A DNA stretch of 64,000 nt from Rhabditophanes sp. KR3021 (lineage: Eukaryota > Nematoda > Chromadorea > Rhabditida > Alloionematidae), in contig CAUJLY010000003.1 of assembly GCA_963281155.1 (NCBI GenBank), positions 2,170,001 to 2,234,000 on the forward strand. Reading direction: 5' to 3'. A program made the translations under genes and the position numbers. Shown here one piece after another: positions 1-64,000 of this stretch (position 1 is the stretch's first letter; each line of letters begins with the position of its first letter). Below the pieces are notes generated by a model. That model did no database searches. It was given only the letters and a program-made list of their open reading frames with translations, and had not been told where the DNA came from.

Positions 1-170
1 TAATGATGTGTAAATAAGAACGATTAATAAAATGAAATTTGATATTTAAGAGTTGATTAAGATGCGTTAAATTACTTATCAAGATGGGAAACAATTATGT
101 TGATTGGCTATAAAGTTCAGGTTACAAATAATTTGGAGATAATTATTTAAGTATGTATCTACAGATTAAT

Positions 171-360
171 CTTTATTAATGACAAAGTTAGGTTGAATTG
201 TACCTAACCATTCTTTAAGTTTATTAGCAACAATCTGTCTAGTTTGTTTCAAGTCGGTTGAATCACCACCAACTTCCTCGATATATTCATACATTCCAGC
301 ACATTCCGCTTTATTTGGAGTAACAACGGCAAAGTTGCAATCTTTAGTTGGGTTTAAAGT
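171..360 (-). pseudogene. C-terminal fragment of S28 serine carboxypeptidase-like gene
   Basis: The minus-strand reading resembles the last ~55 residues of the intact S28 protease at 28.3-29.8 kb. Both have a hydrophobic strand, a Cys-x-x-Met-Tyr-Glu segment and a final amphipathic helix. In the intact gene the catalytic His lies in NGAHCEEMYE. Here the equivalent is NKAECAGMYE, so the His is replaced. The fragment starts abruptly at about 360, where plus-strand transposase-like sequence begins, and the preceding ~170 residues of the family are missing. With the fragment at 1247-1720 it is the remnant of one disrupted gene copy. Confidence 0.72.
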
Positions 361-858
361 GATCTACATTTTGTTATCTGTTGTATTTGAAACTAAAAAT
401 GGAATTACACGCAAAGCATTTATCCCTTGTGTATATGCAATTATGAAAAATTGATCAGCCGAGTCATATGAATTCTTATTTGAGGAATTAAGACTTAAAA
501 TGACTGAACTTGGAATAGAAGATGGCATGCCTGATGCTTTTATCACTGACAAAGAACCTGCCGCCATAAAAGTTATCAACTCAACCTACCCAAACACTCT
601 GATTGTTTCCTTCATCTTACTCAGAGTATCTTCAGAAAATTAGGAAGTGTTGGTTTAAAGAAATTTGTGTTTAGAATCAATCAGGATGATGAGGAAAGAG
701 ATTTTTCCAAAGAGTTTTATAAGAAAATAAGATTAATCCTGACAATCCCTTTGTTTCCTGCTGATAAAATCAAGACTGCGTGGTTAAAAATAAAACCAAA
801 ATCTTATTCGAGGACGGGAAACATCACAATTTCTTACACTCAGTCAAAACATAATTAA
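361..858 (+). mobile_element. MULE-type transposase relic inserted in S28 pseudogene
   Basis: The plus-strand translation has the hallmarks of the MULE/FAR1/FLYWCH-associated transposase core. There is a 'vP-vYAimkn-SAESYEFLFEEL' type segment (about 390-500), then PDAFITDKEPAAIKVI (about 525-580) carrying the expected acidic DKE, then a region ending in the family-like LTIPLFPADKIKTAW (about 735-785). In-frame stops at about 452 and 640 and at least one frame change show it is dead. It lies exactly between two halves of an antisense S28 protease pseudogene. No clear terminal inverted repeats were found by eye. Sequence from 860 to 1245 may belong to the same element but was not recognised. 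Confidence 0.6.
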
Positions 859-1246
859 CATACATAAATATCAACTGGTATATTGATGATATCGTTGAAT
901 TAAAGTTTCCAAATGATGCCAAATTACTCGCAACACTAATGGGTCCGAATCTCTGAACAATATCATCAATATTTGCAAAAAGCGGAGGAACAATCGAAAA
1001 CACAATATTTTTCCTCAATGATGTTAACATGAACGGCAGATCATTAGTTAGAAAATTTGATCAACTACCTTCAAATGAATCAACATTTGCCTTTCGTTTC
1101 TACACACCCCTTTACTATAAAGAAAAAAATCAAGGTAGCTCAAGACTTGTATAAAAATTCACAATTCATTATATGCTTGATTTTGTTTGGGAAAAATACT
1201 TTAATATTGGCAGATCATATGAAAAGCACTGATATATTCTCTATTT

Positions 1247-1720
1247 CTATAGATTTTCGCGAGTATACATAAATATAAATACATTCGCGAAAGCCAATAT
1301 ATCCCATAAGTTAACTACGAATAAATGTTGCAATGGGGCTTTATTGGGTCTAGTGTGGTACTCACAAATGTTAGGATCTGAGCGATAGCTTCCAAAATTA
1401 ATATTGCTGTATGTTACAACCTTTAGATATTGTTGTAATAAGTCATTCCAGAAGACTGTTATATCATCATTTGTTACATTTTTCCAATCATCGCATATAT
1501 TAAAATTAACTTTGATTTGCTTTTGACCAACTTTAGCTTGAATTAATTCTCTGACTTTAGCCAAGTCTGCTTTCAGATCTGCTGTAGAAGCAGAATTATA
1601 ATCATTCAAAGTTTGTTGAACGCTATTAAAAGCTTAATGAAAATCAACAGTGGCAGTAAGTGGTGAATTAGAAGCAACACTGACATAAACCAAATATAAA
1701 TAATGGTGCTTATGCGATAA
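1247..1720 (-). pseudogene. Middle fragment of S28 serine carboxypeptidase-like gene
   Basis: The minus-strand reading matches the intact S28 protein at 28.3-29.8 kb from its VASSAPITAV segment through the CDDW segment to the FHLRSDSSPFQN segment. Corresponding stretches here are VASNSPLTATVDFH, ICDDWKNVTNDDITVFWND and YHTRPNKAPLQH. A stop interrupts it near 1635. The nucleophile-Ser segment lies upstream and is not recognisable. The match fades at about 1290, near a small palindrome-rich hairpin. The C-terminus continues only at 171-360, after the MULE relic. Confidence 0.75.
1256..1291. repeat. Short hairpin with TTCGCGA arms
   Basis: TTCGCGAGTAT and ATACATTCGCGAA form an imperfect inverted repeat around a 12-nt AT loop. 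CG-containing hexamers are rare in this AT-rich DNA. It sits at the edge between the S28 fragment and the transposon relic and could be a leftover terminus, but no partner was found near 361. Confidence 0.35.
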
Positions 1721-2249
1721 AATGATATCACTTGTTCTAATATCAAATACATATATTTTTGTTAATATAGAAAAAAATAACGCATTGAAACTGATTTAAA
1801 AAATGGTATGTGTAATAAATTCGGGTGAAGATTGTCTCTTAAAATTAAGAGCAACATCAGAGACGAACTAATTTTGACTGAAATACAAGGCCTCAATGTT
1901 TTGTTTCGAGCTTACCACAACATTTTTTAACATCTAACTAAGCAATATTCTATAATTGGCCAACAACTTCTTTGCAGAAGAAATTAAAGAATATTAAGAC
2001 AATGATGTATAAGAAATTAAAGAAAAGGAAGATTACAGTGAAGTAGTTCAAGAAGATGCTAAAAATGTTTGCCAAAAATTGTACAATATTGTTTGCGAAA
2101 ATTCAATTCATTTAGTGTCTTTTTTTTATTCAAATAATGCGCCATTTAACAATGTAAGTATGCTTTATTCCATTAACTCCGTGCTGTAACCACTTCTAAG
2201 CGCATTTTATCTTTGTTTTCTCTAATCTTACCATTATCACATTTCCGAT

Positions 2250-3622
2250 ATGACACAGTCAGATAGATTCATTGAGTGTAACAAAAATTTCCGAATTACC
2301 GGCGAAGCATTATTAAAACGCAATCTTGACTCTCAGTATGCTTTTCTTTATCAAGATAGACAAAAGCGATTAGGAGAACGAATTTTGAAAGTCGCCAAAG
2401 GGTTGTACGGTTTGTTTTAATTTAAATAGAGTTCAATTATAAATCTTCTCCTTTAGGTGACGATTCCGAATTCGCTGATTTTACTAATATCGAAGAAGAT
2501 AAAGAAGTCCTAATTTTCGGAGTCATTATTAGAAAAATGGGTGAAAGAGATAGCGTCTTGAAGCAATTAAATGATGAAGACATAGATTTAGAAGAAGTCG
2601 TTGATACCTATTATGATGTACTTGATCCATCTCCACAAGATAGAATATTCGTGGAAAACTCCAAGCAAAGATTAGTGTTGGAAGATGTTGATATGTACAA
2701 TATTATTAGCGGTTCAGTTTTGGGATTTAAGGGAATTCTGAAAGGAGGAACTGATATTTTCAAAGCCAGCAGCGTCATTTATCCAGAACCATTGCCTGTC
2801 GAACGCCTTATGCCAACTGGGCCTGAGAAGTTCATTTGCTTCACAAGTGGATTGTCGTTCCGAGATAATTCAGAACAGAGTGGATTAGATTTTTTGGATA
2901 TGATGATGATGCAGTTTAGAGGTCAAAATGGGCCATTGCCTGATGGAACCAAACGCTTTTTTGACAACACTGAAACATTTGTATTTGCAGGAGGAATGTT
3001 TGAATCTCAATGTCTCCGCAAGAAGAAATTCACCGATTATGTGTCAGTTTTGACTAATCATATTACAAATGATGAAGTTCGTGTTGTGGATGATTATTTG
3101 AATGGATTCGCCCAACTTGGCAAAACCGTTGTAATGGCCTCTAAGGGAGATTTATGTACTTTCACAATGCCCCAACAACCAGCATTCAATGCCTTATATT
3201 CAAAAGCTCATGAAAGTGGAAACTTACTTTTAACAAGTAATCCAACAACATTTAAGATTGGGAATATTACTTATAGCGGAACATCAGGCGAGAACATTTG
3301 GAGTATCAGAAAAACAATGCCTGGCAAGAATAGTCTAAACATAATGAAAAAGACTCTTGAAGCTCAACATTATTGTCCAACATGCCCTGATATTGTTGAT
3401 GGAATTCCTGGGCTTTGCCATGATTACATGATTATGGAAAGTTATCCCCAAGTCTACTTCTGTGGAAATCAGAAAAAATTCGGATGGGGAAACTATTATC
3501 CACCTGGTTCTGCAAATCCAATTTTGATTTTGTCTATTCCGAGTTTTAGAGAAAGAAACTCAGTTGTATTCGTGAACACTAGGACATTGGAAATCACTGA
3601 ATATATTTTTAAGAGTTTGTAA
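2250..3622 (+). CDS. POLD2: DNA polymerase delta subunit 2 (B-subunit, p50)
   Basis: Two exons, 2250-2409 and 2457-3622 (47-nt intron, GGT codon split), give about 441 residues, close to the usual POLD2 length. The product is the non-catalytic B-subunit of replicative polymerase delta, which links catalytic p125 to the other small subunits in the nucleus. The N-terminus has the family OB-fold entry (QYAFLYQDRQKRLGER) and LEDVDMYNIISGSVLGF. The C-terminal inactivated-phosphoesterase part has FTMPQQPAFNALY, LLTSNPTTFKIG, YSGTSGENI and YPQVYFCGNQKKFG, each an obvious counterpart of the animal protein. The start is chosen because it opens the conserved N-terminal exon. An AATAAA lies about 35 nt after the stop. 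It looks intact. Confidence 0.93.
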
Positions 3623-4372
3623 TTAAATTACACAAAAGCTTGTCTAAAGTTACTAGAATAAAGGTTTTTGTAAATTATCTTTCTTCTTTTATTTGTTCTT
3701 AGGATTGTAATAGCTATACTTTGCATTAATCTATTTTTACATATTATCATATCAACTAATTCTTATTGAGGTGAAACCTCATTTTATAACCAAAGTATTA
3801 TATTTGTGATTTTTCAATTATTTTTTATTACAAATGCATGCTGTTGTTTGCTTAAGATAATTGCATTATCTAATACATCTAAAGACACATGCAAGTCTAA
3901 ACTAATTTCACCAATATTTGGTAAATTTTCTTTTCGTCAATTGCTCCAGAAATTTTGCATTTACGTTAGTAAACAGTTTTGCACATAACTTTCTTTAAAC
4001 TATTCCATGTTGCACTTTTGATAAGTGCATATCATACAATTTACGACTAGTATACAATTGAAATACAGGCAAAGTTTTTTTACTTCAATTATTCTCAGAA
4101 AATTATGTAAACAAAAAGGTCAACTTCTCAATTTTTAATTCTAATACATGCACATTTCTTCCCATCAGTCTAATTTTAATAGTAGTATCCCCTCATTTTA
4201 AAACCAGTATCTTGTCACTTATATATCTTCAACTTCAATGTTGCTATTTTAAATGTTAATCTTCTTGATTTAGGAATAATTCAAACTTTTCCGAATTACA
4301 TTCTATTTTAACTTTGACAATTTACATTTAATTTTACCTTATCTCCCATGGTTTAATTTATATTCTATTAAG
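3623..4372. other. Intergenic AT/pyrimidine-rich spacer
   Basis: A POLD2 polyadenylation region (AATAAAGG near 3656) is followed by TC-rich plus-strand sequence without any supportable ORF. The last ~100 bases are the presumed promoter/5' UTR of the gene at 4373. Confidence 0.5.
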
Positions 4373-6184
4373 ATGGATAAAAACGTTAGAGATGCATTGT
4401 CTCAGACACATATTTTCAAGAAGATATTTGGAAGTGTTGTTGATATCCTTTCTCTAGCTTCAACAAATGATGAATGGCTCGACAAAGCGTGCAGGATCCA
4501 ATTCAATGAAAATATGTATGAATCTAATATTGTACTTAATTACTTATACTCTCCTGATGTTGTCGACATCCCTCAAGATAAACTCCCTATTTTTTTTGAA
4601 GAAGAGCTTCGCAAGACACGAAGAAATAGGAAGTTCCAACAATGTTCCACATTTGATCAAATACTTACTATAAGGGCCCGTGCAATGCCAAGTCAACTTG
4701 AACAATTTTTGGAACCAAATATTGCTTATTTTCAATATTATTTGGATTCAAACTCAACTTTTAGAATCTTAGAACTTGCCTTGAAGTATGATCGTCTTCA
4801 AACTTTATTTCCTAGTCCATTCAATTTTTGCTACATAGTAAGCCGTCTCAAATCATCAAAAATTATGTCAATCAACGGACTTTGCTTAATGGAGCTTATC
4901 AATTATTTGGAAGATCAACCTCTCAAAGCAACCTCTTTTTTGGATGGTTTTCCCAACGTCAACTTCTTAAGAATCCAGATTGATGTTTATCATGCTTCAA
5001 ACAAACTTGACAAGACTTATTATAGAAATGTTGCACGCATGTTTGAAAATCGTAAAAACTTTTCAATCTGTCTCCATCTAAATGATAACTCCAGCCAAAA
5101 AGTCAAAGAAGATGTGTGCAATATGTTCAAGAATATTTATGAGGCTTTCCGAGATGCCAAAGTTAATTTAATATTTGCATTCAAAGGCCTTTCAGTGACT
5201 CCAGACATTAAACTTCTTGCCTATGAACCTCTAGCCAAAATTCATATTTCTAATTTGGAAAGTCATGGTCGTGTCGAATATCTTCTTGATACTCTCAATC
5301 TAATACAGTTCTTCAATGACAGTTTCAAGGATCGCAGCAAGCTTGCCAATTTGAAGGAATTTGTATATGCAGGGTACACTCAAGTTTTCTTAACACAGTA
5401 CATGGAGCAATTCATAAGACATCTTGCGAAGGCACCCAACTTGTCTATTATCCGATTGGAGGTTGTTAGCACATTATTAAGGCGTAATGTCGAACTTAGA
5501 GCCGAGGAATGTCATTCATTGAAGTTATTTGTATGGAAGTTGCCTAAATTTATTAAAGTTTTGCATTTGTCTGGGTTTCCGATAATTCTTGAAAGCTTTA
5601 ATGGTGACATTGGAAGAAGATTCACCGACTTAAAGGAGCTCAAATATGTGGATCTTTACCGTTCAAACGAAGAAAATCACTTTCCTACCAAGTATTTCAA
5701 GTCCTTCAAACGTTTAGAACTTTTGCACATCAATTGTGTCAAAAAAAATTATTTGAGAGTCAAACAAAAACTAAGGGTTGTTGTCATCTCTGGCTGCTTT
5801 ACCGATATTGAAAGTCTCCAGAAGCAATATCAACTTAAACTTAGAAGTAAAATCATTCAGAGAGAGATCGCAAATCAAATTCAAGATAGTTTCGTATTTT
5901 TAGAGGAGAGTATTGAAAGTGAAGACACCTTTATTGCAAATAACCTTTGTAATTGTAGTCATTTCGAGAAGAAGCTAAGGAATGTCTTCAAAGTCAAAAA
6001 ATTTTTGTCCAATAATAAATTTCAAAACACATATGTTTTTTGTAAACATGTTATTGACTTTTCTAGATTTTGGTCATCACTCACACTTCAAAATAGACTG
6101 GTTGATGACAACATTATTCTCAGAAGATGGAATAATTGTGGATTATCATGTTGTGCTCTTGATTCCGGTGACGATTCAAGATGA
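4373..6184 (+). CDS. LRR/F-box-like protein of a local family
   Basis: A single uninterrupted 603-residue ORF. I do not recognise a named gene. The N-terminal ~60 residues are a short helical region that could be a diverged F-box. The middle has irregular leucine-rich stretches such as FPNVNFLRIQI and LHIN/LKEFVYA. It is a paralogue of the minus-strand gene at 40836-42629. FPTKYFKSFKRLELLHINC here aligns with LPSNYFESFENLQVLRLNC there, and both have a C-terminal CxC-H cluster (CNCSHFEKKLRNVF here). Such intron-poor F-box/LRR-like proteins often expand in single lineages; the function is unknown. Substrate recognition for ubiquitin ligation is only an inference from the fold. Confidence 0.7.
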   Translation: MDKNVRDALSQTHIFKKIFGSVVDILSLASTNDEWLDKACRIQFNENMYESNIVLNYLYSPDVVDIPQDKLPIFFEEELRKTRRNRKFQQCSTFDQILTIRARAMPSQLEQFLEPNIAYFQYYLDSNSTFRILELALKYDRLQTLFPSPFNFCYIVSRLKSSKIMSINGLCLMELINYLEDQPLKATSFLDGFPNVNFLRIQIDVYHASNKLDKTYYRNVARMFENRKNFSICLHLNDNSSQKVKEDVCNMFKNIYEAFRDAKVNLIFAFKGLSVTPDIKLLAYEPLAKIHISNLESHGRVEYLLDTLNLIQFFNDSFKDRSKLANLKEFVYAGYTQVFLTQYMEQFIRHLAKAPNLSIIRLEVVSTLLRRNVELRAEECHSLKLFVWKLPKFIKVLHLSGFPIILESFNGDIGRRFTDLKELKYVDLYRSNEENHFPTKYFKSFKRLELLHINCVKKNYLRVKQKLRVVVISGCFTDIESLQKQYQLKLRSKIIQREIANQIQDSFVFLEESIESEDTFIANNLCNCSHFEKKLRNVFKVKKFLSNNKFQNTYVFCKHVIDFSRFWSSLTLQNRLVDDNIILRRWNNCGLSCCALDSGDDSR

Positions 6185-6809
6185 TTTATTATTGTGCCTT
6201 CTTTATGTTGTGAATAAAATCTCCTTTATACTATCATTTGGATTTTCATTGTCCGATAATTCTTCGGCTGCATAGACAGAAGAAATATCAAAGAATATTT
6301 TGTTATTTTTATACCTCTCTCTAAATAATTTGTTTAATATTTTACAGCTCGAAATATCACCGCTATGGGAAGAGAACTGGTTCCATGCACCCTTTTAGGT
6401 TTAAATAAAAGATTTTTTGATACCATGTAAGAATTCTTTAAAACTCATTACACAAAAAATAATATCTTTTTTGATCCTACATTATTAGCTGTCCCTTCAA
6501 GCAGGTTATTTGAGCTTTAAAGTTTTGTTAACTATGAAAGTCAACACTTTATCATATTTCATTTGATTCACTTAGTCGATTATAACATTCATTGTATTTT
6601 CAATACTAATAAAAATATTTGAATACTTTCCTCCAGCTTTTTGTAGCTAAGAAAGTTATTCAATTGCTTTACATTATCAGATGGAGCTGAATCATATCAT
6701 ACAATGATTGCTCAAAACAACAGATTTAATAACCGCATGATCTAACACATATTATGGTAAGTTTATTCACAAATTAACAATCAGTAAAAAAGCACAAATA
6801 AAAGGCATA
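6185..6809. other. Spacer between convergent genes
   Basis: Contains an acceptor-like TTTTACAG at about 6345 followed by about 60 bases of open frame (reading like MGRELVPCTLLG). This could be the last exon of an alternative transcript of the upstream gene or a relic. Otherwise AT-rich with no recognised feature. Confidence 0.35.
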
Positions 6810-7293
6810 TCATTCCTTAAGCAAGTTTCCAACAACTGGATATTTCATGCTTAATTTTGATGCCCAATCTTCGGCGGTTTCAATTTGTTCTGGTGTCATT
6901 GTTGAGATATCATTAATACCATCAACAATTTTATTCGTGTCCATTGTTCCCAGTGAAATTGTAGCATCTCTACCAGCTAAATTCTTGTATGGTCCATCTG
7001 GTGGCCCGTAAAAGTGAGCGGCTTTTGTAACTTCATATATCTATAAAAGTAATTTAAAAATAGTCTATTTATCAACTTACTTTATCAAAAATAGCAAAAC
7101 ATAAATGCTCGTCATCAACGCCATTGTACTTCTTTAACTGCTCGATAGTCATATCTTGCTTTTGTAACGGCTGAACCATTTTAACCACTTCTTCTTCAGG
7201 TTCTTTTCTGATAAACTTAATATAGATGAAATACAGCAAACCAATCGACAACGCGATATCCCAAAACCCAAATTCAAAGTATGAAGAAAGCAT
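6810..7293 (-). CDS. PGRMC1: Membrane-associated progesterone receptor component-like (cytochrome b5-like heme-binding)
   Basis: Two exons, 7081-7293 and 6810-7040 (minus, 40-nt intron, phase 0), give 147 residues. Residues ~8-28 form one N-terminal membrane anchor (WDIALSIGLLYFIYIKFI). It is followed by the MAPR-family cytochrome b5-like fold: MTIEQLKKYNGVDDEHLCFA, IYEVTKAAHFYGPPDGPYKN and LAGRDATISLGTM. The Tyr residues that typically ligate heme in this family are present in YNG, IYEV and HFYGPPDGPY. The protein is shorter at the C-terminus than vertebrate PGRMC1. It likely sits in the ER membrane and supports P450/sterol metabolism, as known for the family. PGRMC2 or a neudesin relative are alternatives; the TM anchor favours PGRMC. 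Confidence 0.88.
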
Positions 7294-7765
7294 CTATTTG
7301 TTTGATAGTTAATATAATAACAGACACTAAAACAACAGGTTGAAGGTTAAATGATGTAATAAAGTTTCTCTTTATATAAATCAAAACTGTTCGATATAGA
7401 TTTTAGGCGTGGAAGTGTATATATTCGACTATTACTTTTTATCAAACACGTAAGAATGTTTTGCAATACCTTATGATGCAAATAGATAAGTTAGTGTGCG
7501 ATTGACAATACTTTTTGTGTTGATATGCGTATTGTTTGTTTGTCATTTCATTATAAAATGTGTGTGCTAAAAACAATCTCAAATTCCATGTAAAATAGAT
7601 CGACGATGGACTGTGCTCTGTACAAAAACGATGATACTCATTGTGACGAGTTGAGACATTTTGCAACTTAATGTGCTAAGAGTATTACACTTACCTGGAC
7701 AGATAAAGGGCAACTTAACTTTTACTACTCATTTCATTACACATCTCTCACAAAATAGATCGAAA
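7294..7765. other. Divergent promoter region
   Basis: Lies between the PGRMC-like gene (minus) and the pseudokinase (plus) and must hold both promoters. No specific motif is recognisable; the short ORFs in it are unsupported. Confidence 0.4.
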
Positions 7766-8802
7766 ATGGAACTTTCTGAAGGTACTGAACTTTTTACAAA
7801 GCCAATTATCGAGGCCATCAGCTACATCAAGCAGGATCCTTTGGATATTTGGCCCATTAAAGGACGATTTTATAGAACCAATGGTACGTATCAACTTTTA
7901 AATTAAAATTGTAATCGTTTTTAGAAGTCAAATGTTCTAAAACATCCAGAAGTACAACGGTTACTGCCAGCACGCCATTTCCCGGTCAGAATCAAAACAC
8001 GGATAGGCTTTGTGTCATCAAAGTTAACCACTTATCGAGAAAAGTCGAGGCGTTGTTGAAAGCCTTTACCAAGGATCAAAGCTTGCTGAAAACTAAAATT
8101 AACCACATATCAAGTGAAATTGTCCTAAGCTTGATTGTTTTAAACAAGTTCCGTCATCTTAATTTAATGCATGCTCACGCCACCTGGTTTTCTAATGAAA
8201 CGAACGACATCAAGATTGTAATGCCCTTTCTTTACTGCTTGAAAGACTTAATCAACCTCCACAGAGAAAAGATGGATAATGAACCTTTGCCCATGGTAAT
8301 TATCGGCCCGATTATCAGACAAGTTTGTAATGGTTTAACTTACATACACAACAACTACGTCATCCATCGAGACATTTGTTCGGCAAACATTTTCTTGACT
8401 CGAGGCGGAACTGTTAAAGTAGGTGGCTTTCAAAGTGCCAAAACTATAGCGAGTCCAGGTGCTTTATCTACGTGCAAATCACCCAAGGGGGAAAAACAAT
8501 TTATGTGCTCCAAAAAGCAACTCAACCTCAACACAATCTCCGAAATTGATGCTGTTCCATACGAAACAAGTTCGGATATATGGAGTGTGGGTAAGGCCTT
8601 GGGGAGAGGGTTAAATATATCAAATTAAACTTTATTAAGTTAAGCATTCAAAATTAAGGTTCAAAAAATGAGACATATTTAACTTTTCAATATCATTTCT
8701 AGCTTCGAAAAATTCTCCTAGGATAAAATTGGCCACATCGCCATTTATTTCTTTAAACATGGGTAAACTTCCTCAAATGAGAGCTTGCCTGAGTCGAAGT
8801 GG
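7766..8802 (+). CDS. STE20-like pseudokinase (STRAD/OSR1-like)
   Basis: Exons 7766-7883, 7925-8590 and 8703-8802 join in frame (41- and 112-nt introns); the 3' end beyond 8802 is uncertain. The product is a protein-kinase fold with a retained beta-3 lysine (LCVIKVN), an alpha-C glutamate region (ISSEIVLS) and HRDICSANIFL in place of HRDxKxxN. The DFG motif is replaced by GGF (VKVGGFQSA), so the Mg-binding Asp is lost. The SDIWSVG segment of subdomain IX is present. The missing DFG Asp, and the 'V-K-x-x-GF-S' reading reminiscent of STRAD, suggest a scaffold pseudokinase rather than an active enzyme. No gene name can be fixed. The end of the C-lobe looks short, so a decaying gene is possible. 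Confidence 0.6.
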
Positions 8803-9254
8803 GTAAGTTGTGATATTATTACAAAAGCAATTAGCTTTTAAACTTCAACATCGTTCCTACTCCTAGTTAGAGTGAGGATTCCATTGTCAGTGCAAGCTAC
8901 TTTCACCTCCACGTTGATACTACAGCTTTTTACAAATGGTCATGAAATGCGTCTGTCACCTCTTTTGTGACAAGGTTTTTTCTATCTTCCATGACAGATT
9001 AGATAAACAACTAATAAGAGGCGATCTCCGAACACTAAAATAAACCAATGAATTAGTAAATGAGTATCTGATCTCAAATATAACCATGCCACGTAAATGG
9101 CTTTGTGCTAATATTAAATTTCAAATGCAAAAAGTCTTAGATCAGAGTTTGTAGAGTGTTTCGCCAGCACAATAATTTGAAAATGAAAAACATGTAACCT
9201 TTTTAAGCTAGTATATTAAATTCAATACGTATTGCAGGAGTTTTAATTGTGCAA
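8803..9254. other. Spacer, possible pseudokinase 3' exons
   Basis: After the donor at 8803 an acceptor near 8868-8870 opens a frame of about 100 bases whose homology I cannot recognise. The rest is AT-rich. An acceptor-like GCAG at 9236-9239 just before the next ORF suggests a spliced 5' UTR for that gene. Confidence 0.35.
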
Positions 9255-9965
9255 ATGATTTCATTTTATCCAAATGAAAAGTTTCATAAGTTGCCAGAAA
9301 ACTTTGCAGTCATTATGCTTGAACAGAGAAAGTCATTCGAGGCATATCTTGAAGATCATTTGCAATTAAAAATGCGCATCGGCAAGTCTGGCGGAAGGGT
9401 ATTAGAGTTAGCTTTAAGTGAGCGAATTTTGACCATTTACGAAGATGAGAGAATAACTGCAAAGGGACTAGTACAATTATTAATCGACAAAAAATGGGCT
9501 TCTGCCGATGTCAAGAAAGATCGCCGCTTATTAGTAGCAGACTTCATCAAAATTCTTGACTTCACTAACAAAAAGCATTTCGGATCATTTGGTCCAAATT
9601 ATGATGTTTACAAGGATGAATATGGTTTATTTGAAAGCAATGGAGCTAAAGAAAGGAATTTACAACTTGATAAGATTATCTTGCATGTTGCTATTCAAGT
9701 AAACGAAGAAACTATGGGGAGCGTCAACATCTCCATAAGAGATCATTCTGTACTATGGAAATTGTTATTTGAAAACGCAGAAAACAAGCATATCACCATG
9801 CTAGATGCTCTCAAAATTTATGATCTCAATGTGAAAGTTATCGTTGAACTTCTTCAATTCGGAAGTAAAAATTTCGACTACTCAAAGCAGCCAACTAATT
9901 GCCGTCAAATTGACATTTCTGAAGGGAGAAACGTCACTATCACAACAATTTTAGATCTCAGTTAA
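9255..9965 (+). CDS. Unidentified 236-residue protein
   Basis: An open frame from ATG 9255, preceded by an acceptor-like ATTGCAG, so an upstream exon may exist. The protein is hydrophilic, without signal peptide or membrane segment, and helical in the first third (MLEQRKSFEAYLEDHLQLKM). It includes ITAKGLVQLLIDKKWASADVKKDRRLLVADFIKIL, which looks like a compact helical domain. No known family was recognised. Codon use resembles the neighbouring genes. There is no clear kinship with the adjacent pseudokinase. Confidence 0.55.
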   Translation: MISFYPNEKFHKLPENFAVIMLEQRKSFEAYLEDHLQLKMRIGKSGGRVLELALSERILTIYEDERITAKGLVQLLIDKKWASADVKKDRRLLVADFIKILDFTNKKHFGSFGPNYDVYKDEYGLFESNGAKERNLQLDKIILHVAIQVNEETMGSVNISIRDHSVLWKLLFENAENKHITMLDALKIYDLNVKVIVELLQFGSKNFDYSKQPTNCRQIDISEGRNVTITTILDLS

Positions 9966-10856
9966 ATTAATACATTCCCTTTAAATGAATAATATGATAT
10001 GCTATCTAATTATAACCATAATTTTGTAAGAGAAAATAAACTATATTTTGCAGGCTTCTTCCTTTAATAATCGTTTAATCTTAGAGTTCATTCATTTTGA
10101 GTCTTCCATCTGTTTTGTGTGTGTATTTCATAATACAAAATATTTTTATTCAAACTTTGAGGCATTTCATGTTTTGGTCTAACAAAAAAAGACACCACAC
10201 ATTATATGCACGCAACCATATGATGTTGTATCTATTGACAAGACCACTTCTCTGTACTTTCTATCACTACCTGTGCCTGATTTAAAGACATCCACAATAA
10301 AGCAATTTTTCATTATTTAACATTTCATAAATTACATGGTTACACTGCAAAAGTTTGACTTTACCTTTACAATTTACTTAGCCTTGCACTTATTTTATTA
10401 TACTCCTTATCATGCAACTCTATTATGTTTTTTCCCACCATAAAAACACCCTTCGTCTTGCTTATTCCCATTTTCCCTTGATGTTCATCTTGATTTGTCA
10501 TTTCCTAATATTGTCCGTGTGTCTTTATTTGTCAAAACAACCTATTTGGCCAACAACATACACAACTTCCTAATTTTATCCAAACCGACGACCACTACCC
10601 CCAAATCAATACATTAACATCGAAATAAAACAAGCGAACACTTTCCCAACCCTACCATTCCGGCCATTCTTACATCCCACTAATGGTTCATGCTTATGGT
10701 GGTACTAATAAATTTCGTTCGTCGATATATTCACTTCAATTTTACACTTTCCTACATTATCACCCCATAATATCATTTATTTATGGTCACAGGTGTTAAC
10801 TACAATCTAAACTAATTCTTTTATTTATCTTTTCAGAACCTTAGTGTTATCTCAAT
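9966..10856. other. Intergenic region upstream of ataxin-2
   Basis: AT-rich with many C/T runs on the plus strand. An acceptor-like TCTTTTCAG at about 10830-10836 just before the ataxin-2 start implies a non-coding 5' exon in this interval. No other feature is seen. Confidence 0.4.
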
Positions 10857-13077
10857 ATGCAAATGGGGCAGCAATCTACTGAAATGTCCGACACCTACTC
10901 CAAGGCCATCAACGACCTTCAATCAACCCAAACTCCTCAGGGTCTGATTAATGGCGTTTATGTTGATGGGGACTTGGTCAACTGCATCGCCTATGCTACG
11001 GGAAGAGATGTTTCTGTCGATCGTGTTGATGACACTGTTATTAATGGCATTTTTGGAGGATGTGGAGATGGCGTAAGTTTTCATTGAATAACTATTAATA
11101 TATCCCTATTTATTTTCTTCTTATTATACTCATGGTCTTATTTATTTTTTTTATTAATTTCCTACACCTCTTTTTATATTTCTTATTTTGTTTATTTATT
11201 TACCAGTTTTGTTATTTTTTACATATTGTTATAAGCTCTTTTTTATAAGGTTTCTTTTAGTTTGAAGTTGGACTTTACAAAAGTTACTTAGCCGTAGCCA
11301 CTGAAGGCCAATTGTTGGTGCAAAAAAGTGACATCAATGAAAAAGAATCCCTTAAATGGGAACACATCCGTTCGATGAATGTAGAAATTTCCGGATCCAA
11401 GGCTAATCACAATTTCGCCACTGATGTCGACATTTCACGCAAGTTGAATGGAAAGGTCGAAGACGAGGAGGAAAAAGAACTCGTTGCTTGGGCTGACGAA
11501 GAATTGGACAGTGGAGTTGTCCATGGAGAAGACGCTAGGCTTTCTCATTCTGCCTCCAATCGAAATGGCCGAGGAGCTAAAGACAACGGCTGGTCTGCCG
11601 ATGAGATGTTTAGAAGAAACAATGAAATGGGAATCCAATCTACTTTCGATGGTTCCGAGAATCTGTACACAACTGCCCAGATTGTTGGAACAGATGCTGA
11701 CAGAAGAAGAGCTGAGGCCATGGCCCGTGAAATTGAGAATAACGTAGAGTCTAAGAAGAATGCAGAGCTGGAGAACGAAGACGAGGAAAAGAATATTACC
11801 GAAAGAAAATTCGTGAAGAGTAATGATGTAAGATCTTTTCAAAAGGATGTTTCAACAAAGAAACATACCATAATTAGAACTAGCAAGTTAAATGGTCTTC
11901 CGCAACAACCACTCAGAAATAACAAGCTCAATGATGTTCCTCAGCAACAACAACCACTCAGAAATAACAAGGAACAATTTCAACCACAACAACAAATTCC
12001 TAGAAATAGCAAATCTAACGAGACCTTCCAACAAGTCTCCAGAAACAAATCACAACCAAATGACCAACAGCCCACCAGAAACAGTAAGTCTAACGAGAAC
12101 TTCCAACAAATCCAAAGAAATTTCAAGGAGTCAGCCCAGAATACTGCGAGAAATAATAGGGAAACTTATAGATATGGGAATGAAAAGGCAAATAATGAGA
12201 CTAATCAACCTAGAAATGTTGACAAAGTTGAAACTCCTCAACAAACACCAAAAAATGGAAAGACAAATGAAGTCTCCCAACAAGTGCTCCCCAAAATTGA
12301 AGCGACTGTCGAGACAGATGTTTCAGAATCGAAAGAAGGAGAAGAAAAACTTGATTCCAAAGGACAAAAGTTTTCCTTTAACGTTAACGCAGAAGCATTC
12401 GTTCCCAACTACTCTAAAGCCAGTTCCGAAAAGTCAGATCATAGTGGCGGAGGTAACAGACACATTATGTACCAAATGCCCGCAGGAATGTACCCCAATC
12501 CCTATCAAATGCATCTAGTTTCACAACCAATGGTGGTTTGTTATCCTCCTCAAATGCCAGGCATGAATCCAGCTATGTATGCAGCAGCTGCTCATCAACA
12601 ACAATATATGATGCAGAATCACCACATGATACAGCATCAACCAATGATTGGCCAAGGAGCTCCAGGGCAACAAATGCCCCCACAAGGTCATATGCCCCCA
12701 TCCAATTATCAACCACAACCTCACCCGCAACAACAACCTCCCTTACCAAATGTTCAAGGACAGCAACAACATATACCTATTACGTATCAATCTCAAAGGA
12801 TGGGAAATGAGGGGGGTACATGATGTCAAACCACATGATGGCTGGCCCTCCACCAGGTCTTATGAATACTCAAACCGGTCAGATTGTGCCTCAACAACCC
12901 CAACATGGAGGTCCGGGGGTCGTGCCTACTAATATTCCACAGCAAGGCGCTCCTGTTGAGCAAGTTCAAACACCAGGCAATGGCCCTCCACCATGCCAAC
13001 AACAAATTTCAAGACAACATCATCAAAGAATGAATTCCAACAATGATTACCAATTCTATGGAAATCAACAACAATGA
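10857..13077 (+). CDS. ATXN2: Ataxin-2 (Lsm/LsmAD/PAM2 RNA-binding protein), frame break near 12817
   Basis: Exon 1 10857-11072 and exon 2 11261 onward (188-nt intron, phase 0). Ataxin-2 is a cytoplasmic RNA regulator that binds poly(A)-binding protein. The Lsm part is diverged. The LsmAD part is clear (NGWSADEMFRRNNEMGIQST, then NLYTTAQI). A PAM2-type motif SFNVNAEAFVP lies about two-thirds along. The rest is Gln/Asn/Pro-rich low complexity typical of the family. The frame stops at 12823 after a run of six G. Shifting one base at the run continues immediately into an 85-residue Q/P-rich frame with the same composition (12820-13077). I read this as a one-base loss in a homopolymer, either an assembly error or a real truncation. 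An AATAAA at about 13174 follows. Confidence 0.88.
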
Positions 13078-13434
13078 TGATGAGGACTAACCATTTTCGG
13101 CTAAATCTCCAACCCATAATTTAATTGCTTTTATAATCAACACCACTGAATTTTTGTATACTGATGTTTATTAAATAAAAGTGTTATTATTAAGCAAATA
13201 TTTTTCATTAATTATTACATGAATATATTTTATTTGTATTTTCTTAACAATTCCATAACCTTCTCTTGTTGATTGTCACCAGCCATTTCATTAACAATTC
13301 AAAGTACACGACGTAACTGTCTCAAAACGAACAAAGCAGATGATGATAGATACACATGTGACTTGTGTCACTTCGAAAGCTTAGTCTTTTAATAAAGTTG
13401 AGAAGAATATACTTTTTATTGGTTAGATTATAAA

Positions 13435-14085
13435 ATGGGCTCCGAAGATGCTGTTACGACGTTGAAGATCTTAGGTAGGTAATGCACAATTTTTTCAGCT
13501 AATGATTGTTTTAATTTAGTGATTGGAGAAAGTGGCGTTGGTAAATCTAGTTTGATGCTTCGTTATGTAGATGATACGTTCAATGCCGAAATTTCCGCTA
13601 CAATTGGCGTTGATTTCAGGGTAACGATAAGAAATATCAACGGAGATAATGTAAAATTAGCCATATGGGACACTGCAGGGCAAGAGAGATTCAGAACATT
13701 GACACCTAGTTACTACAGAGGAGCACAGGGGGTAATTTGCGTGTACGACGTCTCCACAAGATCAACTTTCACTCGTCTTGAACACTGGCTCCAAGAAATC
13801 GATACTTATTGCACAAGAGGCGAAGCAATTAAAATTCTTGTAGGAAATCAAATAGATAAACCTTACAAAGAAGTCACTCGCGAAGAAGGGCAAGCTTTTG
13901 CAAAGAAAAATAAGATGCTTTTCATCGAAGCTTCGGCAAAAACAAAGGAAGGAGTTGAAATGGCTTTTGAAGAGTTAATTGAAAAGATTATTCAGACTCC
14001 TGGGTTATGGGAAAGCAAGGAAAGAAATGGGGTCAAAATTGGAACCGGGGCGGCTGTTGAGGGAAATGGAATGTGTAATTGCTAA
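13435..14085 (+). CDS. RAB18: Rab18 small GTPase
   Basis: Exons 13435-13474 and 13520-14085 (45-nt intron) give about 201 residues. G-box motifs are GESGVGKSS (P-loop), a switch I with ATIGVDF, WDTAGQERFRTLTPSYYRGA (switch II), NQID (G4, where most Rabs have NKxD) and EASAKT (G5). The C-terminal KIIQTPGLWES is diagnostic of Rab18, and the end CNC supplies prenylation cysteines. Rab18 acts at the ER and lipid droplets. N-Q-I-D instead of N-K-I-D is a small oddity in the guanine-specificity loop. Confidence 0.93.
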
Positions 14086-14329
14086 TGAACTTTCTCTTTA
14101 AATGATGTCCTGCCTTTTGTATATATTATATCTGCTTGTGTAATTGCGAATAAACCTCTTTAACACTATTTTTGCTTTTGTTTAAAATTAATATTAATTA
14201 TTCGTTAAAAGTTCCAGCAATCATTTAATGAGCGCGACATTAATAAATTTATTTATATCACCATGGCAACCGTTTTATGAACGTTGTTACTATTTTTGTG
14301 AACAATATTCTTATTGAATTTATACACCA

Positions 14330-17327
14330 ATGGACAAAATATTGGGTTTATATATTTTTTGTTCTTTCATTTATCTGATTCATAATCAAGTGATTACGGA
14401 TGCCAACTTTAAATTTCTGACTAAACTCGACTGCTTACAAAATGAGTACTTTAACGAAATCACATTCCAATGTGTTGCTTGCAAAGATGGAATGGTACCT
14501 AAAGAAAGTAAAGATAGTTGTGTTTGTGGAGTAGGTTTTAAAAACGACTATAGTGGAAATGACACCATTGCTAAGTGTATCAATTGCCGAGGTTAGTTTT
14601 ATAATTTAACAAATGAATATTTTTGAAGGAAATAATTCGAACTTTGGAGTAAGTTATGATGGAAAAGAATGTGTCTCTTGCCTGAGAAATAATACAGTTG
14701 TACCTTCTAATACCGATACAGGAAAATGCCCACTTTGCTTAAAAGATTACTTTCCCGAAATATCAATTATTAATGGAACATTACGACAAGAAAGTTGCGT
14801 TGATTGTAGATTGAGCGAATTTTCCTTTGACAGTACTATTTGTCATAATTGCCTAGATGGAGATTGTTTTGTCAAAAGTCCTGAAATGTCTAGTGAAATG
14901 AAAAGACAATATTCGGCAGTACATAGTTTAGATTCAAGTATGAAAGAATATCCTAACTATTACATACAACGTTCTTTATTTAAAACGGAATATTTTTGTA
15001 AAAAGGGAAATCGAAATGAATGCCACCATTTGGCTAATTTATGTGTCTTACAGAATTATAACTTAAATAAGAATACGGCTTGTTCTTTATACCAAGCTTT
15101 TCTGAGACTGAAAATGTATGATACGTAAGTGAATTAAACTTTACATATTATAAGTGTACTTATTTTTAGGATCGAACATATTCCTTTAATATTCAGTGTA
15201 GCAAATGAGGCATCTCTTGAACTAAACAGAGAAAATGCAATTGAAAGCATCTTTAAATTTACGGAAAATTCTAATTTCTCTAAGCTGGAAATCATGGCAA
15301 ATGTTTTCACCTTAAATGGTACGTACATTGGTTTACATAATATAGATGAGCTAGATATTCAATTATGCCCAGGCTTAGGTCAGAAATTGAACAAATTCAA
15401 AACATTCGGAAGCCAGTACTCTCATTCTTGCCAGCTAAACTTAATTGACATCAAGAAAATGAGTGCGAATTTATTCTATGAATTATACTTAAAGTATCAA
15501 AAAGACGATGGAACTCAAAGTTTGTATCCAATTTATTTGGTAAATCAAGGTATCTACTCAAATAACCAGTTTATCAATCAAAATGAAGAAAGACAGCAAT
15601 CCTGGATTTTAACTAAGAGAATGTACGTGCTTGATACAACTGTATCTCATCAAATTAATTCAACAATAAGTTTAAGATATTTGTCCTCATTCAAATTGCA
15701 TATTACATTTCAACCGGGCGAAGGTGGTAAGATTCTGCCACCTTACGCTGTCATCAAGCATTCGGAGGTTGGAATATTGGATGAAACAACGATACTTCAA
15801 CATTCATTCGTAGTATCCTACAGCAACGATGATTTTGTAAATGAAAAAGGTTTAGAAATTGCATTCGCCTTTTTCTTCTGCCTGACAGTTTTGTATTCAG
15901 TTGTTCAAGCATATTCATGGGGGAAAAGATCGGGCAAATCAGTTGCAGAAATCAGTACAATGATCCAATTTATTTTCATTGAATGCAATATTTTGTCAAA
16001 TGTAATTTTAGCGATAGTTGCCGCTGTCGCAATAGGATTAACTATTTCATACAAAAAACAACAGTCAATTGTATTTATGTTGACGTTGGATGATAATAAT
16101 ATTAATTTGAAAAGATACATTATATTTGCATTTGTTCTAAAAACAATTGCTCTGATGCATAGATTAGGTCAACTCGTCTTAGCAGAAACATTTTTCATAG
16201 ATTGGGAAAAGAACAAAGTTCAAACATCTATGGCGATAAATGAACACATTTTAAGTGAACCAAGACCAATGGCAAGTCATGAACCACTAAATAATCTGAA
16301 CAAAAGCAAAAGCGACTCGAAAACTGTTGGAATCTGGAGAACTTATTTTGTAGCTAATGAATGGAATGAACTACAATGTTATCGAAAAACTAACATCGGA
16401 ATCCAAGTATTTTTGGTTGTTATATTATTTGAATATTTCCAGTTTAAGAACTATGCCAAAATAGAGCCTCAATTTGACAGAAAATCTGATACACTGGATT
16501 ATATTTACGAGTCAAATCTGACTAGATTTGCTATTCTAACTGTAATCTATTTTGTAGTGAACCTTTGCCAATGGATAACAAGATCATTTATTCTTGAGCC
16601 TATTGAGGACCCTTTTAGAAATTTTGTAGATCTCTGTTCAATAGCTAATATCAGTATAATAACTTTGACACACGCTCTTCATGGATATTACATTCATGGA
16701 AGATCGCCACACGGATATGCTGATACCAACATGGGTGAAATAAACAAATTTCTTCAAATGGAAAAGAATAACCAAAGTGGATATAGAGGAATTGATGGCC
16801 AAAATGATCTACAAACGTACATATTTACTTTTCCAAATACGTTTAGAGACAAATGGAACAGAGTTATGAATACATTAAGAGAAGTTACGGTTGCTCAATC
16901 AAAATCAAGAAACAATAATGCTGTAACCACAAAAATTGATAATAATGTTAAAATATACGAGGATTTGAATAACTTCCTCAAGACAGTCATTAGCCACGGT
17001 GATTTCGGCTGTGATTATGAAATAACTACACCGAAAGTGTTTGAGGACTTTCTAGATGTTGAATTAGCCGATACAACTCTAAAAGGTTTATTGTACAAAG
17101 ATGAATCAGAAGTAGCATACACACAAGTATTTGTTTATGGAAATGAGTTTATTTTGGTAACATTTGAATTCTTGTTCTTTATAATATCTGATTTTATTTT
17201 TACGGATGTGTTGATAAGCGCTTTTTTGACTTTTTGTTTATCTAAATTAATTCAAGCAATAACTTCTTATCTATTTACACTACATCTTATCAAGAGTAGT
17301 CTAATTGATCACAGATTCTTCATCTAA
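14330..17327 (+). CDS. TMEM67: Meckelin (TMEM67/MKS3), ciliary transition-zone membrane protein
   Basis: Exons 14330-14591, 14629-15124 and 15170-17327 (37- and 45-nt introns) keep frame and give 971 residues, near the ~995 of the vertebrate protein. There is a signal peptide (residues ~1-20) and a Cys-rich extracellular region (paired Cys, e.g. CVACKDG, CVCGVGF, CINCRG) as in meckelin. A long extracellular domain follows, then several membrane helices from about residue 510 on (LEIAFAFFFCLTVLYSVVQA; QFIFIECNILSNVILAIVAA; later ITSYLFTLHLIKSSLI). The C-terminal segment VFVYGNEFILVTFEFLFFI is very like meckelin. The protein works at the ciliary transition zone and in Wnt signalling in animals; its presence implies ciliated sensory cells or sperm. 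Confidence 0.9.
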
Positions 17328-17651
17328 TTTTCATAAATTTATAATAAATTATACGCTTTCTATGGTTTGAAGATCAAAGAATTTAAAAATGAATCATTCA
17401 AAGGCAATTATATCACATAAGCATTATCCTTTCAAAAAAATTATTTGTGACGAATCAATTCTATTTAATAATAAATTTACAAGAATAGATAAGAGTAGAA
17501 GCATGTGAATAATAGATATGACTCTTTAGGACAATATTTACTTTAATCATCAAGCAGATAACGAATTCATATAAAGATAGGTCTTTTAAGGTTTTATTCA
17601 TACAATAATTTAGTTGCTTTATTGCACAATTTTTAAATTATCTAACTAACT
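17328..17651. other. AT-rich spacer after TMEM67
   Basis: Contains the presumed TMEM67 3' UTR with AATAAATTAT-type signals near 17342 and the upstream region of the small His-rich ORF. Nothing else seen. Confidence 0.4.
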
Positions 17652-17771
17652 ATGCCACCACACGGACACCACGATCATCATGACCACCATCATGACGACC
17701 ATCACCACGATCATCATCACGATCACCATCACGAACACGATAGACACCATTGTTGCTGCACAATTTCATAA
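17652..17771 (+). CDS. 39-residue histidine/aspartate-rich micropeptide ending CCCTIS
   Basis: ATG at 17652 opens a 40-codon frame in which over half of the residues are His, mostly in D-H-H / D-H-H-H units. It ends with three consecutive Cys and TIS. GAT/GAC and CAT/CAC codons are mixed, so the repeat is not a simple DNA microsatellite and the amino-acid pattern seems kept. An AATAAA at about 17819 follows, and the ORF stands alone between TMEM67 and the GCDH fragment. The composition is that of a Zn/Ni/Cu-binding or lipidated (CCC) peptide; similar His-rich short peptides occur in invertebrates. No family is assigned and function is inference only. Confidence 0.5.
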   Translation: MPPHGHHDHHDHHHDDHHHDHHHDHHHEHDRHHCCCTIS

Positions 17772-18058
17772 ATTAATTTAAAGTATTCTGGATGATAAAA
17801 ACCATTTTTTACATTTAAATAAAATACTTACATTACACTGTCCAATTAGTTTGTTAAAAAAGAAATTCTATGCTTATCTATATTATCAAGACGATAAAAG
17901 TTTGTACGTATTTTATTTGAATATTACAACCATCAATATACTTATGAATAAAATGTTAAAAAGCTGATAACCCTGCAACAGCTTTTCCTAAAATAAAGCG
18001 TGTATGTCATGAGTTCTTTCGTAGGTATTGACAGTTTCAAGATTACAGAGATAACGCA

Positions 18059-18445
18059 TTATATGATATTCATCGACAATTCCATTTCCACGATTGGTCC
18101 AATTACTAAACTTGTTTGAACACTCATTATTGAACGATATCCAGAATCTATTCTTTCAACTTCTCTCGCAATCAAGCCATACCCGACATCTGAAGTTCCA
18201 GAACAACCGTATCCTTCGTATGGAGATCCAAGTAAACCCATTGCTCCCATTTCAGGGAAAATTGATGGATCAAAGCCTGAAATTTAGTATTTAATTCCAA
18301 AGAAAACACTTACTTCCTCCACGATATTGTTTAGTTACACACGGGAGTAACTTATCATGGCAATAAGCGTGGACTTGTTCTTTCAAAGTAACTTCATCCT
18401 CAGTTAATTCAGAATCAAGGTTAAACACATCTTTAAAGTTAATTA
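18059..18445 (-). pseudogene. Truncated glutaryl-CoA dehydrogenase copy
   Basis: The minus-strand reading has GCDH-like LNLDSELTEDE, then the segment up to RGG, an intron-like gap with good splice sites (18277-18313, 37 nt), then [25 protein letters not shown] and [18 protein letters not shown]. This is the N-terminal acyl-CoA dehydrogenase alpha domain. After [12 protein letters not shown] the homology stops and the frame ends, so the catalytic glutamate and about three quarters of the enzyme are absent. Retention of an intron-like gap argues against a processed copy. It looks like a partial segmental duplication. Confidence 0.8.
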
Positions 18446-18883
18446 AATAACAGTTTGAAAGTTAATTCGAAGATAATGAACTTCATGAAAACATATTTAT
18501 AACAAGTAAATTTTATTAATTATATAGATATGCAAATTAGTTACATTCATTTAAATTTTATTTAAGACAAGTAGAATAGCGTCCCCAATACTCTGATTTT
18601 GTTTTTTTAAGAACACCGCAGCAATTTATTTATGGCAAAAAGGGTAACAATTAAAAATAGAACATCATATTCACATTCTCGTTTTGCCTTAGCTACATAT
18701 GATTAACAGTGTAATTGACATGTAAACCTTGGGAAACAATCATAATTAATGTATATCGAGAAAAAATATAAATAAGTCAAATGACAATATTATTACACGT
18801 CAACGAAGAATAATATTCAAATTAATTTATTAAAACTCAAATGTTGAAGGATGGCATCAAGTAATGCCAAAATAAATACAAAG
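18446..18883. other. AT-rich spacer
   Basis: No supportable gene. The right end carries the DMAP1 3' UTR. Confidence 0.4.
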
Positions 18884-20408
18884 TTATTTAACTCTTGTTC
18901 GGGACTTTTCAGTATCCATAAACCCCACTGGAATTGTAGATTTCCTTTTTCTTGTATGAGTTATGTTAACAATATTGGCATCAATCAGGCTCATCAAAGT
19001 TCTTGAAGTTGAAGGCAAGCTGTCTGCCAAATCTTTGTTGACCAATTCTCCATCTGACCCATACTCGTCTTCTTTTTGAATCATCTTGGCATCAACAACT
19101 TTATACTTGAGAGGAATGATGAAAGGTTCTTTTCCATTAGCAATATATTGATTCCTTAGACCTTCCAAGTTACTTTCATTAGCCATCATCATAGACTTGT
19201 ACTCTTGAAGAACTATAATTTCATTTCTCAAAGCATTGTATTCATTGACTGAATCTTCGTGACTATCTACTGATATTGGCAAACTAAAGTACTCGATTAT
19301 CTTGTCAATATTGCCTGTTTTCTTTAGCCCAATGTTACTTGGTAGCTTTTGTTCAAGACTCCTAGCATGAGGGCCGGCCGTTTTAAATTCAGTCCATCGA
19401 ATCGGAAGTACATCAAACTGGATTTCCGAGGTAGCAAATGTGACTACTTTTGGAGTTGGAGGAGCTCCTTTGATAACAGGTACAATTTTCGATTTGATCG
19501 GCACTTTCTTTCTAGCGACAATTGTAGGAGCTGGTGAAATTGCCGAACTCAAGATTCCAGCCGGTGAAATGGGATCTCTTTCAATTATCTTCTTTTGAAT
19601 TTCACTGTGTTTCTTTTCAATGTACTTTTTCCTGGTTTCTATTTGTTTCAACTCAGACAACAATCTTTTTTCATCTTCGATTTGTTCGTCTGTTCTGTTC
19701 CATAGCTTTAAGTATTGTTCCCTTCTTTTGCCTTCATGGACAGTGTCATAGTAGATTCTCTCAGCTCCTGTATCGCGAGCTTCATTTAAACTGTTCAAGA
19801 CATCATAAAAACGTTGTTTCATCTCTAGTAATGATTTGGTCGGGACATTAGTACCGGGCATTTTATATTGCCATTTATCAACCATCACAAACCATCTTCT
19901 GTCAAATCTCCTAGCCAAATCAAACAAATGATCCGTTTCCGCTTTGGGCCATGCCTTACAATTATTTAGGAATCGTTCATACTCATTAGTAGTGTATGTT
20001 GGAATATTCAGCGATTTATTCATCTTTGCAAACACATACTCTTCCTTATTTTCAATTCTATCAATTCGATCCCAATGGCATAATCTTAGACCATCACTGC
20101 GACAAGGATTTTCGAAAGGAGCCCACATCCATTTTCGTGTTCTTCTTCCGACGGCAATACTTGCTTTGTTTAATTTGACACCTAACTTTGGGAGAGGCTG
20201 TTTGTAGGAAAGAATTTCTTGCCTGTTCCCTTGTTGTTTAAGAAGAGAAAACAACTCCCTTGTCATTCCTTCTGGTTTCTTCGGATCACTTTCCTTAGCC
20301 GTTTTCTAAATAAAAAGGTTATAATGGTTTGATATCAAAAAATACCTTTCTGGAATCCGTGCGGCTGGAAGGCGCTAAGCCAATACTTTCAGCAAAATTA
20401 CTAGCCAT
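18884..20408 (-). CDS. DMAP1: DNMT1-associated protein 1 (SWR1/TIP60 complex subunit)
   Basis: Exon 1 20346-20408 and exon 2 18884-20305 (minus; 40-nt intron, phase 0) give 494 residues. The SANT/Myb-like region is clear: TRKWMWAPFENPCRSDGL, CHWDRIDR, TTNEYERFLN, TDHLFDLARRFDRRWFVMVD and MKQRFYDVLN. A basic coiled-coil follows (LLSELKQIETRKKYIEKKH), then the C-terminal DMAP region (LEQKLPSNIGLKKTGNIDKI). DMAP1/SWC4 is a shared subunit of the SRCAP/SWR1 and TIP60/NuA4 chromatin complexes. The initiator is the first ATG before the conserved exon; length matches the family. Confidence 0.92.
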
Positions 20409-21731
20409 TCAATCCAATCTACAATTTGACTAACTTTACTTTAAAAAGCATTAATACAAAAGCTGAGCGTAATCCCAATTTCTTTTCAAGATAACTGCTT
20501 CTAAAAATGAATGGTATACAAATATATTGTTGCAAGTAACTCTACTTTCAAAGGTAGCATAAATGCAACTGATTCCAAAGTATAATCACGCAAGGTTAAC
20601 TGACTTGAAAATATTTCAACACAAAGTTGATACAATAAATATATTATGAAAATGAATGAGATTAAGTGTATCCTATTTTTAATTGACTAAGATACAATGC
20701 ATTTCATTTTTAATTGTCCAAAATAAAATACATTTTACTTTAATTATCTCCTAGCCTTCATAATAAAATTGTTTGTATTTTTATGCAACATCTCAAGGGC
20801 TGTAAGATTTGTATACTTATTTTTTATGATAAACGCCATACTGCTTCTACGACAATATTATACGGAAAGAAGTGTAAAATCTACATTCAAGTATTACTTT
20901 CTTCGCTTACCCACACAAAAGATGACACACGTCCATTCAAGTATGGACTTAAAAAGGTATCTTCCATCAATGCATTACTCACACTACACCTTAATGTCAA
21001 CTCTCCCCTCTTAAACGTTTACATCCTTTTGTGGTAAAGACAAAGGTCGATGGTGACTGATTTTGTCGACAAATTTAACTGTGACCTAAATGGGCCACTC
21101 CGGTACATTTCTCATTTTTTTAAACATTCCTCTCACTCATATTGATCAGCGTCTGAATTTTCTAGATAACTTCTTCATTTTTGTATGTTATGATGAGGTT
21201 TTTGTTGATTGATTGTCGATCAGCCTTATATCAAATAATTTTTGTATAAAATAAATATCTTCACACTACTATTCTTTTAATTCTTCTTATTGACACCTAA
21301 CTTTATCTCTTTTAAGAACGGTATGCATAGACACACACAAATCGACTACCATCCGACTGTTTTCTTTTGTATTTAAAATAACGTTAACGAATATTACAGA
21401 GTATAATGTGCACTTTGTAAATGTGCCGTCATATAATCGTTCTTTTGATCAGATAAAACCTTACTTTTGTCAAAAGGTCACCGTGCATAAATAATAATTA
21501 AAGACACATGTGTTCCATCTTATTTGGTTAAAACATTTTACCAAACTTTTAAACGATTTGCATATTCTGCAAGCTTTCATAACAAATTATTGTGCAATCT
21601 TAAATTCACAGATGTTGTTTAAATTAATTTAATTGCAATCAATTTACGATATACATATTCATAAAACAATGTTCTATTTTAGGTCACTAGCAATTTAAAT
21701 ACCTATTTAGTCAATTGCTTCAATTAAAATA
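20409..21731. other. Divergent promoter/intergenic region between DMAP1 and alpha-catenin
   Basis: AT-rich DNA of 1.3 kb without a convincing ORF. It must carry the promoters of both flanking, divergently transcribed genes. An acceptor-like TTCTATTTTAG at about 21673-21683 suggests a spliced 5' UTR for alpha-catenin. Confidence 0.45.
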
Positions 21732-24444
21732 ATGGCCGATGCAGACATTGAACAACTTCTGACTTTTCAGGAGTATTTCAGATCTGAAAAGATTGGATCC
21801 GCTGCAAAGCATATTGTCGAAAGTGTAAGCTATAAAATAGTTGATTAATATGTTATTTGCTTAGATCATAAATTTGTTAAACAAGAATTACCAAGTTCCA
21901 GAAACTCAGAAAAGTGCAGCAGATCTTTTATCAAACATCCAGAAAAGATTAATCCATCTATGTCAAAAAGCAAAGAGCAGTATTGAAACTGTAGATGGGG
22001 AAAATGAAAGTCAAGATATCGTTGATTTGCGTCAAGCTATTAAGGCACTAGAAAATCACGGTAATAATTATCTCCACACCGGGCAAGAATTTACTTCGAG
22101 TCCAAATAATGCCTACAAAAAAGAAGCTGCAATTGTCTCTGCGCGCGAGCTATTAAAAGCTTTGATAAAGTTATTAATGTGCGGAAACATTTGTGACCTC
22201 TCAAAAGTTATTCAAAAAGCTCAAATGACAGATGACGCACTAGGAGTATTGGCAGACTCCAGAAACGTCCAGCAAATTTCAGACAGATACTCAACTTTCA
22301 CACTTCACGTCGATGAGTTGACAGAAACAACAAAACGACTAATTAAAGACTTGAAATCTGGAACTGATAAAGAAGATATGAGAGCTATTATGTCTGCAAC
22401 CATTCGTGGAAATCAAGTTGCTTTGTACTCTGCGATCAGCACTTATATTGAACATCCAGAATCTAAGAATGCCAGAGTATTAAGAGATACCGTTTACACA
22501 GACATTACTGATGGTTTGAAAGGCATCATTGGCATCTTAGATGAAGAAGAATGGGCTTACAATTCAATTGGATTTTCACATTTGGGTTATATCAGTGATC
22601 TTATGGCGAATATGGAAAATCTTCAAAATTCAGCTTATATGAAGAAGTCCATGTATCGACAAAATAGAGATAGACAAGCTTTTGAAGAAAAAGTAGAGGA
22701 AATTGTGAGAGATTGCGGCCAAATTGCTGATTTGAGTTTAACAAGAAAGGATCGAAAGAGTAACATTGTGACTGAATGTAATGGTTTGAGGCAAACTATG
22801 CAATGTCTTCTTCAAGAATACGAAAATAGGGAGACCGGACGCGATCATATGGAAGATATTGACGATTGTTTTGTAAAAATAATGATGAATTTAAAAGATT
22901 TGAAAAGACAACTACGAAGAGCTGTCATAGATCATGTTTCGGATGTATTAATTGATAAACACGCACCCCTTCTAAGACTAACTAATGCCGCAAGTGAGGG
23001 AAATCAAAGAGAAACTCAGAAATCAGCATTAGAATTTGAAACGTACGATCAGAATCTTAGAAATGTTGCTGAATTAGCATGCCAATTAAGCACAGATGTC
23101 GAAGGAATAAAAGATGTTCGTTACCTTGCTCAACAACTTGAAAAGACGTCCAAAGAAGTTCTTTTTGCTGCCTATATTCTTGCTGAATATCCAGACTGCA
23201 AAAAGTCGCAAGAAAGTTTGCAATTATTCAAGAATAATTGGATTCGAAATTGTGATTTATTAACAAGTGCCATTGACAATTTGATGGATGTTAATGATTT
23301 TCTGGCTGTCACCGAAAAACATCTCGAATCTGATTGCGTTGAATTATTGCTTGGATATAGAGAACCGAATTATCACGCATTCAAGTCTAGTTCCAATAAA
23401 ATTTTAGGAAGATGTCACAGAATCGGAGAAGTAGTGGATGAATATTTGCAATCACTTTCTCCAAGCTCAAATAGCGAGGCAATAAAAAACGCAATCCGTG
23501 CTTTAAGAAGTGAAAGTTTGACGAATTTCAAAGATGTTTCAAACAATTTCAATGTTCAAGACAATTCGTTAGACGAGTCAGAATTAATAGCTTCGTATGA
23601 TGCTATTTTCAAAGACATTAAAGATATCAGAACGGCTGTGCTGAAGTCTCGTAATTTCGATGAAGTTGATTCAGATAATGAGTATGACGAAGATGCAATG
23701 ACTACAACTGGTCATGACTCCAAGTCACAAATATCGGATGGAGAAAATTTGTCCAAAGCGATCAAGAAAATGAATCTAGATGAGAGAAAGAAAATTGAAG
23801 GGCAAATGGCGGTATTTAGTGTGGTAAGAAAGAACTTCGTGGATGAAGTTTGCAAGTGGGATGAGAATGGAAATGATATTATCTTAATTGCCAAACAAAT
23901 GTGCAAGATTATGACTGATATGACTGCTTTTACCAGAAATGCTGGACCATACAAGAAAACTTCGGACATCATCAAAGCTGCGCAAGAAATTTCTAGTCTC
24001 GGAAAAAGATTGAGAGAGTTAGCTCAAATTATTAGTGACGAGTCAGTAGAAAGCTTTACTAAAAAGGATTTGACTGGATACATCAGCTCAATTGATATGC
24101 TTTGTACGCAATTGTTAATTACTAGCAGAGTAAAAGCTAATGTCGAACAAACCGGCGGAGATTTCAAAGTTATCAACTTAGATTCAGTTATCAGCTTGAT
24201 TCAAAATGGAAAGAATCTTCTTGATGTTGTTGTGTCGACTGTTAAGTCCGCTTATATTGCAAGTACAAAACATAGAGATAAGACAAGCAACAAACCACGC
24301 TTTGAATGGAAAATGGCTCCACCACAAAAAATCTCTATTATCAAGCAGCAAGAAACTAAAAGAAGACATGATATTATCAGAAAAGAATCAATGAAAATTC
24401 AAAAAGCTCCAATGTCTATCTTGCAAGAATTCAGTGGAAACTAA
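21732..24444 (+). CDS. CTNNA: Alpha-catenin
   Basis: Exons 21732-21824 and 21865-24444 (40-nt intron, phase 0) give 890 residues, close to the ~906 of vertebrate alpha-E-catenin. It links cadherin/beta-catenin to F-actin at adherens junctions. The N-terminal vinculin-homology region reads VSARELLKALIKLLM and LADSRNVQQISDRYSTFTLHVDEL; the middle domain is helical. The C-terminal actin-binding domain includes SAYIASTKHRDK and FEWKMAPPQK, the usual alpha-catenin tail pattern. Vinculin is excluded by the lack of a proline-rich linker and by the tail. The N-terminus is slightly short: the segment before the first helix of the family is reduced. There are only two exons, so introns have been lost relative to many animals. 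Confidence 0.92.
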
Positions 24445-24702
24445 AAAATAATTTATGAGTGTTTTCGTATTTTAATAAAAACCTTTTATAAACCAAAAAC
24501 AAGTGATAATTTTTATAATACAAAAACTCGAATAGAAAGTTGTTAACCTTTTCCCTTATTTCCTGTCTTCATTAAATAAACGTAGTTCCAAGTTCCTCTT
24601 AAAATTATTGTTCACATAATGAGCATGTGATATTTGCTCCCGATTACTAATTTCATATTGAAATAAAGTGCTATTTGTCATCAGTATTAGTCTTTTGACA
24701 TA

Positions 24703-25594
24703 ATGGGAAATATTTTGAAAGTTCCTAAAGCAACAACCATGCAATTAGATTTAAGCGAAGCCCCAAAAGATGTTCTTCTTGAAATATTTATGAATTTGGA
24801 CCCAAAGTTCTTAATTAAAAATTGTACCCTTGTAAGTTAATTCATACGCAGGTTTAGTGTATTGTTTATAGGTTTCTAAATCTTGGTATCACATCATCAA
24901 CGAAGATTCATTTTGGTTGGTACGTTCCAGTAAAGAAAACTGTCGCGAAATATTACCACCAAGAGAATTGGTTAGTCTAATTAGCAAAGATTATAGTTTG
25001 TCAAAAATGTACATTAAAAGACCATTTAACCGTAATTTAATTGTTAACGGCTCCGGAGAAGACGGTTTCAATGGTTGGGATATTACTGAAGCTCGTCATT
25101 TTTCAGAGAATCCTTTTGTGGTGGAAAATCCTCCAAATGATATAGTTCCCCACGACCCTTCTATCAGAAGTTGTTTTGCGACAACCTATTTTGTTGGAAC
25201 AAAAAAACAAGTTATTAGATTTGAGGATCTTGGCTTTAATGACGATTTTATGGCCAAATTCAAACCAACAATCATTGTTTCCGAAATGCATAGTTATCGT
25301 AGAGATGCTGGTGCGTATTATAAGCTATCCGTTGATCTCCAAAATGGACGTTTGGGAAATAATAGTGAGGAACATTTACTAAACAATACCCACCAACAAG
25401 AATTCACTTATCCACAATGGACAGATCCAAGATGGATTAAAGTGGAAAAGGAATTTAAAAATTACTCAGACGACACTGAACAAATTTCCTTTACAAGTAT
25501 GGGAAGAGATACTATGTTTTGGGCTGGAAACTATGGTTCCAAAATGGCCAAAGCCACTATCCTCATTACATTTGATTTCAATAAATCTGTTTAA
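24703..25594 (+). CDS. F-box only protein with FBA domain (FBXO2/6/44-like)
   Basis: Exons 24703-24831 and 24872-25594 (40-nt intron, phase 0) give 283 residues. The F-box spans residues ~18-60 (LSEAPKDVLLEIFMNLDPKF, then VSKSWYHIINEDSFW). The F-box-associated (FBA) jelly-roll follows, with RNLIVNGSGEDGFNGWDI, SCFATTYFVGTKKQVIRFEDLG, DAGAYYKLSVDLQN and the end ISFTSMGRDTMFWAGNYGSKMAKATI. In vertebrates this type forms SCF ubiquitin ligases that recognise N-glycans on misfolded glycoproteins. Sugar binding here is inferred only. The upstream ATG at 24703 is the only one that opens the F-box. Confidence 0.9.
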
Positions 25595-25739
25595 TTTATA
25601 AGGTCGTGTAATATAAAGTTGAATTTAAAAATAATTGTATTGTAATATTTATTATAAAAATCATAAAATTATTTGACTTAACCAACATACATCAAGGACA
25701 AAATAGACATAGAAGCAATATAGATATTGTTAAAAGATA

Positions 25740-27095
25740 CTAAGATTCTTCGCTAATTTCCGTTTTTAAATAAATCTGTATTTTGACATCACCAAATTTT
25801 CTAGAAGGCGGAGGAATGTTGATTCTAGCTTTGACAATTAATGATCCACGTCTACTAAAAGAAAATAACGTACTTTGCATGTATTCAGACTTTGAATCCA
25901 AATAGTTTTTCGCAACATTAATTATCTGAAATTCAATCTTCGAATCAACCATTGTACTTAAAACTTGGATAGAACCTACTTTATACGACAAGAAACGAGG
26001 AGATTCTAAGCGACAATTAGAATTCAACCTGTGCTCTCCAATAGTCTTTATCAAAAAAATTCTATTTCTATTTTCATTAAAGAACTTTTTAATAGAAAAT
26101 TATTTCACAAGGAAAGTTGTCTGTTGAAATTTTTCCATTAAGTAAATGATTCGGAATTACATTTGTCACAGGAGGATTGGATTTTTCAATGATGATCGGC
26201 TTCATTCTAACTATTGGTTCAAAGGTATTTGTCTTTTTAGGAGCATGCGGTGAATCTCGAGTAATATCAGCTTTAATCTTTTTCATATCAACTGATGTGT
26301 TTTGAATTAATTTTAGTTTTTCCTGATGTTCCACACTTGATTCCTTTGACGACCCTAGAATGATTTCTAATTCAGTTGAAACCAATGACTCTACAATGGT
26401 ATTTTCAACAACAACAGATGACTTTTGAGATAATATACGCTTTGGTTGAGACATAGTACTTGGTTTCTTTAAGGGCTTTTGATCAAATTCAGCTTCAGTT
26501 ACAATTACTGACTCAACAACTGTATTTTCTACGGCAACAGATGGGTTTCAATTAATAGTTCAGCAAACGTATTTTCTACTGCAACGGGTGTCGCTAATGG
26601 CTCACAAATAATATTTGAAACTACTAGTTCCGGTTGTTTTCATTATGTGATACTTTTGGTACTTCCTTATCCAATTCCGATGTAGTTGGCAAACCTTCAT
26701 CAATTGACTTTTCTAGCAGTACCTCTTTAGATGGAGATTGGTGCAAAGTGTGGTCAGCTAACGAATCATTAACAGTTAGTTGTTCAATTAATATCTCGTT
26801 GACTGGAACTATTATGTCAGTATCACCTGAATTATCCCCGGCTATTAGTTTAGGATCTTTACATATTTCGTAATCACAGCCGATTGTTTTATCTAAATTG
26901 TGCTGAACAGCTGTAATTTTATTGAGATCTACAGAGCCTTTATTAACATCTCTGACTCGTGAAATGCGATCGAAGACAGACTTTCTGACAGGCGTTAAAG
27001 TGATTTCTTTATGTTGCAAAGAATCTTTTTGCCCTTCCTCGTAAACAAAAGGTTCAATTTTTGACTTTTTTTTAATTGGTTTATCTTCAGGAAAA
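25740..27095 (-). pseudogene. Broken or multi-exon hypothetical gene with VENT-type repeats
   Basis: Several minus-strand frames (26624-27019 and upstream, 26089-26600, 25740-26085) read into each other but change frame, so either unrecognised introns or frameshifts are present. The middle contains three degenerate copies of a V-A/V-V-E-N-T-x-x-E-S unit (about 26600-26380: VAVENTFAELL, VAVENTVVESV, VVVENTIVESL). The first part is Ser/Thr/Lys-rich and disordered (TPVRKSVFDRISRVRDV). The last ~100 residues look like a beta-rich domain. There is no recognised family. The absence of a good start and two frame changes make me favour a decaying gene. Confidence 0.45.
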
Positions 27096-27195
27096 ATAAA
27101 ATAGGTTTATTCCATTTAAATAGTTGGAGAAAACAGTAAATGCAAAAATACAAATTAAGTTTATTTGACTTCTAATTAAAAATGCAGTTTTATGT

Positions 27196-28033
27196 TCAAA
27201 CATAATTTCGTTGACCGAATATCTTGGTCCCAACTCTAATGTAGTCGGTTTCGTTCTTGATAGCAATTGGAAAATCCCCAGACATACCCATTGATAATTT
27301 AAGTTTGTTGCATGAAATATTGTCGGCTAATAGTTTGGATTGAGTTTCATCTCGCAGCGATTTTAAAAACGCGAATTCTGTGAAGTCGGCTTCGTTTGTT
27401 CCATCATGTTTCATTCCAATAGTCATTAATCCTACTAACTCTAATTTTGGGAGTCTAGTGAGTGTTTTGCCAACTATTTCGTATAATTCTTCTGGTTGGC
27501 ACCCTTGTTTTTGTTCTTCCCCACTTGTATTGACTTGAATCATAATTTTGATAGATCCATCAGGAAGGTTCTTCCTTAAAGCAGCTTCATTGATTAACTC
27601 AGCATATCTGTAACTTTCAACAGTTTGAATTAGATACAGGTTTTTAACATTCAAAAGCTGGTTTATCTTGTTACTCTGTACTTTTCCGATAAAATGCCAT
27701 TTGATGTCTGGACACGATTCGTGCAGTTCTTCACTTTTTTCAACCAATTCTTTGACTTTGTTTTCGCCAAAATGTTCTTGATGTGAGGTGAGATAAAGAG
27801 ATTTAATGTAGCTGGCAGGATAGGTTTTTGCAATAGCCACTAGTTCTGCACGTCTGATACTCTGTTCCCCAACCAGCGCCATTTCTTCTATGACTTCACC
27901 ATAACCCTTTTGGATGCTTTCCACAACTTCATTATTTAAATTTGATGCTCTACAAAATCCTTAATTAAAAATGTTTTAGCTGATTGGAAACTTACTTTGC
28001 CACTTCAGCTACGTCCTGTATTACCTTTCTCAT
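27196..28033 (-). CDS. PLPBP: PLP-binding homeostasis protein (YggS/PROSC family)
   Basis: Exon 1 27996-28033 and exon 2 27196-27949 (minus; 46-nt intron) give 263 residues, standard for the family. The alanine-racemase-like TIM barrel is shown by LVAIAKTYPASYI, with the lysine that binds pyridoxal phosphate in VAIAK, plus HFGENKVKELVEK, IKWHFIGKVQSNKI, QVNTSGEEQKQG, LVGLMTIG, LKLSMGMSGDFPIAI and VRVGT-like IRVGTKIFGQR. It buffers free PLP in cytosol/mitochondria. It looks intact and complete. Confidence 0.95.
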
Positions 28034-28281
28034 AATTATAGACGTCTTTAACCCACGAAAGAAACTTGAGTTTGACACATTAAAATGTCTCAGCATCTCT
28101 TGTCACGTATGTTTGTTTCTATCATGATTCCAATAAACTCGTATCAGAGCATTGTCAAGACACATTTTGTTAGCACTTGTAATCTTATTTATTATCAAAA
28201 TAGCGATAACAAAGCAAATTTTTTGATGAAGATAAACAAATATTGTGAATATGAATGGTTTTATTAAATGAACTAAAATAA

Positions 28282-29829
28282 TTAATTGGCAGCCAAATAT
28301 TCTGTAAGTTTATCAGCAATTTTCTTACGTCCTTCAGTCAATGGAGCTGGATCAGTTTCATCTGCCTCGTACATTTCCTCACAATGAGCTCCATTAGCCA
28401 TAACAACTGGGTAATTTTTATTATTGCTTGAACTCAACATTCCTAAAGCATGCCATGGATCTTGTAAACCATTTGAAAAAATGACACGACTTCCTCTAAA
28501 TTTATCTACAGCCCCGTAGTAAGTATTTGTTTTTGCGACGCCTTTATCAAGTGAATTTTGTGGTAGGCCAAAAACAATTTGACATTGTTTAGCTGCCCAT
28601 TCAATATCAATTACGAATCCCCAGAAGGAACTAGCTGTTTGGTCTGTTGTTTGGAAAAATCCAAATTCAGTACAACATTGGTACAACCATGCTCGTGAGT
28701 CGGATGTATCTTGACCGAAATCAGTTGAATTCAAGAATCCAATGTATTCTTGATAGTTAACATCGATGCAATCTCCGCCAAATTCCATTGACTCAACCCA
28801 AGTAGCTGCATCCACAAGATTTTGGAAAGGACTTGAATCGGAGCGCAAATGGAAGGCGCATAAGTTTTCGATGTTTTGGACGGCTCTCAACGCATTATAA
28901 TTTAATCCACCATATTGCAATATCTCATAGTATTGTTGAATGAAGTTATTCCAGAAGAATTGAATATCATCGTCTGAGAGTGTACTCCAATCATCGCACA
29001 AACCAAATGCCTTCTTAACATTTTGTTGACCTTGGGGGGTTGCGATAAACTCACGTACTGCAGCAAATCCAGCACTTACATCACTAGCACATTTTGGATT
29101 ATAATTATTCAAACCTTGTGAAACCATATTAAAGCCTTGGTAAAAATCAATTACTGCTGTAATTGGAGCACTGCTTGCAACAGCCGCATGAACTAAATCT
29201 GGGTACATTTCTCTCATCCATGCTGATAAAGATCCTGCGTAAGATCCACCTAAAGTAACCCACTTAGTATTGTTTGATAAACCAAATTGTGGATTAGCAT
29301 TCATGGAATTGATAAAGGCAGCAGCATCAGCTAAAATTTAATGTTAAAAGTGTCTTTTAACCATAAACCTACCTAATGCTTGTCTTGAAGATAAGTATTT
29401 TAAGTTTCCTGTAGACAAATCACTCACAGGGAGAGAAGTTCCATAGTAACGATGTTCAAGTGTGAACATGGCAGCATTTGCGTTTTTGGCTAGAACACCG
29501 AATTGTAAGTTGTCATCGGTTGTCCAGAAATCATCCTCAGCAGCTTCACCACCCATCATCAGGAAAGCAGGACCCCCGGCTACATAATGATCTGTATTGT
29601 ACCAGTAAGTTTGTTTGTAAGTTTGCTTGTTGAAAGAATTGAAATGATCAACTTTGTTAACAAAGACTCCTGAATTTTGACTAAGCTTGGAGGATTTGTA
29701 ATCAGTAGGCTTTTTGAATCCACCAGATCTACGTCCAAATAAAGAACGTTGTCTTTTGGCAGGTTTGCATTCAACAATTGCAAATAAGGCAATTAATAAT
29801 AGCAAAGAATTTTGTACGATAATTGTCAT
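28282..29829 (-). CDS. Secreted S28 serine carboxypeptidase (PRCP/PRSS16-like)
   Basis: Exon 1 29373-29829 and exon 2 28282-29330 (minus; 42-nt intron) give 501 residues. A signal peptide spans ~1-21 (NSLLLLIALFAIVEC), followed by a basic pro-like stretch KPAKRQRSLFGRR. Catalytic elements of family S28: Ser in LGGSYAGSLSAW, Asp in NGLQDPWHALG, His in NGAHCEEMYE. HRYYGTSLP and PVSDLS are also family-like. Nematode and mite relatives are digestive or lysosomal prolyl-type peptidases. A pseudogene paralogue lies at 171-1720 in the same orientation, so the window has at least two copies. PRCP, DPP7 and PRSS16 cannot be separated by eye. Confidence 0.92.
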
Positions 29830-32800
29830 AATTAAATTTGACTAATAAAAAAGAAAGACTTCATTTTATACTGAACCTAATCATCACTTTCAACTGATAA
29901 CAATTTGTGTCTTTTAAGTATCTTAAATAATTATTTTTAAATCACATCATTAAGTACAATTGTCAGAGTTTACTATATTCTGATATCCGGAATGTAAATC
30001 ATTCCAAGCTAATGTTCTTTTTTGATACAAATTGTAATCTATACAAATTATAGAAATGTCTTAAAGATTAGCCCACTCTAATGTAGTTTGTTTTTTAAAT
30101 ATTTTCAAAGATACAATGAATTCATACACAACCTAATTCCTTTTATGTTCAAAAATATTATCCAAAAGAGTAACTCAAAACCTAATTCACTTCTAAGGGA
30201 CTTTAAAATATTGACGCTTTATTTAATTTTCTTTTCACAGTTTAATACTTTTCAAAACATTTCTTTACACTTAAGATCTTCAACATAAAAGGCACTTCCA
30301 CCCGTCTGTTACTTTTTTTGACAAAATTTAACACACAGCTATTTTTAAATAAAGACTATGCTTAAATAAAAATTTCTATGCTAATATATATTATATATTT
30401 TATTACATCTTACCCTATTTCCAAAAACCTTTCTTTATGCTTACTATTGCAATTTATTGTAATAAATACAACTATATCCCCTTACCCGAAACCATGTTTT
30501 TTGTGAACTTTAACGGCCACGCAACCTATTTCTAAATAACCTAAACTTGATGTTTTCAAATCAAAAAAACAATGTCTTTTCCTCTTCCGTCCCACCAACA
30601 AACAGTTCTTTACAATCTAAGAAGCTTCTTTGACTTTTCAAAAAATATCTTGGATGTATGTTGGTACCTCCACAATATAAGCTTTAATAATAATGTTTAT
30701 ACATTTTATTCTTCTCAAATACATATATTTATATACACTCGATTTTGTGTGTGTCTTCAAAACTTATCAATAATAAATCAACGTCAACATTTTATCATAA
30801 CAACAGTTAGGAGGTAGACTTCAGTCTCGGCTTGACGACTAACACTTAGCCCACAACCTAAAAATCTATTATATATTTGTGGTTGTTGGGTAAAAGCTTT
30901 ATTTATTTACCATACTCCAGACATTCTCGCTTCTTAACAGCAAAAGCATCATCACTCTACTGACCAATTACGTCAATTAACTAAGTATAAGTAAGTATAT
31001 GAAAAGGCGGCCTTTTACGTGACCTTATCACATTTACTTGCTTTACATAACCTTTCTTTTTAAACCTAAATTCATTCATTATTGATAAGAATGTTGAATA
31101 TTTTAAATAGATATTAAGTATTTGAGTCAGAACTTTTATCAACTTTACGACCACATTACGTCAAACTCTTGTGTTTGTCTTCGTCATCTTTCCGGAACTG
31201 TTCAGTTAGCTTAAGTTGTTAGAAAACTCAAAAATCACAACTTTAGCATTTGTGTTTTACTTTTACAAAAAAGCGGGTCTTTCCAATGTTTGTAATTAAG
31301 TTAATACATATTTATAAATTTTTAATTAAATGTGGCTGATTAAAACTATTATTCATATGCAGATTGTTTGTTTCATTTCCTAAAACCCTGTGAATATTAA
31401 TTTAATTTTAGATTCCAATTATTACGTTATTTTTTGTTTTGTGCCATATTTGGATATAGACAGGCAGGCACATATAATGTCGGATTGCTTATGTGCTGTT
31501 TACATCATTTCTGATAACAACATTTTTTAGGGTCTGGGTATGTGTCAGCGGATTAATGAAAAAGGCATATTAATTTTGTTTTGTGTGTGTGTTTTCACAT
31601 TACAAATTCTCTTTTTCTTTATTAGGAGAATTATCAAAAGGAAAATTTGGGTTTTGAATAATTTAGTTTGTAATAAAAGTCCATTAACAAATGATTATAT
31701 AATGTCATTTGTCTTTTGATGATTAAACCTTTTTTGTACAGTTTAAAAAAGAATTGAGGAAGCCTCGGCCAATCAGCTTTTCATCTGAAACAAAGTAGAA
31801 GAGCGGCATAGCTCATCCGATTGTAATTTTGTTAATCTCCTGAGAATTACACACATAAAAATTTAGACGCTCAAGGCTAAGATAAACAAAAAATATTCTG
31901 ATAAAACTTTTGGTGGGGTTGTAAAGATGTTTGTTTATTTGGACAAAATATAATAAATAAATTTTTAATTTTTTTTGATATCAATCTAAAATAAAATTTG
32001 TCTCCATTTCACAAAATGGCGTGCCTTCTCATCATTTAGTTTTGTTGTCAAGTGTATCGCAATTTATTTTCATTGATTTTAAAACCACTACCAATTTACT
32101 AACTTAAAATATATAGACAACGCTCTGTTATGCATAAATAAAATGATCATTGATGTAAATTCCTTTTATACAATTAACTCGTACTTAACGAATCAGCTGA
32201 TTGGTCATCTTGCGCGGAATGAACTTGGTAATAAGGTAACCTCTATCAACAGAACTTTGAGACTTGTACTTTTGCTCCTTAATGTATCTCTATCCTTATC
32301 ACGTAACAAAAACTTGTACGTTAGGTAGTGTTATCACAAAGTATTTGTTTGATTTTTCCATGTACATATGAATATGTATAAGTATTCTCCCTATTCAAAC
32401 TAACAATACCGTTTTTTAATATGCTATTTGCGAATGGTATTTTTATTATCATATTAATATAATGCATTTTCCAGAACAACACATCCATGTTGTACTGTGT
32501 CGTCTGCTATAAACTTTAAAGAACATTATTGTGACGACCGCATTGTCTCCTTCTATTGTTATCCTCAAGTTCATAAAATTAGGCCTTTTAACCGTCTAAA
32601 GACCACAGAATGATAATTTTATTCATTTATTACCAATAACTTCATTATTAAACATTATACACTTTCTCTTATTTTTTATGTTATCACTACGAAGCCACTT
32701 CTGCCATTTGTTGTAAAACCTTTTTATGCAATGTTTATTATTACACCATTCATCAAGATTCAAATTTTTAAAATATACATATAAATAATAAAATATACGT

Positions 32801-33186
32801 ATATTTAAAAGAGAATATCATAGTTCGTGTAATCACATAAAAAGTTTGATTTAAAGCCATCTCTTTCCTGCATTATTCTTTATCAATGGGCTACTAATGA
32901 ACTATTTTATTCTACTCCACAAATATCCTCTATTATTATTATAAATTTCGTGTAGGAGTGCTATTTCCGATTGTTATTATGTGTTGTTGCATGCCGAACG
33001 TGACCATTTATTTACCAGATAAACTTACATGTGCTGACTTGACACGACATCACCAACCTTTTTGTAATTTTATATTTAATGCACTTATTTTTAGTCACAT
33101 TACCTTATGCTTTCATGATTAACTAATTTTCAAATAACCAACGTCAATCAAATATTCATCATTTCTGATTCTAATATATTAATACT
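29830..33186. other. 3.4-kb AT-rich non-coding region upstream of SNRK
   Basis: No ORF here shows protein-like composition and no RNA gene was recognised. The sequence is a mosaic of C-poor and T-rich tracts with short palindromes (e.g. around 30385). Long spacers of this kind in an otherwise compact genome usually hold enhancers and non-coding 5' exons of the downstream regulatory gene. Confidence 0.4.
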
Positions 33187-36100
33187 ATGTCTTCAGCTGG
33201 AAAAATTAAAAGGAAAACTTCTATTCACTCGAATATCGCAGGTAACTAAAATAGGATTATCTTTCTATATAAACATTCTTCAATTTATGTATAACTCCCT
33301 TTAGGCCTTTACGACCTCGAAAAAACAATTGGAAAAGGCCATTTCGCAGTTGTCAAACTAGCACGCCATGTTTTCACCGGAGAAAGAGTAGCCATTAAAA
33401 TAATAGACAAGACCAAATTGGATCCTGTCTCAACTAATCACATCATGCAAGAAGTTCGTTGTATGAAGTTAGTCCAGCATCCGAATATCGTTAGATTGTA
33501 TGAAGTTATAGATACACAAACAAAGTTGTTCCTCATCTTAGAATTAGGAGATTACGACATGTTTGATTATGTTTGTTTTTCCTAGTCTTAACTAATACCG
33601 ATTTTATTTTAATTTTAGGTAAGTAAAGGGCGATCAAAAACAATTGTACAAAATAAGTGTTGCTGAATATCAAAAGCATTTATTAAAAGGGAGACAAAAA
33701 ATATTAAATTGGCGGAATATTATTCAGAAGTATCTTTTAAAGAAAAATAGATTTGTCTATGACCATCTCAGAGGTTCTTCTAATAGTTTCTGGGTGTTTC
33801 TTAATCATAACATCATTGGATTGTCCCGATGCATCAATGTTCATCAAAACATTTTGATGGTCCATAGTGATAGTGTATTCAAATGCTAAACCTTCATGTG
33901 CAGTCAACTCGTCACAATAGAAGAAACGATTTGTCTAAAATATCCATAATTCTTGTTTCTTTATCATTCAAAGGAATGAATCTCCTAGAATGAAGTCTGG
34001 TGGCTAAAATGTGATCAAGAAGTCTAGTTATAACGTTGCCAGATACACCATCATAGAAGGTTCCATTCTTGTATTCACTAAAAGAAACTGAACCACCATC
34101 CACACCAGCAGGCAGATCAGCTAAGACGTAGATTGATTGGTTTCGTTTGGCTGCTTTGCGAGACTTAGTCTTCTTCAATTCACCATCATCTTTTCCAATG
34201 ATTTAACATCAGCCAACTGCCTTTCTTTTTTAAAAGTCTCATCGATTTCAGCTTCTAACTTGGCACAAACTCTTTTCATAAAATGCTTTGTAAACTTTCC
34301 TAGTGAGTAGATCATTTCAATGAAATCATCTTGTGCTAACAACTCAGCAAACGCGGTTTTCTTTCTTGTCATCGGACCAATATTGACCACAGCCAGACTA
34401 ACTTATTTGATTAATTAAACTTACAGCTTCTTCCCAGAATCTTTACCAATGAAGTGCTTGTCTTTCCCAGATAGCTCGCCATTCAACTTGGCAGCAGCTA
34501 TTCTTGACTCTCTGCATGTTTTTTTAAGCCAATTAGTAGATGAATAGCAACCACGATTGCAATATGAAACCATAATGTTTTCAAACTTCCGAAGACCCGT
34601 ATATTGTTGTTTTTTCCTGATATTTATTGTTAGTAAAGGATCGTATACTATTTTCAAAGAAAGTAGCACTGTAAAAAGTAAACCGACATCATATTTCTCA
34701 ATTCTGATAATCTATTGCATCCCCATCTTCATAACTTTCAATTATTCTAACCGCATTTTCCTTCAAGTCATCCTTCAAGTCCTCTACTAACAATATATAC
34801 CCTATTTGTAAAGTTATTTCAGTCTCATCTACCTCCATTGGCTCCTCATTGAACGGCAAACCAGTGTTTTCATTTGTTGAAACATGTTGCAATGCTTGAC
34901 TCAATGCTTCTACCACTGCAAACTTGATTATAATGGCTGATACTTGATTACTTACCTTCTGCACTGACATCTTCTCTTATTGTTTCACTTCTTCTTAACG
35001 GAGCACTTGCATAAGCGTTTCTGATTTTGTGAAGACGTTCTTGGCTTCCGCTATTTTCTAATTGTGGTTTCATAATCAAAATATTAACTCAAATGAGATA
35101 TAAAACACTTTGATAAGTGAATAAATCTGAATGTTAAGCAAAAACGCTTTACCTTTTTGGTCTTTCAAAAGATAATTAGGTACAAATTTTAAATTATTGA
35201 ATATGATTCCGTAACATTAATCAACGATTATTTAAGATCATGAAGAATCCCGAAAAAGGTTGCAATGAAAAAGCTGCTCAGCATTACTTTTCCCAAATTA
35301 TCAAAGCAATCGATTATTGCCATGCATTGCACGTCGTCCATCGGGATTTGAAACCTGAGAATGTAGTGTTCTTCGAGAAACTAGGCATGGCTAAATTAAC
35401 AGATTTTGGATTTTCGAACTTATACATACCAGGTATTTTTTATTAAAATCAAGAATACTAAAATATATAAAAAGACAAAAATTAAATGATGTGACGTTAG
35501 AAGATAAAGTTAAAAAGCTTGTTTAAGGCCAATTCGCTCGACAATATTAGGATATTCTAAGTACATTACATGATTTGATTGGCCAGGCCCTGATAGAGAT
35601 GTCATAACAAGCATTTTTTATGTTGTAATCTCCATCATTTACATCTGTTTTTTCCATGTCTTTTATCAACGAAAAATTAAAGCGACTCCCCAGTATCAAA
35701 TCACTCATAAACTTTATTATAACTCATTATTTGTGAATTAATCGAATTTCTATGATTAGGAGAACAATTAAAAACATCATGTGGTTCATTAGCTTACTCT
35801 GCACCTGAAATCTTATTAGGTGATGCATATGATGCGCCCAAAGTTGATATCTGGAGTCTAGGAGTTCTGTTGTACATGTTGCTTTGCGGGAGATTGCCAT
35901 TCCAAGAAACAAACGAAAGTGAAACACTAACTAAAATTCTCGATTGTAAATACACAATTCCTGACAATGTCTCCAACGATGCCAAGTACCTTATCTCAAG
36001 GATGCTGGTTAGAAATCCAAAAGAACGTGCATGTTTGAGTGAAATTATCGAACATTCATGGGTGATTCGCGGAGATAAAGGTCATGCTGAGGCATTGCCT

Positions 36101-39100
36101 TTAATTGTAAGAGAACATTTGCCCGACAGCGCTCACAACACAATAATTGAGCAAATGATCATTGGAGGTACGTTCAATTCGCTAAGTATGTATAATTAAT
36201 TTAATTGAAATAGGAATAGGTAAAGAAGAAGAAATTTTGAATGCTCTAGAGTGGGATGAGTACAATTATATTTCAGCAACCTATTATTTATTGGCTGAAC
36301 GTGTGTTGTCTTCGATTAGGGAAGAGCAGGCGGCTCGTTTACTTGTTGATAATAATCTGCTTGGTTCAGAGCAGGATGAGAAGGAATCTCCGACGGATTC
36401 AGATAATAAACCTATTATGTTGACCGTTCGGAGTAGATCTAATTCTTTTAGAGGAACCAGAAGACAATGTAGTATTTTAAAAGAAGAAAGTGAGGAGGAA
36501 TTAAGCACTTATCTGAGGAGCTCATCCCGACAATCCAGCAGGTTTTTGTTTTCCCCTTCATACCCCAATTAATTTTATTTTACTTTTAGGTAATTTTTAA
36601 AGCAAAGAGTTTATTAAAAAAATGAGGCAGATATTAACAGTTGTCATGATATCATTTAATACTATTAATTAGATTGTCATACATGTTACTGAGGACAATA
36701 TCTGAGATTCTAGTTACAATAGTGGCATGTTTCTTAAACATTGCACCATCATTAGACTGACCCGATGATTCAGTGTTTGTCAATAGAAAATTAGCCTTAT
36801 AAATTGATCAAAAGCTAAAGTCTTAGCATCCAAATGAAAAGGTGTGTCAAGCAAGACATAAACACTTTGTTCACCCAATGTAGTACTGCATCTTTCAGTT
36901 CATTGTTAAGCTGTTGCCACAACTCAACATTAGACAAATTAATTTTCTCCCTAAAAATCTTGGTAATTTCGCTTTCCAACTCGGCGCATTCTCTTTTCTT
37001 CAAATGATATGATAAAAGGTTGAAATCATTGAAGGTCCTGGGGCAGCTTTCACATTTGTACTTGAGTCCTTTGACAATAATAGATTCAATATTTGGATTG
37101 GCAATAGGTTGCATGTTCATCCAACAGACACTGATAAGGGTAATTTCCTAACAATTTCAGAGCGTTAGGATAGAAAGCTTTACAAACTATTCAAATTTAT
37201 ATTTTGATAAACACATAAAATTGAATTGTCATGGGTGACATAAATTGACTACAAAATATTCTACATAAAAATAGTTAAAATAAAAAATAATTACGTTTAC
37301 TTACGCTTTTAAGCAGGTTAGTAAGCGATTTAAAATTCAGTTTATGTGTTAATATACCTAAATTTATTTGTAAGAACAAAATATTTAAATGTAATTGCTT
37401 AGGTTCTACAATCCGCCATCTCATCAGTGTGACAACAGACTCGGCATACTGTCAAAAAAGTCTTCCGTCGACGCTTCTTCTCCACCAATTGTGCATAGTC
37501 CCTTGATATCTCCAGCAGGCCTAGCCTTAAAGTCGCCACTTCCTTTATCTGTATTTTCATTCAGTAGTGAAGACCACCTTTCCCCGATAACAGAACAGGA
37601 ACCTTGCCAAGATGGAAATTACTTTTGTTATCGTGATAGTTTACAAGTTCCCTCCGCTGAAAGAGCCCTTTCTTCCGAACACTTGATCGAAGAAATGGAT
37701 GTAGTGATATATGAAATTCTTTCGGAGGACTCCACTACAAGTTCTGAGGCTAACCACTACCTGGAGACAGCTTCCGCCAGGAAAGCCGAAAAGTTGGCAA
37801 GAACAGCTTCTGCTCCAATGACGCGGCCTCGTTACGTCCCTCGTCCCGGTTCCTTTAATGTACCTGCTGTTCCACCGCCAAAATCACGCAGAAGACAACT
37901 GATTCGAAGGTTCTTGCATGATCCGTCTTTTTATTATTTTACTCATCCCCTGCTTGAACACCCAAAAACATTTTTTAATATATTAATTTTTATCTCCACT
38001 AGTAACAAAACAAATTAACAAATCGTTCCTTTTTAATCTAATTAATTCAACTTTCTTATAGAAATTCATCGCCATCTGTATCAATGCTAGGATTATCTGG
38101 AATAGCATCTTCTAAAGACAGAGTTTCACCTCAAGCAATTCAAGAATTACTGGAATTAACTCGAATTTCAAGTAGGATGGGGAGAGCTGCTTCTCCAGAT
38201 TCCCGAATTAGTTCAAGATCTCCCTCCCCACCATCTTTGACATCTTCATTTAATTCTCTAATGAATACAATGCATATTTCAGGTACGGTTTTTAAATTTC
38301 TTTAGAAAAGCTAAAGCTATTAAGACAAAAAATTTATCAAGTAGAAAAAGTTATACAAAGGCAATAAGTTAGTCCATCATTGCAAGGTTGTACTTAATTT
38401 TTTCATCCAGGTTGCCATAAAAAATCGTTTTTCTTAAATTCGAATCCCCATAAAGCTTTCACCTTAATGATGTAGTTGGACATGGTCCCTGGTACAACAC
38501 CAATAGCTTTATCCGCTTCCTTGATGGAGGAGTGTATTTGAACCACTCATCATTCAATCTCAATTGGAGAACTTTCTTACCAACACCACTGAGATTGTTC
38601 TCGCTGTAACTAGCCCATCTCAGGTTTTCGACGCAATTGTCATTTCTGCGGCGGTTCTTGTGGTCAACACATGGCTTTCCTTCAGTATTTGGGATGAAGG
38701 CAGTTGCAACTGATATCAATTCTTACTTTTTGTCCCCGTTTTGCAAGATGTAGAGTAGAAATGCGATATCCATCATTGCTTAAGCGTGAGCGCACGAAAG
38801 TATTGGTGATGGCATTCTTGAGTTTGCCATTGAAGAGATCGTGTAGTTTGTTCTTTTTTCATTCAAAATAACAGTTAACCACTTCTCGGAACTGTAGTCT
38901 GTGTCATCTTCCAAAGCAGTAAAGTTACGACCACCCACATCCGAATGCCTCCCATAAAGTCCCGTATCTTGAGAATGTTTGCTGTTTTCATCTGGAGTTG
39001 TGTATTCCAAATTTAGAACTCGATTATCGTGAATGTCTCCATTCATATGGTTTGCTTGATGCCTTGGTGTTGGAGGAACTCTGTGAAAAGCGACGGTGAC

Positions 39101-40633
39101 TTCTCTTGGATTAATCTTGAAGTATTAGTTGCTCCAGGCATGCCAACTCTAATATCAACAGTCCAGTAGTTTGTTCCATCTCTCACATGCGGCTTCACAA
39201 TATATTGGGTTTCGTCATTTCTGACAAGGGCAGCATCGGATACAGAATACCTTGGGTTGAATATGCTCTTGACCCATTCCATACCTTCAGAAATAGTGGG
39301 AAAGAGAAGTCTGTACTAGCAATTACTGAAGGCTTGCTTGGACCAGGGAAGGTTTCCTCAACGAGCTTTTCATAATTTCTCTTCAGCCAAATCGGCTTGT
39401 TGTTCTCATCCCCTCTTCCAGTGTTAGATCCACTTGCCCTCTTGTTACGGCAACTTTATCTTTAGCTCTAATTTTGCAAACCTCCTTGTGTTCCAACGCT
39501 TTATTAACGAAGAAATAAATGGGGTTCGGAAAATACATTAAATTTTATTTGATTCTTTAATAAATATAATGCATATTTTAGGTTCAGGTCGTGCATCTCC
39601 TAGCCAGATGGAAACATTTGTTAATAGGATTAAAAATACTTCAATTCCCGGATCAGGGATGCGGAAGCTTTCATCGTCGCCTCATTTATTGGGAATATGT
39701 GAAGAAAGTGAAGAAGCATTGGATTCAAATCCAAATAGCTTAAAAGCACCATATATGTTTGGACATTCATTTACTGGACATGGAAGGAATACAAGAAGTA
39801 GTAGTATGATTGGACATACTATTGGAGAATCTGCTCATCTCAAGAAAAGAGCGGCTGAAGCAAGGAATGATCGTAAATGCTCGCTTGATTCCACCAATTC
39901 AGGCCTTAATATGTACAATTCAACTAAATTGACAAGGCAGCGGGCAGCAATTGGCTTACAAGATTTAAATAAAAGATTCGAAAGTCAGCACAAAATTATG
40001 ATCTCAAAAACTAGAAGATCTATGAGTTGTTCATCCAGTGAAACTTCTGAAGACGATTCTCAGGAAAGGAAATTGAGTCTATTGAATCAAAAGTATTGCC
40101 AAAAGAAGGATGATGATTTTTATGACGATGAAGACCCTTCATGTACTGGTAATGGAACAAAGCAAATAGAGTCGAGCAAATGCACACCTCTCAATACTGT
40201 TACCAATACAACGAATAATAACACAGAAACAAAAGTTGTTGAAAATGGAAGCAGTGGCACAGTTCGCAAACACTCAACTTTAGAACGGGTTACCTCATTA
40301 CAGCCAATAGATGAAATGTTTTTTGAATTTTCCGAAGCAGTGCGCAAACCATCTTCCTCTTCGATGATGTTTGTTAGATCTCAGATCGCTGAAAAAGTGA
40401 TTTGTGATTTAAGTAAAAGCAATAGCACGAGGAGTGTCCTAAAAGTACTTAGAAGGACAGAATCGTTAACGAACATATTCAGCCAAGAAGATGCTCAATC
40501 TGCTTCGTGTTCAATCGAATCTCTACATTCATTTGATTCCGGATGCCTTTCCGAGTCTGAAATCCTCAATTCCGATTCTAAAAAGTCGTTAACTGGCCTT
40601 ACAACAGACAATCAAATAGTTCACATTTATTGA
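33187..40633 (+). CDS. SNRK: SNF-related serine/threonine kinase SNRK
   Basis: Eight exons keep frame: 33187-33241, 33305-33570, 35237-35432, 35760-36167, 36214-36541, 37403-37909, 38062-38282 and 39582-40633, giving about 1010 residues. SNRK is an AMPK-related kinase activated by LKB1. Kinase features: IGKGHFAVV (G-loop), VAIKIID (Lys), [23 protein letters not shown], and [14 protein letters not shown] containing the Thr that LKB1 phosphorylates. [20 protein letters not shown] is nearly identical to vertebrate SNRK. A UBA-like region follows the kinase ([28 protein letters not shown]). The long Ser-rich tail has [13 protein letters not shown], like the vertebrate SSSSETSDDDSESR. Introns 2, 3, 5 and 7 (1666, 327, 861 and 1299 nt) are far longer than introns 1, 4 and 6 (63, 46 and 152 nt), and each holds an antisense nuclease relic. 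Confidence 0.93.
33611..33626 (+). promoter_or_regulatory. Fused 3'/5' splice site (AG|GTAAGT) in SNRK intron 2
   Basis: AATTTTAG|GTAAGTAA: an acceptor exactly 48 nt after the exon-2 donor is followed directly by a strong donor. A branch-point-like CTTAACTAA lies ~27 nt upstream (about 33587-33595). This is a zero-length-exon (recursive splice site) arrangement, and element 1 begins at the GTAAGT. Confidence 0.55.
33619..35236 (-). mobile_element. Intronic antisense element 1: zinc-finger/GIY-YIG (LEM-3/ANKLE1-type) nuclease relic
   Basis: Occupies SNRK intron 2; coding frames run on the minus strand from ~34970 to the stop at 33737. In order: an acidic N-terminus; a Cys-rich segment ([18 protein letters not shown]); a helical segment [15 protein letters not shown]; a basic linker; then a GIY-YIG core. 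The core has [29 protein letters not shown] (second Tyr, Gly and conserved Arg), [24 protein letters not shown] (catalytic-type Glu) and [12 protein letters not shown] (conserved Asn). This order matches the LEM-3/ANKLE1/COG3680 clade. At least two frame changes (about 34180 and 33910) break it. The proposed left end is the GTAAGT at 33619, directly after a TTTTAG; the right end abuts exon 3. Confidence 0.7.
35511..35614 (-). mobile_element. Intronic antisense element 3: C-terminal relic of the GIY-YIG element
   Basis: In SNRK intron 3 (327 nt) the minus strand reads [29 protein letters not shown] then stop. It aligns with the C-termini of element 1 ([25 protein letters not shown]) and element 2 ([25 protein letters not shown]). 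Shared residues are S-G-x-G-Q-S-N or S-G-Q-S-N-D, an E/KKH position, the P/A-x-I pair and a final R-x-x. Only this tail is left. Confidence 0.6.
36582..36597 (+). promoter_or_regulatory. Fused 3'/5' splice site (AG|GTAATT) in SNRK intron 5
   Basis: ACTTTTAG|GTAATTTT lies exactly 48 nt after the exon-5 donor, the same spacing as the fused site in intron 2. The two introns hold related elements, so the coincidence supports a common insertion history. Confidence 0.5.
36590..37402 (-). mobile_element. Intronic antisense element 2: internally deleted zinc-finger/GIY-YIG relic
   Basis: Occupies SNRK intron 5; coding part 36652-37120 (minus). It starts with a C2H2-like finger ([20 protein letters not shown]) and [12 protein letters not shown], clearly homologous to [11 protein letters not shown] of element 1. 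The first GIY-YIG strand is [14 protein letters not shown]. It then passes straight into KTLAFDQFI and [16 protein letters not shown], the end of the domain. The central part with the second Tyr, Gly and Arg is absent. There is one frame change near 36885 and a stop near 36795. The left boundary follows a 48-nt intron-like unit ending TTTTAG (36589). Confidence 0.68.
38247..38286 (+). repeat. Left copy of 40-bp direct repeat flanking SNRK intron 7
   Basis: Spans the end of exon 7 and the donor. It matches 39546-39585 at 33 of 40 positions without gaps; six of the seven differences are transitions. The donor GT of intron 7 lies in this copy. Confidence 0.75.
38283..39581 (-). mobile_element. 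Intronic antisense element 4: double NUMOD4-HNH_3 endonuclease relic
   Basis: Occupies SNRK intron 7; coding frames run from about 39430 to 38459 (minus). First unit: NUMOD4-like [20 protein letters not shown], then HNH_3-like [19 protein letters not shown] with [18 protein letters not shown]. Second unit: [17 protein letters not shown] strand, then [20 protein letters not shown] and [17 protein letters not shown], a textbook HNH_3 with its paired His/Asn. The frame changes at about 39298, 39100 and 38705, so the protein is dead. NUMOD4-HNH_3 proteins are typical free-standing or intron-encoded endonucleases of phages, plastids and large viruses, and are unusual inside an animal spliceosomal intron. 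The intron is flanked by a 40-bp direct repeat. Confidence 0.72.
39546..39585 (+). repeat. Right copy of 40-bp direct repeat flanking SNRK intron 7
   Basis: Intron end plus first bases of exon 8. It contains the acceptor TTTTAG followed by GT, the same place where the left copy has TTTCAG followed by the donor GT. Confidence 0.75.
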
Positions 40634-40835
40634 TCAAAAATATATACTCACTTTCAATCTTATAAAAATCTCATGTTTCCCACAGGTTTCATTAATACTT
40701 TGCTTAAAAAATTATGATGTTGATAAACTATTTGTACCTTATTTATATCTAATAAAAATATGATTTTATTCTACAAATAATGATAAATACGTGTGATAAT
40801 AACCAGACAAAATAATAGGTTTAAACTTATTACAT

Positions 40836-42629
40836 TTAAATCAATCCATAAAAACTGCTATCATTATCATCGGCAAGCCTAGCATTTTTACAATAAACGG
40901 TTCTTCCATAATTGACTATTCTATTATAAAAGTGTATGTCCATTAAATTTGCCAGATAAACAATTGATCTTTGGTCATGCATGTCTCGTCTAATTATCAT
41001 GTGTCTAAAGATATTCTCATAGGTATGACAATGGCATCTATCAAATCGAATCGGAGATTCATGTAATGTTTGAATATTTTCAATAGTTACTTTCCTGAAA
41101 TAAAAATAGTTGAACTTGATGTATGGGCTGCAATTTATTTCCAGGATTCTTAATGTTTTTGGAAAAATAAGGTCGTTTTGTTCAATACAATTAAGACGCA
41201 AAACCTGCAAGTTTTCAAATGATTCGAAATAATTTGATGGTAATCTTGAGTAGCCTGTTAAATTTGTTGAATGTCCATCAAATGTGTAATGATTTATTTT
41301 AAGGAATTTTAGGAATGGGTACGCTTTGGCTATTCTGTCACCGCAATCGTTTACTTCTTGCCTACAAAATATAAACAATTTTTCAATGGAAGGTGGAAAA
41401 GCACAGATTAAATATTTGATACGATTAAGCTCCTTTTCATGTAAATTAAACTCTTGTTGAGAAACATGCGTGCAATTTGATTCGAATTCATCCAAGTTGC
41501 TAAAGTCCAGGGATAATTCCTTTAAACTACTGAAAATCAATAATCTCTTCTTCCAAGTTTCAAATTCAACATCCGTATTGCATAATTTTTGAAATCTAGT
41601 TAAACCCCCACTCATTAAAACTAGACTAGTTAGATGTTTCATTCTATTTGTTAAGGTTTCCTCGAATAAATTAGTTATGAAATGCCCCATCGGCCAGCAA
41701 AGTTTTTCGTACTTAAAGCCTAGCAAATAATGTAAATCATTGTCACTAAAAGCATTGTTATTTGGAGTATACTTAAGCCGGACACCAGAAATATTTTCTT
41801 CAAGTAATAAAACTTCATTAACAGTGTCTTTATTGCACTTGAATAAGTACGAAATCATCTTTGACGGTGTATCTTTATCTAATATAGAAATAAGAGCGCC
41901 TCCGACTGGCATATCAGCAACAAAATGAAACTCACAGTCTTTTATATTCTTATGGTACTTTTCAAACATTTGAATAAACTCTTCTTCTCTTATAAGAATG
42001 TATAAAAACTCAAGGTAAGCCGTGCAATCAACAATGATCTTTTCAACAATTGGTCTCAGCTTCAAGAAACTAATTAGTTTTTGAAGATTCTTAATATATT
42101 TATAAACATCCTCCTGACTAAGTTTCTCGTTGGAATGCAAAAGGCAATGAAACTTAATTTGGTGTATATTCTTAGTAAATAAAAGCAAATAATTGATTGA
42201 GCCAGCAAAAAGTCCTAAACTGAAATCATCTGCAGATATTAAAGCATGTTTGCCAATTCCAATGGTTAATTTAGTTATTCTTAAGAAGTGAATTGGCGGC
42301 ATAGTTTTCATTATTCTAATGAACGATTCTTCAGAATTAAATAGTATTTTAAAAACAAGACCCATCATAGTTTTATTTTTGTAATGCAGTTCTACTGTTT
42401 GCTCATTTAAATTGTGATTAGAAGGGACTAGGACATTTTCGAAATCGTTGCTATTGGATGTGTTGAATAGGTGAAATGTTTCAGTAGTCAAAGAAGCTAG
42501 ATTTGCTTCAGCTAAAATATTTTTTACACATGCTTCGTAGACATGATGTGCTGATAAAGCTTTAAGCATAAACTTATTATTAGTTGAAAGCATAATTAAT
42601 ATAAAGAACAAAATGAAAATAGTTGACAC
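40836..42629 (-). CDS. LRR/F-box-like protein, paralogue of the gene at 4373
   Basis: Single 597-residue ORF. The first ATG opens a hydrophobic stretch (FILFFILIMLSTNNKFML) that could be a signal anchor; the next in-frame ATG (residue ~13) would remove part of it. Irregular leucine-rich segments fill the middle. Kinship with 4373-6184 shows in LPSNYFESFENLQVLRLNC, PKTLRILEINC and the C-terminal CHCHTYENIFRHMI cluster. It is not a recognised family. It is convergent with SNRK, with ~200 bp between stops; the AATAAA at 40750-40755 serves the SNRK strand. Confidence 0.7.
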   Translation of the reverse strand: MSTIFILFFILIMLSTNNKFMLKALSAHHVYEACVKNILAEANLASLTTETFHLFNTSNSNDFENVLVPSNHNLNEQTVELHYKNKTMMGLVFKILFNSEESFIRIMKTMPPIHFLRITKLTIGIGKHALISADDFSLGLFAGSINYLLLFTKNIHQIKFHCLLHSNEKLSQEDVYKYIKNLQKLISFLKLRPIVEKIIVDCTAYLEFLYILIREEEFIQMFEKYHKNIKDCEFHFVADMPVGGALISILDKDTPSKMISYLFKCNKDTVNEVLLLEENISGVRLKYTPNNNAFSDNDLHYLLGFKYEKLCWPMGHFITNLFEETLTNRMKHLTSLVLMSGGLTRFQKLCNTDVEFETWKKRLLIFSSLKELSLDFSNLDEFESNCTHVSQQEFNLHEKELNRIKYLICAFPPSIEKLFIFCRQEVNDCGDRIAKAYPFLKFLKINHYTFDGHSTNLTGYSRLPSNYFESFENLQVLRLNCIEQNDLIFPKTLRILEINCSPYIKFNYFYFRKVTIENIQTLHESPIRFDRCHCHTYENIFRHMIIRRDMHDQRSIVYLANLMDIHFYNRIVNYGRTVYCKNARLADDNDSSFYGLI

Positions 42630-43482
42630 TTAATGAAACTTCAAGCAATGAATCGAGTTGATGTATTGATCTTTGCAGACTATATTTAGGCAACTAGTAA
42701 AAAATATATTTAAATACGTTGGTTTTTTAAGATAGCCTGAGATATTTTTTAAATACTTATGCAGCTATCCAACTTTGAAACAGACTCTGACATGTTTTGT
42801 CTAAATTTTTATGATAATATATGTGTAAATACGTCTGTCTATAAACTATTTATATCTCGCATCAAATAAATGATATCAAATAATGATAGCTGATTTAGTG
42901 CATATAAATATTCTGATCATCATTATTAAACTGAGTAAATGTCAATAAACAATTATGATGGATTTTTTGATATGAGCATTAATTTTCTCGAACACTTTTA
43001 TATTTTTGAAACAAAGTCAAATTTCTTTAGTTTTAACTAATTTTCCTTTGCTTCGAATTGAACAACAACAATATAAAATTAGTTCATATGTTGAACATTA
43101 TTATCTTTTATTTAACATACTATTTAAACAAAATAAAATAAATTTAGAAAATATTTACACACTTATATGTACATAAAAGGCTTGCTAATCATTACCAAAG
43201 TATAGTTTATTGTAAATATTTAAAGACACATATTAAGCAATGTCAGATCATAAGAAACTATAAAAAATGGTTATGAATCATTCTATGGCTTTAATCAAAA
43301 AATATTCGTAACCTAATATGTCAATATATAGATCAATTTGTAATCTTTATGATATTGAAGTCACGAAACACCGTTTTATTGTCTTCGAAAAAGATTATAA
43401 ATAGGTTCACTGTAAATGAAATATGATTATATTAAATGGTTTGTTAAATATTCATACTTTTAATTATTTGTTTAGTTTACAA
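42630..43482. other. AT-rich divergent spacer
   Basis: Holds the promoters of the minus LRR-like gene and the DXO-like gene. The TTTGTTTAG at 43466-43474 just before the DXO ATG may be a 5' UTR acceptor. Nothing else recognised. Confidence 0.4.
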
Positions 43483-44596
43483 ATGAACGAAGGAACTCCA
43501 ACGACATTGTATCCATTCAGCTATGACAGAGCCAACGGAATTGTGTTTGGGACAAGTCACTTTTCTATTTTGAAACCTGAATTTGATCACCCATCTACAC
43601 TTGTGAATATGGATTTGTCAATAGGCTATGAATCAGTCGTTCCCGAACCATGTGAAGAAAATTTTAATTTAATGTTCAAGGCAATAGTTGCAAATCATCA
43701 AAACAGTAAAGTAAATGATTTACGTACTGATCTGGGAAATGCTGATATTGTTGCCTGGCAAAGTCTTTTGACGACATTTGCCAAAATAAGCTGTAATAGT
43801 TATTCAGAACAAAGGGACGTCAAAATTCTTGCCCAACGCTATAATGGTGTCATTCTTTTGGACGAATATCCCTCTTTTCATCACCCAATAGATCCAAAAG
43901 TATTTTACATGGGACATAATCTTAGACAAATTTTGACAACATCATTTGATGGGAAGGATCATCCAAGTTGTTCAGTTGACATTTCAAAGGCATGTTACCT
44001 TGCCCAAACAAAGGAATTTAAAACCGCAGATGATGGATCAGTACGGGTTTTTTACACTTCCAAAGTTGATGCTCTTAAAAGTCCAGGTAATGTGTTAGAT
44101 GATTTACAAAGTTTTATTTTTAGATTCCAATGAGGTTATTGAAATCAAAACGCACAAAGCTACCCTAAATAAATATTTTTATCCCGAAAAGGGGATTCTT
44201 TATTGGAGTCGTGGTTATTTTGCTGGATTAAAAGAAATTGTTATGGGCTTAAAAGATGTCTATATCGATAATGAAGATCCGAATATCAAATTAAACCACA
44301 AACACAGAAATAATCATCCAAATATTGTGCAAAAAATTAAAATTCTACCAACTAGGCAAATTGAACAATTAACTGGAATTAACCCTGAGCGTATTAATAA
44401 TTATATTGCAAAGGCATTTCTTAAGATTAAACAGCAGTTTGAAGATCCAAATGTTACGTATGTTGATATGATTATAGCATACACGAATGTAAGATATGAA
44501 TATGAAATCAAGCTTATTAAGCATCCAAAAAATTATGTTCCTGCGTTTCAACCTTTGCCACAGGAGTTTTTAGATTCATATCCTAAAACTAATTAA
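43483..44596 (+). CDS. DXO: DXO/RAI1 (Dom3Z) decapping-exoribonuclease family protein with altered ExD motif
   Basis: Exons 43483-44086 and 44124-44596 (37-nt intron) give 358 residues. The family degrades incompletely capped RNA 5' ends using Mg-binding acidic residues. The family fold is seen from [50 protein letters not shown], then [19 protein letters not shown]. The expected E-x-D motif reads K-V-D (K194, D196), so one metal-binding Glu is lost. The following E-x-K (E208-K210) is kept. Activity may be lost or changed. The start at 43483 follows an acceptor-like TTTAG; an upstream in-frame ATG (43423) exists but lies before it. Confidence 0.8.
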
Positions 44597-46497
44597 ATGA
44601 CAATAAAATACACTTTTGGATAATTTCACCTACCTTCAGACGTAAATGGTTCCAAGGAGACGGTATGATCCGTAGAAAAGATCTCCCAATCGTATATAAT
44701 CCATAATTTTTATTTTATACTAGTTTAAATAAAATTTGATTATTACATCTTTGTTTTTGTTATGTTCATTTTTGTAATATTTAAATGACCAATTAATCAG
44801 GCTTCAATGTCTATTTGTTGAAAATATAAATTTTGTCTAAAATATAAGGTTTGATGTCAGGAATATATTTGGTTCTACACTAGTTAACTTCTTTTAGTTA
44901 TCAGTTTAAATGAAAATACTTTCCCTTTCATACATATCAATAACTGTAAATTGTTAAGTAAACATATTCTAACAATAACACTTATTTACACCCAAATATA
45001 ATTTCTAAGTGAACGATACACACGTTTGCTATCCTCAAATATTTATTATACATGTAAATTGGCCAACCAATTATATACATGTACAAATACATACTTGCAA
45101 ACCATACATTCTTTCCAAAAGGAATCTTTTGATATTAAATCCAATTCCGATCCAATACAAATACAACAATTTATGGTAATGTGAAAGTTATTAAATGTTC
45201 AAAAATTTCAATTAGGTCACTCTTGACTTAACAAAGAACCTACTATGGACTTGACAAGTACGGCAATTCTCCATTCAATTCAAAAGTTCTTTTTACATAT
45301 GTGCTTCTTGTAGTCTATTGCTTAACAATAATAATTTAAGTTCAATAGTCTCGGAATTACAAATGACCACATTTGTTAGCATGTACGCATGTACTTCATT
45401 TGATTGCATAATCAGTTCCGGTGCCGGACCTCTCACTACTTATTACAATAAAGTCACAAATAGAATAAAGAAAACCTTCTCTAAACCCTCATTACTTATA
45501 TTTGCCACGATTTATTGGGTCCCTTTAACTTACTTTTTAGAAATATTCTCTTTACAAAAACTAACACCTAATTTTAATTTTCTCAACCTTCATTCTTTAA
45601 GGTACACAAAATTCTTTTGAATAATAGCCATCTTTTTGGGTACACAAAAATTCTTTTGATTTATGGCATCTTCCTATCTCTCCAAAAAAATAATTGAGTA
45701 TGTTATTATTTAATCGAAATGTATACAATTATTTGTACATTGCTCAAAAAACATAAATCTCAAACCCTACCAAAAACAATAAGTAAAAAGTAATTTATTT
45801 TTTGATATTCAAAGCCATGTAGCGCCCTGTAAAAATAGCTTGACAAATGTTCTTTTGTTTTAATGGCGGTTGATAGTAAAAGTGAAGTATAGTCGTGGTC
45901 GGCACAACTCATCATCTACAAGTTAGTTTATGATCTAACATTATATAATTAGTTTAAGTATTTTTGAGATTACAATTAGTTATCGTTGAAGAGTAATTAG
46001 GCAAATGGTTTATAGTATTGTGTAGTAGTTAATTAAAAGTTGGCATTAAGTAGTTTATATTGTTTGCTCATTTTTAACTACTATCTAATTGCCTTTACTC
46101 TTAGCAAACTGTCAAAAAAATCTTTACACATTTTTTTGTCTTAAAATATACGCCACAAAATAAATTTACCACTGCATGACGTTAAATAATAATACTCCTC
46201 CATTTATCTTAGGCCTATCCTTTCTTGAAACCTATTTATCTTTCCTATTTTATCCTTGATATTATCATAAAATTGCCCTATGACACGCCATGCTTATTTA
46301 TCTTCAAAATACTATTTAATTTTGTTTGTTACTTAAATAATTTGATGCCATTCCATTCTTATTGTATAATAATTTTTTAGAATTACTTTACATAAATTTA
46401 TTATCCAACTAAATTTTATCAAACACAATATATTCACTTGTGTTGAATATGCAGCAGAAGAAAGTTTACTATTATCTATCATATTTATACATTTAAC
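44597..46497. other. 1.9-kb AT-rich intergenic region
   Basis: No supportable gene. A near-repeated sentence of about 27 bases (GGTACACAAAATTCTTTTGA / GGTACACAAAAATTCTTTTGA, 45601 and 45639) is a local tandem duplication. Presumably it carries the regulatory DNA of the LRR gene downstream. Confidence 0.4.
45600..45660. repeat. Short direct repeat
   Basis: GGTACACAAAATTCTTTTGA and GGTACACAAAAATTCTTTTGA occur ~38 bases apart, differing by one inserted A. Local duplication; no function inferred. Confidence 0.5.
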
Positions 46498-49400
46498 ATG
46501 TTTAGCAAATATTTAATTATCTTTTTTCTTTTGGTCAACATGCCAATGAATTCTGATGCTTGTCCTGAAAATTGCAATTGTTCTGATAAATCTATTATTT
46601 GCACGTAAGTTCAACTCGTACTTAACACAAAAAAGTGTAATGTAATAATAAAATGTATTTTGGGCTTTTGAATGTTTTATTTTGTGACGCCAACTGTAGA
46701 CAATAGAAGTCTATATGTTACTATTAAAATAATTAAATTTAACTACTAAATTATTAATACCACCAAATATCATTAACTTCCCATTATAACACTACATTTC
46801 TTTTTAGCTGTGAACATATGTGGCACTATGAAAAAGTTCATTTAGACAACGATAAATTTAATCACCACCATATAGTTCTTTCAAATTTTTCCTCCCATCT
46901 AGAGTATGTTGAAAGTATAGTAATTTATGGCTGTGATTCTGTTACCATTCGCGAAGGAACCTTTTCCAATCTCAAAGTTCGGGACAACATAAAATTCGTA
47001 GAAATAAAAAAGTTGAGATTTGAGAAAAATGGTTTCTTAAATATTCTGGCATCACCGAGACAACTTGTTATCCAAGAGTGTGGCCTTTCAGATATTCCTT
47101 CCTTTGCATTTACAGGCCTATCACACATGAATCATTTTTGGATTCGAAATTCATCTGTCACCACTATATCAAAGTTGGCCTTTTCAGGGCTCAAACACAT
47201 TGATTATTTATACTTCCGTCAAACATCCATTGCTAATTTAGAACCTGGGGCATTTGCGCACATGACCTACATCAATAAATTCTTTATTCGTGATCAAATT
47301 ATTCTACAACAAATGGGCGAGCATTTATTTATTGGCACTCAAATAAATGAAGTCATTTTTGAAAAAGTAAATGCAGTGGGTTCAGAATTGTTTCTGATTG
47401 GACTGAGGGCGAAAAAGATTCTATTAAAGGAAATGAAAATGCAATTAAAAGCTGGCAAACTAAAAAGAAACCCAACACAAGATATTGGGGAGCTTAAAAT
47501 AATTAATTGCAGTATTAACAGATTGGTAGTTGCATTATTTTATAATTACACACAAGTCCTCGTCAAAAATAGCCATGTTAATAGTGTGAGAGGAATTAAT
47601 GGAGTAGGAATTATTTTTCCTTATAATATATCTTCCATTACATTTGAGGGTACGAGAATCTCGCATATTCATGCCCATGCTTTTAAAGGATCAAGATCTG
47701 TGGAAAGGTTGAATTTTATTTCTTCTAGAATAGAGCATTTCCACTCGAGGGCTTTCGAAGATAATTACATTTCATTTGTTGCAATTAATTCAACAATAAT
47801 ATCGGTGATGGGCCCACATGCTTTTAATACCAATAAATTCGAAACTGTGATTCTCTTCAACACGACAATTGCAGAAGCAGGGAAAGAAATATTCTACAAA
47901 ACATCGATGAATTCATTAACTCTCCAAAATTGCACATTACCTCTTTACAACACTACCAATCTATTCGGTGCTATTTCAGAAGTTGACACTCTCGCAATCC
48001 AATACTCTACTTTTACCAATATTCAGGACAGTTTTTTCTCAAAGTCAAACATCAAATACCTTCAGCTAACATACAATACTTTCACAACAATCCTATCAAA
48101 ACAATTTTTTCGCAACTTAGACGCCGAGACTGTTGTCTTTCAATTTAACGAGTTGTTCTGTGACCCAGGTGAGTTTTTAGTTCTGTGAAATATAGACCTT
48201 TCGAATGGAACATATATAAAATTCAAATTAATAGTAGACGATTATAATGAGAGTAGTATTACAATTGTTTATTATAAAAAGTCAATACAGTTTTATAAGC
48301 ATTGTCCTTGTTCCGATGATAACTTGCTTCCATAATGCTTTTGGCGTGATGGAAGTTGGTGATTTGAACTCGTATTTTTCTTTACAAATAAATTTAAAAT
48401 TCTCAGTTTTTAAACGTTTATTTTTGTTATTATCATTTCAGCTGACTGTGGTGCTAATGCCTTGCTTACATCAACATTTCCGCATAATTTGGCATGGCGT
48501 TTCGAAAACAATAACTGCAATTATTATGAAGATGGTAAACAAAGAGAACCAACAACAGGGGATATTTGTTCTTTTCCGAATGAATTTTCCCCAACTCCAG
48601 GTAAATTTTTGAAACAAAATTAAAAAAGTTAACTATGAAAAAGACAATTAACAAACTATAGAAAGACGATAATCAAAAAGTATAGTAAAGACAGAATTGG
48701 TATCGGCAATTCTTTTGCATCAAAGACCCTTATAGCTAAGATAGCTCCGATTTTACGGGGATTTCCTAAATTGAGGAGGTAGGTTTCTTTCATGGGACAC
48801 TTGCCGTGGTCACAGTTGGTGATTTGCCACTTGTAAAATTCCACCATGATAATAAACTGAAGGTCTGGACCACTCCTTAGAACTAGCAGGTGCTTCATGA
48901 AAATCATTTCTAAGTCAGCTTTCTTTATGCCAAAGATTGATATGCATATAATTTTACCAAAAAATTTATTCAAAAAACACATTTAAATATATTACATTTT
49001 CACCACTCCAGGACTAATATGTCAAAATAGATGGTTGGTGGATGATTGTACCTGCTTATTCGGGACAAATGAAACTTATGCGAATCATGTCGTCAAGGTC
49101 TTTCCCTCTCAGGCTCAATTTTTGCTAATTGGGGATTGTAGAAATTTGGTATTGGTAGATGATCCTGAATTTCAATCGAATTTCGTTCATTTTTATAGGA
49201 TCGACCAAGGAATAAAGATTGAATCAGTTCCGGCATCTATTAAAAGACTTCATTTTATCCACAGTGATGTCAGTTTAGAACATCAAAATGCATTTAAGAA
49301 TAGACATCTGCAAACTTTAATATTTGAAAATTCCTTGGTCACCGCAATTGATGACAAAGTTTTTTATGACATGTATATTGAAAAGTTAACAATCACAGAA

Positions 49401-49733
49401 TCCTCAATTCGTCAAATAGAAAGAAGTGCCTTCAAAAATTCTATCATTCGGGAAGTAGACATCTCCAACTCGCATCTCAAAGGTATTGGGAACTTATTTG
49501 AGAGTGCCCAAAATATAATAGTACGACATAGTACAATTTCAACAAAGGAATACGAAACAAACAAAACTTTGGCAACTTCTTTAAAAAGAAATAGCAAGCA
49601 GATTGAGATTGTAGACGTCTCATCTAGATGCTCTCTTATCAATTCTATTATTGAAGGAGATTGCGACTATTTTGAAACTACTTTGTATTGTTCATTTGAA
49701 AAAAATTCCAAGGTAAGCAAAAAGATTAGCTAA
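46498..49733 (+). CDS. Secreted leucine-rich-repeat protein
   Basis: Exons 46498-46604, 46808-48168, 48442-48600 and 49012-49733 keep frame, about 782 residues. There is a signal peptide (KYLIIFFLLVNMPMNSDA) and an LRR N-terminal cap CPENCNCSDKSIICTC. Many ~24-residue LRRs follow, with F-x-N/GL-x-x-I/L spacing (e.g. IPSFAFTGLSHMNHFWI, ISKLAFSGLKHIDYLYF, LEPGAFAHMTYINKFFI). A small Cys-rich middle (ADCGAN...NNCNYY) is followed by a second cap-like CQNRWLVDDCTCLF and further LRRs. This arthropod-type extracellular LRR architecture has no membrane segment before the stop. A donor-like AAG|GTAAGC at 49713 may continue to an unseen exon. Introns 2 and 3 hold antisense relics. Confidence 0.78.
48259..48378 (-). 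mobile_element. Antisense relic in LRR-gene intron 2
   Basis: The minus strand reads VQITNFHHAKSIMEASYHRN then KDNAYKTVLTFYNKQL and stop. It aligns with the relic in the next intron (WQITNCDHGKCPMKETYLLN then LGNPRKIGAI), sharing Q-I-T-N, H-x-K, M, the Y and an N-x-x-x-K pattern. Family unknown. Confidence 0.5.
48584..48601 (+). repeat. Left direct repeat at LRR-gene intron 3
   Basis: ATTTTCCCCAACTCCAGG spans exon 3 end and donor. It matches 48996-49012 (ATTTTCACCACTCCAGG) with one substitution and one indel, so donor and acceptor AGs sit in the two copies. Confidence 0.6.
48656..48982 (-). mobile_element. Antisense ORF relic in LRR-gene intron 3
   Basis: A 108-codon open frame inside a 411-nt intron, antisense to the host gene. 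Its centre (WQITNCDHGKCPMKETYLLN) has a CDHGKC pair that could bind metal. No family is recognised. The related fragment in the neighbouring intron suggests repeated insertion of one element type. The intron ends share an 18/17-bp direct repeat. Confidence 0.5.
48996..49012 (+). repeat. Right direct repeat at LRR-gene intron 3
   Basis: ATTTTCACCACTCCAGG at the acceptor and first base of exon 4; counterpart of 48584-48601. Confidence 0.6.
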
Positions 49734-51936
49734 CAAGACAAAAAAGTATACTTTAATTAATGCATAATAGGAAGTGATATGTTTTAATTAGAGAGACTAT
49801 CATCAATCTTCTCTAGAAAATTAACGTTAAAAATTCGAAGTCTCAACAAACTCGCTGATGATGAGATCGACTGTCTATTAAGTCCCGAGTTCATTTTGAT
49901 GACCTCTTTAAATAAAGGGTTGCCAAAATCTGGATTTTTGACTTGAAGTCTGAAGGCTCTTATAGGATAGACTCGATATTTCCAATGACTTCTTTTGAAT
50001 TGTACTGCATTTTTAAGATTGATATTTCATTTTTTCCATAAGAATCACCCCAAATGACATCATTAGTGAAATCATCTTTTCTATCAAGCAGCTTCTTCAA
50101 ATTGGATAGTCTTGCCAATGTATTTCAAGCATTCTTTCACATTAACTACAGTCCATTTTCCAATTCTTTTTCTTGGATCAAGTAAACATAAATTATTCTT
50201 TTTTCCTATTTAGCTAGTCGCTTCTCAACAAAATTATATACAAATTCTCTTCACCAAAGCATATCCATCTTCATCACTCAATTCAAACTCATCGGCCAGT
50301 AGATTTTTAACTTTTCAACTAAGACCATCCCCTTTCTTCCTCAGAAACTTGATTTTCGAGTACCTCAATCCTTTCTTTGACGGCAGCTAAATAGCTTTGA
50401 TTCCTGAAAAGTGAAGTACCGATGTGATCTGGGCTAGCAAAGTAATCTGTCTCGCAATATTTGCAAACAACATTTTTATTCTTGCGATTTGGAGCCATTC
50501 ACTAACTTCCAAAATTATTTTTTATCCCGTGACCAAGCAATAATAATTATTAGTACAACGGAGTATAGTCCACCTGTAACCACTTCATTTTTGCACAACC
50601 TATACAAAGCAGTGGCTATATACTGGCTTTGATCGGAAAGAATATAGGATTTAGTTTTTTAATGTCCAACAGCAATTCCGCTTTAAAGTTTTTTGCAAGC
50701 AGATATAGTTTTTGGAGATTTATTTATGTTCCTCTAGCTTCCCATACAACAATCGTCACATTTCATCTCTCAAATAAAAAGTAGTTTTGAAGTTCTTTTA
50801 ACACTTATTAACAGGCGCTTGTTTATCGAAATAATGATTCAGTTTGCAAATATCCGTTCTATCAACTGTACTTTCTCCGATTTGTTTTGACTGAGCGACA
50901 GAAAGTGCATTTTCCGGATCTAAAACAAACTAATTATACAAAAATTAACTTTTAAACTTACCAATTTCTCTAAATTGTGTACTTCTTATAAAAACAAACT
51001 ATCTTCATGCCTAGATGCTTTACTATTTGGTTTTTCTTCCAAAGTGGGTAACATATCACTCAAATCAGAAACAATAGTCCTCTTCTTCCTTGGTGAGTCA
51101 TAATAGTTAATAACACCAATATGAAACGATGTTGTTGCACTAAAATAAACAAATGAAATTAATAAAGCTTTATTTGGTCATAAATATTGGCAAAATATAA
51201 ATAATTTTGATCTAAAATTTAAAAACATAATTAACATACTAATAAATTATTTAAGTGCAAGAAAGTTGAACCTCGCAGTAAACAGCTTAATAATGTTTAT
51301 ATGTATATTGATGATGGAACCTATAACAATGGGGCACTGATAAATGAATTCAAGGTTGTTTTATACTCTGTTTGCTCAATAGTGTATTTTATTTATTGTT
51401 TTTAATTATTGTTTTGGATTGAATTCTATTTAATAAATTTCTTAATATATAGCTTTATAATTTGGGGGAATAAGGCGTTTGTAAAGAGTATTAACATCTT
51501 ATAGCTCTTGATACCATATATAATATGTGGTAATGAGTTAATTGGCAAAGAATTTAATCTGAAAGCAAGTATTTATAACTTTCCAGAAACAAGGCATCAC
51601 AAATTTCCAGAACTTTATCAAACGTTCAGAAGGAATCAGTACTTGGTCTTTTTGAAAAATAATGCAAATTTGCAATTATCCTGGATACAAATTGCGAAGA
51701 TGAGGTTAATTTTGTAATCCGCAAGAATTTTTGGTCTTTATAGGGTACAATACTTTAAACCTAAATGTAATGTTGATCTATTTTACTTCCAACCTTCACA
51801 TCTTGCACCAGTTTTGATCTTGCCAGGAACTTTGTTTCCTATATTGGAACAAAACGCCTATCAAACTTAAATTATTTAAAAAACACACCATTTTTAAAAC
51901 ATAAACTAATATTTGAGTTCATTATAGATTGTAAAA
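49734..51936. other. Region with decayed antisense coding remains
   Basis: Minus-strand fragments with protein-like composition run from about 50500 down to 49790 but are broken by many stops. The clearest is listed at 50319-50498. On the plus strand 51508-51717 is a 69-codon frame I cannot assign. The 3' end holds the NIFK promoter, with an acceptor-like TTCATTATAG just before its ATG. Confidence 0.4.
50319..50498 (-). pseudogene. Zinc-finger fragment related in layout to the SNRK-intron elements
   Basis: From ATG 50498 the minus strand reads NVVCKYCETDYFASPDHIG, then a helical LAAVKERIEVLENQVSEEE, then stop. The C-x2-C start followed by an amphipathic helix resembles the N-terminus of element 2 ([10 protein letters not shown] then [12 protein letters not shown]). 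Downstream fragments (LDPRKRIGKWTVVNVKECL; NDVIWGDSYGKNEISILKM) look like the rest of a decayed protein. Kinship to the GIY-YIG elements is tentative. Confidence 0.4.
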
Positions 51937-52632
51937 ATGGCACCAAAGCTTATTAAAAAAAAGACCGTTAAGGTTGTACCTGTCATTGCTTCTACGACCG
52001 AAATCAAGAAAGCAGCACCTGCTAAAATTGCCGCACCTGTCAAAGCTGATATCAAATTATCTGAAATCGCCCCCACTGATGTCGTAGAAATCACAGATGC
52101 CAACAAAATTACACCCCGGAGATTCCCTAATTTCCCAAAAGTTGATGGGCAAGTTGATCCAGAGTCTGATTCTTCCGTCATCAAGCTTTCAAACTTACCT
52201 TATGGCTTCTTTGAAAAGGAAATGAATGGGTTTTTCTCTCAATTCGGAAAAGTTATTCGCGTCCGTGTACCAAGATCTAAAAAAACCACCAACTTTAAAG
52301 GATATGGGTATGTTCAATTCGAAATTCCTGAAGTTGCTGAGATCGTTGCTGAAACTATGGATAACCATATCATGTTCGATCAAATTATGAAATGCACACA
52401 ATTGAAGAACAAAGATATTCCCGAAAAGTTCTTTGTAAGCAAGCGCAAAATCCTCAAGACTGGAATCAAGAAGACTACCACCGTCTATCTTGATACAATG
52501 AAAAGATGTGCTGAAGTTTCTGAAGAATTAGCCAAAACAATCAAAACTAGAATTACTACCAAGATGAGTGATAAGAAAAAGCTTTTGACTAAGCTCGGAG
52601 TCAAGTACGATATGCCTAAAGTCCGTAATTAA
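51937..52632 (+). CDS. NIFK: NIFK / Nop15-like nucleolar RRM protein
   Basis: Single-exon 231-residue ORF. The N-terminal ~50 residues are Lys/Ala/Pro-rich. One RRM spans ~77-155: VIKLSNLPYGFFEKEMNGFF (RNP2), then FKGYGYVQFE (RNP1) and MDNHIMFDQIMKC. A basic C-terminus follows. This layout is that of the Ki-67 FHA-interacting nucleolar protein and yeast Nop15, which function in large-subunit rRNA processing. AATAAA at 52700 follows; the stop lies 99 bp from the stop of the convergent next gene. Confidence 0.88.
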   Translation: MAPKLIKKKTVKVVPVIASTTEIKKAAPAKIAAPVKADIKLSEIAPTDVVEITDANKITPRRFPNFPKVDGQVDPESDSSVIKLSNLPYGFFEKEMNGFFSQFGKVIRVRVPRSKKTTNFKGYGYVQFEIPEVAEIVAETMDNHIMFDQIMKCTQLKNKDIPEKFFVSKRKILKTGIKKTTTVYLDTMKRCAEVSEELAKTIKTRITTKMSDKKKLLTKLGVKYDMPKVRN

Positions 52633-52731
52633 TTTCGTCACATTGTTTTATCTTATTTTTGTTGCCTGTTTAATTTTTTAAATTGTTACTCTGTTCAATA
52701 ATAAACGTTTATTTTAAGTAAGATACATAAA

Positions 52732-53720
52732 TTACATAGTAAATTTAGGAATATTAATAGTCCATTCAAGATTCTTCAACTTCTTCCTTTCCTTCAAACT
52801 CTCCCGAACAAACCAACCAAATGATGCAATATTCGAAATATTGGTTTTCAATCTAATATCCTTTATGAGATTAAAGCTAAGAGTACTCTTTTCTAAGTAC
52901 TTTCCAGCTTGGTAGTTCCATTTGATTCCCTCAATACTTCCCCTCTTACAAACAACCAAATAGTTATTCGTTGAAATGTATTTTATGAGACATTCTTCTT
53001 CAGGCTGTTTAATGGTTCCATTTTTAATATTAAAGTATGGGTCGGTATAGAATGTATCAAATGATGCGTGGTAATGGGAATTTACTTTCTCTATTCTACC
53101 AACTGCACAAATAAAAGGAACTTTAGATTGGTCTAGGAGAAGTGAATGTTTGCTGTATCTTGTTGTCTAAAATCATTTTATTATATCTACATATTTGAAT
53201 TTACCTCAAATTGGCCATGAATCAATATGGTTTGAATGGAGTTTAATTGTGTATTCCTCGTATTTCTCAAAAACATTCTTATCTGCTTGTTGCTAATTAT
53301 TGAAATGTACACAATACCACTTCCCTCCACAATATCGTACGAATCTATTGGAAAACCAGGATTAATCGTGAACAGTGGCTTAAAGTTTATCTTCTCATAT
53401 GTGTTCAATTCTTGTTGATGTTTAAATACATACAGAACTTCCTTTTTTACAATAGACACGAAGAAGTGTCTCACAATACTCATGCTTGCATTGTCTTCTT
53501 GAATTAGCTTGCCATCTTTACAGTCTTTGTTTCTATTTACGATTGCGGTTGATTCGTTGGTGATACTAATCAAATTAATGCTCCTCTCAAAATCATTGAA
53601 TCGTTCAAAAAGATGAACGGTGCAGTCATTCGTTAACGAATAAATAGCATTGATATGCTTGGATGTATGAACCAACGATGAACAACTTAAAATTACCACA
53701 ATTCCAACGACGAATTTCAT
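52732..53720 (-). CDS. Secreted protein of unknown family
   Basis: Exon 1 about 53205-53720 and exon 2 52732-53166 (minus; ~38-nt intron, phase 0) give about 316 residues. The chosen ATG at 53720 opens a clear signal peptide (KFVVGIVVILSCSSLVHTS). The mature part is beta-rich with few Cys (C in TNDCTVH, NKDCKD, FICAVG, EECLIKY, LVVCKRG) and no membrane segment. The alternating hydrophobic pattern suggests a repeat-blade or lipocalin-like fold, but I recognise none. Likely lineage-specific. Confidence 0.6.
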
Positions 53721-53843
53721 ACTCTTGCTAAAATTATGCAAAAACAAAGATGATGACAATTCTTGTAAATTTATTTTAGCTGATGATGTGGAAAAGACAT
53801 CCTTATTTAAAATAATTTGTTTTATATTTAAATTTTGCTCTTA

Positions 53844-54694
53844 TTAATAGTCATAATGCTTTCCGATGTCTTGGTTCGCTTTGAACTTAGCCATCAATTT
53901 CATTATTTTGTCTTTGGAAGCTGAAAGATAAATGACATTAGATTATGCTATTGTATGTGGATATTTTTCAACTATACCTTTTCCCATTTCTTTGACACGA
54001 CTAGGATTTTGATAATTTTTAAACTCGTTCTCATATTCGTAGGGAGCATCAATGTGTTGGTAGGAAGAATGCTCTTGTTCGTACATCGGAACAGGTCCTT
54101 GAGATGGGAAAGATCCTGAAGATGATTGTTTGCGGAAGTTTTTAATTTTATCAGATATCTTGGTTGTAAAAGAACGTGACCTGCTCGACGAATCACTCAT
54201 CATAGGCCCATTCGGAATAGAGGAATCAGAATAATCTACTGCCGGCCCATTTGGCACAGGTAGTATGTAGTTTTCTCTTTCGGAAATTCTCCCTGATCCG
54301 CTTGAAGAGCTTTCATGCATCCTGTCTCTTCTAACAACGTCCCTAAATTCACGATCTGCCGCCGCAAAACGTCTAAATTCTTCATTCTGCATCATCCGTG
54401 CTATTGCTTCATCATTACTCGTATCATTTTTAACAACATTTACTTCCTTCCTATTGTTTACATACTTCTCCGAGTATTTGAGCAAATCTTCAAGCATCAA
54501 ATCTATTATTCCGTTCCTTTTCCTGGCGGTTATCTCTATCACAGAACGAGGTAATCCAGGAAACATTGCGCAGAAGTAATTCATTGCCTTTAAAGGGGAG
54601 TCTAGTTAAATAACATATTATTTAGTAATACCTCATGATATTCCATTTCATCATTTCTTTCAGTAGCGCCATAATTATTGGTATGGCCAGACAT
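53844..54694 (-). CDS. CUEDC1: CUE domain-containing protein (CUEDC1-like)
   Basis: Exons 54632-54694, 53978-54587 and 53844-53920 (minus; 44- and 57-nt introns) give 249 residues. The CUE domain spans ~20-65: AMNYFCAMFPGLPRSVIEIT through GIIDLMLEDLLK, with the MFP and LL motifs that contact ubiquitin. A second helical motif follows (DEAIARMMQNEEFRRFAA), then a Ser-rich disordered region, then a C-terminal helix SKDKIMKLMAKFKA. The arrangement matches animal CUEDC1. The role is ubiquitin binding; no catalytic part. Confidence 0.83.
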
Positions 54695-57600
54695 TCTTAC
54701 CAAACAAAGTAATATTGGCCTAAACACCGTTTAACCGATAATTAAGTCTCTGCGAGTAAGAATAATAAATAGTAGATAATATCCTATAGATATCAAAAAC
54801 AGCTTTCGATGATATTACACACTTAGTAGTATTTTGGCTGTAAAAAGGGTGAGTGGGTAATATATACTATAATATGTGTATATTTATTTTTGTGTTAATA
54901 ATCTACTACAAGGATTTATGCGGTGTATGTGATGAAAAATAAAACAGATTACCGGAGTAGATTGTAGTTTTTTGTGAACAATATTTATCTAAATAGATTT
55001 ATTGTATCGTACTAAAATAAATGATAATAACAAATTACTATGACCAGACAAAAATACAAATTCATTCACTGTTTAGTCATCGCCCGGTAAATATTGCTGC
55101 ACCACACATTTTCTTGGAAACTTTTTGTATTTACAATAGGGTTATCATATATAAGTAACTAGTGTATATTTATATTTTTGTAGATTTTATGTGTGCGTTT
55201 TACATATTATTGAATGATGTAGAGTGTGTCAGGCTGACTCATACTTTATGAACAATATAAACATAAACAACTATTATTATGCTTTTATTTGAGTCAACCT
55301 TTTTGTTAAAGTTGCTAATTGCTAATTAAGCTGTGCGCAAGCCACTACTTTCTTTTTTTGGTTTAAATAAAGATAGCAATAATGAAATATCAAAAAGGAG
55401 GCTGTTCTTTAGATTGAAAACTTTGTTTTGTGTTTTTTACAATTAGCAAAGATTATGTACTATTATTAAATAACAAACCTGAAGGTTTCTTCTAACCAAA
55501 GACATATACACAAAAATCAAGCGAGAGAGTATGATGATTTGTTAGTATGATTTATCTGGAGATATTAGTTGTCACATATTATGTATTATAACATTTATAT
55601 AGCAAACAAACAAAAAAGCTAAACCTTAAGATAAAGCATTATCAATACAGGGGCTTTTAAAAGATTGCACTCTTTAAACATATATTCAAATATCGATTAA
55701 TGAACCTCACGCGTCTTTTTTATCATTATTGCAGGGCTCTGCTGCATAATATCCTCTTCTCCTGACACCCACAAACAAAACCTTGGGCAAAAATTAAGTT
55801 GTATCAAAAAACGAACAATCTAAATATATGTACATGTCCTGACGTTCAAGATAAACAAAACCCCATTATTCTCTTAATAAAGCTTTCTTTTATTAACATT
55901 TCTTTTGGCATATTTTAATTGTCATTCAAAATAAATGTGTTTGATCCTTGAAGATGTAATCTTTATGTAACTTTCGAATTAAAAAGTGGTCTGTCTTCTT
56001 GAATCTTTAGAATGGTGTATTTATTAAAATTATTTTGCGAGTGTCGTCGTCTTCACTATTATTTAGTCTATTATTTTTGAAGCAGCCTTATGTTTACTTA
56101 AAACGATGAAAGAATGGCAAAGGTGTGGCTGTAAAAAAGGTTTTTTTCTCATTTGACATTCCTTTAAAATACGCCAAAGTTTGTTTTATAGATATAAAAA
56201 TTTTGTATTATACTCTTCGAATAGGTAGTTAAGATTCTTCAACATAAATAGACGCAAAAAGATTATAAAACTACATACATATTGTTCACAATTTAATAAA
56301 TATATGAATGCGTGATCTAAACTACTTTCCATTTATATCTAAATTGACTGTATCATATGTTATACAGAGCCTCTTATCCTTGTTGACCTTCTCCAAACAA
56401 TAAAATTAATTTAAATCAAATTAAATTACTTTTATACTCTAGATCACTTTCTTTCTCACAGTTGATTTAATCAAATCTCACACTTTAAATTCTTTTGTCA
56501 AAAAACAACAAATATGCGTATCAGACACCACTTTTCTCATCAAAAAACATTAATACTCATAATAAATATTAAATTGCCTCCATATAAGTATATATTATCA
56601 AATCTACATGCACATACCACACTTTCATACTTTCTACAAATAATAATGTACAAAACAACAATCTTTTTTCTCAATTCATTTAATTTATTTTGTCTTTCAA
56701 GTCTTTTTATTTCCTTTGTTATTTATGGCTAGAAAATAACACACACCGTTCTTGGTAATATCACTTTATCAGTTATACATGCAATCATTTCAAGCCTGAT
56801 ATTAAATATTTATAAATTGCAGAGACTATTTGATTTACATTCAACAACCCACTTTTGCGCCAGACTTCAATTACTTTATGCATTTAATTAAAGTTTGTCA
56901 CAATTTGTCATACCAATTGTGGTAACTTTTAATATTATTATTATCAGCTTGGGCTTGTCATTAACTTTTAAACTTTTGGACAGATGAAAGAGGCAGCTAT
57001 TACCATATTATATGATACTACTTGCCAGTGTCCTTTAGTTTTTTGCCTGCTATAAAGGCATTTTCTCTTTTAATTAAGTTTTCCCAACATCCACGATCCA
57101 TGAATACAAATTACATAATACTTTCTGGCTAACTAAATTCATTAAGACACATGTAAAAATGTGCCTTATTTTATTAAATATTTTCAAAATATTTAAATAA
57201 ATATGGGCACATCTATGCAATCCATCTTTATATCAACAAAAATGTATATGTGCCGTGCACGATTACTAAAAAGTCATATATACCATTATACTATATGATA
57301 GTTAATGTAATATTAGATGACATCCAGATTTAGAGAGGTCAAGCTTCTAATTTTTGTGTTACATTTTTCTTTAAAATGCCACCATCATTTCCTTGACTAA
57401 TAAAAGACTAAACAAACGTATGTCTACAAACAATTCTATACTCACTTTATATGATGTTCTTTTAACCTTTGCTTTTACCAAAAATACATGTATAATTTCA
57501 TCAAATGGTCTTTGATAAATAACAAAAAATATTACGTTACTTTTATTTGCTTATTTTTGTCCGGTTAGATTGTCGATAGGTGATAATCATTAATTGTATA

Positions 57601-58623
57601 TTTCAATATTTTAGGCAAGATGGTTGGGTTATCTATTTAAAAATATACCTACATCAATAATGATATTATCTATTATTTCATATGCCATTATAATTTGTTT
57701 TCCCATTTTTATGACATGTTAGCCATCAATTGAAACAATTGTGACATATTGGCACGATTAAAAGGGCGTTTCAGGCCTCAACAGCACTTTTATTTTTAAT
57801 TAAATCCGAAAGGCGTAAACAGCTTTTTCCAATTTACCATTATATTTGTTCAAGCTTTATACAAGTCGGAACAAAAAGGTGGTCTAGAGAGTTTAAATTA
57901 TCATCATATAAAATTATTAATAAACCAATATATCCATCCACTTTTGAAGGGATCGTCGTCATGATTCATGATGTTCAATACATTTATCATTAAACACATC
58001 ATCATTCATAAGATATAGCTTGAAGTGTATGCACTATCATCCTATAAATATCACTAGATCAATGCATCATATAATATTTATTCTATCATTATATAATATT
58101 GTTCTCTCTATATCATTTCTTTAGTGTTGTTTCAAGACACAAACGATCTTGTTATTTTTTAAAATAAGATAACATACTTTACGCTCTCATCTAATCTACT
58201 CTTTTTGCTCATTAAAAATAATACGCTAAGCAACTAGCTGTCACCTGAAAATTATATAATAATGATAAGCTTGACAATTTGTTTAATTTAATGTTATGTC
58301 ATGTATTTTGTTACATATAAAACAAATGTAATACATGAGAGTAATCTTTTGTCGGTACAAATGACATTATATCAATATATTTTGAATATATTTTTGGTGA
58401 TTATTTACCGATAATTTGATAAGTTTTCTTACAAAATGTTTAAAACTTTCTTTTTAATTGCCGTCTATTTGTTTTAATTGGAAAGGATGTCGTTTATCCT
58501 TCCAAATTGTTTAATTATTCGTCAATTAATCACCTTTTTTGTCAATTATAAAATATTCATCAATTAATAAGCAACCTTACTTCCAGTCTATAAATTGACG
58601 ATTCCTCTAACCAGCAAGTAATC
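54695..58623. other. 3.9-kb AT-rich non-coding region upstream of ERK
   Basis: No ORF with protein-like composition and no RNA gene recognised. The sequence has many poly-T and ATA tracts and short near-palindromes (e.g. AAAATATTTTCAAAATATTT around 57175-57195). It probably carries distal regulatory DNA for the ERK gene. Confidence 0.4.
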
Positions 58624-59930
58624 ATGTCAATTACAGCTGCTGCAGTTCCAAACGCCGGTGCAGCCTTGCCAGGTGAATTACAAAATGGTGTAGAAGAAAT
58701 TAGAGGGCAGATTTTCAATGTTGCACCTCGTTACGTAAACCTTAGCTATATCGGTCAGGGAGCGTATGGATGTGTTGCATCTGCTCTCGATACAACAACC
58801 AAAGAACGAGTTGCTATCAAGAAAATTTCACCCTTTGAGCATCAAACCTTTTGCCAAAGAACTTTGAGAGAAATTAAAATTCTTGCTAGATTTAAGCACG
58901 AAAATGTACGTTTATTTATAAACTTTAAATTGGGCTGTCAATTAAATAGTTTTTAGCGAAAATGTTTCCTCAAACGTCTGTTAGATATTTATTTAATTTG
59001 ACTTATTTACACATCATTATAATTATTAAATTGCAGGTAATTAACATCCAAGAAATAATTAGAGCTCCAACAATAGATATGATGAAAGACATTTATATTG
59101 TGCAAAGTTTGATGGAAACAGATTTGTATAAATTGTTACGGACACAAAGACTATCTAATGACCATATATGTTACTTTTTGTACCAAATTTTAAGAGGGCT
59201 CAAGTATATTCACAGTGCTAATGTTTTGCACCGTGACATTAAGCCTTCGAATGTATTATTAAACACAACTTGTGACTTGAAAATCTGCGACTTTGGACTT
59301 GCTCGCGTTGCAGATCCTCTCCATGATCACCAGGGTAGGTTAATAGAAACTTAATTAATTACACAATTAATTTCAGGTTTCCTGACTGAGTACGTAGCTA
59401 CTAGATGGTACAGAGCTCCCGAAATCATGTTGAACTCTCGCGGCTATACAAAAGCCATCGATGTTTGGAGCGTTGGATGCATCTTGGGTGAAATGTTGAA
59501 CAACAGACCTCTTTTCCCAGGAAAACATTACCTTGATCAATTAAATTTAATTTTAGACGTAGTTGGATCCCCATCCGAAGAAGATCTCGCCAGCATTTCA
59601 AACGAAAGGGCCCGCTCATACCTTTTGTCACTTCCACAGAAAGTTAAGAAGCCCTGGCATAGAATTTATCCAAATGCAGATCCGAGAGCTATTGATCTTC
59701 TAGAGAAAATGTTACACTTTAATCCAAACAACAGAATTACTGTCGAACAAGCTCTCGCCCATCCTTATCTCGAACAGTACTACGACCCTAACGATGAACC
59801 TGTCTGCGAGAATCCTTTTACCATTGAAATGGAATTCGACGACTTACCAAGAGAAACCTTAAAAGAAAAGATCTTTGAGGAGGCTGAAGCTTTGTTCAAA
59901 CAAAGAGAAAATGAAAAACTAATTCAATGA
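58624..59930 (+). CDS. MAPK1: ERK-type MAP kinase (MAPK1/rolled)
   Basis: Exons 58624-58905, 59037-59334 and 59377-59930 give 377 residues. Effector kinase of Ras-Raf-MEK signalling. G-loop IGQGAYGCV, lysine [45 protein letters not shown], the activation lip [15 protein letters not shown] with the ERK-specific T-E-Y, and the CD-site region near [15 protein letters not shown]. The N-terminal ~25 residues (Ala/Gly-rich) are typical of ERK1/2 rather than p38/JNK. Intron 1 (131 nt) contains a partial repeat of the exon-1 end. Confidence 0.96.
58950..58966 (+). repeat. Partial repeat of ERK exon-1 end inside intron 1
   Basis: TTTTTAGCGAAAATGTT resembles the exon-1/donor junction TTTAAGCACGAAAATGTAC (58891-58909). 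It gives an internal TAG, a CGAAAAT stretch and a GT, i.e. a possible decoy acceptor-donor pair. Confidence 0.4.
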
Positions 59931-61647
59931 TCATACATCTAATATTTTTCCATCTATTTCACATTCTTTCTTCACTAACCTTACCAATCACACAACTTGA
60001 AGAAATAATATAAATTGAGTGTCACTCTCTGGAATCCAACAAAATCATATATATCCATTTAAACCAATTATACAAAAGATAATAAAAAAAGAGTATAATT
60101 GCTAGTTAATGTAAAGGGAGGGAAATGTCAATTTTATAAATTGAATCAACATTAAAAAATTTGTATTTACTATATTATATATAATAAAGAAACGTCGTTT
60201 TTGCTTGAATAAAATATAATAAAAAGGATAAGGTTTATTTGATTTGTTTGATCAGTTCTTTTAATTATTTACTCCCATCTTTTTTGTATTTGATAATGTT
60301 GTGTTGTATCAAATTAAATAAGCAAGGGGAGCATTTAATTCGTTTATTTAATTTTGTCTTTCCCTTACATATGTATTCCCATTGAAAAGAAAATGTATTA
60401 TTCATTTCATCTCCCTTTTTTAATTATGACATCAACAATAAAACAATCTTTTCGCAATATCTTATCACCCAATCATTTGCTAAGTTGTTCATTGTTTGAT
60501 ATCATTAAAAGTATGTGCATATCTATTATTTATGATACTTATTCACCAGCCATTAATTACCAACCATTTTGATTTCAATGACAAAGAAGACTTTTGTCAT
60601 ACTCATGTATTTATTAAATTGTTTCCTTGTGACATTTTATCAAATACATCCGCACAACCAAATATATTTGTTGAATACTACAAAATAATAATAATGCATA
60701 TTACACCATTTATTTTTATCATCATTTGAATACAAAAACAGTAGAAAAGGAGATTAATGCATAATGAATAATAAATATAATGGAGACAACATTTAAACAC
60801 TACCGGGATGGTTAATAACTAGCAATCCTTGAATTGTCTGGCATAACAAATTAATAAAATGATTTGAATTAAGACATTCAGACAGTTATGTAGATGATGA
60901 TCGCCGATTACTTTTCTTGATCAACAAAAAACAACGAATTTGATATAACTTTTTATCCTCTAAATGATTATTCAAAATGAAAACAAAAATAACAAATAAT
61001 AAGGATGAGAAAAGCTGATATTAAAGATCTTAAAAATACCGTTTCTCATATAAGTAAATACAATAATAATAATATACACTACACGAAGAGCTTTCACAAA
61101 GCCTGGCACTTGATTGAATATAATATTTGTAAGTGTATACATAAAAATAATACCAATATAATTAAGGACAAAAATAATAATATCTAGGTAGTTAGTGAAT
61201 TCAAAAGTTTTCAAGTACAGTTCATTTTTTATCACAAAGGATGATAGTATAAATATGCCGTATTCGGAAACAGCACGGCTGTTCACATCTACAACTTCAC
61301 AAGTAAGAATTTTGTATTGAGTGAAAAAAGAAATAATAGGCCCGTGTTACCGATACAATTTAATTTAAAAAGGATATCTTATGAGAGAGTGTGTTTGATA
61401 AGGTGATTGTTTAAAATAGTGATGATACATACAACAAAATAATTAGAAATAAATTTTTTAGTTCAATAGAAATATGATAGTATGTGGTGGACCGTTTTTG
61501 TTTGGAGGGATGAATGCGAGAAAAATTAGTACTCTTCTTATCCTTGCTTTTGTCTTTCTCCTTAGAGATAATTGCCGGGAATTTTGACGATTATATTAAC
61601 TGAATATAAAATACAGGGCATGGAGTATACATTTGAATTTATTTTAT
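59931..61647. other. Convergent 3' spacer between ERK and AFF
   Basis: AT-rich; ERK 3' UTR with AATAAA-type signals (e.g. near 60183) and the AFF 3' UTR (minus) at the right. No supportable gene. Confidence 0.4.
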
Positions 61648-63719
61648 TCACTTCAAATCTTTAATAACAACACTATAACCGGAACCTATTTTATCGGAAG
61701 GCGAGGAATGCTCTGCATCATACTCTTTTCTTAACCAAGTAAGGCCCGTATAAAACCACGTAACTGCTGAAGGGAGGTCCGACCAAAGGGTAAGAGTGCC
61801 GCATTCATTGTTCAAAGCATCCAATATCTTTTTGTTTGCTGGAGTCATGTCAGACATGGCTTTCGTCCAGAATTCATTTGCAAAACTAAGGTGAGAAAGA
61901 ATTTGGATGGATTTGTTTATAGTGTCGGCTTTACTTTTTTCGATACTAATAGTTGAAGATTTGCTGTCAGCAGGCTTGTCAGTTCTTAACAATTCATTAG
62001 CAGTTTGGTGGAAATGCTCGGATTTCTTTAAGATTTGTTCCTTTTTGTTTTGGTAATGCTGGAAACATAGAATTCCTTGAATAAATCCTCCTAGAAATTG
62101 AAGTCTACCATAAGTACAGTCATCCTTTGGACTAACATTTGATCTGTATAATTGGAAGGTCTTCTTGATCAAGTCATAAGTGTTTGTCATAGAATAATGA
62201 GGATTGAGCTTGTACTTTCCGGCTAATTCTCTATCACGATGAATCAAGCTGATTTGGTGAACAATTGATCTAAGGAAGAAACAAGAAGACTCCAAGAAAT
62301 AATAAGATCTTCTGGTACCAATCTCGCTCGTACCATTTCCCAGATGCTTGATCTTAGTGGCAATTTCATTGTAGTAATCGTCGGTTCTAGTAGACATTTT
62401 GGTGACCTGTTTAGGAACTTCATACTTCTTACTATAAAACTTAGTTGAACCATCTTGTTTGGGAGTTTCCGAACGGGAATGACCAGATGATCTAGAATCA
62501 TTGCGGCTGATCATGGATGACATGGACTTTGGTTCATGAATAGAAGAAACTGATTTAGGTTCATGAATTGATGAGACTGATTTGGGTTCATGAATAGAAG
62601 AAACTGATTTAGGCTCAGGGATAGAAGAAACCGACTTTGGTTCAGGAATAGATGTTCTAGACTTCTTTTGGTTCAACTCAACCGGTGTTTCTGTCCCCTT
62701 TCTCTTTCTACTGCTCTTGGAATTCAAGTCAACTGATGCAGATGGTGTAAGTTTGTTCTGACTTTCTGAAACATTCGTAATTCTTGATTGTCTATCTTTT
62801 TCCTTTAAATCAGAATACTTTGAGGATGGGGTAACTTTGCTACTTTCAAGTTTCTTGACAACTTCTGGAGACTCGCAATAATTAGAGTCATTGGAATTCA
62901 AGAACTTCTTCAAGTGATTTTGCCTATCTTTTGACAGTCCATTAATATTAACAGTTACCCTTAATCCTTGATCTTTGGAGCGAACCACTGGTTCGATATA
63001 AATAGCTTTAGCAGCAGGAACTTTGCTTTCACTTTCCTCCCCTTCGAAATAGTTTTTCAGGAGCGGAGGCAACAAGCCCATTCTTCTAAACAAGAAATCC
63101 GTGGAATCCATTAACTTTTCAGATACCCTATCAATGACAGGAGATTTACCCACATCATCACCTGAATCTTTGGCTTCCGTGTACTTCTTGTCTGAAGAAA
63201 CAGAGGCAAATCCTGAATCCGGACTGGCTAGGTCTTCTCCGTTGGCGTTCTTGACAGCGTCCTTTGTTTGGCCCTTAGCCTTTTCAATCTGAGCTGCTTT
63301 GCTCTTTTTCTTTGAATCTTTGGACTCATCTTCAGATGAAGAATCAAGATATCTCTAAGTGAATCCGACCCATTTCCTTCCTCATGCTTTCTTTTGTTTG
63401 AAGATCCCTTGCCAGAGGTACCATCAGCCAACTTCTTACCTGAATCCACTTTCTTGAGATCGTTTTGTTGTTCTTCACATCCTACCATTAAATCTTTCCT
63501 TGGAGATGCCTTGTCCGATTTTGTCCCCACAGATGGAGAACCTTTCTTATACAAATCATTACTTTTAGCCGTTTCCTTAATCCGTCCTTTGTCATCCGTC
63601 CTAGTACCCTTTTGCAGTTCCATCCTACAAGAAGAGGGATTCAAACCATAAATCGGATGAGTCGTTTCATATCCTTGTTGCAATATTTTCGTAAAGCATT
63701 CATATGTTCCATATAAATC
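61648..63719 (-). CDS. AFF: AF4/FMR2 family (AFF/lilliputian) protein, 5' part missing, one frame break
   Basis: The C-terminal homology domain of AFF super-elongation-complex scaffolds covers about the last 250 residues: SYYFLESSCFFLRSIVHQIS, LIKKTFQLYR, then SAVTWFYTGLTWLRKEYD. Upstream is a Ser/Lys-rich disordered part with DSSSEDESKDSKKKSKAA, as in AFF proteins, and five copies of a 10-residue repeat (SIxEPKSVSS). The frame breaks near 63350: the frame from 63719 (KRKHEEGNGSDSL) must shift by one base to continue as YLDSSSEDESKDSK. This is a real indel or an assembly error. An acceptor at ~63720 shows that more exons lie beyond the window. Confidence 0.85.
62522..62665 (-). repeat. 30-bp tandem repeat inside AFF coding sequence
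   Basis: Five consecutive units of about 30 bp encode SI(P/H)EPKSVSS, differing mainly at synonymous sites and the P/H position. An in-frame coding minisatellite that could be length-polymorphic. Confidence 0.8.
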
Positions 63720-64000
63720 TAAAAACAAAATTGCTATCATATGAGTATATTTACTTTAATCATTTCAATTTATCGTCTCCACAAAATGTGTTGATCATTC
63801 AAATGCTAAATAATTTGGTAAGAAATTGTCTTCTCTCGTCGACGTTATCTTTTTCACAAATATTACTTTTTAGCAGGGTGTTGTATGCTTCCAACACAAA
63901 AAGTCAAAAGCACATACAGGCCCTTTTGAAACACACTCAAAAGAAGGGTGCTGGTAGGTTTTTATTATGTCAAAAAATGTGTTGATCACATGGTGAAACT
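63720..64000. other. Probable AFF intron / upstream sequence
   Basis: AT-rich sequence before the acceptor at ~63720 (minus). No exon of AFF is recognised here. Confidence 0.35.

Follow-up and report, generated by a model that had tools for sequence, protein, structure and literature searches.

Introns of a nematode SNRK gene that appear to be mobile elements carrying antisense nuclease genes

Mobile introns and intron-associated nucleases

The origin of new spliceosomal introns is a long-standing question, and introners are one described source. In the available part of the survey that describes them, introners are recognized as similar introns in many unrelated genes, with similarity that ends at the splice sites and with target duplications, the donor or the acceptor being recruited from the duplication or from the element (PMC9860276). 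They are presented there as having evolved from non-autonomous elements, mostly DNA transposons, and earlier families are cited with duplications of 3-9 bp (PMC9860276, Gozashti et al. 2022); among animals and land plants, the same part reports introners in only two groups, both of them animals (PMC9860276). Mirusvirus shintrons, as far as the accessible text of their description goes, are spliceosomal homing introns that carry HNH or GIY-YIG genes and show no group I/II signature; they reside mostly in virion morphogenesis genes and are explained by homing into intron-free copies (PMC12768974). The stwintrons of fungi, again according to the accessible part of the source, are sequence-similar compound introns found at new positions (PMC12403724).

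Our own material is an SNRK gene of Rhabditophanes sp. KR3021 and the window around it, that is, the whole stretch of 64 kb that was analysed, together with related copies in the rest of the genome; on its contig (C3) the window covers 2170001-2234000. Several further systems provide points of comparison: Penelope-like elements are animal mobile elements with a GIY-YIG endonuclease, LEM-3 and ANKLE1 are cellular nucleases acting on DNA bridges, stwintrons are spliced in two steps, zero-length recursive splice sites have been described in flies, and common DNA transposons produce target duplications of fixed length.

Nuclease remains in the SNRK introns

The eight exons of SNRK, when spliced together, give an open frame of 1010 aa with its ATG at 33187, the first 352 aa of which align to human SNRK (PDB 5yks) with E=1.9e-149. 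In this alignment the intron-3 junction is gap-free, and the intron-2 junction has one-residue gaps flanking it on both sides but none at the junction itself. An earlier note on this DNA had divided the gene by seven introns, all of which we recover with exactly the same coordinates and lengths:

33242-33304: SNRK intron 1, 63 nt
33571..35236, minus strand: SNRK intron 2, 1666 nt, one GIY-YIG element end to end, antisense to SNRK
35433..35759, minus strand: SNRK intron 3, 327 nt, with a short C-terminal GIY-YIG remnant at 35513-35617
36168-36213: SNRK intron 4, 46 nt
36542..37402, minus strand: SNRK intron 5, 861 nt, a decayed GIY-YIG element of the intron-2 family
37910-38061: SNRK intron 6, 152 nt
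38283..39581, minus strand: SNRK intron 7, 1299 nt, a NUMOD4/HNH_3 element, antisense to SNRK

The same note had claimed minus-strand remains of GIY-YIG proteins in introns 2, 3 and 5, which a profile search supports and which are LEM-3-like, and of a NUMOD4-HNH protein in intron 7, which Pfam and tblastn support; two unrelated nuclease classes, both antisense, do lie within spliceosomal introns of an animal gene. The short introns 1, 4 and 6 are without nuclease remains. The individual remnants in introns 2, 5 and 7 are as follows:

33737..33934, minus strand: nuclease remnant in intron 2, C-terminal part (LEM-3-like GIY-YIG), profile E=1.1e-25
33912..34202, minus strand: nuclease remnant in intron 2, GIY-YIG catalytic part, profile E=3.7e-35, at least 141 genome matches
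34175..34402, minus strand: nuclease remnant in intron 2, upstream (zinc-finger-side) part, profile E=8.2e-10
36652-36807, 36783-36899 and 36815-37147, minus strand: GIY-YIG remnants in intron 5, profile E down to 3.6e-14, tblastn 1.9e-15
38459..38722, minus strand: HNH_3 remnant in intron 7, C-terminal copy, PF13392 at 25.5 bits (cut-off 24.8)
38780..39124, minus strand: HNH_3 remnant in intron 7, N-terminal copy, PF13392 at 18.5 bits, below the cut-off
39043..39315, minus strand: NUMOD4 remnant in intron 7, PF07463 at 17.7 bits, below the cut-off of 23.4

The GIY-YIG profile was built from four copies elsewhere in the genome, and its best E-values against minus-strand ORFs were 3.7e-35 for intron 2, 3.6e-14 for intron 5 and 7.7e-5 for intron 3. 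With a limit of E<=0.01 it matched 53 ORFs in the window and 20 loci, a count that includes the four seeds, and none in the reversed sequences. The intron-3 remnant is also similar to the copy in locus L022 (51% over 35 aa, E=5.7e-6), and intron 7 matches a 466-aa NUMOD4-HNH ORF of the same genome with a tblastn E-value of 1.8e-36. Of the published models that the earlier note had proposed for a check, PF13392 is above its cut-off in intron 7 and PF07463 below, and no Pfam GIY-YIG model matched in the window pieces. Among copies elsewhere, the LEM-3_GIY-YIG model PF22945 reaches 28.2 bits in the better-preserved copy L014 (cut-off 27), stays below the cut-off in L018 (20.0) and is absent in L011. 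In line with an absence of group I or II intron structure, no Rfam model matched at its gathering score in 14 loci, the one match in the SNRK region having E=0.88, far below its gathering score, and no relatives were found in IMG/VR. A search for the nematode SL1 leader gave 0 matches. The remnants in the window are decayed, and at the thresholds used no GIY or HNH remains were found in it outside the SNRK introns. Four nuclease-element introns thus sit in a single gene (33187-39581), with none found in the rest of the 64 kb.

Copies across the genome, their hosts and their junctions

The GIY piece of intron 2 has at least 141 matches in the 44.8-Mb genome and the HNH part of intron 7 at least 36 (matches, not copies), and matches to both families occur on all six contigs. 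The impression that the system is peculiar to SNRK does not hold, given matches on six contigs and copies in unrelated genes; similar introns are present in several unrelated genes of one genome. When the whole of intron 2 was used as query (at least 86 matches, 40 of 100 candidates scored), the matches could be grouped into at least 40 copies, the window copy included. Among the matches listed, 31 of these 40 reach query base 1620 or beyond, 23 start at base 20 or before, and 18 do both; in the 17 non-window copies with both ends, the alignment begins between query bases 2 and 16 and runs to a point between bases 1648 and 1665 of 1666. Similarity stops at the splice sites without extending into the exons, and because the alignments of copies stop only a few bases short of either intron end, intron 2 appears to be the element itself.

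Many copies are broken by stops, and no intact member of the intron-2 family was seen among the copies read. Internal deletions with both ends kept, as judged by comparison to intron 2, are common; the N-terminal coding pieces of the nuclease gene still read as intron-separated, its intron seemingly being kept, and no poly(A) tail was seen by eye at copy ends. A processed retrocopy of the nuclease mRNA was rejected in view of this apparently kept intron and because no poly(A) was visible, and systematic 5' truncation, an idea that came from profile hits confined to the C-terminal part, was dropped since both ends are present in 18 of 40 copies. No match to a reverse transcriptase model at E<=0.1 was obtained with five pieces from the N-terminal side of four copies, which do not cover every residue. 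Some details of individual copies may be added: two near-identical structures lie about 15 kb apart at C2:3490462-3491609 (minus strand) and C2:3506371-3507514 (plus strand), perhaps an inverted segmental duplication with the insertion; the dynein locus L014 contains three GIY pieces; and some GIY copies (e.g., L045, L046) have a short inverted motif at their ends, which in host sense reads CGTT towards the 5' side and AACG towards the 3' side.

Host genes with a copy on the opposite strand include those for Ras, proteasome beta-1, dynein, a nuclear receptor and an ABC transporter. Exons adjoining copies received the Pfam names dynein AAA_6, PP2C, Ras, proteasome, I-set, myosin tail, sulfate permease, HSP70, acyltransferase, papain-type protease, helicase, CLC channel and PDZ; a SET exon next to the GIY piece in L022 stays below its Pfam cut-off (17.1 of 22.4), and an SAHH-like and a TBC protein host, guessed by eye, were dropped after giving no Pfam match. 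With host junctions chosen by us so that the frame is kept, nine of ten copies fetched at both ends have a host frame that stays open for 17-46 aa upstream and 31-46 aa downstream of the junction; in the remaining one (C4:5276) only 7 codons follow. Six of the ten were scanned with Pfam: three have a domain that extends across the junction, namely zf-C4 (34.7 bits, the host being a nuclear receptor) and ABC_tran (45.8) above the cut-off and Pkinase (18.5) below it, and no convincing name was obtained for the hosts at C2:4666, C5:1649 and C1:5661. Compared with solved proteins, the joined hosts are gap-free through the junction for proteasome beta-1 (L025, GIY), Ras (L028, GIY) and E2 RAD6 (L035, HNH element); for Ras, the best-scoring chain contains a duplication and aligns piecewise, most of the other listed chains being aligned as single stretches. 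Removal of the element restores the host reading frame in these nine of ten copies and, as judged against solved proteins, in SNRK, Ras, E2 and the proteasome subunit.

The orientation of the copies is consistent. Twenty GIY loci were picked by match score and frame length, blind to context, and both strands were examined with a coding score trained on the long ORFs of the same 20 loci; opposite-strand coding ORFs lie about 200 bp or less from at least one end in all 20. Six more GIY fragments (L011, two in L014, L016, L022, L024), judged from maps alone, are likewise opposite to the neighbouring coding ORFs, and in the ten copies fetched at both ends the host joins on the strand opposite the nuclease, this strand alone having been translated. 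HNH elements are antisense in seven of eight fetched loci and in intron 7, the exception (L029) not being placed in any intron.

Comparison of exon end and intron end at 24 junctions (21 GIY, 3 HNH), all with anchors chosen by us after inspecting the frames, gave a mean in-register identity of 8.25/17, against 6.76/17 for 552 mispaired combinations, and 2 of 20000 permutations were as high as observed. Loci L014, L017, L018, L020 and L024, where the downstream junction is not fixed, were left out of this set. Target-site duplication is evident over the 24 junctions as a group, with single copies partly lacking a visible duplication; clear cases are a minority, and many junctions share just AG or AGGT. 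The clearest GIY examples are those at the ABC transporter (C1:2374), TATCTGAATTTCCT(C/T)AG with 16/17 bp, at L012, CGAA(T/C)TCCACCAG with 12/13, and at C4:5276, GATTTTGCAAA(G/A)GTT with 14/15, one base out of register. Within SNRK, intron 5 has AGGTT at both ends, intron 2 has no duplication and intron 3 little beyond AG, whereas intron 7 has a long one:

38245..38282, plus strand: target-site duplication of intron 7, exonic copy, 38 bp long and 84% identical to 39544-39581, E=1.3e-4
39544..39581, plus strand: target-site duplication of intron 7, intronic copy, which supplies the acceptor AG

Duplication length ranges from about 4 to 17 bp for GIY elements and is 38 bp for the HNH element in intron 7, a variability that sets them apart from common DNA transposons, whose duplications have a constant length.

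GIY copies share a module at the host 5' side, a mini-intron of 39-53 nt (77 in one copy) ending in AG|GTAAGT. An outer donor comes first, then CTTAACTAATATTAAT or a similar sequence, then a T-rich stretch and TTTTAG, with GTAAGT or a close variant directly behind. Of 25 copies given to the parser 23 were parsed, those out being L020 (anchor not found) and L018 (inner site GTAAAT); the outer donor is variable (GT in 19 of 23, GC in 4 of 23), and the inner donor is near-consensus (GTAAGT). A strict form of the pattern occurs at 7 places, with 0 in the backward control, and is too strict for counting copies. The inside of the module is alike in unrelated host genes, for which reason an old host intron was rejected as its origin. 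HNH junctions examined are without the adaptor and have their donor at the element end. The corresponding features in SNRK are:

33571..33618, plus strand: mini-intron of intron 2, 48 nt, outer donor GTTTGT, branch-like CTTAACTAAT, acceptor ATTTTAG
33619..33628, plus strand: inner donor GTAAGTAAAG of intron 2, directly after the mini-intron acceptor, a ratchet-like AG|GTAAGT
36542..36589, plus strand: mini-intron of intron 5, with the inner donor GTAATT next, at 36590

A second type of GIY-YIG gene, here called GIY-B, has at least 151 matches (453 first-look candidates, of which 150 were scored) and is apparently a larger family than the GIY family of SNRK. Its copies in L011, L018 and L024 are antisense and adjoin host exons, and the copy in L011 has GGTAAATT(T/C)AC at both ends, the second occurrence being coding exon; two more matches, in L009 and L015, were not placed. 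Judging from these antisense copies and the end duplication in L011, the nuclease families that seem to follow this pattern in the genome number at least three.

Longer nuclease frames were also noted. The 466-aa frame at L029:1130-2527 (contig C5, about 533.1-534.5 kb) is without stops, contains HNH_3, NUMOD4, HNH_3 and a weak NUMOD1, adjoins an ORF that looks mariner-like by eye, and is possibly the source copy of the HNH family. Near it, on the same smallest contig, a 379-aa ORF at L059:1268-2404 (contig C5, about 516 kb) has a LEM-3-like GIY-YIG domain (37.2 bits) of more canonical sequence. At L061 (C3:1774000-1776400), a GIY-B copy with a C2H2-like piece adjoins an integrase-looking ORF, and a reverse transcriptase match lies in a 1026-aa open frame about 1 kb further, perhaps a young LTR retrotransposon beside an older GIY-B copy.

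Origin of the introns and comparison with known systems

Taken from the DNA sequence, these observations suggest, with a probability that we put at roughly 0.7, that SNRK introns 2, 5, 7 and probably 3 are mobile elements that were inserted into exons and are spliced out by the spliceosome, i.e., introners that carry nuclease genes. Insertions with duplications would have made new introns, because the duplicated stretches are coding exon; the argument for intron gain is drawn here from duplicated exon sequence rather than from an orthologous site that lacks the insertion. We propose that the target exon receives a staggered cut from a GIY-YIG or HNH protein, that a variable stagger would yield duplications of about 4 to 38 bp, and that the copy may be pasted as DNA, via ectopic gap repair or a transposase-like step. 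Copying as DNA is favoured because of the internal deletions with kept ends, the seemingly kept intron of the nuclease gene and the lack of poly(A). Donor and acceptor would come in part from the duplicated target (G|GT, AG) and in part from the element. In GIY copies the mini-intron may be removed first, the inner donor then joining the far acceptor as at recursive splice sites, so that a strong inner donor could let weak outer donors work by two-step splicing. Surviving copies would be antisense because that strand alone reads as an intron, and a spliced-out copy would be tolerated and hard to delete cleanly. We infer that the nuclease drives insertion, since it is present in three different forms, and nuclease-coding elements have been, on this reading, a source of new introns in this genome.

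The main competing scenario, which we regard as unlikely, has the introners moved by other machinery, either through reverse splicing of excised intron RNA or by the reverse transcriptase of other elements, with the nuclease serving allelic homing alone, as has been proposed for mirusvirus shintrons. It would fit the shared strand of the copies examined relative to their hosts, the many sites at AG|G proto-splice positions and the reverse transcriptases of the genome (at least 37 matches, some in long open frames), and a host-sense RNA would retain the intron of the antisense gene; yet reverse splicing predicts no target duplication, whereas duplicated exon sequence reaches 17 bp and, at intron 7, about 38 bp; the ends show no visible poly(A), and internal deletions with both ends kept resemble DNA elements. 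The earlier note had viewed the introns as landing sites, that is, pre-existing introns entered by ordinary transposons, as the residence of different nuclease families in introns and the short introns of the same gene without such remains (1, 4, 6) might suggest. This view did not survive the genome-wide comparison and has become quite improbable: element ends coincide with splice sites, the sequence immediately inside the donor is shared among unrelated hosts, and several copies are flanked by duplicated sequence that is coding exon, which contradicts it for those copies. Nested antisense host genes, i.e., an intron-resident nuclease family, or assembly chimeras are scarcely credible, for although LEM-3-type nucleases are normal animal proteins, the copies are contradictory to this in number and decay, many being broken by stops, spread over six contigs and flanked by host frames that join up.

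Returning to introners that carry nuclease genes, a wider proposal, to which we give even odds, would be that of nuclease-driven mobile spliceosomal introns in an animal, in which an opposite-strand endonuclease opens exon sites, a universal splice adaptor permits recursive splicing almost anywhere, and three or more nuclease families (two GIY-YIG, one HNH) form a main engine of intron gain in the lineage. The animal introns described here hold genes for enzymes that may have spread them, and do so in recognizable copies with duplications and an adaptor. Both intron gain and recursive splice-site use thereby become directly testable, and mirusvirus shintrons are linked to intron gain in animals.

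The remark of the earlier note that it knew of no such system in an animal housekeeping kinase agrees with our literature search, made largely without subscription papers and bioRxiv preprints, which found no nuclease-coding introner in an animal. Likeness to Penelope-like elements lies in the GIY-YIG endonuclease of an animal mobile element, but here no reverse transcriptase matched in the pieces searched and the domain is LEM-3-like. The domain is of the same LEM-3 type as in LEM-3 and ANKLE1 (L014), here in a decayed, repeated and intron-borne family. In stwintrons, going by the accessible part of their description, the inner intron interrupts the donor after its first base, whereas here the inner donor is intact and has a complete mini-intron in front of it. 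The nearest published systems, within the accessible parts of the two papers, are introners and mirusvirus shintrons. Like introners, the elements occupy unrelated host genes, end at the splice sites, have target duplications and recruit donor or acceptor from the duplication or the element; unlike the introners described in the available part of the survey, they carry antisense GIY-YIG or HNH genes, have duplications of about 4 to 38 bp, and possess an AG|GTAAGT adaptor. Like shintrons, as these are portrayed in the text at hand, they are spliceosomal introns that encode HNH or GIY-YIG proteins and are without group I/II structure, both features being found here. Residence in mirusvirus genes with target-gene specificity is not seen, the hosts being animal genes of many kinds, and it is this setting in an animal genome with many kinds of host gene, together with the antisense orientation and the target duplications that would denote ectopic spread, that sets them apart from shintrons.
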